From the NCBI GenBank assembly GCA_019429185.1, contig JAHYJH010000017.1, positions 1 through 40,857 of the forward strand: a stretch of DNA of 40,857 nucleotides. The letters run 5' to 3'. This DNA comes from Vicingaceae bacterium. GTDB lineage: Bacteria; Bacteroidota; Bacteroidia; Flavobacteriales_E; Vicingaceae. Below the pieces are notes generated by a model. That model saw only the letters and a list, made by a program, of their open reading frames with translations. It was not told where the DNA came from and did not search any database. Both the position numbers and the translations under genes were made by a program. The stretch's first letter is position 1. Each line of letters starts with the position of its first letter. Below are positions 1 to 40,857 of the stretch, in pieces.

Positions 1-123
1 GAATTCTAAAACTTAAACCCTTATTTTATTGGGATATTTAAGATTAATAGGATTAAATCAGTTTTTTAAAGGTCTTTTTTGACTGAATTTAACATTTTTT
101 TAACTTATGACCTGCAACTTGGG

Positions 124-777
124 TTAAGGAATTTGCATAAACTTGTGGGTCTGAAGAGATATACTCCATTGAGGATGAGCTTTCACATAATCAATAAGTA
201 AAGGTAAAATTTCATTGGATTTACTCCATTCGGGTTGTAAGTATAATTTACAATTTTTGCTCACTTTTTTGGCATGTTGTTCTGCCCAATCAAAATCATT
301 TTTATTGAAAATAATTACCTTTATTTCATCCGCATGTTCATAAGAGGAAATTAATGGTGGCTTATTTTTTTTTGGCGACAAACAATACCAATCCCAAGTT
401 CCACTGTGCGAGTAGGCTCCTGATGTTTCTAAAAACACTTCAACATCAATTTCTTTCAACTTTTTTGTAATAAAATCTAAATTATATAACAACGGTTCCC
501 CTCCAGTAATCACGATTGATTTTGCACCAATAGATTGAATGTTAGTTACTATTTTTTCTACCTCCACCAGTGGATGTAAATCTGGATTCCAACTTTCTTT
601 CACATCACACCAATGACAACCAACATCACAACCACCAACTCTAATAAAATAAGCCGCTTTTCCTGTATTGTAACCTTCTCCCTGAATGGAATAAAATTCT
701 TCCATAATAGGCAATTTTATTCCCTTTTCTAAATCTCCTTTTAATTCTTTAGAATGAATTTTTATACTAACTGACAT
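124..777 (-). CDS. queE: 7-carboxy-7-deazaguanine synthase QueE (radical SAM)
   Basis: Radical SAM enzyme of queuosine/7-deazaguanine synthesis, converting 6-carboxy-tetrahydropterin to 7-carboxy-7-deazaguanine. The protein has the QueE opening (EEFYSIQGEGYNTGKAAYFI), an FeS cluster motif CDVGCHWCD (CX3CX2C) followed by a W-rich segment, and the SAM-binding ITGGEPLL. The open frame extends 11 codons further up to 810, but a -7 box TAATTTTG (784-791, minus strand) lies inside that extension, so I place the start at 777 (MSVSIK, 217 residues). No other queuosine gene is in the window. It is divergent from rpoD, with a heptamer array between them. Family call is firm; start is inferred. Confidence 0.93.
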   Translation of the reverse strand: MSVSIKIHSKELKGDLEKGIKLPIMEEFYSIQGEGYNTGKAAYFIRVGGCDVGCHWCDVKESWNPDLHPLVEVEKIVTNIQSIGAKSIVITGGEPLLYNLDFITKKLKEIDVEVFLETSGAYSHSGTWDWYCLSPKKNKPPLISSYEHADEIKVIIFNKNDFDWAEQHAKKVSKNCKLYLQPEWSKSNEILPLLIDYVKAHPQWSISLQTHKFMQIP

Positions 778-783
778 AATTGT

Positions 784-791
784 CAAAATTA
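784..791 (-). promoter_or_regulatory. -7 promoter box for queE
   Basis: On the minus strand this reads TAATTTTG, a full match to the Bacteroidota -7 consensus TAnnTTTG. A TTG lies about 16 bases upstream as a possible -33 element. The box ends 6 bases before the ATG at 777, so the mRNA would have almost no leader. This decides the start codon. Confidence 0.6.
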
Positions 792-809
792 GGAAATAGA
801 ACTGTAACA

Positions 810-945
810 ATTAATAATTTAAGATTTATGATTGCCCATTCACCATTCACCATTCACTATTCACCATTCACCATTCACCATTCACTATTCACCATTCACC
901 ATTCACCATTCACCATTCACCATTCACCATTCACCATTCACTATT
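810..945. repeat. Heptamer tandem array, mostly ATTCACC, between queE and rpoD
   Basis: Read in an ATT register from 810, the units are ATTAATA, ATTTAAG, ATTTATG, ATTGCCC, then fifteen units of ATTCACC or ATTCACT, the C-to-T variant sitting at units 3, 7 and 15. The perfect part is about 105 bases. The ATTGCCC unit is the reverse complement of GGGCAAT, the unit that opens the array at 14394. The array has no stop in any frame, so a spurious His/Ser/Pro/Phe/Thr/Ile-rich ORF runs through it. Confidence 0.95.
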
Positions 946-1023
946 TGATGATTTACCCTAATATTTTGTAACCTAAAGAAATAACTATCGTAAAGGGCAA
1001 GGTATTCATCAAAAAAAAAAATT

Positions 1024-1893
1024 ATGAGACAACTCAAAATTTCAAAACAGGTTACTAATAGAGAAACCATTTCTTTAGAAAAATACTTACAAGACATTTC
1101 AAAATTAGACATGATATCTGCTGATGATGAAGTTAATCTCGCAAGGAAAATTAAAACTGGTGATTTTGATGCACTCGATAAATTGGTTAAATCCAACTTA
1201 CGATTTGTTGTTTCGGTTGCTAAACAATATCAAAACCAAGGATTAACATTGTCGGACTTAGTAAACGAAGGCAATATTGGTTTGATAAAAGCTGCTGAGC
1301 GTTTTGATGAAACTCGAGGATTCAAATTTATTTCTTATGCCGTTTGGTGGATACGACAATCCATTTTGCAAGCCATTGCCGAACAAGCTAGAATTGTTCG
1401 TTTACCTTTAAATAAAATTGGCAACATCACTAAAATTAACAGAGCATTTTCAGCGTTGGAACAATTTCATGAACGAGAGCCTTCTGTTGATGAAATTGCC
1501 GAACAACTTGATATTACAACGAATGATGTAAAAGATTTTATGAAAATTTCGGGAAGACACATTTCAATTGATTCTCCTCTTTCTGATGATGAAGACAGCG
1601 GAAGTTTACTTGATTTCATGACTGATGATGAGGCACTTTTATCTCCAGATAGCTTACTTAACAATGAATCACTTCGAAACGAAATTGAAAGATCACTTTC
1701 CATGCTTCCATATCGAGATGCAGAAGTATTAAAAATGTATTATGGGATTGGTGTTCCAACACCTTTAACGCTGGATGAAATTGGAGAAAAAATTTGTTTA
1801 ACACGAGAGCGTGTTCGTCAAATTAAAGAAAAATCGTTGAGAAGGCTTAAACACTCATCACGAAGTAAACTACTTAAACCTTATTTGGGTTAA
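1024..1893 (+). CDS. rpoD: Primary sigma factor RpoD (sigma-70)
   Basis: Housekeeping sigma factor for RNA polymerase. At 289 residues it is the short Bacteroidota type without the long non-conserved region of E. coli RpoD. Visible regions: a region 1.2-like N-terminus, region 2 with [20 protein letters not shown] (-10 recognition and melting), region 3 around 120-180, and region 4.2 with the helix-turn-helix [18 protein letters not shown] near the C-terminus. Compared with the usual family sequence, the acidic linker and region 4 show several changes (for example [10 protein letters not shown]). Eleven A residues (1011-1021) stand directly before ATTATG. It converges with moaCB, the stops being one base apart. 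The upstream region carries the heptamer array. Confidence 0.95.
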
Positions 1894-1894
1894 A

Positions 1895-2806
1895 TTAATC
1901 GTGTCTAGCTCCTTTTAAAATTCTGAACACATGAAGTACAGATGGGAAAATAGCATCCATACTTTCTTTAGCACCATTTGTTGAGCCTGGCAAAGCCAAT
2001 ACTAAACTTTGACCCATCACACCTGAAACACTTCTCGATAGCATCGAATAAGGCGTTCTATCTTGTCCATACGCCCGAATTGCTTCTTCTATTCCTTGTA
2101 TTTCTTTATCTAATAATGGTCTTAATGCTTCTGGAGTTACATCTCTGCTTGACAGCCCAGTTCCTCCAGTATAAATTATTAAATCAATTCCCATTGAAGC
2201 ATACTTTTTTGCTTTTTGTTGAATATCATCTATTTCATCAGGAATAATAATATAGTCAGCAATTTCAACCTCACATTCTTTTAATTTAGCAATAATAGCC
2301 ATTCCAGCTCTATCTTCTTTTTGACCAGCCGAAATAGTGTCAGAACAAACAATTACAGCAGCTTTTAAATCTTTTCTAAACTTATCTTTAAAATCAGACT
2401 TTCCTCCTTTCTTTTCTACTAATCTAATGTGTTGAATTTCTATTCCTTTATCAATGGGTTTTAGCATATCATACATATTTAGTGCAACCAAACTTGCTCC
2501 ATGCATGGCTTCAACCTCCACACCTGTTTTATAAATAGTTTTCACTGTAAGGGTAATTTTAATAGACAATTCTTCAATTTCATAATCAATCCCTGTAAAT
2601 TCAATTGGCATAGGATGGCAATCGGCTAGCAACAACGATGTTTTTTTTACCCCTAACAACCCCACTGCTTTGCTCATTGCAAATACATCTCCTTTTGGAA
2701 CAGTGTTATTTTTTATCGCTTCAATAGTTTCTTGTTTGCTTACTTTAACTATTGCTTCGGCTGTAGCAATTCGGAGTGTACTCGATTTTTGTGTAATATC
2801 AACCAT
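1895..2806 (-). CDS. moaCB: Fused molybdenum cofactor protein MoaC-MoaB/MogA
   Basis: Two Moco biosynthesis enzymes in one chain. Residues 1 to about 145 are MoaC (cyclic pyranopterin monophosphate synthase): CHPMPIEF at 63-70, [11 protein letters not shown] at 95-105 and the YDMLK motif near 112-116 that carries the catalytic Asp and Lys. Residues about 147-303 are the MoaB/MogA molybdopterin-binding domain: [16 protein letters not shown] at 213-228 and LPGST at 272-276. Such fusions are known in Bacteroidota. No other moa gene is nearby, so it stands alone here. The start ATG at 2804-2806 gives a complete MoaC N-terminus. Confidence 0.92.
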
Positions 2807-2982
2807 CTTTTATATATTTAGGAAACAAAGTTCGTTTTTTTTGTGTGACTAAAAATGACAAAACGCATAGATTTAAAATGTAGAACTTAAAATCGTAATC
2901 ATCTATATTCCTATTTAGTATTTAATTTATTAATAGCACTAGAGTAATGAAATTTTGTAGATGAATCAAAGACTAATTAGTT

Positions 2983-3459
2983 TTATATTCCAACTCTGAT
3001 AGAGAATCGATGTTTGGATATACCTAACGGATTGTCTCCAAAAGGTATATTATAACCATAGTTAAATTCTATAATTGTTATTCGGAAGCCTATTTCAGGA
3101 GTAAAGATTAATGGTTGCTTTTTGTCGTCAAATAATAACCACCAAAACAGGGTATTAAAATTTATTCCAACTGTGTTTTTGAATATTATCGCAGATTTAA
3201 CACCTATAATTGGATATAATGACCATTTGTTAATTTTGTATCCTCCAAGCCCAGCTGCTGCAACAATATAATCGTGTTTATTTGTCATAACACCTTTAGT
3301 TATCATTCCTTCAAAGGCTTTTGCGTCTTGAAAAACAATCCCAATAGTAGCAAAGTATGTAGTCGGTTTCCATATGGTTGAATCGGAACTTTGTGCACTA
3401 ATTTCATTTATAACAAATGAGAGGAGGATAAACATAACTATGCAAGAGTTTATTTTCAT
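2983..3459 (-). CDS. Small secreted protein, possibly an outer-membrane barrel
   Basis: No family recognised. The 158-residue protein starts with a signal peptide (KINSCIVMFILLSFVINEIS followed by AQSS) and continues with alternating hydrophobic and polar stretches rich in Gly, Tyr, Phe and Ile. It ends in KHRFSIRVGI, with an aromatic/hydrophobic pattern like a last beta-strand. This suggests a small beta-barrel or beta-rich envelope protein. It lies at the edge of the accessory island, downstream of the frameshifted lipoprotein gene on the same strand. Function unknown. Confidence 0.6.
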   Translation of the reverse strand: MKINSCIVMFILLSFVINEISAQSSDSTIWKPTTYFATIGIVFQDAKAFEGMITKGVMTNKHDYIVAAAGLGGYKINKWSLYPIIGVKSAIIFKNTVGINFNTLFWWLLFDDKKQPLIFTPEIGFRITIIEFNYGYNIPFGDNPLGISKHRFSIRVGI

Positions 3460-3597
3460 TTTATTACCGCCAATTAAGCCAATGTATCCATCAAAAATAG
3501 GAAAAAAACGAAAGTTAAATGAGCGATTTGGCGAAAGTTTATTAATGGAGAATGTGTTTATGAGCTTATTTATGCGGTTCGAAAAACTTAAATTTAG

Positions 3598-3976
3598 TTA
3601 TTTTACGATTTCTTTAATAATTACATACGTCCCCATACGGCTTTGAGCATAAGCAGGGTCATCACTGCAATGATCCCACATTCCTTCTTTAATTTCCATT
3701 TTAATTTTAATTCCAGAATTTATATAGGGTTTTAGATCTTCAAGAGTAACATTACTTTCACAGATTTTAATAAAATAATCCTGAATAGAACATTGTAAAT
3801 ACAACTCTTTATAGTCGGTTATCTTACCCCCCTTTATTTACAAATTCTTTTTCTATTAATGCACAAATAGTATAAGGTAAATTGGGGTCTTTTACTCTTA
3901 ACTCCGTGCTGGTAGATTTTGTGGTCTTACAAGATACCAAAAATAGGGTAATAATAAAAACGGATAAATGTTTCAC
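3598..3976 (-). pseudogene. Small lipoprotein gene split by a one-base frameshift at a G6 tract
   Basis: On the minus strand a GTG at 3974-3976 opens a frame with a lipoprotein signal (VKHLSVFIITLFLVSC, lipobox Cys at residue 16). It runs 50 residues and stops just after six Gs (C6 on the plus strand, 3827-3832). With one G fewer it continues without a stop to 3598 as KGGKITDYKELYLQ and on, giving 125 residues. The downstream part alone appears as a 68-codon ORF with a TTG start. So this is one gene with a single-base frameshift: a real mutation, a phase-variable tract, or a sequencing error. Function unknown. The rest of the protein is soluble-looking with two or three Cys. Confidence 0.75.
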
Positions 3977-4065
3977 GTGTAGTGCTTTTAATTGTCCATA
4001 ACAGCTGTTCTTATTAAAACTTTCTAGGCTCTATTAAGGAGCTGTTAGTACTTTTTCGGGCATTG

Positions 4066-4368
4066 TTAAACATTAAACGATAATTTTAAACTTCCGCCTA
4101 ATCCTTCTCTAATAATTCGCATTAAAGTTGAAAGTCGGATATCACTTGCGTTGTTTTCAATTCTCGAAATATAGTTTTTTGTTGTACCTACTTTTTCAGC
4201 AAGTTGTTCTTGCGTTAGATGCTGTTTTTTACGTGCTTCTTGGATTAAAACACCAATTTTAAAAGTTTCAAATTCTTCTTGAAATTTTTGTCGAGATTCA
4301 GTTCCAATTTTTCCATACTGTTCGTTCAAATGATCATCAAACGATGTGATTCTCTTATCTGTTTTCAT
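4066..4368 (-). CDS. higA: HigA-like antitoxin, XRE family
   Basis: DNA-binding antitoxin of a HigBA-type module, 100 residues. An N-terminal helical part is followed by a Cro/C1-type helix-turn-helix at about 35-90 (IGVLIQEARKKQHLTQEQLA, then VGTTKNYISRIENNASDIRL). Its ATG overlaps the end of the toxin reading frame by 14 bases, the usual toxin-first order of higBA. The antitoxin is intact although the toxin gene carries a nonsense codon, so it may persist as a free repressor or as protection against related toxins. Confidence 0.85.
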   Translation of the reverse strand: MKTDKRITSFDDHLNEQYGKIGTESRQKFQEEFETFKIGVLIQEARKKQHLTQEQLAEKVGTTKNYISRIENNASDIRLSTLMRIIREGLGGSLKLSFNV

Positions 4369-4720
4369 AATATTCTTTTTTTAGTCGTTCTGCTTTTTTA
4401 ATTTCATTTTTTGGTGTCTTCTGCGTTTTCTTTTGAAAACCACTCAAGAGAATGATTACATTTCCATCGTCAAAGAAACAAAAGACTCGGAAAATTCCAT
4501 TTCCTGCTGAAATTCTTACTTCCCATAAACCATCAGTATTCGTAAGATACTTTAGAAATTTTTATGGTACAATTCGAGTATTTTTTATAATCAAAAGTGT
4601 CCAGTCAATTTTCTTACGAACAGCAAGCGACTGTTTAAAATAGAAGTCTCTAAAGTGGCTTTCGTAAAAGCCTATTTCTCTTTTAAATTCGCTCAATTTT
4701 ATTCCTTTTTCAAACTCCAT
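4355..4720 (-). pseudogene. higB: HigB-like (RelE/ParE-fold) toxin interrupted by a TAA codon
   Basis: Translating the minus strand from ATG 4718-4720 gives a 121-codon frame ending at 4355 with typical HigB/Gp49-family features: FYESHFRDFYF, KKIDWTLLIIKNTRIVP, GLWEVRISAG, IFRVFCFFDDGN, GFQKKTQKTPKNEI, KKEYY. Codon 53 is TAA (4562-4564) in IVP-stop-KFLKYL, where relatives I know have Glu (VPEKFLK). One substitution, GAA to TAA, explains it. The product would be a 52-residue fragment lacking the C-terminal half, so the toxin is probably dead. The rest of the frame is well preserved, which points to a recent event. A downstream TTG (4694-4696) is an alternative start, since the -7 box abuts the ATG. 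Confidence 0.85.
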
Positions 4721-4721
4721 A

Positions 4722-4729
4722 CAAAGTTA
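4722..4729 (-). promoter_or_regulatory. -7 promoter box for higBA
   Basis: Minus strand TAACTTTG matches TAnnTTTG and sits one base before the ATG at 4720. Transcription would start a few bases inside the annotated codons, so either translation starts at the TTG near 4696 or the transcript begins at or after the ATG. Confidence 0.5.
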
Positions 4730-4808
4730 CCTAAAAAGACAACATTTTCCAAATTTAAGTGTGAATTTTTTTTGAAGCTAAGCCTTTTTTGCTTTTGTAG
4801 TTATAAAC

Positions 4809-4885
4809 CAATAGTCGCCTTAGCTATTGCTTTCGCTCCAGACTACGTGCAGTGAGGCATGCAACAGTTACTGTTGTTATACCTC
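4809..4885. repeat. Two dyads between higBA and fic
   Basis: CAATAG (4809-4814) pairs with CTATTG (4824-4829). A second imperfect dyad, 4854-4885, has arms GAGGCATGCAACAGT and ACTGTTGTTATACCTC around a single T and includes the fic stop codon (4877-4879). The inner AACAG-TTA-CTGTT is preceded by ACGTGCAGTG (4845-4854). A similar ACGTGTAGTG plus AACAGCTGTT pair occurs at 3975-4009. It may be the fic terminator or a module boundary. Confidence 0.45.
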
Positions 4886-5488
4886 GTTCTTATTATTTTC
4901 AATCTGTTCTAAAATCAATTCAGTCAATGTATTTACATCGCTATTTATAGTGCCATTCATGTATCGTTCATAAACGCTTTTATTATCGGGTGGATTGAGA
5001 TTCAATTTTATGTCTTTTTCTAAAGCCAACAATCTCAAAAATTCTCTCTGAGCTCGTCCATTTCCTTCTCTGAAAGGGTGTAAATAATTTACATTGTCCA
5101 AAATTTCGGCTAATTTATGAGCTAACTCTTTTTTATTGATTTTTTGTATGACTCTGTATTCTGCAATAAGTGTGTCTAAGTATTGAAAAGCAATATAAAA
5201 TCGTTCTCCGTCAAAAAAAGGCTTTCCGTTTTTGCTGATATTTACGGTTCTGACTTTTCCCGCCCATTCATATACATCTTGAAACAAATAGTGATGAACG
5301 ATAAGCAATGAATTAGAGTCTTTGATTTTGATTGGATTTTCAAATAACTCTTCAACTCTTTTAGAAACCTTTAAACTCTCATAAGCTAACAGTATTTTTT
5401 CATCTTCTATATTCGCCAAATTATGTAGCACACCAATTTTATTGGTGTATTTGTAATCGGGATCAATGTACTGATAGTTATTTTCCAT
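4877..5488 (-). CDS. fic: Fic-domain AMP-transferase toxin
   Basis: Fic/Doc family enzyme, 203 residues, expected to transfer AMP (or another nucleotide part) onto a target protein. The active-site loop is intact: HPFREGNGRAQR at 137-148 (HxFx(D/E)GNGRxxR, catalytic His137). The target-docking hairpin is VRTVNISKNGKPFF at 79-92. The fold is complete and no inhibitory helix is seen inside the protein, which fits a class I Fic controlled by a separate antitoxin. That antitoxin is encoded directly upstream with an 11-base overlap. Known class I Fic toxins act on DNA gyrase and topoisomerase IV; that target is only inferred here. Confidence 0.88.
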   Translation of the reverse strand: MENNYQYIDPDYKYTNKIGVLHNLANIEDEKILLAYESLKVSKRVEELFENPIKIKDSNSLLIVHHYLFQDVYEWAGKVRTVNISKNGKPFFDGERFYIAFQYLDTLIAEYRVIQKINKKELAHKLAEILDNVNYLHPFREGNGRAQREFLRLLALEKDIKLNLNPPDNKSVYERYMNGTINSDVNTLTELILEQIENNKNEV

Positions 5489-5699
5489 AAATGGTATATA
5501 ACTTAGCTAAAAAGTCTGTTTCGGAAGTTATACCTGTTTTCCAATCTACATACAATTGTATTAATTCTTTTGTCGGTTCAAAACCCTCAAACATATTTGT
5601 TCCAATAGCATTTGCAGTACTTTCTAATGTTTTAAGATCAGAAAATTTCACTCCCAGTATAGTTAGATTTTTACGGTCTATGTCTATTGTTTTATACAT
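5478..5699 (-). CDS. VbhA-like Fic antitoxin
   Basis: Small 73-residue protein whose frame overlaps the fic gene. It carries TNMFEG at 34-39, which fits the class I Fic inhibitory motif (S/T)xxxE(G/N), where the Glu blocks ATP gamma-phosphate placement in the Fic active site. The following GFEPTKELIQLYVDWKTG resembles the VbhA helix region (GxEP...L...Y..G). Gene order antitoxin then toxin and translational coupling fit FicA/FicT and VbhA/VbhT pairs. The first 20 residues are not conserved with anything I recognise. Confidence 0.78.
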   Translation of the reverse strand: MYKTIDIDRKNLTILGVKFSDLKTLESTANAIGTNMFEGFEPTKELIQLYVDWKTGITSETDFLAKLYTIYGK

Positions 5700-5723
5700 T
5701 TTAGTTCGATTATTGATTTACTA

Positions 5724-5731
5724 CAAAGATA
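5724..5731 (-). promoter_or_regulatory. -7 promoter box for the Fic antitoxin-toxin operon
   Basis: Minus strand TATCTTTG, a full TAnnTTTG match, 24 bases before the antitoxin ATG at 5699. Confidence 0.55.
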
Positions 5732-5917
5732 AGAATTTTCCACGATTTCTATTCTTGTTTTTATTGGCACTTTTCTCACAGAATGAGGAATAACAACTGC
5801 TCGTCTAAAACTTTCCTTAGATTTTCAAAAATAGGTAAAAAATAAAGAAACAAAAAAACCATCACATCCATACAAACATTTAACATCAATCTTCAACCAT
5901 TTCTTAATACTTATAAT

Positions 5918-5925
5918 TACTTTTG
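5918..5925 (+). promoter_or_regulatory. -7 promoter box for cdd
   Basis: TACTTTTG matches TAnnTTTG, 23 bases before the cdd ATG at 5949. This separates the housekeeping genes from the toxin-antitoxin island. Confidence 0.55.
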
Positions 5926-5948
5926 AATGTCTAATTTATATTACTTCC

Positions 5949-6437
5949 ATGAGCAAAAAAAATATCACCCTATCTTTTGATGAATATGCTAATAACAGCG
6001 ATGATATTCCTTCATCTACGCAACTCTTATTAAAAAAAGCAGAAGAAAATTTACACAACGCTTATGCTCCATATTCAAAATTTAAGGTGAGTAGTGCTAT
6101 TCGTTTAAAAAATGGAGAAATTATTTTAGGAACAAATCAAGAAAATGCAGCCTATCCATCAGGTATTTGTGCTGAAAGAGTTGCTGTTTTCTATGCTGGA
6201 GCAACATTTCCCAACGAAATTATTGAAGAAATAGCTATTGTAACAGAAACTTCAAATGAAACTCCTTTTTCTCCTTGTGGTGCTTGCCGGCAAGTTTTGT
6301 TAGAATATGAATACAAACAAAAACAACCAATAAAAGTTGTTATGAAATCGGGGAATTCTAAAATTTGGTGTTTTAATAGCGTCTCTGATTTACTTCCTTT
6401 TGCTTTTGATGGAAGTAGTCTGCTAAAAACAGATTAA
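5949..6437 (+). CDS. cdd: Cytidine deaminase
   Basis: Zinc hydrolase deaminating cytidine and deoxycytidine in pyrimidine salvage. The 162-residue protein has the zinc motif CAE at 74-76 (catalytic Glu76) and PCGACRQ with Cys110 and Cys113. The N-terminal substrate segment YAPYSKFKVSSA (39-50) and NQENAAYPSG are typical of the homotetrameric family. The N-terminus is about 20 residues longer than the shortest Cdd proteins, as usual in Bacteroidota. Transcribed from its own promoter. Confidence 0.95.
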   Translation: MSKKNITLSFDEYANNSDDIPSSTQLLLKKAEENLHNAYAPYSKFKVSSAIRLKNGEIILGTNQENAAYPSGICAERVAVFYAGATFPNEIIEEIAIVTETSNETPFSPCGACRQVLLEYEYKQKQPIKVVMKSGNSKIWCFNSVSDLLPFAFDGSSLLKTD

Positions 6438-6490
6438 TTCTTTTTTTGTTAATGAAGTGTTAATTGATTTATATTGTTATAAAGCAATCG

Positions 6491-6498
6491 TAAATTTG
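6491..6498 (+). promoter_or_regulatory. -7 promoter box for the DUF1573 pair
   Basis: TAAATTTG matches TAnnTTTG, 55 bases before the ATG at 6554. Confidence 0.5.
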
Positions 6499-6553
6499 GC
6501 TTAACAACTATTTAAAGTTTAAAAATCATTTATATTAATTAAAATTTACAATT

Positions 6554-7012
6554 ATGAAAAAAATTATCTTATCATTTGGAATTGTTGCAGCATCACTTTT
6601 AGGAGTGCAAGCACAAGTGGGAACCACTCCTACAACTACTGTTGAAAATCCTAGTGGAGCAGACATTAAATTTGAAACAGAAGTGATTGATTATGGAACC
6701 ATTGAACAAGGTGCTGATGGTGTTAGAGAATTTAAGTTTACCAACACAGGAAAAGCTCCTCTAATTATTTCTAACGCTCAAGGAAGTTGTGGATGTACTG
6801 TTCCAACTTGGCCAAAAGAACCAATTAAACCAGGTGAAAGTTCTGTAATTAAAGTAAAATATGATACAAAAAGAGTTGGACCGATCAACAAATCGGTTAC
6901 TATAACTTCTAATGCATCAGAAGCTTCAAAAGTGTTGAGAATTAAAGGAACAATTGTTGCTCCTCAAACTTCTCCAGTGAAGGAACAATCTGGAGCGCCA
7001 GTAAATAACTAA
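6554..7012 (+). CDS. Secreted DUF1573 protein
   Basis: 152 residues: signal peptide 1-20 (ending GVQAQ), then an Ig-like/ASH-type DUF1573 domain with the typical IDYGTIEQGADGVREFKFTN, the GSCGCT pair (Cys79, Cys81), and PGESSVIKVKYDT. The C-terminus is a Pro/Ser-rich tail. DUF1573 proteins are common secreted proteins of Bacteroidota with no firmly assigned role. It is followed after 5 bases by a second DUF1573 gene, so the two are co-transcribed. Confidence 0.9.
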   Translation: MKKIILSFGIVAASLLGVQAQVGTTPTTTVENPSGADIKFETEVIDYGTIEQGADGVREFKFTNTGKAPLIISNAQGSCGCTVPTWPKEPIKPGESSVIKVKYDTKRVGPINKSVTITSNASEASKVLRIKGTIVAPQTSPVKEQSGAPVNN

Positions 7013-7017
7013 TAATA

Positions 7018-7461
7018 ATGATGAATATATTTTCATCACTAAAAATAAAGTTAAGCTTGTTGTTAATATTAACAACAAGCTTTTCTTTTGCTCAAATAAA
7101 TGAGCTTCAATTTGAAAAAACAAAACAATCTTTCAAAAAAGTAAATGAAGGTGCAATTATAACTTTAGATTATTATTTTGAATATGTAGGAAATGACACA
7201 TTAAGTATGCTTCCTCCTGAAGTTGATTGTAGTTGCACAGAAATTAAACTTGAAAATGCCGACAAAATTATTCCCAATCAAAAATATTTGCTTCAAGTAG
7301 TTTTTAATACAAACGATAAAATTGGCTACCAAGAACGTGAAGTAGGGTTAATTTTTATCACACAAAAATCTACTAAACAACTCAAACAAAAACTTATTTT
7401 CAGAGGAGTTGTTAAAGCAACTAAAGCAACTAAAGAAAAGTTTAAACAACTTCATAATTAA
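7018..7461 (+). CDS. Secreted DUF1573-like protein
   Basis: 147 residues with a signal peptide (KIKLSLLLILTTSFSFAQ) and one DUF1573-like domain: LQFEKTKQSFKKVNEGAII, DYYFEYVGNDTLSM, a VDCSCTEI Cys pair, and a C-terminal Lys-rich tail. It is more divergent than its upstream neighbour and probably arose by an old duplication. The ATG follows the previous stop by 5 bases, so translation is likely coupled. Role unknown; the Cys pair could bind metal or be redox-active. Confidence 0.82.
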   Translation: MMNIFSSLKIKLSLLLILTTSFSFAQINELQFEKTKQSFKKVNEGAIITLDYYFEYVGNDTLSMLPPEVDCSCTEIKLENADKIIPNQKYLLQVVFNTNDKIGYQEREVGLIFITQKSTKQLKQKLIFRGVVKATKATKEKFKQLHN

Positions 7462-7559
7462 AAGTTTAACTTAGGGAAGTATAAATTCCATTTATTTTCA
7501 TAAAAAAACTAATTCAAGTTGTTTACTTTTACCCCTCGAATTTTAACACATATTAACGT

Positions 7560-8783
7560 ATGCTCAATATATCAGAAAGAGGTGCTGCAATGCCCGAATC
7601 TCCAATACGAAAATTAGTTCCTTTTGCACAAGGAGCGGAACAAAAAGGAAGAACCGTTTACTATTTGAATATTGGTCAACCCGATATAAAAACTCCAGAA
7701 GTTGCTATTGATGCACTACGAATCATTGATAGAGACATAATAGAATATAGCCATTCAGCAGGTGGTTTAGGATATAGAACTGGTTTAACAAAATATTATA
7801 ACAAGCTAAACTTCAACATTACCCCAGAAGATATTATTGTTACTACAGGAGGCTCAGAAGCGTTGGTTTTTGCTTTCAATTGCTGTATGAATGAAGGTGA
7901 TGAGGTAATTATTCCAGAACCATTTTATGCAAACTACAATGGTTTTGCTAAAATTTCCAACGTAAACATAGTGCCTGTAACATCTACCATAGAAAATGGA
8001 TTTGCATTACCTGCCATTTCTGAATTTGAAAAACTGATAACAAAAAAAACAAAAGCGATTTTAATTTGTAATCCAGGAAACCCGACTGGATACTTATATA
8101 GCAAAGAAGAATTAGAAACATTAAGAGATATTGTAAAAAAACATAATCTTTATTTAATTTCAGATGAAGTTTATCGAGAATTTTGTTACGATGGAAAAAA
8201 GCATATTTCGATTTTCAACTTAGATGGAATCGAAGAAAACAGCATTGTTGTTGACTCCATATCGAAACGATATAGTATGTGTGGAGCAAGAATTGGTGCT
8301 TTTATTTCTAAAAATAAAAAATTAATGTCCACAGCTTTAAAATATGCTCAAGCAAGATTAAGCCCACCAACATTAGGTCAAATTGCTGGCGAAGCTGCCT
8401 TAGAAACACCCCAAAGCTATTTTGATGAAGTATCTGCTGAATATGTAGCACGAAGAGATGTGTTGGTTGAAGGTTTAAATAAAATTGAAGGTATATTTTG
8501 CCCAACTCCTGGTGGTGCATTTTATGCTGTAGCATCACTTCCTATAGAAAATGCAGAACACTTTTGCCAATGGCTGTTAGAAGAATTTGAATACAACAAT
8601 CAAACAATAATGTTAGCTCCTGCAGCTGGATTTTATGCCACAAAAGGATTAGGCAAAAATCAAGTTAGAATGGCTTACGTTTTAAACAAAGATTCGTTAA
8701 GAAACGCCATTGAATGTTTAGATCAAGCTTTAAAAGTTTATCCAAACCGAACAATTAATAAGTTCGTCAAAGCAGAAATATAA
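7560..8783 (+). CDS. PLP-dependent class I/II aminotransferase (AspC-like)
   Basis: 407-residue fold-type I aminotransferase of the aspartate/aromatic family. Motifs: YYLNIGQPDIKTP (34-46), TTGGSEALVFAF, NPGNPTG (171-177), SDEVYREF (201-208), and the PLP lysine in SISKRYSMCGARIG (Lys236), followed by Arg244 for substrate carboxylate or phosphate. The family is complete. The natural substrate (aspartate, an aromatic or a branched-chain amino acid) cannot be read from sequence alone. Monocistronic as far as can be seen; only an imperfect -7 box (TACTTTTA) lies upstream. Confidence 0.88.
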   Translation: MLNISERGAAMPESPIRKLVPFAQGAEQKGRTVYYLNIGQPDIKTPEVAIDALRIIDRDIIEYSHSAGGLGYRTGLTKYYNKLNFNITPEDIIVTTGGSEALVFAFNCCMNEGDEVIIPEPFYANYNGFAKISNVNIVPVTSTIENGFALPAISEFEKLITKKTKAILICNPGNPTGYLYSKEELETLRDIVKKHNLYLISDEVYREFCYDGKKHISIFNLDGIEENSIVVDSISKRYSMCGARIGAFISKNKKLMSTALKYAQARLSPPTLGQIAGEAALETPQSYFDEVSAEYVARRDVLVEGLNKIEGIFCPTPGGAFYAVASLPIENAEHFCQWLLEEFEYNNQTIMLAPAAGFYATKGLGKNQVRMAYVLNKDSLRNAIECLDQALKVYPNRTINKFVKAEI

Positions 8784-8841
8784 GAGTAAATATTTTCCTA
8801 AATTTTTATTAGCTATTCTATTTTTTAAGAGGAACTTACTG

Positions 8842-8849
8842 TAATTTTG
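8842..8849 (+). promoter_or_regulatory. -7 promoter box for the patatin-barrel gene
   Basis: TAATTTTG matches TAnnTTTG, 25 bases before the TTG start at 8875, which supports that non-ATG start. Confidence 0.5.
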
Positions 8850-8874
8850 AAATTTAAAACTCATTATTATCAAG

Positions 8875-11169
8875 TTGCTTCATAAAATACTAACCATTTC
8901 TATTTACATCGGTATTTTTTTAGTGCCTTATTTTGCATTAAAAGCACAATCTGTTGGTGTTGTTTTGAGTGGTGGTGGCTCTAGTGGTATAGCTCATATT
9001 GGGGTTTTAAAAGCATTAGAAGAACATAATATACCCATTGACTATATTGCCGGAACTTCTATGGGAGGATTAATTGCTGGACTTTATGCTTCAGGATATT
9101 CACCAACTGAAATTGAAGAATTGTTTCTCTCAGAAAAATTTAAAAATTGGGCTCAAGGAAATTTAAACAAAAAATATATTTTCTATTTACGCCAACAAGC
9201 CATAACACCTTCATTAATAACATTTAAACTAAACACAGATACCCTTTGGGAAATTAATTTGCCAACTAATTTAATCTCACCAAGAGCAATAAATTACGGT
9301 TTAATGGAATATTTTGCACCAGCATCAGCAAAATCAAAAAACAATTTCGATAGTTTATTTATTCCTTTTAGATGTGTGGCCTCTGATATTATCACAAAAA
9401 AAGCTGTTGTATTAAAAAAAGGTAAACTTCCAACTGCAATTAGAGCATCTATGGCTTATCCTTTTTATTTACCTCCCATTGCCTACGATTCCATGTTACT
9501 TTTTGATGGAGGATTGTATAACAACTTTCCTTCCAATGTGATTTATGATGATTTTAATCCTGATTTCATCATTGGAAGTAATGTTTCGTCAAATTTCTTA
9601 CCCCCAAATGAAGACAATGTGGTTTCTCAAATAAAAGCAATTATATCAAACGACACTGAATATATAATTCCATGCGAGTATTCCATACTAATTGAACCTG
9701 AAGCATCTAATTTTTCTACATTTAATTTTGATAATAATGAACAATTAATTCAAATTGGCTACTTAGCTACTATGAATAAAATTACTGACTTACAAAATCA
9801 GATAACAAGAAAAGTTACTAAAGTTGAAATTGAAAAAGCCAGGGCAACTTACAAAGCAAGTTTGCCACCACTTATTTTTAATAACGTAACTGTTTCAGGT
9901 TTGTCTAAAAAACAAAATCACTACATAGAAAAGTCATTACAATTAAAAAAGGGTTCCTCAACCGCTGAAACATTTAAGTCTGAATATACAAAAATATCGT
10001 CCGATAATAAAATTAAATCTCTATATCCTGAAGCCATTTACAATGATTCTATCAATTTATTTTCACTTAATTTACAAGCTAAAAAAGAGAAAAACTTGTT
10101 CATATCCTTTGGTGGTGTATTTTCTTCGAGACCTGTAAGTACTGGTTACATTGGAATTCAGTATAATTTACTTAGAAAGGTGGCTCATTCCTTTACTGTT
10201 GAAACTTATTTGGGACGATTAACCAATTCACTTATTGCAGGTTACAGATTGGATGTTTCTGGTAAAATACCATTCTATTGGCAAACCCAAGCCATATCCG
10301 AGCAGTGGGATTATTTTAAAAGCAATTCTACTTTTTTTGAAGACACAAAACCCTCTTTTCTTGTAAGCGATGAACTTTATGTTAAATCAGAAGTAGGTTT
10401 ACCATTGGGTTTTAAAAATAAATTAATATTAGGAGGTACATTTGGCGAATTAAATAATAATTATTATCAAACCAGGCAATTTATTTCTACTGATACAACT
10501 GATGAAACTTCTTTTAAAAATCATTCTTTATTTATAAATTTTGATAATAACTCATTAGATTTAAAACAATATGCCTCAAAAGGTAGGCAAATTTTAATTG
10601 AAGCAAAATACATTAACGGTAGAGAACGAACTGTTCCTGGTTCAACTTCCATAATAAAAGATATTTCAAAATCATATTTGAATTGGATTTTACTTAAAGC
10701 AAAAGTGGATAATTATTTCAACAAAAGAGGTTGGGCTCGTTTTGGAGTGATGGGCGAAGTTGTATATTCTACACAACCCTTTTTTGAAAATTATACAGCA
10801 AGTGTGTTGGCGGCATCTTCATTTCAACCAATTACAGAAAGTGTAACTTTATTTCAGGAAAGATTGAGAGCTAAAAAATATGTAGCTGGCGGTGCAAAAA
10901 CTATTTTTGAAGTTTATAAAAATACGCAGCTTCGAATTGAAGGATATATTTTTCAACCCTATCAAGAAATTATTCAAAATGAATTTAAGAAAGGAGAATT
11001 AGGAAAACAATGGGCAACTCGTCAATATATTTTTTCTAGCTCTTTAGTTTATCAAACTCCAATTGGTCCTTTTGCATTTAATGTGAATTATTATGATAAA
11101 CAAGAAGATAGATGGACTTTCTTATTCCATTTTGGTTATTTCATATTTAATAAGAAAAATTTACAATAA
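8875..11169 (+). CDS. Patatin-like phospholipase with outer-membrane barrel domain
   Basis: 764 residues. Signal peptide 1-24, then a patatin domain: oxyanion loop GGGSSG (33-38), nucleophile GTSMGG (Ser62), and DGG with Asp211 of the Ser-Asp dyad. Around 330-400 is a POTRA-like segment (PPLIFNNVTVSGLSKKQNHY), and from about 410 to the end a BamA/surface-antigen beta-barrel ending in an aromatic strand (FLFHFGYFIF). This is the PlpD/RssA-with-barrel architecture, predicted to be an outer-membrane lipase whose enzyme domain may be exposed or exported (type Vd-like). The start is TTG: no in-frame ATG exists before residue 63, and the signal peptide needs this start. It overlaps the convergent gene by 9 bases. 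Confidence 0.9.
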   Translation: MLHKILTISIYIGIFLVPYFALKAQSVGVVLSGGGSSGIAHIGVLKALEEHNIPIDYIAGTSMGGLIAGLYASGYSPTEIEELFLSEKFKNWAQGNLNKKYIFYLRQQAITPSLITFKLNTDTLWEINLPTNLISPRAINYGLMEYFAPASAKSKNNFDSLFIPFRCVASDIITKKAVVLKKGKLPTAIRASMAYPFYLPPIAYDSMLLFDGGLYNNFPSNVIYDDFNPDFIIGSNVSSNFLPPNEDNVVSQIKAIISNDTEYIIPCEYSILIEPEASNFSTFNFDNNEQLIQIGYLATMNKITDLQNQITRKVTKVEIEKARATYKASLPPLIFNNVTVSGLSKKQNHYIEKSLQLKKGSSTAETFKSEYTKISSDNKIKSLYPEAIYNDSINLFSLNLQAKKEKNLFISFGGVFSSRPVSTGYIGIQYNLLRKVAHSFTVETYLGRLTNSLIAGYRLDVSGKIPFYWQTQAISEQWDYFKSNSTFFEDTKPSFLVSDELYVKSEVGLPLGFKNKLILGGTFGELNNNYYQTRQFISTDTTDETSFKNHSLFINFDNNSLDLKQYASKGRQILIEAKYINGRERTVPGSTSIIKDISKSYLNWILLKAKVDNYFNKRGWARFGVMGEVVYSTQPFFENYTASVLAASSFQPITESVTLFQERLRAKKYVAGGAKTIFEVYKNTQLRIEGYIFQPYQEIIQNEFKKGELGKQWATRQYIFSSSLVYQTPIGPFAFNVNYYDKQEDRWTFLFHFGYFIFNKKNLQ

Positions 11170-11610
11170 AATTATTTTTGCGACAGTAAAAATAATTGTC
11201 CAACATAAAACTCCAAAAAGCATCACAAATAATGTTTTTTTTTCTTCTCTATAAAACCGACTTGCTAAAAAGCAACCCAATGGGATAGAAAAAAAAATTG
11301 GCGAAAGTATTGATATTCCAATTAATCCGTATTTTGTTTTAATCGCTATTATCCATCTGTTTCTTTTCGTAAATTTTTTTTTTTGTGCTGTTTCTTTTTT
11401 CCACAACAACAAAAGTTTATCCAATAGTGTATTAACTAATGCACCCAAAAAATAGAAAAATAAAACTCCCAAAGTTCCTCCAATTAAGAGAACCAAAAAT
11501 AGTTCAGTTGGAGTAATTGATTTATCAACCATTAGTATTAAAGCAACCGCAAGAAATTTAACAGTTGTGAGCAAAAGTAACCCAACAAATTTTGAAATTA
11601 AAATCATCAT
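11161..11610 (-). CDS. Four-helix membrane protein of unknown function
   Basis: 149 residues with four predicted membrane segments (about 5-27, 36-60, 92-117 and 124-147) and a basic loop KKETAQKKKFTKRNR between helices 2 and 3. The third helix has a Pro/Gly pattern (ISILSPIFFSIPLGCFLASR) reminiscent of DedA/small multidrug-export-like proteins, but the match is weak. Its ATG follows the upp stop codon directly (TAA then ATG), so it is the last gene of the deacetylase-upp operon. Confidence 0.7.
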   Translation of the reverse strand: MMILISKFVGLLLLTTVKFLAVALILMVDKSITPTELFLVLLIGGTLGVLFFYFLGALVNTLLDKLLLLWKKETAQKKKFTKRNRWIIAIKTKYGLIGISILSPIFFSIPLGCFLASRFYREEKKTLFVMLFGVLCWTIIFTVAKIILL

Positions 11611-12261
11611 TTATTCTTTAGCTCCATAAGCTAAATCACCCGCATCACCTAAACCAGGAACAATGTATGATTGAGCTGTAAGCTCATCATCAATTGCTCC
11701 TACCCAAATAATAGTGTCTTCGGGCAATTGTTTTTTTACGAAATCGACACCTTCAATACTAGCAATTAAAGATACGATGTGAATTTGTTTTGGCTTTCCT
11801 TTTTCAAGTAATAATTTATAAATCTCAACCATTGAGGCTCCTGATGCCAACATTGGATCTGACAAAATAACTATTCTATCTTCTAAACTCGGACTAGCCA
11901 TATATTCAGCTTCTATCACAAAAGAGCCATCCTTGTGGTGTTTTCTATAAGCCGAAACAAAGGCATTGTCTGCCTTATCAAAATAATTTAACAACCCTTG
12001 ATGCAATGGTAATCCTGCTCTTAGTATGGTTGCTAAAACAGGTTGTTCTGAAAGTAAATGTATTGGTGCTTCTCCTAAAGGAGTTACAATGTTTGATGAT
12101 TCATAAGTTAATTTTTTACTGATTTCATACGCAAAAATTTCTCCTAAACGCTCACAATTTCTTCTAAATCGCATACTGTCTTTTTGAATATCAACGGATC
12201 TAATTTCAGCAATAAATTGATTAAAAATAGTGTTATTTGCTCCTAAATTAATTACATTCAT
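11611..12261 (-). CDS. upp: Uracil phosphoribosyltransferase
   Basis: Pyrimidine salvage: uracil plus PRPP gives UMP. 216 residues with the PRPP loop DRIVILSDPMLASGASM, the N-terminal phosphate-binding ILRAGLPLHQG, and a uracil-binding C-terminus with PGLGDAGDLAYG. It lies between a deacetylase-family gene (10 bases upstream) and a small membrane protein, forming a three-gene operon. Together with cdd, the window holds two pyrimidine salvage steps. Confidence 0.95.
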   Translation of the reverse strand: MNVINLGANNTIFNQFIAEIRSVDIQKDSMRFRRNCERLGEIFAYEISKKLTYESSNIVTPLGEAPIHLLSEQPVLATILRAGLPLHQGLLNYFDKADNAFVSAYRKHHKDGSFVIEAEYMASPSLEDRIVILSDPMLASGASMVEIYKLLLEKGKPKQIHIVSLIASIEGVDFVKKQLPEDTIIWVGAIDDELTAQSYIVPGLGDAGDLAYGAKE

Positions 12262-12271
12262 GTTTTTATTG

Positions 12272-13585
12272 TTAAATGTTTTTATTGTTGACCGTACCGA
12301 AAATCATTTTTTCATAAACATCCTTCCATCCTTTCCATATTCCTTCATCCGACAATGATTCATTATGCCAAACGCTTACAAAAGTACCTTTTACTTTTTT
12401 TACTTCATCAATAAGTTGATAAATTTCTTTTAATGCTTGTTCGGGAGTTTTGTTTTCATAGTACAGAAATGTAGCTTCCATAACACAAAATGGAGTGATT
12501 TTTAATTTTGTAGCTTGTTCATTTTCTATATCATAAAAAAAAAAAGGATGAGCAATACTTGCCCTAAAACCTATTGTTTCTGCATATCCCATTGTATAAT
12601 CCATGGTTATTCCTGCTTTCAATAGCCTTCTATAAGTTGTTGGAAATGTTAGTTTTAGATAATGTTGCCGGCTTTTTAAAATAGTTTTGTTTATAACATT
12701 TTCTAATCTATTTTTTTCTAAAAGAAGCTTATCATTCGCTTCATTAGATTGATAAGATGGGTGAATGCCTATTTCATTTTCAACCACTAAATTCTTTATT
12801 AGCTGTTGAAATGATTCGTTTTCTATATCGCAATTTTTATCATACTCAGCATAATCTCCAACCAAGAAAAAATAGATGGGCTTTATTTTTTGTTGTTGAT
12901 GAAAATTTTCTAAATATGCAAACGTATCATAAGGGTCTTTTTCTTTCTTAACCAATACGTTAAGTCGTTGTTTCAACTTATTCCTCGAAAAAGTTGCTTT
13001 AGCAATTCCTCCAACTGTTCTTAAAAATCCTTTGTGCTGAATGGCATACGCATTATCAATATCAATAGTGCTTAAATAGTTGAATTTTCTCTCTGGAAAT
13101 TGAAAATCCGAATATTTATCTTTAATACATCGTTCCAAGTGATTTATCCAATAGTTAATTATTGGAACTTTAATAAAACTGTGCTTGAAAGCAAGGCTTT
13201 CTGATGCTAAAAATCGACCATGTTTATCAGTCTTATGTGGTAAATATTCTTCGTATCTGGTTATGAGGTAAAAACTTGCTGCAAACATATCAAAAGAAAA
13301 ACACGAACCCTTTTCAACCTTGAAAAATACTTTTTGATGAAGTTGATCTTCAAACACTTCAATCTTTTGTTCTTTCACTCCTTTTTCAAAAAGTAAATGT
13401 GTTGCAGGAAAGAAAAGTGAATTTTCTATTGCTTGAGTTGAATAGTTAATTTTGGGCAAGTTACTTTGAGTAAAAAATGAAACATCGTTGGTGAAAGACA
13501 CCTGAACATTTAATACATCTTCAAAAATTGTTCTGAAAATGTAAGCAACTCTTTCTGTTATTGTATGTGAATAAACTATTATCAA
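12272..13585 (-). CDS. Polysaccharide deacetylase-family protein
   Basis: 437 residues. The N-terminal 150 residues are a Bacteroidota-specific region (YSHTITERVAYIFRTIFEDV; LITRYEEYLPHKTDKHGRF). The C-terminal part is a NodB-like (CE4) barrel: LSTIDIDNAY supplies the Asp-rich metal motif, GIHPSYQS the His motif, and FVSVWHNESLSD near the end the last His. The fold fits a cell-envelope sugar deacetylase, but substrate and activity are not shown. The start is TTG at 13583-13585 (no nearby in-frame ATG). First gene of the operon with upp. Confidence 0.75.
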   Translation of the reverse strand: MIIVYSHTITERVAYIFRTIFEDVLNVQVSFTNDVSFFTQSNLPKINYSTQAIENSLFFPATHLLFEKGVKEQKIEVFEDQLHQKVFFKVEKGSCFSFDMFAASFYLITRYEEYLPHKTDKHGRFLASESLAFKHSFIKVPIINYWINHLERCIKDKYSDFQFPERKFNYLSTIDIDNAYAIQHKGFLRTVGGIAKATFSRNKLKQRLNVLVKKEKDPYDTFAYLENFHQQQKIKPIYFFLVGDYAEYDKNCDIENESFQQLIKNLVVENEIGIHPSYQSNEANDKLLLEKNRLENVINKTILKSRQHYLKLTFPTTYRRLLKAGITMDYTMGYAETIGFRASIAHPFFFYDIENEQATKLKITPFCVMEATFLYYENKTPEQALKEIYQLIDEVKKVKGTFVSVWHNESLSDEGIWKGWKDVYEKMIFGTVNNKNI

Positions 13586-13601
13586 TTAATTAGAGTTTGT
13601 T

Positions 13602-13629
13602 GAGCAATAGGCAATGGACAATCGTAAAT
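13602..13629. repeat. Four degenerate heptamers (nnnnAAT)
   Basis: GAGCAAT, AGGCAAT, GGACAAT, CGTAAAT stand in exact 7-base register between the deacetylase gene and radC. They share the AAT ending with the arrays at 810-945 (opposite strand), 14394-14601 and 19558-19592. Confidence 0.7.
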
Positions 13630-13631
13630 CG

Positions 13632-14324
13632 TTATATCAACCCTTCATCTGCAAAACTAAAGTATTTTCCATCACCAACAATTATATGATCAATTACAGG
13701 GACATCCATAACAAGCCCTGTTTCTTTCAATTTTTTTGTAAGTTGAATATCTGCCTGACTGGGTTGTAAATTCCCTGATGGATGATTGTGGCACAAAATA
13801 ATGCTTGAAGCCAATTGATTTATCGCTTCTTTAAAAATAATTTTAGCGTCTGCAACTGTACCAGCTACTCCGCCTTTACTGATGTTGTTTCTTTTGATAA
13901 CACAATTTTTTCTATTCAGATAAAGCACCCAAAATTCTTCGTGCGGCAAATCACTTAAAACATCTATAACTGTGTTATATGCATCCTTGCTGGAGTTAAT
14001 AGCTTTTTTTTCTTCCCCATCTGTATCTTTCCTTCTTCTTCCTAATTCTAATGCAGCAACAATGCTTATTGCTTTAGCCTCTCCAATTCCTTTAAATTGT
14101 TTTAAATCAGAAATAGAAAGTTTCCCTAATTTGTTTAAATCATTTTCTATGGAACTTAAGATGCGTTTTGAGAGTTCTACAGCAGTTTCATTTCTGCTGC
14201 CAGAGCTAATTAATATGGCTATTAATTCAGCATCAGATAGTGCTCCTTTACCTTTTGAAAGTAATTTTTCACGAGGTCTGTCCTCTTCTGCCCATGCTTT
14301 GATATTTAATTTTTCGGGATACAT
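13632..14324 (-). CDS. radC: RadC-family JAB/MPN domain protein
   Basis: 230 residues with a helix-hairpin-helix segment (LKQFKGIGEAKAISIVAALE, about 70-90) and a C-terminal MPN/JAB metalloprotease-like fold: catalytic Glu in HEEFWVLYLN, then HNHPSGNLQPSQADIQLT with the HxHx10D metal ligands. RadC was once linked to DNA repair, but its role is not settled. All JAMM residues are present. Monocistronic, flanked on both sides by heptamer repeats. Confidence 0.92.
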   Translation of the reverse strand: MYPEKLNIKAWAEEDRPREKLLSKGKGALSDAELIAILISSGSRNETAVELSKRILSSIENDLNKLGKLSISDLKQFKGIGEAKAISIVAALELGRRRKDTDGEEKKAINSSKDAYNTVIDVLSDLPHEEFWVLYLNRKNCVIKRNNISKGGVAGTVADAKIIFKEAINQLASSIILCHNHPSGNLQPSQADIQLTKKLKETGLVMDVPVIDHIIVGDGKYFSFADEGLI

Positions 14325-14393
14325 ATTTTTATACCCCGAAATTAGTGTTTTATATCAATACTTGTTAATGTAGTATATTAAAAGTTTTAAAAC

Positions 14394-14601
14394 TGGCAAT
14401 GGGCAATGGGCAATGGGCAATGGTTAATAGTCAATGGTTAATAGTCAATGGTTATTTGTTATTTGTTATTTGTTATTTGTTATTTGTTATTTGTTATTTG
14501 ATTTTTGTTATTTGATTTTTGTTATTTGATTTTTGTTATTTGATTTTTGTTATTTGATTTTTGTTATTTGATTTTTGTTATTTGATTTTTGTTATTTGAT
14601 T
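14394..14601. repeat. Compound heptamer array with a progressive change of unit
   Basis: About 208 bases in one 7-base register: TGGCAAT, three GGGCAAT, then alternating GGTTAAT and AGTCAAT, one GGTTATT, six TGTTATT, and finally seven copies of a 14-base unit TGATTTT-TGTTATT (14499-14596). The array runs into the SET gene: its TAA stop (14592-14594, minus strand) and the Lys codon before it are repeat sequence. No promoter or ORF is seen here. Confidence 0.95.
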
Positions 14602-15185
14602 CCGTTGGTATAAAAATTATGCAAGATGGACACCATTTGTTTTTTTCCTTCTGCAACAACTTCAATTTCTTTCCAAGTTTCTTCTGTAATTAAGTTTCTC
14701 AAGGGTTGGTTCACTTTCGTTATTAAGGGAAATGCTTTTTCTAATTTTTTATCCCACACTTTATGATATTTCACTAAATCATTTGGGTAAACAACCTTCC
14801 GTTTTGTTCCTTCATCAATGCCTCTAAATGGAGCTGGGATGTTCAAATACCCATAATCATCGGTAAGTTGTTCTCCTGGTTGTATATCTCTAATAGCAAT
14901 TTCAAAATCATAAGCCGTACTTAAACAATTGGAATTGAAACTGTGATTAACATACCTGCCATTATCCCAACAAAGCACAAAATTGCCATTGTTGTTTCGA
15001 AATGTATAGAAGTCTAAAATATCCTGATAAATAGCATCTAAGGATTGAATTTCTGTGGGAGTAAATTCTCTATCTAACTTGTCTAATGCCCAAGTTATTG
15101 TTCCTTTTGGGATAAACTCTCGAGCTACAACACCGTAGCCAATTTCATTACTGATAAATTTTAATTCAGTGATAGGATGTATCAT
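14592..15185 (-). CDS. SET-domain protein (putative lysine methyltransferase)
   Basis: 197 residues forming a compact SET domain: N-terminal ISNEIGYGVVAREFIPKGTI (the GxGVxAxxxIxxGxxI pattern), the SAM-binding RYVNHSFNSNC (NHSxxxNC) and GEQLTDDYGYLN with the catalytic Tyr region. A post-SET Cys cluster is absent. SET proteins are mostly eukaryotic but occur in bacteria, where most targets are unknown. The final codons are shared with the heptamer array. Monocistronic, divergent from wecB. Confidence 0.85.
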   Translation of the reverse strand: MIHPITELKFISNEIGYGVVAREFIPKGTITWALDKLDREFTPTEIQSLDAIYQDILDFYTFRNNNGNFVLCWDNGRYVNHSFNSNCLSTAYDFEIAIRDIQPGEQLTDDYGYLNIPAPFRGIDEGTKRKVVYPNDLVKYHKVWDKKLEKAFPLITKVNQPLRNLITEETWKEIEVVAEGKKQMVSILHNFYTNGIK

Positions 15186-15373
15186 GCTTATAGTTAAGTT
15201 TAAAGGTTACAAATTGAGTTTGTGATAAATTTAACAGCTGGAATCAAATACCCAAAAACCTTAAACAATAAGCAGCTATTATAACACAAATGTAAATCGA
15301 ATTTTAATTCAAAAATTTTTTTTTAAGTTTATTTTTAACTCCATTTAAATCTTTTTTTATACCCTTAAAATGC

Positions 15374-15381
15374 TAATTTTG
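15374..15381 (+). promoter_or_regulatory. -7 promoter box for wecB
   Basis: TAATTTTG matches TAnnTTTG. It lies downstream of an in-frame ATG at 15370 but 18 bases before the ATG at 15400, so the second ATG is the real start. Confidence 0.6.
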
Positions 15382-15399
15382 AATCTTAATATAAAAAAT

Positions 15400-16506
15400 A
15401 TGTCAAAAAAAATAATGCTCGTTGTTGGTACTCGACCAAATTTCATCAAAATAACTCAATTTGAAAAGGAATTGGCTGCTTATGGCAATGCTTTTGAATA
15501 CATTCTTATTCACACCAATCAACATTTTGACACCAACATGTCTGATATTTTTTTTACACAATTAAATCTTAAAAAACCAGAATTTTTAACTATTGCACCA
15601 AGCAGTCCTGCTGCTCAAATTGGTCAAATTATTATTGAACTGGAAAAATCAGTGATAAAACACCAGCCCGATGCACTAATTGTTGTTGGTGATGTTAATT
15701 CTACTTTAGCTGGTGCAATTGTTGGAAATAAAACAAACACCTTATTGTTTCATTTGGAAAGTGGTTTGAGAAGCTACGACAATGAAATGCCTGAAGAAAT
15801 TAATAGACTAATTACCGATTTAGTTGCCGATCATTTTTTTGTAACCGAACAAAGTGGTTATGATAATTTACTTGCCTCAGGTAAATCACCTGAACAAATT
15901 CATTTTGTAGGCAACACCATGATAGATACCTTGGTGGCTTTTGATTCCATTATTCAACAAAATGACATTTTAGAAAAATTAAATTTAGTGAATAAAAGTT
16001 TTGTGTTGATGACCATGCATAGACCTTCAAATGTTGATACAAAAGAAAGATTATTAGTTCTGCTCGACATCATTAATAGAGTGTCGGAAAATAATCATCT
16101 TGTTCTTCCTATTCATCACCGAACCAAAAACAGTTTAATCAAACACAACCTCTTTCATTTATTAGAAAATAACCCAAAAGTTATTATTTCAGAAGCTCTT
16201 GATTATTTGGCTTTTCAAAAATTGATTGCAACATGCAACTATGTGCTTACAGATAGTGGTGGAATTCAAGAGGAAACAACCTATCGGCAAGTACCTTGTT
16301 TAACTTTGAGAGAAAACACCGAAAGACCTAGTACTGTTACGTTGGGCACAAATGAATTGGTTGAATACAATTATGAAGCTGTAGCTGAAAAAATCAACGA
16401 AATTGAAAGTGGTAGCTATAAAAAAGGAACTATTCCTCCACTGTGGGATGGAAAAGCAACCCAACGCATTGTAAAAGTATTGCATGAAATTTTGGTTAAA
16501 AATTAA
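15400..16506 (+). CDS. wecB: UDP-N-acetylglucosamine 2-epimerase, WecB family
   Basis: Non-hydrolysing UDP-GlcNAc 2-epimerase (UDP-ManNAc formation), 368 residues, GT-B fold. Motifs: VVGTRPNFIK, HTNQHFDTNMSDIFF, VVGDVNSTLAGAIVG (catalytic Asp), HLESGLRSYDNEMPEEINR (two catalytic Glu), MTMHRPSNVD (catalytic His), TDSGGIQEE and RENTERPSTVTLGTN. The upstream in-frame ATG at 15370 is rejected because a -7 box lies between the two. UDP-ManNAc serves surface polysaccharides. It is followed, after a gap with an inverted repeat, by the Rpe/CBS - DAHP synthase pair. WecB paralogues acting on other UDP-sugars exist, so the substrate is probable rather than certain. Confidence 0.88.
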   Translation: MSKKIMLVVGTRPNFIKITQFEKELAAYGNAFEYILIHTNQHFDTNMSDIFFTQLNLKKPEFLTIAPSSPAAQIGQIIIELEKSVIKHQPDALIVVGDVNSTLAGAIVGNKTNTLLFHLESGLRSYDNEMPEEINRLITDLVADHFFVTEQSGYDNLLASGKSPEQIHFVGNTMIDTLVAFDSIIQQNDILEKLNLVNKSFVLMTMHRPSNVDTKERLLVLLDIINRVSENNHLVLPIHHRTKNSLIKHNLFHLLENNPKVIISEALDYLAFQKLIATCNYVLTDSGGIQEETTYRQVPCLTLRENTERPSTVTLGTNELVEYNYEAVAEKINEIESGSYKKGTIPPLWDGKATQRIVKVLHEILVKN

Positions 16507-16615
16507 ACTTGAAAAGTGCATATTCGTATATTGCGTGTAACATTTGTGAAATTAAAAAAATTGCAAATTACAACGCATTAAATAGTGTCTGTCCATAAAC
16601 TTGTAAGTCTAAAAA

Positions 16616-16667
16616 ATGTCACGAATACACGAATAAAAAAGAAATAATATTCGTGCATTCGTGGCAT
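16616..16667. repeat. Inverted repeat, 20-base arms
   Basis: Left arm ATGTCACGAATACACGAATA (16616-16635) and right arm 16648-16667 pair at 18 of 20 positions around a 12-base AT-rich loop. It lies between wecB and the Rpe/CBS gene. It may act as the wecB terminator or be one of the small interspersed repeats of this genome. Confidence 0.8.
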
Positions 16668-16689
16668 CTACATTAATCAAAAAATTAAG

Positions 16690-16697
16690 TAGTTTTG
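16690..16697 (+). promoter_or_regulatory. -7 promoter box for the Rpe/CBS - DAHP synthase pair
   Basis: TAGTTTTG matches TAnnTTTG, 27 bases before the ATG at 16725. Confidence 0.55.
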
Positions 16698-16724
16698 ACA
16701 TTACGTAAGTAACATAAAAAATTC

Positions 16725-17726
16725 ATGAAAATATCAGGATCTATCTATTCGGATAACAAAAGACCTTTAAAAGAAACCATTGCAGATTTAGAAGCTCATC
16801 AGGTAGATTTATTGCATGTAGATTGTAATGATGACATTAGTGTTTTTGATGATATTGCTGACATCAGAACATGGTGCAAACTCCCCATAGACTTACATAT
16901 TATTACCAAAACTCCCGAAAAGTATTTTGATTTACTAAGAAAATACCCTGTGGAATACCTTACTTTTCAATATGAAGAGTTGCCTGCAGGTTTTGAAATC
17001 CCATCCGACATTAAAGGACAAAAAGGCTTGGCAATTATAACGCCTACTAATGTTGATGCTTTTGATTCCTTTAGCGATTTTAATTTCATCTTGATAATGG
17101 CAACTATTCCAGGACAAAGTGGTGGTGTTTTTGATCCTATCAACTTTAAAAAAATTAGAAAATTCAAACAAAAATACCCTAATAAAAATGTGCATGTTGA
17201 TGGCGGTGTAAATGGAGAAGTTTCCTTCATTTTAAGAAATATGGGAGTACACACTTCAGTTTCAGGCAGTTTTTTGTTTAAAGCAACCAGTGTCGGTCAA
17301 GCATTAATGGACTTAACCAAGCGAGAAATAGTTTCTCTTTTTAAGATAAAAGATTTTATGATTCCTCGTGAAGAATGTCCGATAATAGACTTCTCTCAAC
17401 TCAATCTTAAAAATATTTTAGAACAAATAACTTTTGGGAAATTAGGCGTAACCTTAGTAGAGAACAATAAAAAATTTGAAGGAATAATTTCTAATGCTGA
17501 TTTAAGAAGAACTTTGTTGCAGAATTTAGACAATATTGAAAGAATGAATACACAGGAAATGATTAACAAAACGCCTGTAACCATTTTAGATACAGCAACA
17601 GTTGATGATATGCTGAATTTAGTAAGAGAACAATCTTTTCCAGTAATGTATCTTCCTGTGCTAAATGCAGATGGAAATGCCGTTGGAATTGTTACTTTTG
17701 TAAACTTGATAAAAGGAGAAATATGA
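16725..17726 (+). CDS. Ribulose-phosphate 3-epimerase-like barrel fused to a CBS pair
   Basis: 333 residues. Residues 1-200 are a TIM barrel of the Rpe family with its metal ligands kept: HVD (His31, Asp33), DLHII (His58), VHVDGGVN (Asp159), and the phosphate loop IPGQSGGVFD (128-137). Residues about 207-333 are two CBS domains (IKDFMIPREE; LGVTLVENNKKFEGIISNAD-LRR; MINKTPVTILDTATVDDML; VGIVTF) closest in style to the CBS pair of arabinose-5-phosphate isomerase KdsD. Rpe normally has no CBS domains, so the fusion is unusual. The stop overlaps the next gene's ATG (ATGA), so the two products are coupled. Predicted: a nucleotide-regulated sugar-phosphate epimerase with an unknown substrate. Confidence 0.8.
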   Translation: MKISGSIYSDNKRPLKETIADLEAHQVDLLHVDCNDDISVFDDIADIRTWCKLPIDLHIITKTPEKYFDLLRKYPVEYLTFQYEELPAGFEIPSDIKGQKGLAIITPTNVDAFDSFSDFNFILIMATIPGQSGGVFDPINFKKIRKFKQKYPNKNVHVDGGVNGEVSFILRNMGVHTSVSGSFLFKATSVGQALMDLTKREIVSLFKIKDFMIPREECPIIDFSQLNLKNILEQITFGKLGVTLVENNKKFEGIISNADLRRTLLQNLDNIERMNTQEMINKTPVTILDTATVDDMLNLVREQSFPVMYLPVLNADGNAVGIVTFVNLIKGEI

Positions 17727-18721
17727 TTATTCATTTAAATAAAGATATTACAGCCGCCACTGCTAGTCAGTTAGCTGAAAAAATTAAAGCTTTTCACATT
17801 CATTCTCAAGAAAGAGAAGTATTAATTACTTCATCATCTGTAAAAGAAGTGCCGAGTGAAGTAGCTGCTTTTACTGAAAAGCACTGGGTGTTTGAAAATG
17901 ATATGCAGCTTGCTTCAAGAGCGTATAGAAATGAAACGCGTGAAGTAAAAATTGGTAACGTAACTATTGGTGGAAACACTAAAAACACCTTGTTGATTGG
18001 TGGACCTTGCTCGGTAGAATCTGAAGAGCAAATTCAACAAAGTGCAGCATTGTTAAAATCGCTTAATTTAACTACGTTAAGAGGCGGTTGCTACAAACCT
18101 CGTACAAGCCCTTATAGTTTTCAAGGGTTGGGTTTGGAAGGATTAAAACTATTAGTTAAAATGCGTGAGCAACATGGTTTGGCGGTTATTACCGAAGTTA
18201 GAGATGCTACACATGTTGATGAAGTGATAGAACATAGTGATGTGATTCAAATTGGTGCTAAAGCGATGTACGACCAAGGTATTTTGCGTGCATGTGCTAA
18301 AACCCGCAAGCCTGTTTTATTAAAAAGAGGTTTCGGAACAACCTTACAAGAATTTGTTCAGGCAGCAGAATTTATGCTTTCTGGAGGGAATGAAAATGTT
18401 ATTTTGTGCGAAAGAGGCATACGTACTTTTGAAACAAAAACACGTTTCACCTTAGATTTATGCGGAGTTGCTTATTTACAAGAATTTACCAATCTGCCTA
18501 TTATTTTAGACCCGAGCCATGCCTTAGGTTATCGTTACGGAATAGAACGCTTATCAAAAGCTTGTGTAGCAATGGGAATTGATGGGTTATTAATAGAAGC
18601 TCATCCAAATCCAGCTGTTGCTAAGTCTGATGCTTCGCAGCAATTAACACACGAATCTTTTGCAGCGTTAAAATCAGCCATAGAACCTGTAGCTAATAGT
18701 GTTGGTTATAAAATTATATAA
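17723..18721 (+). CDS. 3-deoxy-7-phosphoheptulonate (DAHP) synthase, type I-beta
   Basis: 332 residues. The N-terminal 85 residues fit the ferredoxin-like regulatory domain of Thermotoga-type DAHP synthase. The barrel has GGPCSVESEEQ (metal Cys96), KPRTSPYSFQGLG (125-137, KPRTS being typical of DAHP rather than Kdo8P synthases), LLKRGFGTTLQEF, CERGIRTFETKTRF, ILDPSHALGYR and IEAHPNPAVAKSDASQQL. The known reaction is PEP plus erythrose-4-phosphate to DAHP, first step of the shikimate route. No chorismate mutase domain is attached. Its coupling to an epimerase/CBS protein and a KdsC-type phosphatase leaves open that it makes another 3-deoxy sugar acid. Confidence 0.88.
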   Translation: MIIHLNKDITAATASQLAEKIKAFHIHSQEREVLITSSSVKEVPSEVAAFTEKHWVFENDMQLASRAYRNETREVKIGNVTIGGNTKNTLLIGGPCSVESEEQIQQSAALLKSLNLTTLRGGCYKPRTSPYSFQGLGLEGLKLLVKMREQHGLAVITEVRDATHVDEVIEHSDVIQIGAKAMYDQGILRACAKTRKPVLLKRGFGTTLQEFVQAAEFMLSGGNENVILCERGIRTFETKTRFTLDLCGVAYLQEFTNLPIILDPSHALGYRYGIERLSKACVAMGIDGLLIEAHPNPAVAKSDASQQLTHESFAALKSAIEPVANSVGYKII

Positions 18722-18776
18722 TGAAGTTATTTAAATTCCAAACCATAAATTAAAAAATGTTTCTTTTTTCACACTA

Positions 18777-18836
18777 CTTCGTTATTTTCTCTAACCATAG
18801 CTATGGCTATGCTTCTCAAAAATGCTTCGTATTGCA
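18777..18836. repeat. Intergenic element with CTTCGTTATT and a palindrome
   Basis: CTTCGTTATT at 18777-18786 is followed by the perfect 12-base palindrome CCATAGCTATGG (18795-18806) and then a T/C/A-rich tail with ATGCTTCGTATTGCAT. The same decamer occurs on the minus strand at 21248-21257 next to another hairpin. It lies between the DAHP synthase and kdsC-like genes. Confidence 0.55.
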
Positions 18837-18859
18837 TAAAAATAATTCATTTTCATTCT

Positions 18860-18867
18860 TATATTTG
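18860..18867 (+). promoter_or_regulatory. -7 promoter box for the KdsC-like gene
   Basis: TATATTTG matches TAnnTTTG, with a TTG 25 bases upstream (18832-18834) and the ATG 17 bases downstream. The phosphatase can therefore be made apart from the DAHP synthase. Confidence 0.55.
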
Positions 18868-18884
18868 AATTTTAAATAACTTCA

Positions 18885-19559
18885 ATGAAACTCCTTACCC
18901 AAAATATCACCTCATTTTTAGCTCGAGAAAAAAAATCGTTGAATGATTTTTGTGCTGAATATGCTATTGCCAACATCAATGAATTGTCCTTGGGCGATTT
19001 ACAATTTTTCTGCACCAATAATCAGTTAGATATTGAAAATATGCTTACCCGACCAATGTTTGTTGATAGGTCTAAAATAAAAGACATTAAATTATTGATT
19101 TTAGATGTAGATGGTGTTATGACTGATGCAGGGATGTTTTTTACAGAAAATGGCGACCAGTTTAAAAAATACAATGCAAAAGATGGAATGGCTATAATGG
19201 CACTGCCTAAAATTGGGGTTGAAGTTGGAATTATTTCTTCTGGGTTTAAATTAGAAATGGTTAAAGCTCGTGCCGAATTATTAAAAATTAACAACCTTTA
19301 TGTTGGTCAAGAACCTAAGCTAGAAATTCTTAACCAATGGTGCGAAAAACTAAACATTACACTTGCAGAAGTTGCCATTATTGGTGATGATATTAATGAT
19401 TTACCTGTGATGAGAGCTATTGGTTTTAGTGCTTGTCCAGCCGATGCAGTACTAAAAGTAAAAGAAACCGTTGATTTAGTGCTACAAACCAAAGGAGGCG
19501 ATGGCTGTGTGAGAGAATTTATAGACTTTTATTTGTTAGACGAACCATTAACTAAATGA
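18885..19559 (+). CDS. KdsC/YrbI-family HAD phosphatase with N-terminal extension
   Basis: 224 residues. Residues about 66-220 are a small HAD phosphatase of the KdsC (Kdo-8-phosphate phosphatase) type: LLILDVDGVMT (Asp74, Asp76), IISSG (117-121), Lys145 in GQEPKLEI, IIGDDINDLPVM (Asp168, 169, 172), and the KGGDGCVREF tail that inserts into the neighbouring subunit in KdsC tetramers. The first 60 residues are extra; SLGDLQFFCTNNQLDIENML faintly resembles the end of an XRE helix-turn-helix. Normal KdsC proteins are about 170-190 residues. The neighbours suggest that it removes phosphate from a 3-deoxy sugar acid. Its TGA stop sits in a heptamer run. Confidence 0.85.
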   Translation: MKLLTQNITSFLAREKKSLNDFCAEYAIANINELSLGDLQFFCTNNQLDIENMLTRPMFVDRSKIKDIKLLILDVDGVMTDAGMFFTENGDQFKKYNAKDGMAIMALPKIGVEVGIISSGFKLEMVKARAELLKINNLYVGQEPKLEILNQWCEKLNITLAEVAIIGDDINDLPVMRAIGFSACPADAVLKVKETVDLVLQTKGGDGCVREFIDFYLLDEPLTK

Positions 19560-19592
19560 ATTGTGAATTGTGAATTATGAATTGTGAATTAC
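19558..19592. repeat. Five heptamers GAATTGT-type at the KdsC-like stop codon
   Basis: GAATTGT, GAATTGT, GAATTAT, GAATTGT, GAATTAC in register, beginning at the second base of the TGA stop. Shifted by four, the unit reads TGTGAAT, one base from the GGTGAAT unit of the array at 810-945 (minus strand). Confidence 0.85.
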
Positions 19593-19617
19593 TAAACTCC
19601 TAACTACTTTCAATTAT

Positions 19618-20382
19618 ATGAACTTAAAACTAACCAAACCCCTTGCCTTTTTTGACTTAGAAACTACTGGATTAAACATTGCTTCCGACAGAATTGTGGA
19701 AATTTCTATTGTAAAAATCCATGTAAATGGCGAAAAAGAAGTAAAAACAAAATTAATTAATCCCACTATTCCCATTTCTAAAGAATCTACTTCTGTTCAT
19801 GGAATTACGGATGAAGATGTGAAAGACCAACCCACTTTTAAACAAATTGGGAAAGATTTAGCAAAATTTATTGAAGGTTGTGATTTAGCTGGTTATAATT
19901 CAAACAAATTTGATGTGCCTTTGTTGGCTGAAGAATTTTTAAGAGCTGACATCGATTTTGATATTTCTAAGCGAAAATTAATTGACGTACAAAACATTTT
20001 TCATAAAATGGAGCAACGTACACTTTCTGCTGCGTATAAATTTTATTGCAGCAAAGACTTAACAAATGCACACAGTGCAGAAGCTGATACCACTGCAACT
20101 TTTGAAATTTTAGAAGCTCAATTAGATAAATATGAAGATTTACAAAAAGATGTAACTTATTTGTCTGAATTTTCGCAACAAAACAAAAATGTAGATTTAT
20201 TGGGACGTATTATTTATGATGAAAATAATGTAGAAGTTTTTAATTTTGGAAAACACAAAGGAAAACCAGTAAAAGAGGTTTTGGAAAAAGAACCTGGTTA
20301 CTACCACTGGATGATGAATGGCGATTTTCCACTATACACCAAAAAAGTACTTACTCAAATTAAATTAAACGCATTGAAATAA
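19618..20382 (+). CDS. DnaQ-like DEDDh 3'-5' exonuclease with ExoX-like C-terminus
   Basis: 254 residues. The exonuclease domain (about 8-170) has FFDLETTGLN (Asp13, Glu15), GYNSNKFDVPLL (second Asp) and NAHSAEADTTA with the His and final Asp. The C-terminal part, NFGKHKGKPVKEVLEKEPGY and YHWMMNGDFP, is the small module found in exodeoxyribonuclease X-like proteins. A proofreading or repair exonuclease is likely, though not necessarily the replicative epsilon subunit. It starts 58 bases after the KdsC-like stop. Confidence 0.9.
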   Translation: MNLKLTKPLAFFDLETTGLNIASDRIVEISIVKIHVNGEKEVKTKLINPTIPISKESTSVHGITDEDVKDQPTFKQIGKDLAKFIEGCDLAGYNSNKFDVPLLAEEFLRADIDFDISKRKLIDVQNIFHKMEQRTLSAAYKFYCSKDLTNAHSAEADTTATFEILEAQLDKYEDLQKDVTYLSEFSQQNKNVDLLGRIIYDENNVEVFNFGKHKGKPVKEVLEKEPGYYHWMMNGDFPLYTKKVLTQIKLNALK

Positions 20383-20476
20383 AAAAAATGAAACGAGCCA
20401 TACTAAAAAGTTCAACACGCAGGAGAATGATTATTGGCGACTTCCATCTGACCGATTTAACAAAATAAATAAACAG

Positions 20477-21088
20477 ATGAAAATTATTTGTATAGGAAGA
20501 AACTATGTTAATCACGCCAAGGAACTGAACAATTCTGTGCCTTCTGAACCTGTTTTTTTTATTAAACCGGATACAGCATTATTGCCTAAAAGAAATCCCT
20601 TTATTTACCCTAGTTTCACTAAAGATTTACACCACGAGGTAGAAATTGTATTAAAAATTTCTAAAATTGGTAAACACATTGAGGCAAAATTTGCCCATAA
20701 ATATTATCAGGAAATTGGAATAGGCATTGATTTTACTGCTCGGGATGTTCAAGAACAATGCAAAGCAAAAGGATTGCCTTGGGAAAAAGCCAAAGCTTTT
20801 GATTTTTCAGCTCCCACAAGTGATTTTGTTCCTATTTCTAAATTTGAAGATATCAACCAATTAAATTTTAGTTTAAAAATCAATGATGAGCTACGACAAG
20901 TAGGAAATACCAGTGATATGCTATTTAGTTTTGATAAAATTATCGCTTATGTTTCGCAATTTGTAACGCTAAAAATTGGTGATTACATTTTTACAGGAAC
21001 TCCTGCCGGAGTTAGTGCTATTTCCATCAATGATAAACTCAGTTGCTACATAGAAGATAAAAAAATGCTAGAGTTTAATGTGAAATAA
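20477..21088 (+). CDS. Fumarylacetoacetate hydrolase-family protein
   Basis: 203-residue FAH-fold enzyme: IGRNYVNHAKELNNSVPSEP at the N-terminus, HHEVEIVLKI with metal-binding Glu residues, GIGIDFTARDVQ (third acidic ligand), and the C-terminal FTGTPAGVSAI. The single-domain length fits acylpyruvase/oxaloacetate decarboxylase-type members (YcgM/FAHD1) rather than true fumarylacetoacetase. Substrate unresolved. A strong palindrome follows 8 bases after the stop. Confidence 0.88.
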   Translation: MKIICIGRNYVNHAKELNNSVPSEPVFFIKPDTALLPKRNPFIYPSFTKDLHHEVEIVLKISKIGKHIEAKFAHKYYQEIGIGIDFTARDVQEQCKAKGLPWEKAKAFDFSAPTSDFVPISKFEDINQLNFSLKINDELRQVGNTSDMLFSFDKIIAYVSQFVTLKIGDYIFTGTPAGVSAISINDKLSCYIEDKKMLEFNVK

Positions 21089-21096
21089 GAATTAAA

Positions 21097-21129
21097 AGAC
21101 CTAACAGGTTTCAGAAACCTGTTAGGTCT
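21097..21129. terminator. Perfect 15-base hairpin after the FAH gene
   Basis: AGACCTAACAGGTTT, loop CAG, then the exact complement to 21129. It stands 8 bases after the FAH stop and probably ends that transcript, but it has no following T run. In form it looks like a mobile palindromic repeat of the type scattered in Bacteroidota genomes. Confidence 0.7.
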
Positions 21130-21133
21130 AATA

Positions 21134-21299
21134 CTATTTAATATATCTATAAAGCCAAGAGGCTGAACTGTAAAGTTCGAGTTTGAGGCTTTCGCAGTTT
21201 TAAAAATCAGAAGTTTACTTTCGTAAATGACTGATTTTTAAAACAAGAATAACGAAGAAGTTGGACTTTACAGACAGGCTCTATTTAATGTATCTCTAT
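21134..21299. mobile_element. MITE-like hairpin flanked by a direct repeat at the sppA stop
   Basis: A 129-base segment (about 21152-21280) folds on itself: AGCC with GGCT at the tips, CTGTAAAGT (21168-21176) with ACTTTACAG (21265-21273), and a perfect 14-base stem GTTTTAAAAATCAG (21197-21210) with 21231-21244. It is flanked by CTATTTAATATATCT (21134-21148) and CTATTTAATGTATCT (21281-21295), which differ at one base. The right copy contains the sppA stop. This looks like the insertion of a small non-coding element with target duplication; no transposase is present. Confidence 0.55.
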
Positions 21300-23066
21300 C
21301 TCATAAGGCATTCTCGCCATAATTCCAGATTGAGTGGATACTTTCTCAATTTTTTGATAGTATTTATAGCTTTCTCCTAATTTGTTTTTAACAATACGAG
21401 TTTCTGCATCTTCAGAAAGTGCTATTGCTATATCTATAAAAGGATTTTTTTCGATTTTTGGATAAGCTACTAGCTCATAATTTTCCAATTTAGCCATCTC
21501 TTTAGCTATTTCAATAGCTCTGTTCATCCCTCCTATTTCATCAACCAAACCAATTTTCAGAGCATCAGATCCAACCCAAACTCTTCCTTGCCCAATAGAA
21601 TCTACTTGCTCTTTTGTCATCTTTCTACCTTCAGCAACTTTAGTAATAAAATCATCATAAATTTTTTCAACACCAATTTGAATAATTCCTTTTTCTTCCG
21701 CTGTTAATGGTCTGAAAATAGTCATCATATCAGAGTGCGTGTTCGTTTTAACAGTATCAAAAGTAATTCCTAATTTATTATTAAAAAATCCTTTGGCATT
21801 AGGAATAACTCCGAAAACACCAATAGATCCCGTAATTGTTTTTTCATCGGCTACAATTTTATCGGCAGCACAAGAAATATAATAACCACCCGAAGCGGCA
21901 ACATTTCCCATAGAAACCACAACTGGTTTTGCTTTTTTAGCCAACACTACTTCTCTCCACATCACATCAGAAGCTAATGCACTTCCACCAGGGGAATTAA
22001 CACGCAAAACAATGGCTTTTACATTAGTATCTAAACGTGCTTCTCTAATTGCTGACGAAATAGTTTCTGAACCCATATCTCCTTTTTCTCCTTTACCACT
22101 CACGATATTTCCACTAGCGTAAATTACAGCTATTTGATTGTTGGTTGGGGTAAGTTTTTTAAGTTTCTCAAAAGGGTTTACAATGGAAGCTGCATATTTA
22201 CTCACTTTTAGTAGATTCATCTCATCATCAACTTTTAAGGCTAATTTTTCTTTTAAGATGTCAAGCAACTCATCTTTATAAACTAATTTATCTATAAAAC
22301 CATGCTCCAAGGCATCTTTTGCATCCTGAATTTTTATTTTATCAGCCAATTCATTAATTGTTTCAAAAGAAATTTTTCTGCTTGTAGTAACGGCATCTAA
22401 CATACTTATCCAAGTAGAATTTAAAATTAATTCCATTTGTTTTCTATTGGATTCACTCATTTTTTCCAACATAAAAGGTTCTACCGCACTTTTAAACTTT
22501 CCATGACGAATAATTTGAACTTCAACATCTAATTTTTCTAATGCGTTTTTAAAAAACATTAATTCGGACGACAATCCTCTTAATTCCATAATACCAGCTG
22601 GATTCAAATAAACTTGATCAGCAACCGAAGCTAAATAATATCCTTTTTGAGAATAAATTTCTGAATAACTAATTATCCATTTTCCTGATGTTTTAAAATC
22701 CAATAAAGCAGCTCTAACTTCTTCCAAATTTGCCATTCCTGTTGGTATGGAGGATATGTCTAAATATATACCTTTTATTTTATCATCTGTTTTGGCGTGT
22801 TCAATTGTTTTCAAAAATTTATCTAATCCTAAAGAAAAATCAGGCTCCATATTTGAAAAACTAAAGTTATGAAACGGATTTTCTGGAGTTCTATCTGGAA
22901 TGGGATCAGACAGGGTTAAATGTAAAACGGAATTATCTTTTACTTTTGTAGCCTCATCAGTTGAGGATAAACTACTAATTATTCCTATTAGTATGAATAT
23001 GGAAATTAATCCCATTACTATCATTCCCGCAATGGAAGCAAACATAAATTTAAAAAATTGTTTCAT
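21285..23066 (-). CDS. sppA: Signal peptide peptidase SppA, 67K type
   Basis: Membrane-anchored serine protease that degrades cleaved signal peptides, 593 residues. One N-terminal membrane helix (about 5-30), then two homologous crotonase-like halves. Catalytic Lys is in the N-terminal half (IIRHGKFKSAVEPF), and nucleophilic Ser in the C-terminal half (GNVAASGGYYISCAAD). TGSIGVFGVIPN and VDEIGGMNRAIE are typical of the family. Both halves are complete, as in E. coli SppA. The stop codon lies in the right direct repeat of the hairpin element. Confidence 0.95.
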   Translation of the reverse strand: MKQFFKFMFASIAGMIVMGLISIFILIGIISSLSSTDEATKVKDNSVLHLTLSDPIPDRTPENPFHNFSFSNMEPDFSLGLDKFLKTIEHAKTDDKIKGIYLDISSIPTGMANLEEVRAALLDFKTSGKWIISYSEIYSQKGYYLASVADQVYLNPAGIMELRGLSSELMFFKNALEKLDVEVQIIRHGKFKSAVEPFMLEKMSESNRKQMELILNSTWISMLDAVTTSRKISFETINELADKIKIQDAKDALEHGFIDKLVYKDELLDILKEKLALKVDDEMNLLKVSKYAASIVNPFEKLKKLTPTNNQIAVIYASGNIVSGKGEKGDMGSETISSAIREARLDTNVKAIVLRVNSPGGSALASDVMWREVVLAKKAKPVVVSMGNVAASGGYYISCAADKIVADEKTITGSIGVFGVIPNAKGFFNNKLGITFDTVKTNTHSDMMTIFRPLTAEEKGIIQIGVEKIYDDFITKVAEGRKMTKEQVDSIGQGRVWVGSDALKIGLVDEIGGMNRAIEIAKEMAKLENYELVAYPKIEKNPFIDIAIALSEDAETRIVKNKLGESYKYYQKIEKVSTQSGIMARMPYEIEIH

Positions 23067-23125
23067 TCTATTTTTGTTTTAGTTAATATTATTGTTTATT
23101 ATTTTTGTAAATTGTAATCTTTCGG

Positions 23126-23133
23126 CAAATGTA
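23126..23133 (-). promoter_or_regulatory. -7 promoter box for sppA
   Basis: Minus strand TACATTTG matches TAnnTTTG, 59 bases before the sppA ATG. The folK gene starts 50 bases away on the other strand. Confidence 0.5.
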
Positions 23134-23183
23134 ATAACAACAACAATAAAACAGAACAGATTATACACTAATGGTATTGATTA

Positions 23184-23690
23184 ATGATGAACGGAAAAAA
23201 CAAATCAAATCAAGTTATTTTATCCTTAGGAGGTAATCAAGGCGATGTGAATCAAACATTTATAGAAACCAAACAATTAATTGAAAAAAATATTGGTTTA
23301 ATAAGCAAATCTTCCTCTTTATATAAGACTGCTGCTTGGGGTGAAACGAATCAATCGGATTTTTTAAACCAAGTAATACTAGTTACAACTAATTTATCTC
23401 CAATAGAATTACTAAGTAAATGTATGGAAATTGAAAAACATTTAGGAAGAGTAAGAACAGATAAAAACAAATGGAGAGAAAGAATTATAGATATCGATAT
23501 TTTGTTTTATAATAACGAAACAATAAACCTTCCTAATTTAGAAATTCCCCATCCTCAAATTACCAACAGGAAATTTATATTAATTCCTTTACGAGAAATT
23601 TTACCTGATTTAGTCCATCCCATCTTAAAAAAAACCATTAAAAATTTAGAAGAAAATTGCAGCGACAAGCTAAATGTCATGAAAAATTGA
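23184..23690 (+). CDS. folK: 2-amino-4-hydroxy-6-hydroxymethyldihydropteridine pyrophosphokinase
   Basis: Folate synthesis enzyme HPPK, 168 residues, transferring pyrophosphate from ATP to hydroxymethyl-dihydropterin. Motifs: LSLGGNQGDVNQTF at the N-terminus, YKTAAWGETNQSDFLNQV, the signature RTDKNKWRERIIDIDILFYN with the two Mg-binding Asp, and IPHPQITNRKFILIPL. Complete single-domain enzyme. Divergent from sppA. Confidence 0.95.
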   Translation: MMNGKNKSNQVILSLGGNQGDVNQTFIETKQLIEKNIGLISKSSSLYKTAAWGETNQSDFLNQVILVTTNLSPIELLSKCMEIEKHLGRVRTDKNKWRERIIDIDILFYNNETINLPNLEIPHPQITNRKFILIPLREILPDLVHPILKKTIKNLEENCSDKLNVMKN

Positions 23691-23780
23691 TAAGAATATA
23701 GTATTTAGTTTTTTTTTTATCAAAAACATTAACTAATATTGCAACTTAATTTAAAACTAAACAAAACAAAATACATTAAG

Positions 23781-25496
23781 ATGAAAACTACAAACTTTAA
23801 ATTATTAACCCTTATCGCTGCTTCTTCGACTATTATGCTTGCTTGTAACCCATTAGCAAAAATGATTAAAAGACAAGGAGAAGTAAATTATACAGTAACT
23901 CCAAACCCATTGGAAATGCATGGTGATAGTATTGCTCTTTCTGTTAATGGAAGTTTTCCTGCAAAGTACTTTAATAAAAAAGTGGCTGCTACAGTAACTC
24001 CTGTTATTGTTTATGAAGGTGGAACAGAAGAATTTAAACCTTTTAAACTGAAAGGAGAAGCCTCAGAAGCAGAAGGCACAACAATTAACTATGAAAAAGG
24101 TGGTAGTTTTTCTCATACAGCAAAAATTCCTTACAAAGATGGAATGCAAAAAGCTACTTTAGAATTAAGAGCATCAGGAGAATATAAAGGGAAAAGTAAA
24201 GATTTAGATCCAAGAAAAGTGGCTGATGGAACTATAATTACTCCTAAATTGGTTATGGCTTCTGACAAAGCAATTCTTGCTGTTGATAAGTTTGAAAAAT
24301 TCCATTTACTAAATAACAATGTTGAGATTCATTATTTAGTGAACAATTCTGTTGTTAGAGGTTCTGAAATGACTGATAAAGACATTAAGGATTTAAAAGC
24401 AAACTTCAAAGCATGGAAAGAAGACGTTAAAATGGAATACAATAGTTTGGTAATTGATGCTTACGCTTCTCCTGAAGGTGAAATTAGCAAAAATGAAAAC
24501 TTAGCGAATGAAAGAGCTGCTTCAGCTGGTAAAGCAATGATTGCTTTATTAAAACAAAACAAAATCGAAATTCCAGAAGGCTTTAGTAAAGAAACTGGTA
24601 AAGGTGAAGATTGGGCTGGTTTTAAAACATTGATGCAAGCATCTGATATTAAAGACAAAGAATTAATTATTAGAGTATTAGAACAATATGCTGATGTAAC
24701 CAAAAGAGAAGAAGAAATTAAAAACTTAGCTGCTACTTACAACGAAGTTGCAAAAAAAGTATTACCACAATTAAGAAGATCTCAAGTTAATTTGGTAATG
24801 AAACACCATAATTTAACTGATGATGAAATCAAAACATTAGTGGATACAAAAATTGATTCTTTAGATGCTGAACAAATGCTTTATGCTGCTACACTATATA
24901 ATGATTTAGCTAAAAAAGAATCTATCTACAAAAGTTTTGAGAAAAAATTCCCTAACGATTGGAGAGGTCCAAACAATGTAGGTTATATCTATGTTGCTCA
25001 AAACAAATTAGCCGATGCAAAATCAGAATTTGAGAAAGCAAATGCAATTGAAAGCACTCCAATTGTAAATAACAATTTAGGAATCATTGAAAGATTAAAT
25101 GGTAATTTAGATGCTGCATTGGCTTATTATGAAAAAGCTGCTGGCGCAGGAAAAGAAGTTAACGAAAACAAAGGAATAATCAACATTATTAAAGGTGATT
25201 ATGCTGCAGCAACTTCTAACTTTTCTGGAGTAAATTCATTTAACGCTGCATTAGCAAACTTATTAAATGGAAATAACTCAATAGGTCAAACTATTGATAA
25301 TTCTGCTGACAAAGACGAAGCGTTGGCATATTACCTTAAAGCAATTGCAGGAGCAAGAAGCGGTGATAAAGGTGCGTTGGTTGATAACCTTAAAACGGCA
25401 ACTTCTAAAGATGCTTCTTTAAAAGCAAAAGCAAAAGATGATGCTGAGTTTATTAAATACAGAGATGATGCTGAGTTTCAATCGGCTGTTAATTAA
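23781..25496 (+). CDS. Outer-membrane lipoprotein with OmpA-like domain and TPR repeats
   Basis: 571 residues from the ATG at 23781 (an in-frame upstream extension lacks a signal and is rejected). Lipoprotein signal MKTTNFKLLTLIAASSTIML then AC, with Cys near residue 22. A beta-rich part follows, then an OmpA-like stretch (VIDAYASPEGEISKNENLAN, ERAASAGKAMIALLKQ) and C-terminal TPR repeats (NNVGYIYVAQNKLADAKSEF; NNNLGIIERLNGNLDAALAY). Probably an envelope scaffold facing peptidoglycan. Bacteroidota gliding/T9SS complexes contain OmpA/TPR lipoproteins, but I cannot assign it to one. A strong terminator follows. Confidence 0.8.
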   Translation: MKTTNFKLLTLIAASSTIMLACNPLAKMIKRQGEVNYTVTPNPLEMHGDSIALSVNGSFPAKYFNKKVAATVTPVIVYEGGTEEFKPFKLKGEASEAEGTTINYEKGGSFSHTAKIPYKDGMQKATLELRASGEYKGKSKDLDPRKVADGTIITPKLVMASDKAILAVDKFEKFHLLNNNVEIHYLVNNSVVRGSEMTDKDIKDLKANFKAWKEDVKMEYNSLVIDAYASPEGEISKNENLANERAASAGKAMIALLKQNKIEIPEGFSKETGKGEDWAGFKTLMQASDIKDKELIIRVLEQYADVTKREEEIKNLAATYNEVAKKVLPQLRRSQVNLVMKHHNLTDDEIKTLVDTKIDSLDAEQMLYAATLYNDLAKKESIYKSFEKKFPNDWRGPNNVGYIYVAQNKLADAKSEFEKANAIESTPIVNNNLGIIERLNGNLDAALAYYEKAAGAGKEVNENKGIINIIKGDYAAATSNFSGVNSFNAALANLLNGNNSIGQTIDNSADKDEALAYYLKAIAGARSGDKGALVDNLKTATSKDASLKAKAKDDAEFIKYRDDAEFQSAVN

Positions 25497-25515
25497 TAAT
25501 TCCAAATAACACAAA

Positions 25516-25547
25516 CAAAAAAACCATTCAATTGAATGGTTTTTTTG
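25516..25547 (+). terminator. Perfect palindromic terminator after the OmpA/TPR lipoprotein gene
   Basis: A 32-base perfect palindrome centred on AATT (AAAAAAACCATTCAA and its complement), ending in a run of seven Ts. It works in either direction and isolates the next small gene. Confidence 0.9.
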
Positions 25548-25558
25548 TTTTAATGTAG

Positions 25559-25566
25559 TACATTTG
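25559..25566 (+). promoter_or_regulatory. -7 promoter box for the small Cys-rich lipoprotein
   Basis: TACATTTG matches TAnnTTTG, 23 bases before the ATG at 25590 and directly after the preceding terminator. Confidence 0.55.
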
Positions 25567-25589
25567 TTTGAAATTTTAATACTAAAAAA

Positions 25590-25766
25590 ATGAAAAAAAT
25601 TTTATTTATCGCTTTGTTTACGATTAGTATCTTCACTTCTTGTAGTAAAAATGAAGAATGTAAATGTGTAGGTGCAGCACCAATTACTGAAGACAGTTGT
25701 GATTGTGATGTCAATGATGCTTGTAATGATTTAAAAGCATTAGGACAAGATTGCAAAGTTGAATAA
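25590..25766 (+). CDS. Small Cys-rich lipoprotein (58 residues)
   Basis: Begins MKKILFIALFTISIFTSCSK: a lipoprotein signal with lipobox FTSC (Cys18). The mature 41 residues carry six more Cys (24, 26, 37, 39, 45, 54) among acidic residues, including ECKC, CDC and DACND. The gene has its own -7 box and lies between two strong hairpin terminators, which supports it as a real, separately expressed gene. The Cys spacing suggests a disulfide-rich or metal-binding surface peptide. No family recognised. An antisense ORF over the same bases is a shadow. Confidence 0.82.
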   Translation: MKKILFIALFTISIFTSCSKNEECKCVGAAPITEDSCDCDVNDACNDLKALGQDCKVE

Positions 25767-25772
25767 TAAACC

Positions 25773-25812
25773 CATAAAAACCTTTAGTTGTTTTCTTCTA
25801 AAGGTTTTTATG
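25773..25812 (+). terminator. Hairpin terminator after the Cys-rich lipoprotein
   Basis: CATAAAAACCTTTAG (25773-25787) pairs perfectly with 25798-25812 around a 10-base loop, with a T run inside the right arm. Confidence 0.85.
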
Positions 25813-25822
25813 TATTAACATT

Positions 25823-26722
25823 ATGTCTATATTAAATACCATTATTAGAATATCAATTGGCTTATTTTTTATTCTCTCAGGAATAAGTAAGCTTTTCCCA
25901 ATTGAACCTTTTGAAGCAACATTAGTTAACTTAGGTATTACCAATTGGTTTTTTGTTCCGTTTTTAGCGAGAATAATAATCGGAATCGAACTGTTTTTAG
26001 GTTTATGTATCTTATTTGATTTTTGGCTTAGAAATTTTATTTATTTATGTACACAAATACTCCTTATTTTATTCACAATCTATTTAGTTTTATTACTCTA
26101 CTTTGAAGGTAATGACATTGATTGTGGCTGTTTTGGAAATTGGCTTAGCATTTCGCCATTTTTATCCATCATTAAAAATTTAATTCTCATTACCATTCTC
26201 TTCTTTATTAAAAGAACTTATTACGCTTGGGGTTTGAAATTATTACCTCTTTTATTTTTACTTATTTCTTTTTCCTTTCCATTCTTAATTAATAGAGTTG
26301 GACTTCAACATGTGCAAGCAATTCCATTAAATCAAAAAATTGATTGGTCTAGATTGCCAAACACATATCTTAGTAATGAAAAAATAAACTTCGATGAAGG
26401 AAATAAAATTCTTGTATTTTTCAGTGCCTCTTGTCCGCATTGCGAAAGTGCAGCTTACAAACTTGGAACACTAAATAAAAAAAATAATATTACAAATGTA
26501 ATTATTGTAATTGCCACAAAAAAAGAAGAAACCTTAACTAAATTAATTACAAAAACAGCTCTTAATTATCCCATTATATGGATGAAAGAGGAAAGTTTCT
26601 TTAATTATAGTGGAGGAATTTTACCTGCAATTTATTACATCGAAAATGGCGTACTCAAAAAAAGATGGACAGGAAAATACTTTAATATCGAAGAGCTAAT
26701 TTCCTATGTTGATTATAAGTAA
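25823..26722 (+). CDS. DoxX/MauE-type membrane protein with thioredoxin-like C-terminus
   Basis: 299 residues. The N-terminal half is a four-helix DoxX/MauE-type membrane domain (ISIGLFFILSGISKL; FFVPFLARIIIGIELFLGL) with a conserved CGCFGNW loop after helix 3. A fifth hydrophobic segment is followed by a thioredoxin-like domain with a CPHC active site (VFFSASCPHCESAAYKLG, about 205-222) and a later PAIYYIENG (cis-Pro region). It is probably an envelope redox protein, with the membrane part passing electrons to the CPHC domain as in VKOR or DsbD-like systems. The partner is unknown. Confidence 0.8.
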   Translation: MSILNTIIRISIGLFFILSGISKLFPIEPFEATLVNLGITNWFFVPFLARIIIGIELFLGLCILFDFWLRNFIYLCTQILLILFTIYLVLLLYFEGNDIDCGCFGNWLSISPFLSIIKNLILITILFFIKRTYYAWGLKLLPLLFLLISFSFPFLINRVGLQHVQAIPLNQKIDWSRLPNTYLSNEKINFDEGNKILVFFSASCPHCESAAYKLGTLNKKNNITNVIIVIATKKEETLTKLITKTALNYPIIWMKEESFFNYSGGILPAIYYIENGVLKKRWTGKYFNIEELISYVDYK

Positions 26723-26742
26723 AATCAATCAAAATAAATAGT

Positions 26743-26750
26743 TATTTTTG
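26743..26750 (+). promoter_or_regulatory. -7 promoter box for the Wzz-like gene
   Basis: TATTTTTG matches TAnnTTTG, 29 bases before the TTG start at 26780. Confidence 0.5.
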
Positions 26751-26779
26751 GCGTTTCTTAAATCTAAAACAAAATAACA

Positions 26780-27799
26780 TTGAGTTCAAAAAAACAAATT
26801 GATTTTCTAAACAATCAAAACCTACTGGTATTAATGTATAAATGGAGAAAGCCATTAATTATTGTAAGTATAATTGCATTTATTGTTTCGGTAGTAACTT
26901 CATTTCTCATAAAGGAAACGTATCAATCAACAGTTACGTTATTTCCAAGCACAATAAACTCCGTATCAAAAGCATTAATTTCTCGTGATCCTATAAAAGA
27001 AGATTTATTAAAATTTGGAGAAAAAGAAGAAGCAGAACAAATGTTTCAAATTCTTTTATCAGACAAAATTAGAAATCAAACAATACGAAACTTAAATCTT
27101 ATTGAATATTACGGAATTGATACTACGCAAAGCAAATGGAAAACCGATTTAAAAGAAACTTTTCAAGGAAATGTAACTTTTAACATCACAAAATTTGCAG
27201 CCATAGAAATTAATGTGTTGGATTATTCGCCAGCAATGGCAGCAAAAATAGCCAACGAAATTGCCAATTTATTAGATACCGTTACCAAAGAAATAAAAAA
27301 TCAAATTGCTCTTAATGCAGTACATACAATCGAAACAGAATATAGTCAAAAAGCAGAATTAGTAAAAGCACTTCAAGATAGTTTAACTTTATTACGGATT
27401 CTTGGCATCAATGAATTTGATTCACAAGTTGAACGATATACCGAACAACTTTCTATAGCTATACTAGAAAATAAAACAAACGCAATTAAAGAATTAGAAA
27501 AGAGATTAGCCGTTTTTTCTACGCATGGAGATAAATTTATTTATTTTAGAGATAAGCTTTTTACCGAACAAAAACAGCTTTATTCGTTGGCACTTAAATT
27601 AGATGAAATAAAATTAGATATTAGTACCAATGTATCCTCTAAGTTTGTAATAGATTACGCTACACCTGCCGATAAAAAACACGCTCCGAAAAGAATGTTA
27701 ATTGTTTTGATTTCAACCATGTCTGCATTCTTGCTTGCTTTTGTTTTTTTATTATTAAGAGATAGTATTTCTAAACTTAAACTTTCCGAACAAGCGTAA
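26780..27799 (+). CDS. Wzz/chain-length-determinant-type membrane protein
   Basis: 339 residues with two membrane helices, about 26-45 (IIVSIIAFIVSVVTSFLI) and 308-328 (MLIVLISTMSAFLLAFVFLL), and a large periplasmic part with coiled-coil character (about 190-270). This is the topology of polysaccharide copolymerases that set O-antigen or exopolysaccharide length. The Pro-rich motif before helix 2 is ATPADKKHAPKRM. No tyrosine kinase domain. The start is TTG after AACA; no nearby in-frame ATG upstream. Next gene starts 13 bases after the stop. Confidence 0.85.
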   Translation: MSSKKQIDFLNNQNLLVLMYKWRKPLIIVSIIAFIVSVVTSFLIKETYQSTVTLFPSTINSVSKALISRDPIKEDLLKFGEKEEAEQMFQILLSDKIRNQTIRNLNLIEYYGIDTTQSKWKTDLKETFQGNVTFNITKFAAIEINVLDYSPAMAAKIANEIANLLDTVTKEIKNQIALNAVHTIETEYSQKAELVKALQDSLTLLRILGINEFDSQVERYTEQLSIAILENKTNAIKELEKRLAVFSTHGDKFIYFRDKLFTEQKQLYSLALKLDEIKLDISTNVSSKFVIDYATPADKKHAPKRMLIVLISTMSAFLLAFVFLLLRDSISKLKLSEQA

Positions 27800-27812
27800 A
27801 AACAATTAATTT

Positions 27813-29252
27813 GTGATTCGAATACTTAATGCATATTGGATTTATCTTGCTAGTTTCCTATTTATAGCACTCAATAGCTATTTGTTTTACATCAATTTTA
27901 CTTATTTAGCTTTACTTCCATTAGGCATTGCTCTAATTTTTATGGCTTTTTTTCATATCGAAAAACTCATGTGGTTTATTGTTTTTGCAACACCCATATC
28001 TTTTGTTCTAGAAATTGGCGGACATGGAGGGATTGGAATGTCCTTGCCAACCGACCCGTTGATGTTTGGTGTGATGTTGCTTTTCTTTTTTAAATTACTT
28101 TACAGTAAAAGCTTTGATGCTAAAATTTTCAAACACCCTGTAACTATTTCAATAATAATCTATTTACTATGGATTTTTATAACATCAATCACAAGCACGA
28201 TGCCCATTGTTTCGTTTAAATTTTTTGTGGCTAAACTCTGGTTTATCGTTTGTTTTTACTTTATAACCACACAATTGTTCGCTAAATATAGCAATTACAA
28301 AACCTACTTTTGGGCCTACATTATCCCGTTAATTGGTGTAATCATTTATAGTGTTATTCGTTTATCCATCTATAGTTTCGATGAAAAAGCCGCTCATTGG
28401 GTAATGTGGCCCTTTTTCAGAGATCATACTTCTTATGGAGCTGTGTTGGCTATGTATTGTCCTATTTTATTTATTTTTCTATTAAAAAAAAATTCACCGT
28501 TATTTAAAATCATTACACTTTCAATTATAGGAATATTCACTATTGGAATTATTCTTTCTTACACAAGAGCAGCATGGTTGAGTTTGTTTGCAGCAATCGC
28601 TCTTTATTTTATTTATAAATTTAGAATTAAGTTTAGTTCGCTTATGTTGGTTAGCTTATTTTTAGGCGTAATGTTAGCGAGTAGTTGGACAACCATTTTT
28701 CAAAGTTTAGAAAAAAACAATCAAGATTCTTCAGGAGAACTTGCCGAACACGTTCAATCTATGTCTAATGTTTCTACAGATGCTTCTAATTTAGAAAGAC
28801 TAAACCGTTGGAGTTGTGCTTGGCGTATGTTTTTAGAAAAACCCATTGTTGGTTGGGGACCAGGAACGTATATCTTTCAATATGCTCCTTTCCAACTTTC
28901 TAACGAAATGACCATTATTAGCACCAATACCAGCTCCAATGGTAATGCCCACAGCGAATACATTGGTCCTTTGGCAGAATCAGGTGTGTTGGGAACGCTT
29001 ACTTTTTTATTTATTATAATAGCTGTATTTTACAGAGGATCTTTACTTTATCATAAGTTAGAAGGCGAAAAGAAAACGGTTATTCTTTTCACACTCTTAG
29101 GCTTATGTACTTATGTGCTGCATGGTTTTATGAATAATTATTTAGATACCGATAAACTTTCCGTTCCTTTTTGGGGATTTATAGCATTAATTGTTGCTAT
29201 GGACGTAAATTACAAAAGCCTCCCCAACCCCTCCGAAGGAGGGGCTAAATGA
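27813..29252 (+). CDS. O-antigen ligase/polymerase-family membrane protein
   Basis: 479 residues, about 11-12 membrane helices, with the WaaL/Wzy_C domain: large periplasmic loop (about 290-390) containing ERLNRWSCAWRMFLEKPIVG, WGPGTY and NAHSEYIGPLAESGVLG, whose Arg and His are typical of O-antigen ligases. Together with the Wzz-like protein it points to a surface polysaccharide pathway, although no glycosyltransferases are in the window. Start GTG. The final residues SLPNPSEGGAK are encoded by a palindromic repeat (29217-29249), an odd tail not part of the domain. Confidence 0.85.
   Translation: MIRILNAYWIYLASFLFIALNSYLFYINFTYLALLPLGIALIFMAFFHIEKLMWFIVFATPISFVLEIGGHGGIGMSLPTDPLMFGVMLLFFFKLLYSKSFDAKIFKHPVTISIIIYLLWIFITSITSTMPIVSFKFFVAKLWFIVCFYFITTQLFAKYSNYKTYFWAYIIPLIGVIIYSVIRLSIYSFDEKAAHWVMWPFFRDHTSYGAVLAMYCPILFIFLLKKNSPLFKIITLSIIGIFTIGIILSYTRAAWLSLFAAIALYFIYKFRIKFSSLMLVSLFLGVMLASSWTTIFQSLEKNNQDSSGELAEHVQSMSNVSTDASNLERLNRWSCAWRMFLEKPIVGWGPGTYIFQYAPFQLSNEMTIISTNTSSNGNAHSEYIGPLAESGVLGTLTFLFIIIAVFYRGSLLYHKLEGEKKTVILFTLLGLCTYVLHGFMNNYLDTDKLSVPFWGFIALIVAMDVNYKSLPNPSEGGAK
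29228..29244. repeat. GC-rich palindrome inside the 3' end of the ligase gene
   Basis: CCCCTCC, loop GAA, GGAGGGG: a perfect 7-base stem, far more GC-rich than its surroundings. It supplies codons for NPSEGG just before the TGA. It probably belongs to an interspersed repeat that slid or inserted into the gene end. Confidence 0.75.
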
Positions 29253-29324
29253 ACCCTAATAATTTGAACGTAAAGATAAAACTAAACGCATAAACTATAA
29301 ACATTTAAACTACACTACTAACAA

Positions 29325-30614
29325 ATGACATTTGAAAACTCATTAAAATTTGCTCAACAATTAGACGAACAAGATGAATTGAAATCATACAGAAACAAAT
29401 TCCACATTCCTGTTATCAATGGAAAAGAAACCATTTATTTTACAGGAAATTCATTGGGATTACAACCAAAATCTACGTTAGCATACATCAAACAAGAGCT
29501 AGAAGATTGGGCTAAGTTAGGTGTTGAAGGTCATTTTCATGCTAAAAACCCTTGGTTTTCTTACCACGAACAATTTGCTAAACCTATTGCAAAAATTGTG
29601 GGAGCTCTACCCAAAGAAGTGGTAGTAATGAATAACCTTACCGTAAACCTAAACTTATTAATGGTTTCCTTTTACCGTCCAACCAACCAAAGATATAAAA
29701 TTGTTTGTGAAGCCAAAGCTTTCCCTTCCGACCAATACGCATTAGAAATGCAAGTTAGGAATGCAGGATTTAATCCCGATGACGCTATTATTGAAGTAGC
29801 TCCTCGTGAAGGAGAAAGAACCATTAGACACGAAGACATAATTGCTGCCATTGAAAATGCTGGAAACAGTTTGGCTTGTGTAATGATAGGTGGAGTGAAT
29901 TATTTTACCGGACAAGTTTTTGACATGAAAGCCATTACTGAAGCAGGACATAAAGTTGGTGCTAATGTTGGTTTTGATTTGGCTCACGGAGCAGGAAATA
30001 TTGAACTAAAACTCCACGAATGGAAGGTAGATTTTGCTTGTTGGTGTTCTTACAAATATTTAAACTCAGGACCAGGAGGCGTTTCAGGCGTTTTTATACA
30101 TGAAAAACATTGTAATAATACCGAATTACCACGTTTTGCAGGTTGGTGGGGACAAGAAAAAGAAACGCGTTTTTTAATGGAAAAAGGCTTTAAACCCATG
30201 AAATCTGCCGAAGCTTGGCAAATGAGCAATGCTCCTATTTTAACCATGGCTGCTCACAAAGCCGCTATTGATATTTTTGAAGAAGTAGGCATGGAAAAAT
30301 TACTTAAAAAACAAAAAATGCTTTCGGGCTACTTGGAATTTATTATTGACAATATCAACGAAAAGCATTTAGATAAATCTTCAGGGAAATTTTTGGAAAT
30401 CATCACACCAAGAGATTGGAAAGAAAGAGGCTGTCAGGTTTCTGTTATCGCTCACGGATTTGGTAAAAAACTATTCAACCAACTTACTAACGAAGGTGTT
30501 ATTTCCGATTGGAGAGAACCCAATGTAATACGCATGGCTCCTGCACCGCTTTACAATTCTTTTGAAGATGTGTATCGTTTTGGAGAAATTTTGACTAAAG
30601 CTATTAAAGATTAG
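29325..30614 (+). CDS. kynU: Kynureninase
   Basis: PLP enzyme cleaving kynurenine or 3-hydroxykynurenine to (3-hydroxy)anthranilate and alanine, 429 residues. Motifs: FTGNSLGLQPKSTLAYI, NLTVNLNLLMVSFYRPT, FDLAHGAGNIELKLHEW, and the PLP lysine in CWCSYKYLNSGPGG. FAGWWGQEKETRF follows. Paired with kmo downstream (60-base gap holding a repeat fragment). With kmo it covers two central steps of tryptophan breakdown toward quinolinate/NAD; the first and later steps are not in the window. Confidence 0.95.
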   Translation: MTFENSLKFAQQLDEQDELKSYRNKFHIPVINGKETIYFTGNSLGLQPKSTLAYIKQELEDWAKLGVEGHFHAKNPWFSYHEQFAKPIAKIVGALPKEVVVMNNLTVNLNLLMVSFYRPTNQRYKIVCEAKAFPSDQYALEMQVRNAGFNPDDAIIEVAPREGERTIRHEDIIAAIENAGNSLACVMIGGVNYFTGQVFDMKAITEAGHKVGANVGFDLAHGAGNIELKLHEWKVDFACWCSYKYLNSGPGGVSGVFIHEKHCNNTELPRFAGWWGQEKETRFLMEKGFKPMKSAEAWQMSNAPILTMAAHKAAIDIFEEVGMEKLLKKQKMLSGYLEFIIDNINEKHLDKSSGKFLEIITPRDWKERGCQVSVIAHGFGKKLFNQLTNEGVISDWREPNVIRMAPAPLYNSFEDVYRFGEILTKAIKD

Positions 30615-30616
30615 AA

Positions 30617-30650
30617 ATTCTGCGGTAATCAGCGTTATCTGCGGGAAATA
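30617..30650. repeat. Repeat fragment between kynU and kmo
   Basis: TCTGCGGTAATCAGCG and TATCTGCGGGAAATA share the TAATC/TCTGCGG words of the elements at 37333-37470 and 39043-39179. It stands inside the kynU-kmo operon. Confidence 0.5.
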
Positions 30651-30674
30651 ACCCTTAAACTTTTAAACAAAAAA

Positions 30675-32012
30675 ATGAAAACAGCAACAATAGTAGGAGC
30701 AGGATTAGTAGGCTCTTTGTGGGCAGTATATCTTTCAAAAGCAGGATATAAAGTAACCATAGTAGAAAGACGTCCAGACATCAGAAAGGCAGAAATTTCA
30801 GCAGGAAAATCCATAAACTTGGCGTTGTCAACAAGAGGTTGGAAAGCATTAGACACTGTAGGTGTTGGTGATGAAATTAGAAAAATCGCTATTCCAATGC
30901 TAGGCAGAATGATGCACGATTTACAAGGAAATCTTACTTTTCAACCTTACGGTAAGGAAGGTCAAGCTATTTATTCAGTTTCTCGTGGTGGTGTAAACGC
31001 CAAAATGATGGACATTGCCGAACGAAATGGAAATACACAAATTTTTTATAATGAGAAATGTATTGACATTGATTTAGAAAACGGTATTGTTTATACAGAA
31101 ACAAAAACTGGCGAAAAAAAGCAACATCAATCGGATGTGGTTTTTGCTGCTGATGGAGCTTTTTCGGCTGTTCGCTACAATGGAATGCAAAAATTAGACA
31201 GGTTTAATTATAGCCAAAATTACATTGAAGACGGTTATCGTGAAATTTTATTACCTGCCAATGCAGACGGTTCGTACAAATTAGAAAAAAACGCTTTACA
31301 TATATGGCCCAGAGGAAGATTTATGTTGATTGCACTCCCGAATGAAGATGGCTCTTTTACCTGTACCTTGTTCATGCCTTTTAAAGGTAAAAATTCCTTC
31401 GAAACACTTACCACCAAAGCAGCTGTAAACACTTTTTTCAAAACCACTTTCCCCGATTTTTATGCTATGATGCCCAACATTGCTGATGCTTGGGAAGACC
31501 ATCCGCTTTCTTCGTTAGCTATTATTCGTTGCTACCCATGGACATACGGTAAAACTGCCCTTATGGGAGATGCTGCACACGCAACAGTTCCATTTTACGG
31601 ACAAGGAATGAATTGCGGTTTTGAAGATTGTTCGGTTATGTGGGATTTAATGCAAAAACACAACGAAAATTGGAAAAAAGTTTTTGAGGAATACCAAATA
31701 ATGAGAAAACCAGATGGTGATGGTGTTCAAGATTTGTCTTTGCATAATTATCATGTAATGCGTGATTATGTTGCTGATCCCAAATTTTTATTGCAAAAGA
31801 AAATTGAAGCTCATTTTTCTGAAAAACATCTTGATAAATGGATGCCTTTATATAGCCAAGTAACTTTTAGTCATATACGCTATTCCGAAGCATGGAAAAA
31901 AGGGCAAATTCAAGATGCTATTATGAAAAAAGTAATGGCAGAAATTGATAACATTGAAGATAAATGGAATAGCCAAGAAGTGGAAAGTGCTATTTTGAAG
32001 GAATTGGAGTGA
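30675..32012 (+). CDS. kmo: Kynurenine 3-monooxygenase
   Basis: FAD monooxygenase hydroxylating L-kynurenine at C3, 445 residues. FAD motif VGAGLVGSLWAVYLSKAGYK with GxGxxG at 8-13, ERRPD, SINLALSTRGWKAL, and the second FAD motif LMGDAAHATVPFYGQGMNCG. LHIWPRGRFMLIALPN is typical of KMO. The C-terminus is hydrophilic, without the membrane helix of mitochondrial KMO, as usual in bacteria. Same strand as kynU and likely co-transcribed. Confidence 0.94.
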   Translation: MKTATIVGAGLVGSLWAVYLSKAGYKVTIVERRPDIRKAEISAGKSINLALSTRGWKALDTVGVGDEIRKIAIPMLGRMMHDLQGNLTFQPYGKEGQAIYSVSRGGVNAKMMDIAERNGNTQIFYNEKCIDIDLENGIVYTETKTGEKKQHQSDVVFAADGAFSAVRYNGMQKLDRFNYSQNYIEDGYREILLPANADGSYKLEKNALHIWPRGRFMLIALPNEDGSFTCTLFMPFKGKNSFETLTTKAAVNTFFKTTFPDFYAMMPNIADAWEDHPLSSLAIIRCYPWTYGKTALMGDAAHATVPFYGQGMNCGFEDCSVMWDLMQKHNENWKKVFEEYQIMRKPDGDGVQDLSLHNYHVMRDYVADPKFLLQKKIEAHFSEKHLDKWMPLYSQVTFSHIRYSEAWKKGQIQDAIMKKVMAEIDNIEDKWNSQEVESAILKELE

Positions 32013-32046
32013 TTAAAATTTATAATCAACAGTCTTAAATAAAACT

Positions 32047-33084
32047 TTACTTCAAAAAATATTTTTTCTTTAACCAAAAAGAAACTCTAACCAATAAAAT
32101 CAACGCAGGCACTTCAACCAATGGGCCAATAACTCCAGTGAATGCTTGTCCTGAATTAAGTCCGAAAACAGCAATAGCAACAGCAATAGCTAATTCAAAA
32201 TTGTTTCCAGAAGCAGTAAAGGCTACAGCTGCTGTTTTATCGTAAGTTGCTCCCATCGCTTTTGTAACAAAAAAGCCTATTAAAAACATAACAGCAAAAT
32301 AAATCAATAGCGGAACTGCAATAATCAATACATCCATAGGAATTTCCACTATCAATTCGCCTTTTAATGAAAACATAACAACTATAGTAAATAACAATGC
32401 TACTAAAGTTAAGGGTGAAATAGTTGGAATAAATTTTTTAGCATACCATTCTTCTCCTTTTAGCTTCACTAAAATCAATCGACTTAATATTCCCATTAAA
32501 AATGGAATACCTAAATATATTGCCACACTTTCTGCTATAGTTGCTATTGAAATATCTACAATAGCACCCTCAAATCCAAAATAAGGTGGAAGCACAGTTA
32601 TAAATATCCACGCATAAAAACTGTAGGCAAAAACTTGGAAAATACTATTTAGAGCAACCAAACCTGCTCCGTATTCGCTACTTCCTTCTGCAAGATCGTT
32701 CCAAACTAAAACCATGGCTATGCAACGAGCCAATCCAATTAAAATAAGTCCAACCATATATTCCGGGTAATCTCTTAAGAAAATGATTGCCAATAGGAAC
32801 ATTAAAACAGGACCAATAATCCAATTGAGAATTAATGAAATGGATAAGATTTTTGTGTTTTTGAAAACTTTAGGCAAGAGCGAATAGTTAACTTTTGCCA
32901 AAGGCGGATACATCATCAGTATTAAACCAATGGCAATTGGAATATTAGTAGATCCACTACTAAATGAATTGATAATTTCGGGGATGGAAGGTAAAAAATA
33001 CCCTAATCCAACACCTACTGCCATTGCAAGGAAAATCCAAAGGGTTAAATAACTATCTAAAAAGCTTAATTTTTTTGTTGACAT
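32047..33084 (-). CDS. acr3: Arsenite efflux permease ACR3
   Basis: 345 residues, ten membrane helices, ACR3 family. The helix 4 signature [18 protein letters not shown] holds the essential Cys; the helix 9 region [20 protein letters not shown] holds the conserved Glu. It exports arsenite produced by ArsC. Last gene of arsR-arsC-acr3 (11-base gap to arsC). Confidence 0.95.
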
Positions 33085-33095
33085 AATATGTGTGC

Positions 33096-33716
33096 TTAAT
33101 TAATTTTAGAAAATACATAAAATAATTCTATAGCAATTTGTAAGCTACGTTCGGTATATTTTTCGGCTTGTAATGGTGTTCCATCAAAAGACTTAGGGTC
33201 ATCATAGGTTATTGGAATACGTTTTTCAGCTCCAGCAATAAAAGGGCAACCCTCATCTGCTTGAGAGCAAGTCATAATGGCTGCAAAGTCAGAAGTTGGA
33301 TTAAATGGATGGTTCAATGTTTTAGAAAACCCAATAACAGGTAATGTGTTTTCTCCAAATTTAATTGCATAAATAGGATTCTCTTCTTTAGAAAGCATGG
33401 TAATTTCCAATCCTTGCTCTTTTAATGTTTTACATACAAAAGGAAATAGAGCCGTTGCTTCTGTGCCAGCCGAATAGACATTAATTTTTGGAATATCAAA
33501 ATATGTTGCCATTACGTTAGCCCAAACTTGTGCCAGATGACTTCTTCTGGAATTGTGTGTGCAAATAAAGTTTAAGCGAACTTCTTCATTAGCTGTAATC
33601 TTAGTTTTAATGTAATCGACAAGAGGCTGAAGAACAGTTTTTCTCTCGTCCGATATAGACTCCACATCTAGACTATTGATAAGAGCTTCAATTTTTGGAA
33701 ACAGTTTGTTTTTCAT
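33096..33716 (-). CDS. arsC: Arsenate reductase, low-molecular-weight phosphatase family
   Basis: 206 residues from the ATG at 33716 (a TTG four codons earlier is less likely). P-loop [14 protein letters not shown] (CX5R), second and third redox Cys in [13 protein letters not shown], acid loop ITYDDPKSF. This is the thioredoxin-coupled ArsC type, longer than the usual 130-140 residues because of about 55 extra N-terminal residues; this long form is common in Bacteroidota. It reduces arsenate to arsenite for ACR3. Confidence 0.9.
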
Positions 33717-33778
33717 TAGTTTTAGCAATTATGGCAATTTGTTGGATTAAAACTTTCAAATAATTTCAGAAACAGTTC

Positions 33779-34054
33779 TTAAATATAGTTCCATTTCTCA
33801 GGATTTATGCAATAGTTTATCGACACACCTTCTACCGTTCCTTGAAGAATACCTGCGTTTTTAAGTTCCCTCAAATGTTGACTTATGGTAGCTTGTGCCA
33901 AACCTAAATCAACAACAAGATTCGTATTGCAGCAAGTATCTGATTTTAATAAATATTGAATAATTGCTATGCGGGCTGGATGAGCCAACACTTTAGCATA
34001 AGTTGCTAATTCATTTTGATTATTGTTGAACAAATCTGATTTTGTAACGCCCAT
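33779..34054 (-). CDS. arsR: ArsR-family repressor
   Basis: 91-residue winged-helix metal sensor. LAHPARIAIIQYLLKSDTCCNT carries a vicinal Cys pair where ArsR proteins place As(III) ligands, followed by the recognition helix AQATISQHLRELKNAGIL and the wing VEGVSINYCINPEKW with a third Cys. First gene of the ars operon, 62 bases before arsC. A 16-base dyad upstream (34135-34150) is the likely operator. Confidence 0.92.
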   Translation of the reverse strand: MGVTKSDLFNNNQNELATYAKVLAHPARIAIIQYLLKSDTCCNTNLVVDLGLAQATISQHLRELKNAGILQGTVEGVSINYCINPEKWNYI

Positions 34055-34134
34055 ATTAGTTGATGTTTTTTGATAAAACTTGGTTATCTATATTAGTTTG
34101 TTTATTCAATCTTAATTTTTTGCTATTTTACAAC

Positions 34135-34150
34135 ATCGCAATATTACGAT
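34135..34150. promoter_or_regulatory. Likely ArsR operator
   Basis: ATCGCAATATTACGAT is a 16-base dyad with a single mismatched pair, 81 bases upstream of the arsR start. On the minus strand it is followed by TTG and, 17 bases later, TAAGATTG (one change from TAnnTTTG), so it abuts the probable -33 element. Confidence 0.6.
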
Positions 34151-34247
34151 AATAAAAAATGTAGAGAAAATTATTTTGTATTTTTTAAGAAAGATAAAAG
34201 GAAAAATTATAGTTTTAAGCAAATGCCTGAAAACCTAATAAATCTGT

Positions 34248-34727
34248 TTAAAGTTGGTTAATCAATAATTTAAAAAAATTGGGAATTTCAAATGTTGGCA
34301 TTTTAACATTTGTAACAGATTTGTCTTCACTTTTAGTTTCTGAAGGAGCATTTTCTTCTGAAGTACTTTTTTCTTCTTTCCACTCCTCTACTTTATATTG
34401 ATCTGCAACACTTTCTATCGCAGTAATAATTTCTTTTTCGGAAATAATAGAAGCATCAAACTCAAAGTGACCTTTTTCTGCATCAAAATCAACAGTACTT
34501 GCAACAACGCCATTTAAACCTGCTACCGTTTTTTCTATGGTTTTTGCACAACCCATTTTACAAGTCATACCTTCAATTTTATAATCTACAGCTAACACTT
34601 TAGACTCATCAATAACGGATTTTTCGGAAGTAGTTGCTTCTCCATTGTTTTCTGCTGCACTATTACAAGCTGCAAAAAATCCTAGTGAAGCTACTGTAAG
34701 GGCTAAAAAATAGTTGGTCGCATTCAT
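34248..34727 (-). CDS. Lipoprotein with a heavy-metal-associated (HMA) domain
   Basis: 159 residues. Lipoprotein signal ending SLGFFAAC (Cys 21), an acidic linker, then a ferredoxin-like HMA domain (about 48-110) with GMTCKMGCAKTIEKTVAGL. The metal motif is CxxxC (CKMGC) instead of the usual CxxC, a form I associate with Bacteroidota envelope HMA proteins. A long Ser/Glu/Lys-rich tail and a hydrophobic end (FEIPNFFKLLINQL) follow. It lies 2 bases after the cytosolic HMA gene, so the pair likely handles one metal (copper or a thiophilic metal) inside and outside. Confidence 0.82.
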   Translation of the reverse strand: MNATNYFLALTVASLGFFAACNSAAENNGEATTSEKSVIDESKVLAVDYKIEGMTCKMGCAKTIEKTVAGLNGVVASTVDFDAEKGHFEFDASIISEKEIITAIESVADQYKVEEWKEEKSTSEENAPSETKSEDKSVTNVKMPTFEIPNFFKLLINQL

Positions 34728-34729
34728 AA

Positions 34730-34933
34730 TTATAAGGCTTTATAAAGTTCAGAATCGTTTATAGATTGTTTTATTTTTTCAATATTGATTGTATTTTCAT
34801 CAAACTCAACAGTAGCTTTATCGGGTAAACTAACTGTGTATTGCTTCACTCCTTCTAAATTACCAAGTATGTTTTCTACTGCTTTCACACAATGTCCGCA
34901 ACTCAATCCTTCTATTTTTAATGCTACATTCAT
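34730..34933 (-). CDS. Small HMA-domain copper chaperone (CopZ-like)
   Basis: 67-residue single HMA domain: GLSCGHCVKAVENILGNLEG with the CxxC metal site, then VSLPDKATVEFDENTIN and a final helix. No signal peptide, so cytosolic. Upstream partner of the HMA lipoprotein, 2 bases apart. The adjacent ars operon suggests a metal-resistance cluster, but no copper ATPase is in the window. Confidence 0.88.
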   Translation of the reverse strand: MNVALKIEGLSCGHCVKAVENILGNLEGVKQYTVSLPDKATVEFDENTINIEKIKQSINDSELYKAL

Positions 34934-34952
34934 CTTTAATAATTTAATACCC

Positions 34953-34960
34953 CAAAGGTA
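34953..34960 (-). promoter_or_regulatory. -7 promoter box for the HMA pair
   Basis: Minus strand TACCTTTG matches TAnnTTTG, 19 bases before the ATG at 34933. Confidence 0.55.
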
Positions 34961-35031
34961 AGCTTTTTTTTAATGCCTGTATTTTTTTAAGATTATTTAA
35001 CTTCACTCGGTAATGTTCTCTAAAAAATAGA

Positions 35032-35039
35032 TATTTTTG
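35032..35039 (+). promoter_or_regulatory. -7 promoter box for tRNA-Ser
   Basis: TATTTTTG matches TAnnTTTG, 19 bases before the tRNA 5' end. Confidence 0.5.
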
Positions 35040-35058
35040 CAATCCTTAATTTCTAAAC

Positions 35059-35143
35059 AGAGAGGTGGCCGAGTGGCTTAAGGCGCACGCTTGGAAAGCG
35101 TGTATATGGCAACATATCGGGGGTTCGAATCCCTTCCTCTCTG
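35059..35143 (+). tRNA. tRNA-Ser (anticodon GGA)
   Basis: Acceptor stem AGAGAGG/CCTCTCT with discriminator G; D arm TGGCCGAGTGGCTTAAGGC; anticodon stem CACGC/GCGTG around loop TTGGAAA (anticodon GGA); a long variable arm (TATATGGCAACATAT) typical of tRNA-Ser; T arm GGGGG-TTCGAAT-CCCTT. CCA is not encoded. 85 bases. Confidence 0.96.
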
Positions 35144-35474
35144 CAAATAAAAACCTCAATTTATTGTAAATTAATAAGTTGATGTTTTTTATTTTTGTGT
35201 ATTGTACATTTTTGAATTATAGTAAGATGGAGGCTAAGCGTTTATATTTAACTAAAAATGGATAAGTTATATTTAAGTAATTAATTTTTAATTACTTAAT
35301 ATTACTCTAAATAAGCAAGTTATTCGTTAATTCTGTTTTATGTATGCTTCCAACTAGTAGGCAACCTCTTATTATTTTTTCTATGATGCTTCCTGCTTTT
35401 GTATTCTAATATTTATCTATATTCATTCATTGAAACTTTTTGTTAAAGTAGTTCGTAATAAGTAATAAATTTAT
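35144..35474. other. Gene-free AT-rich stretch between tRNA-Ser and hicA
   Basis: No supported gene. It holds a TATTTTTG box at 35190-35197 that leads only to a 12-codon frame, and a perfect 12-base inverted repeat TTAAGTAATTAA with loop TTT (35273-35299). A stretch downstream of a tRNA gene is a usual integration site, but I find no integrase and no second copy of the tRNA end in the window. Confidence 0.5.
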
Positions 35475-35477
35475 TAC
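35462..35477. promoter_or_regulatory. 16-base palindrome, likely HicB operator
   Basis: GTAATAAATTTATTAC is a perfect palindrome that overlaps the -7 box (35475-35482). Binding here by the HTH of HicB would block transcription. Confidence 0.6.
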
Positions 35478-35482
35478 CTTTG
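35475..35482 (+). promoter_or_regulatory. -7 promoter box for hicAB
   Basis: TACCTTTG matches TAnnTTTG. It ends 6 bases before the ATG at 35489, so the hicA mRNA may be leaderless. Confidence 0.6.
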
Positions 35483-35488
35483 TGTTGT

Positions 35489-35686
35489 ATGAAATACAAT
35501 GATTTGTTTAGGCTTCTTAAAAAAGACGGTTGGTTTGAAGTAAGGCAAAAGGGTAGCCACATAATTATGAAACACCCCATAAAGTCCGAACAATTAACTG
35601 TTCCTAACCATTCGGGAAAAGAAGTAAAAAAAGGTTTATTGACTGCAATACTAAAACAAGCGAAAATTAAAACAACAAAACGATGA
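35489..35686 (+). CDS. hicA: HicA-type mRNA interferase toxin
   Basis: 65-residue double-stranded-RNA-binding-like toxin. YNDLFRLLKKDGWFEVRQKG, catalytic His in GSHIIMKHP, and VPNHSGKEVKKGLLTAILKQ are the complete HicA/YcfA pattern. The frame extends three codons up to a TTG, but the -7 box lies there, so ATG 35489 is the start. The stop overlaps the hicB start (ATGA). It cleaves mRNA unless bound by HicB. Confidence 0.92.
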   Translation: MKYNDLFRLLKKDGWFEVRQKGSHIIMKHPIKSEQLTVPNHSGKEVKKGLLTAILKQAKIKTTKR

Positions 35687-36075
35687 AAAAGCCAAAAATT
35701 AATATAACAGTAACCAAAGAAGATACTGGGTATAGTGCTAATACTTTGGTAAACGGTAATTTTATTGCAACCGAATCTGAAACTTTTGAGGAACTTAAAG
35801 TATCTATTTTGGAAGCTGTAAATCTTACTTTTGAGGAACAAGGCTTTGTTTATACTATAAACGAACTTCTGTTTAAATACGACCTTGAAAGTTTCTTTGA
35901 TTTTTATAAGGTTATCAATGCAAAGGCACTTTCCGAACGTATAGGAATGAATCAAAGCCTTTTGGCTCAATACATTAAAGGCATAAAAAAACCCTCTGCA
36001 CCTCAAACTAAACGTATTTTGCAAGGGGTTCAGCAAATAGGTAGGGAACTTTCCGAAGTTCGTTTTTTACTTTAA
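35683..36075 (+). CDS. hicB: HicB-type antitoxin with C-terminal helix-turn-helix
   Basis: 130 residues. The N-terminal partial RNase H-like domain (INITVTKEDTGYSANTLVNG; ETFEELKVSILEAVNLTFEE) neutralises HicA. The C-terminal XRE-like helix-turn-helix (KALSERIGMNQSLLAQYIKG then IKKPSAPQTKRI) binds DNA, probably the palindrome at 35462. It overlaps hicA by 4 bases. Intact pair. A long minus-strand frame over both genes is antisense shadow. Confidence 0.88.
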   Translation: MKKPKINITVTKEDTGYSANTLVNGNFIATESETFEELKVSILEAVNLTFEEQGFVYTINELLFKYDLESFFDFYKVINAKALSERIGMNQSLLAQYIKGIKKPSAPQTKRILQGVQQIGRELSEVRFLL

Positions 36076-36142
36076 CATACTCAACACACATAGCTTTTTT
36101 TGTCTTATATCAGCCATTTCTAAGTAACTGATTTTATTTTTA

Positions 36143-36150
36143 TATTTTTG
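36143..36150 (+). promoter_or_regulatory. -7 promoter box for corA
   Basis: TATTTTTG matches TAnnTTTG, 28 bases before the ATG at 36179. Confidence 0.5.
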
Positions 36151-36178
36151 TTACAACTAATCTTCATAGTAAACACTA

Positions 36179-37264
36179 ATGGCTAAAATTCAAAAACCTA
36201 CTAAAAGTACTACTTCATCTACTGCCAAAAAAGCCGGACAACCACCAGGAACACTTATTTATACCGGTAAAAAAACTACCGAAAAAGTAATTGTTACCGT
36301 TTATGATTATACAAGCGATACTTTTGAGGAACAAGAAATTACCCAATTGGATGATTTAGCCAAATTTAAAAACAATACTTCCAACACTTGGATAAATATT
36401 TCGGGATTACACGAAACGGCTTTAATCGAAAAAGTGGGAACTTGTTTTAACTTAGATGCCATGTTATTGGAAGATGTATTAAACACCAACCACCGACCAA
36501 AAGTCGATTTTTTTGAAGACCATCTATTTTTTACCTTAAAATTAATTGGCATCCACTCTAATCAAAAAGATATTGATTACGAGCAAGTAAGTTTTATTCT
36601 CGGAAACGGCTGGCTAATTACTTTTCAAGAAAGAAATGGAGATGTTTACAATAACATTAGAGAAAGATTAAGAAATAAAGTAGGCAAGCTAAGAGATTTA
36701 GGTGTTGAATATCTTTTTTACCGACTTATAGATACTACGGTAGATTATTATTTTTACGTCTCCGATTTTTTGAGCGAAGAAATTCAAGAAATGGAAAACA
36801 AAGTACTGCATGAATTTGATAGTAAATTGTTAGAAGATATTCAATTGCTGAAAAAAGAAGTGAATAAGCTTAAAAGAAGCATCATTCCTGTAAAAGAAGC
36901 TATTTCTCTCTTAGAAAAAGACAGCGAAAGTTTCTTGAAAAAACCAACCAAAAAATTTTTTAAAGATGTTTATGAGCATGTGGTACATTTGAATGATGCG
37001 GTGGACTTACAACGAGACAACATCAGTTCTGTGATGGAATCCTACCAATTTGGTGTAAATAACAAAACCAATAATGTAATGCAATTGCTTACTATTATTT
37101 CTACTATTTTTATTCCCCTAACATTTATTGCAGGTGTTTACGGAATGAACTTTGAAAACATGCCCGAACTTAGCTGGGAATATAGCTACTTTGTTATTTG
37201 GGGACTCATGCTGCTCATTTTCATCATGATGCTGATTTATTTCAAAAGAAAAAAATGGTTGTAA
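36179..37264 (+). CDS. corA: CorA-family magnesium/cobalt channel
   Basis: 361 residues. The large cytosolic N-terminal domain with a long stalk helix (about 200-300) is followed by two membrane helices joined by the signature YGMNFENMPEL (GMN at about 322-324). The first 30 residues are Lys/Thr/Ser-rich and probably disordered. Conducts Mg2+ as a pentamer. Monocistronic. Confidence 0.94.
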   Translation: MAKIQKPTKSTTSSTAKKAGQPPGTLIYTGKKTTEKVIVTVYDYTSDTFEEQEITQLDDLAKFKNNTSNTWINISGLHETALIEKVGTCFNLDAMLLEDVLNTNHRPKVDFFEDHLFFTLKLIGIHSNQKDIDYEQVSFILGNGWLITFQERNGDVYNNIRERLRNKVGKLRDLGVEYLFYRLIDTTVDYYFYVSDFLSEEIQEMENKVLHEFDSKLLEDIQLLKKEVNKLKRSIIPVKEAISLLEKDSESFLKKPTKKFFKDVYEHVVHLNDAVDLQRDNISSVMESYQFGVNNKTNNVMQLLTIISTIFIPLTFIAGVYGMNFENMPELSWEYSYFVIWGLMLLIFIMMLIYFKRKKWL

Positions 37265-37332
37265 TACCTCTTTTTCATTAAATTTACATTTTACTTATAC
37301 ATTATTTTAAATAAAAACAAATAACTCAACCC

Positions 37333-37470
37333 TTTTTATGCCACTGATTACACATATTTACGCAGATTTTTTTTCACTGATTGAATTGAAGAATCAAACA
37401 TTTAGAGTGATATTAACCTAAAATCTGCGAATCGAATCAGTGAAAATTAATGTAATCTGCGGCATAAAAA
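37333..37470. repeat. Structured repeat element upstream of the first T9SS protein
   Basis: Ends are TTTTTATGCC (37333-37342) and GGCATAAAAA (37461-37470), continuing inward with GATTACA/TGTAATC. Inside are CGCAGATTTT (37361-37370) with AAAATCTGCG (37420-37429) and TTTTCACTGATT (37371-37382) with AATCAGTGAAAA (37435-37446). These two inner pairs cross, so they are alternative folds. The right end stands 14 bases before the gene's ATG. A near-copy is at 39043-39179. Confidence 0.85.
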
Positions 37471-37484
37471 ATAACACTTACAAT

Positions 37485-39026
37485 ATGAAAAACATACTAC
37501 TTACCTCAGCACTATTTTTAACCACATTATACCTTACCGCACAAGCCCCCACAATTGAATGGCAAAAATCGTTGGGGGGTTCTGGATGGGATAGAGCCTA
37601 TTCCATTGAACAAACCACAGATGGAGGGTATATAGTTGTTGGATATTCTAACTCAGCTAATGGAGATGTAACAGGTAATCAAGGCAATGAAGATTACTGG
37701 GTAGTTAAATTATCTAATACAGGAGCTATCGTTTGGCAAAAATCGTTAGGAGGTTCTGGAAATGATCAAGCAAACTTCATCCAACAAACTATAGATGGTG
37801 GATATATTGTTGCTGGATATTCTAATTCAACTAATGGAGATGTTACAGGTAGTCGTGGTGGTAAGGATTATTGGATAGTTAAATTAGATAGTATAGGCAC
37901 TATCGAATGGCAAAAATCGTTGGGGGGTTCTGGATATGAAGATGCCCATTCTATTCAACAAACCACGGATGGTGGATATATCATTGCTGGTGGTTCAAAC
38001 TCAACTGATGGAGATGTGACAGGTAATCACGGTAGTTATGATTACTGGGTAGTTAAATTATCTAATACAGGGGCTATCACTTGGCAAAAATCCTTAGGGG
38101 GATCTGGATTAGATTTTTCCAATTCCATCCAACAAACCACCGATAATGGGTATGTTGTTGCTGGAAGATCTAACTCAACTGATGGAGATGTAACAGGTAA
38201 TCATGGTGATTCTGATTATTGGGTGGTTAAATTAGATAGTATGGGAACTATCCTTTGGCAAAAATCGTTGGGGGGTTCTGGATATGAAGATGCCCATTCT
38301 ATTCAACAAACAATAGAAGGTGGATATATAGTTGCTGGACAATCTAATTCAATTGATGGAAATGTAATAGGCAATCATGGCTATACTGATTATTGGGTAG
38401 TTAAATTAAATAGCATAGGAACTATCGAATGGCAAAAAGCCTTAGGTGGCTCTGGAAGTGATTGGGGGTTCTCCATCCAACAAACCACTGATGGAGATTA
38501 TATTGTTGCAGGGAGTTCTGAGTCAACTGATGGAGATGTAACAGGTAATCATGGCTATACTGATTATTGGGTAGTTAAACTGTCGAGTACAGGTACTATA
38601 ATTTGGCAAAAATCTTTAGGAGGAAGTGGAAGAGATGTTGGATACTCTATGTATAAAACAACAGATGGAGGTTGTATAGTTGCTGGATTTTCTTGGTCAA
38701 CCGATGGAGATGTAACTGGTAATCATGGTGGTAGTAATGATTACTGGGTAGTTAAATTATCTGCTACTGTTGGAGTAAATGAAATTACTGTATTTAATGA
38801 ATTTAGTGTTTATCCTAACCCAACAAGCAGCCAAATTATGCTTAAGGTAAACACTAATTTAGTAGGTGCTGTTTACACCATTTATGATAACATGGGTAAA
38901 TCAGTAATGTCAGGGAAAATCAACAACGAACATACTGTAATTGAATTGGATAATTTATCTAATGGTATTTATTTGTTTAGTATTGGAGAAAATAGCCAAC
39001 AGACTTTTAAAGTGATTAAAAATTAA
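37485..39026 (+). CDS. Secreted seven-repeat protein with T9SS sorting domain (copy 1)
   Basis: 513 residues from the ATG at 37485; an in-frame GTG at 37440 lies in the repeat element and is rejected. Signal peptide MKNILLTSALFLTTLYLTAQ. Then seven repeats of 58 residues with the pattern WQKSLGGSG-D-A-SIQQTTDGGYIVAG, NSTDGDVTGNHG, DYWVVKL. Seven such units suggest a beta-propeller-like fold; DGDVTGN could bind calcium (inference). The C-terminal 75 residues are a type A T9SS domain (FSVYPNPTSSQIMLKV ... GIYLFSI ... FKVIKN), so it crosses the outer membrane and is anchored or released. Binding partner unknown. Confidence 0.88.
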   Translation: MKNILLTSALFLTTLYLTAQAPTIEWQKSLGGSGWDRAYSIEQTTDGGYIVVGYSNSANGDVTGNQGNEDYWVVKLSNTGAIVWQKSLGGSGNDQANFIQQTIDGGYIVAGYSNSTNGDVTGSRGGKDYWIVKLDSIGTIEWQKSLGGSGYEDAHSIQQTTDGGYIIAGGSNSTDGDVTGNHGSYDYWVVKLSNTGAITWQKSLGGSGLDFSNSIQQTTDNGYVVAGRSNSTDGDVTGNHGDSDYWVVKLDSMGTILWQKSLGGSGYEDAHSIQQTIEGGYIVAGQSNSIDGNVIGNHGYTDYWVVKLNSIGTIEWQKALGGSGSDWGFSIQQTTDGDYIVAGSSESTDGDVTGNHGYTDYWVVKLSSTGTIIWQKSLGGSGRDVGYSMYKTTDGGCIVAGFSWSTDGDVTGNHGGSNDYWVVKLSATVGVNEITVFNEFSVYPNPTSSQIMLKVNTNLVGAVYTIYDNMGKSVMSGKINNEHTVIELDNLSNGIYLFSIGENSQQTFKVIKN

Positions 39027-39042
39027 CAACTACTTAGCCACT

Positions 39043-39179
39043 CTTAATGCCACAGATTACAAATATTTACGCAGATTTTTTTTCACTGATTGAATTGAAG
39101 AATCCAACATTTAGAGTGATATTTACCTAAAATCTGCGAATCGAATCAGTGAAAATTAATGTAATCTGCGGCATAAAAA
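39043..39179. repeat. Structured repeat element upstream of the second T9SS protein
   Basis: Near-identical to 37333-37470, with a handful of substitutions. In this copy the outer stem is ATGCCACAGATTACA against the complement ATGCCGCAGATTACA (one mismatch). It fills the whole gap between the two genes. Confidence 0.85.
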
Positions 39180-39193
39180 ATAACACTTACAAT

Positions 39194-40735
39194 ATGAAAA
39201 ACCTACTACTTACCTCAGCACTATTTTTAACCACATTATACCTTACCGCACAAGCCCCCTCCATTGAGTGGCAAAAATCTTTAGGGGGATCAGGTGATGA
39301 TTTTGGGCATTCCATCCAACAAACCATTGATGGAGGATATATTGTTGCTGGAAATTCCAACTCAACTGATGGAGATGCAACAGGTAATCATGGTGGCTGG
39401 GATTACTGGATTGTTAAACTAGATAACATAGGCACTATCGAATGGCAACAATCTTTAGGTGGAAGTGGTAATGATTTTGGGTGGAGTATTCAACAAACCA
39501 CAGATGGAGGTTATATAGTTGCTGGAAGTTCTAACTCAACTGATGGAGATGTAACAGGTAATAATGGAGGTGCTGATTACTGGGTGGTTAAACTATCAAA
39601 TTTAGGAGCTATCACTTGGCAAAAAAACATAGGAGGGACTGGGAATGATGAAGCAATTTCTATCCAACAAACCACAGATGGAGGGTATATAGTTACTGGA
39701 AGTTCTATCTCAACCGATGGTGATGTAACAGGTAATAATGGTGGTCAGGATTATTGGGTGGTTAAATTAGATAGCACAGGTACTATCATTTGGCAAAAAT
39801 CGTTGGGGGGGTCTGGAAGTGATGTTGCAACTTCCATTCAACAAACCACAGATGGAGGTTATATAGTTGTTGGTTTTTCTTTTTCATCTGATGGAGACTT
39901 AACAGTTAATTACGGCTTTCGTGATTATTGGGTGGTTAAACTAGATGATACAGGCTCTATTACTTGGCAAAAATCTTTAGGGGGTACTTTACTTGATGAA
40001 GCATTTTCAGTACAACAAACCACAGATGGAGGATATGTAGTTGCTGGTCGTTCTAGATCAACTAACGGAGACGTTACTGGAAATCATGGATTTTATGATT
40101 ATTGGGTAGTTAAACTGAGTAGCTCAGGTGCTATAATATGGGAAAAATCGTTGGGGGGAACTGGATGGGATCATGGATTTTCTATACAACAAGCCACAGA
40201 TGGAGGATATGTAGTTGCTGGATATTCAAATTCTACCGATGGAGATGTGACAGGTAATCATGGTATTAGTGATGATTACTGGATTGTTAAACTATCTAAT
40301 ACAGGATCTATTATTTGGCAAAAATCGTTGGGGGGCACAGGGAATGATGTAGGGCAATCCATTCAACAAACCTTAGATGGAGGTTATATAATTACTGGAT
40401 ATTCTAATTCAACCGATGGAGATGTAACAGGTAATCATGGTGTGTATGATTACTGGGTAGTTAAATTATCTGCTACTGTTGGAGTAAATGAAATTACTGC
40501 ATTCAATGAGTTTAGTATTTACCCTAACCCAACAAGTAGCCAAATTACGCTAAAAGTAAACGCTAATTTAGTAGGTACTGTTTACACCATTTATGATAAC
40601 ATGGGTAAATCAGTAATGTCAGGGAAAATCAACAACGAACATACTGTAATTGAATTGGATAATTTATCTAATGGTATTTATTTGTTTAGTATTGGAGAAA
40701 ATAATAAACAGACTTTTAAGGTAATTAAAAATTAA
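39194..40735 (+). CDS. Secreted seven-repeat protein with T9SS sorting domain (copy 2)
   Basis: 513 residues from the ATG at 39194, the tandem paralogue of the previous gene. Same signal peptide (one change), seven 58-residue repeats (WQKSLGGTG, QQTTDGGYIVAG, STDGDVTGNHG, DYWVVKL) and the same T9SS tail with seven changes in about 88 residues. The last 120 or so bases of coding sequence before the final codons are identical between copies, while the repeats differ clearly. That pattern fits a duplication followed by repeat shuffling or gene conversion at the ends. Blade 4 contains a run of seven Gs near 39805. Confidence 0.88.
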   Translation: MKNLLLTSALFLTTLYLTAQAPSIEWQKSLGGSGDDFGHSIQQTIDGGYIVAGNSNSTDGDATGNHGGWDYWIVKLDNIGTIEWQQSLGGSGNDFGWSIQQTTDGGYIVAGSSNSTDGDVTGNNGGADYWVVKLSNLGAITWQKNIGGTGNDEAISIQQTTDGGYIVTGSSISTDGDVTGNNGGQDYWVVKLDSTGTIIWQKSLGGSGSDVATSIQQTTDGGYIVVGFSFSSDGDLTVNYGFRDYWVVKLDDTGSITWQKSLGGTLLDEAFSVQQTTDGGYVVAGRSRSTNGDVTGNHGFYDYWVVKLSSSGAIIWEKSLGGTGWDHGFSIQQATDGGYVVAGYSNSTDGDVTGNHGISDDYWIVKLSNTGSIIWQKSLGGTGNDVGQSIQQTLDGGYIITGYSNSTDGDVTGNHGVYDYWVVKLSATVGVNEITAFNEFSIYPNPTSSQITLKVNANLVGTVYTIYDNMGKSVMSGKINNEHTVIELDNLSNGIYLFSIGENNKQTFKVIKN

Positions 40736-40857
40736 CCCAAGTTGCAGCTAATTAACCCGAACTTCCTTTATTTAAAGCATATTGGTAATTTTTAATTTCC
40801 AGTTTGTGTACTACGGATTTTTTTGTAAAAGGTTGTTTTTTTATTTTTAGGGTGGTG

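Follow-up and report, generated by a model that had tools for sequence, protein, structure and literature searches.

A probable non-orthologous replacement of the first Kdo steps by an Rpe-CBS fusion and a DAHP synthase homologue in Bacteroidota

Kdo is the sugar through which lipid A is linked to the remainder of the outer-membrane coat, and the route to it through KdsD and KdsA is, to our knowledge, treated as near-universal in Gram-negative bacteria. Here, we analysed a stretch of 40,857 nucleotides (the window; contig C173) from a Bacteroidota genome of 3.66 Mb and 96% completeness, the close relatives of which are recorded as Flavobacteriales MAGs. It carries an operon in which a ribulose-phosphate 3-epimerase-type barrel fused to a CBS pair (Rpe-CBS) and a homologue of type I-beta DAHP synthase (DAHPS) very probably replace the function of KdsD and KdsA. 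Taken as a whole, with the division of labour proposed below, the operon is probably a non-orthologous replacement of the first Kdo steps. Both proteins appear to be newly proposed for Kdo initiation, neither seemingly having ever been assigned to it, and we found no earlier description of the replacement in the open-access literature, which misses most subscription journals.

The operon lies on the forward strand. Its first gene, for the proposed Ara5P-forming enzyme (16725..17726), encodes 333 aa, with an Rpe-type TIM barrel (residues 1-197) followed by a regulatory half of the same kind as in KdsD, the CBS pair (residues 205-333; 17337..17723, forward strand); Pfam matches both families within the one protein (Ribul_P_3_epim, E 4.6e-22; CBS, 3.6e-8). 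It overlaps by 4 bp (ATGA) the gene for the proposed Kdo8P synthase (17723..18721), a 332-aa protein made of a small N-terminal domain and a barrel, which Pfam assigns to DAHP_synth_1 (E 9e-68) and NCBIfam places above the cut-off for type I-beta DAHPS (TIGR01361, 319 bits vs 268). The third gene (18885..19559) encodes a 224-aa KdsC-like HAD phosphatase, the proposed Kdo8P phosphatase, scoring above the KdsC cut-off (TIGR01670, 150 bits vs 107). Open reading frames, Pfam and NCBIfam thus confirm the initial annotation, which had read here an Rpe-type barrel with CBS domains, a 4-bp overlap with an I-beta DAHPS homologue and then a KdsC-type phosphatase, and the Kdo-pathway shape that it saw in the module is borne out by the families and the gene order. 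It had also counted in a WecB gene upstream of Rpe-CBS (15370 (or 15400)-16506; open reading frame and TIGR00236, 278 bits vs a cut-off of 210). Because WecB adjoins Rpe-CBS in none of the 80 loci compared (the best 80 of 346), nor in the congeneric genome G004, we dropped it from the module.

These loci come from a scan for Rpe-CBS across contigs of one genome per species, which yielded 346 encoding stretches, the best 80 of which were taken for neighbourhood analysis. The synthase directly follows Rpe-CBS in 76 of these 80, mostly with the 4-bp overlap, and a KdsC-like gene comes next in 73, so the arrangement is not a matter of chance. Three of the same 80 loci (L183-L185) have Rpe-CBS apart from the synthase, and in the respective genomes a DAHPS-type gene of fitting length lies at another place. 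Among the hosts are Brumimicrobium, Fluviicola, Lishizhenia, many Crocinitomicaceae and Marivirga sericea; the protein of the last is 79% identical to that of the window, and judging by this similarity it may have been acquired by horizontal transfer. In a phylum-wide sample, Rpe-CBS occurred in just 2 of 392 genomes, too thin a basis for statistics. Two neighbourhoods were also inspected by eye for conserved LPS or glycan genes: one has an alanine-dehydrogenase-like protein and a transporter downstream, the other unremarkable open reading frames.

Wherever the pair of Rpe-CBS and synthase occurs among 60 relatives, the canonical enzymes are missing. Of these relatives, 51 are at least 90% complete: 14 encode the pair without KdsA (TIGR01362) or KdsD (TIGR00393), 36 have KdsA without Rpe-CBS, none combines the two and a single one lacks both (Fisher p ~1e-11 (1.2e-11) for the exclusion of KdsA and the pair, a value that ignores relatedness). 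In the sole genome with neither the pair nor a full KdsA, G049, a truncated KdsA lies where a contig ends. Counted among the 14 is G038, with the most divergent Rpe-type protein (~33% identical) and no CBS domain by Pfam. KdsD exceeded its cut-off in no pair-bearing relative. The same picture emerged from 45 further genomes behind the database matches (Brumimicrobium, Fluviicola, Lishizhenia, Marivirga and others; L170 repeats G003 and is not independent), with KdsA in 0 of 45, KdsD in 0 of 44 and a DAHPS-type gene in all. One relative, G059, encodes DAHPS-like and KdsC genes without Rpe-CBS, together with KdsD and KdsA. The best KdsB tree implies eight switches, of which only one is forced by well-supported branches, leaving it uncertain how often the replacement arose independently; an independent-pairs test on this tree, with one pair on well-supported branches, gave no significance.

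The AF2 model of Rpe-CBS (pLDDT 86.5) places its barrel structurally closest to the Rpe structure 2fli (Z 23.3, ~24% identity) and its CBS half closest to the CBS pair of the arabinose-5-phosphate isomerase KdsD (4o9k). Its barrel has the fold of Rpe and allulose-6-phosphate 3-epimerase, and with it their metal/acid residues H, D, H and D (H31, D33, H58 and D159, all invariant in Rpe-CBS). The protein differs from Rpe in its low identity, in the missing VPNxxFG loop, in several changes near the metal site and in the added CBS pair, and falls well under the Rpe cut-off (TIGR01163, 70 vs 212.6 bits). It has the C-terminal CBS pair characteristic of KdsD and no SIS domain; the KdsD models TIGR00393/kpsF match just its CBS part. 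In the open-access literature we found no described Rpe-CBS, ribose-5-phosphate 2-epimerase or CMP-Kdo-sensing CBS pair.

The nearest structure to the AF2 model of the synthase (pLDDT 89.1) is Thermotoga maritima DAHPS (Z 38), followed by KDO8P synthases (Z ~31). In common with the type I-beta DAHPS of T. maritima, P. furiosus and A. pernix, the protein has the fold, the metal ligands (C96, H266, E292 and D303), the KPRTSPYSFQG motif and the small N-terminal domain; it also keeps the short beta7-alpha7 loop, lacks the KANRS motif and long loop of KdsA, and scores under the KdsA cut-off (TIGR01362, 118 bits vs 314). Set against these enzymes, however, it has an invariant segment of its own, GAKxMYDxGIL, in place of their canonical GARNxQNFxLL, a changed DPSHAxG (beta7-alpha7) loop, a place in an operon with Rpe-CBS and KdsC, and a second DAHPS in the same genome. 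In the alignment, all 84 cluster members have K180, Y183, D184, G186, I187 and C191, residues absent from every one of the 13 canonical DAHPS. The stretch K180-C191 (KAMYDQGILRAC; 18260..18295, forward strand) aligns with the PAFLxR segment of KdsA, which we take to contact the phosphate of Ara5P. That PAFLxR has already been probed is evident from deposited N. meningitidis KDO8PS mutants of F114 and R117; the open-access literature yielded nothing useful on it.

Fusions of a similar kind occupy the same place in KdsA genomes. Five of these are without a KdsD over the cut-off: the neighbour of KdsA is a SIS-only KdsD in G013 and G059, a fusion of an FSA/transaldolase barrel with CBS domains in G040 and G041, and a CBS protein in G044, the last judged solely by the position of the CBS match. 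The FSA/transaldolase-CBS loci (G040, G041, G007 and G034) likewise combine a sugar-phosphate barrel and a CBS pair with an ulosonate-phosphate synthase and a KdsC-like gene, but the barrel is of an aldolase family and the synthase is a true KdsA. At this one step of the Kdo pathway, CBS pairs are therefore found on three unrelated barrels (SIS, FSA and Rpe). Two of these families have a known capacity to form Ara5P, and the presence of FSA-CBS and SIS-CBS in this slot points to Ara5P as the product of Rpe-CBS as well. FsaA of E. coli reversibly cleaves arabinose-5-phosphate into glyceraldehyde-3-phosphate and glycolaldehyde (PMC6900487). No description of the FSA/transaldolase-CBS fusion was found in the open-access literature.

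What the operon makes can be approached through the enzymes that would use its product. KdsB is present in all 60 relatives and in 43 of 44 further Rpe-CBS genomes, and WaaA in 58 of the 60, including 13 of the 14 pair genomes (the exception, G055, is without a WaaA match). If KdsB and WaaA used another sugar, residues would be expected to differ between the two classes of genomes; yet pair genomes are identical at 50 of 53 (KdsB) and 47 of 52 (WaaA) positions near-invariant in KdsA genomes, and class-specific positions number zero for both. Such retention, with no residues particular to either class, makes Kdo itself the most likely product. The phosphatase keeps the HAD motifs DVDGVxTD and GDDxND behind a variable N-terminal extension of ~60 aa, and groups with the KdsC of the KdsD-KdsA-KdsC operon of G013, to which it is 53% identical. 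This grouping, together with the KdsB and WaaA residues, argues for Kdo without proving it, and on these sequence comparisons we consider Kdo the likely product. A different 3-deoxy-ulosonic acid, either another C8 epimer or a C7 acid from erythrose-4-phosphate or threose-4-phosphate, might instead be accepted by KdsB and WaaA, giving Crocinitomicaceae and relatives a Kdo-free LPS inner core. The DAHPS-type KPRT motif and short loop of the synthase, the changes near the metal site of Rpe-CBS and the unusual aldose phosphate that an Rpe-type epimerase could yield would all fit such an acid; it is nevertheless unlikely given the want of class-specific residues in KdsB and WaaA, the same KdsC subfamily behind KdsA in G013, and the FSA-CBS and SIS-CBS fusions that point to Ara5P. 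A search for the LPS structure of these bacteria returned none.

Far less probable is that the synthase is an ordinary shikimate DAHPS, with Rpe-CBS feeding pentose-phosphate flux to erythrose-4-phosphate and unseen enzymes covering the loss of KdsA and KdsD. The TIGR01361 equivalog-domain score and the fold nearest to T. maritima DAHPS would suit this, but the genome encodes a separate true Rpe (on C100) and a bifunctional DAHPS fused to chorismate mutase (on C229), which can serve aromatic synthesis; the mutual exclusion with KdsA and KdsD, the presence of a KdsC-like gene at 73 of the best 80 loci and the invariant departures from canonical DAHPS speak against it too. The initial annotation had itself proposed looking for a second DAHP synthase, now located, and for company of the pair with a KdsC-like gene, now seen nearly always (73 of the best 80 of 346); the combination that it regarded as damaging, a genome devoid of another DAHPS and a pair widespread without KdsC-like genes, is the reverse of what we observed. 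Its own proposal of a different acid, for example free 3-deoxy-heptulosonate, for a surface glycan is disfavoured: with KdsA and KdsD gone where the pair occurs and KdsB and WaaA kept, the evidence points to the pair as the Kdo supply rather than an extra pathway. That such an additional acid is made in bacteria that have lost Kdo altogether is very unlikely, since, for all that a second KdsC-like copy and, in the window genome alone, a nearby WecB would suit it, nearly all genomes of this class retain KdsB and WaaA and no conserved CMP-sugar synthetase or glycan genes were seen beside the operon (80 loci, G004 and two neighbourhoods by eye).

In the replacement that we favour, Rpe-CBS would form D-arabinose-5-phosphate. 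Rpe abstracts and returns a proton alpha to a metal-bound carbonyl, and this chemistry, applied to ribose-5-phosphate, would yield the C2 epimer arabinose-5-phosphate. Such a C2 epimerisation, with Rpe chemistry moved by one carbon, would be the leading candidate for the exact reaction, although we give it even chances; isomerisation of ribulose-5-phosphate to Ara5P would be a less likely route. By analogy with the CBS pair of KdsD, for which such a role is assumed, that of Rpe-CBS may sense a late product such as CMP-Kdo. The DAHPS-like synthase would then condense Ara5P with PEP into Kdo8P, and the KdsC-like phosphatase would release Kdo for KdsB, either by itself or alongside the stand-alone second KdsC present in some pair genomes, including that of the window. 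The proposed order of activities is that of the canonical KdsD-KdsA-KdsC pathway, with CBS domains on the first enzyme, a KdsC-type phosphatase last, and KdsB and WaaA downstream; in contrast to it, the first enzyme is an Rpe barrel rather than a SIS isomerase and the second an I-beta DAHPS homologue rather than KdsA.

Several observations count against a replacement: the DAHPS-type KPRT motif and short loop of the synthase along with its score against the DAHPS model, the gene content of G059, the split loci L183-L185, the WaaA-less G055 and the second KdsC copies.

Should the proposal hold, the lineages concerned, represented by 346 encoding stretches in a single genome collection, would possess an Rpe-fold enzyme whose activity is probably new, together with a second Kdo8P synthase that was recruited independently. 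A gap in pathway reconstruction would thereby be filled and a likely mis-annotation exposed, that of an extra 'DAHP synthase' and an extra 'ribulose-phosphate 3-epimerase'. It would also suggest that the first Kdo step arose on three occasions, each time with a CBS regulatory module of the same kind.

In the window, a stretch of 163 bp (18722-18884) separates the synthase gene from the KdsC-like phosphatase gene, whereas the two are adjacent in congeners such as genome G004; a 91% copy of this stretch lies on another contig of the source genome (C53:13135-13296). The cluster KdsC begins with a variable N-terminal extension of ~60 aa (window 18885-19070), which is missing in some cluster KdsC members and in stand-alone KdsC proteins. 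The source genome also retains a stand-alone second KdsC with 34% identity (C154:11143-11589; L120:3129-3629 in the fetched locus). Elsewhere in the window, two tandem genes (37440-39026 and 39149-40735) each encode a 528-aa protein in which a 58-aa unit (174 nt) is repeated; the ends of the two proteins are nearly identical. Intergenic arrays of 14-bp tandem repeats occupy 14409-14618 and 793-959.

Among the relatives, G055 carries KdsB and the pair of Rpe-CBS and DAHPS-like synthase, and WaaA had no match in this 100%-complete genome. G059 (L130:3729-5445 and L138:753-2140) possesses DAHPS-like and KdsC genes without Rpe-CBS and, elsewhere, a SIS-only KdsD with KdsA, a gene set that is possibly an intermediate or a relic.

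In Bacteroidota other than the source, FSA/transaldolase-CBS fusions of 334-339 aa (L103:5209-6228, L104:6451-7458 and L107:6298-7302, minus strand; L108:1271-2278, plus strand) are immediately adjoined by KdsA and a divergent KdsC-like gene. That KdsD was not found in genomes G040 and G041 suggests that FSA/transaldolase-CBS constitutes a third route to arabinose-5-phosphate.
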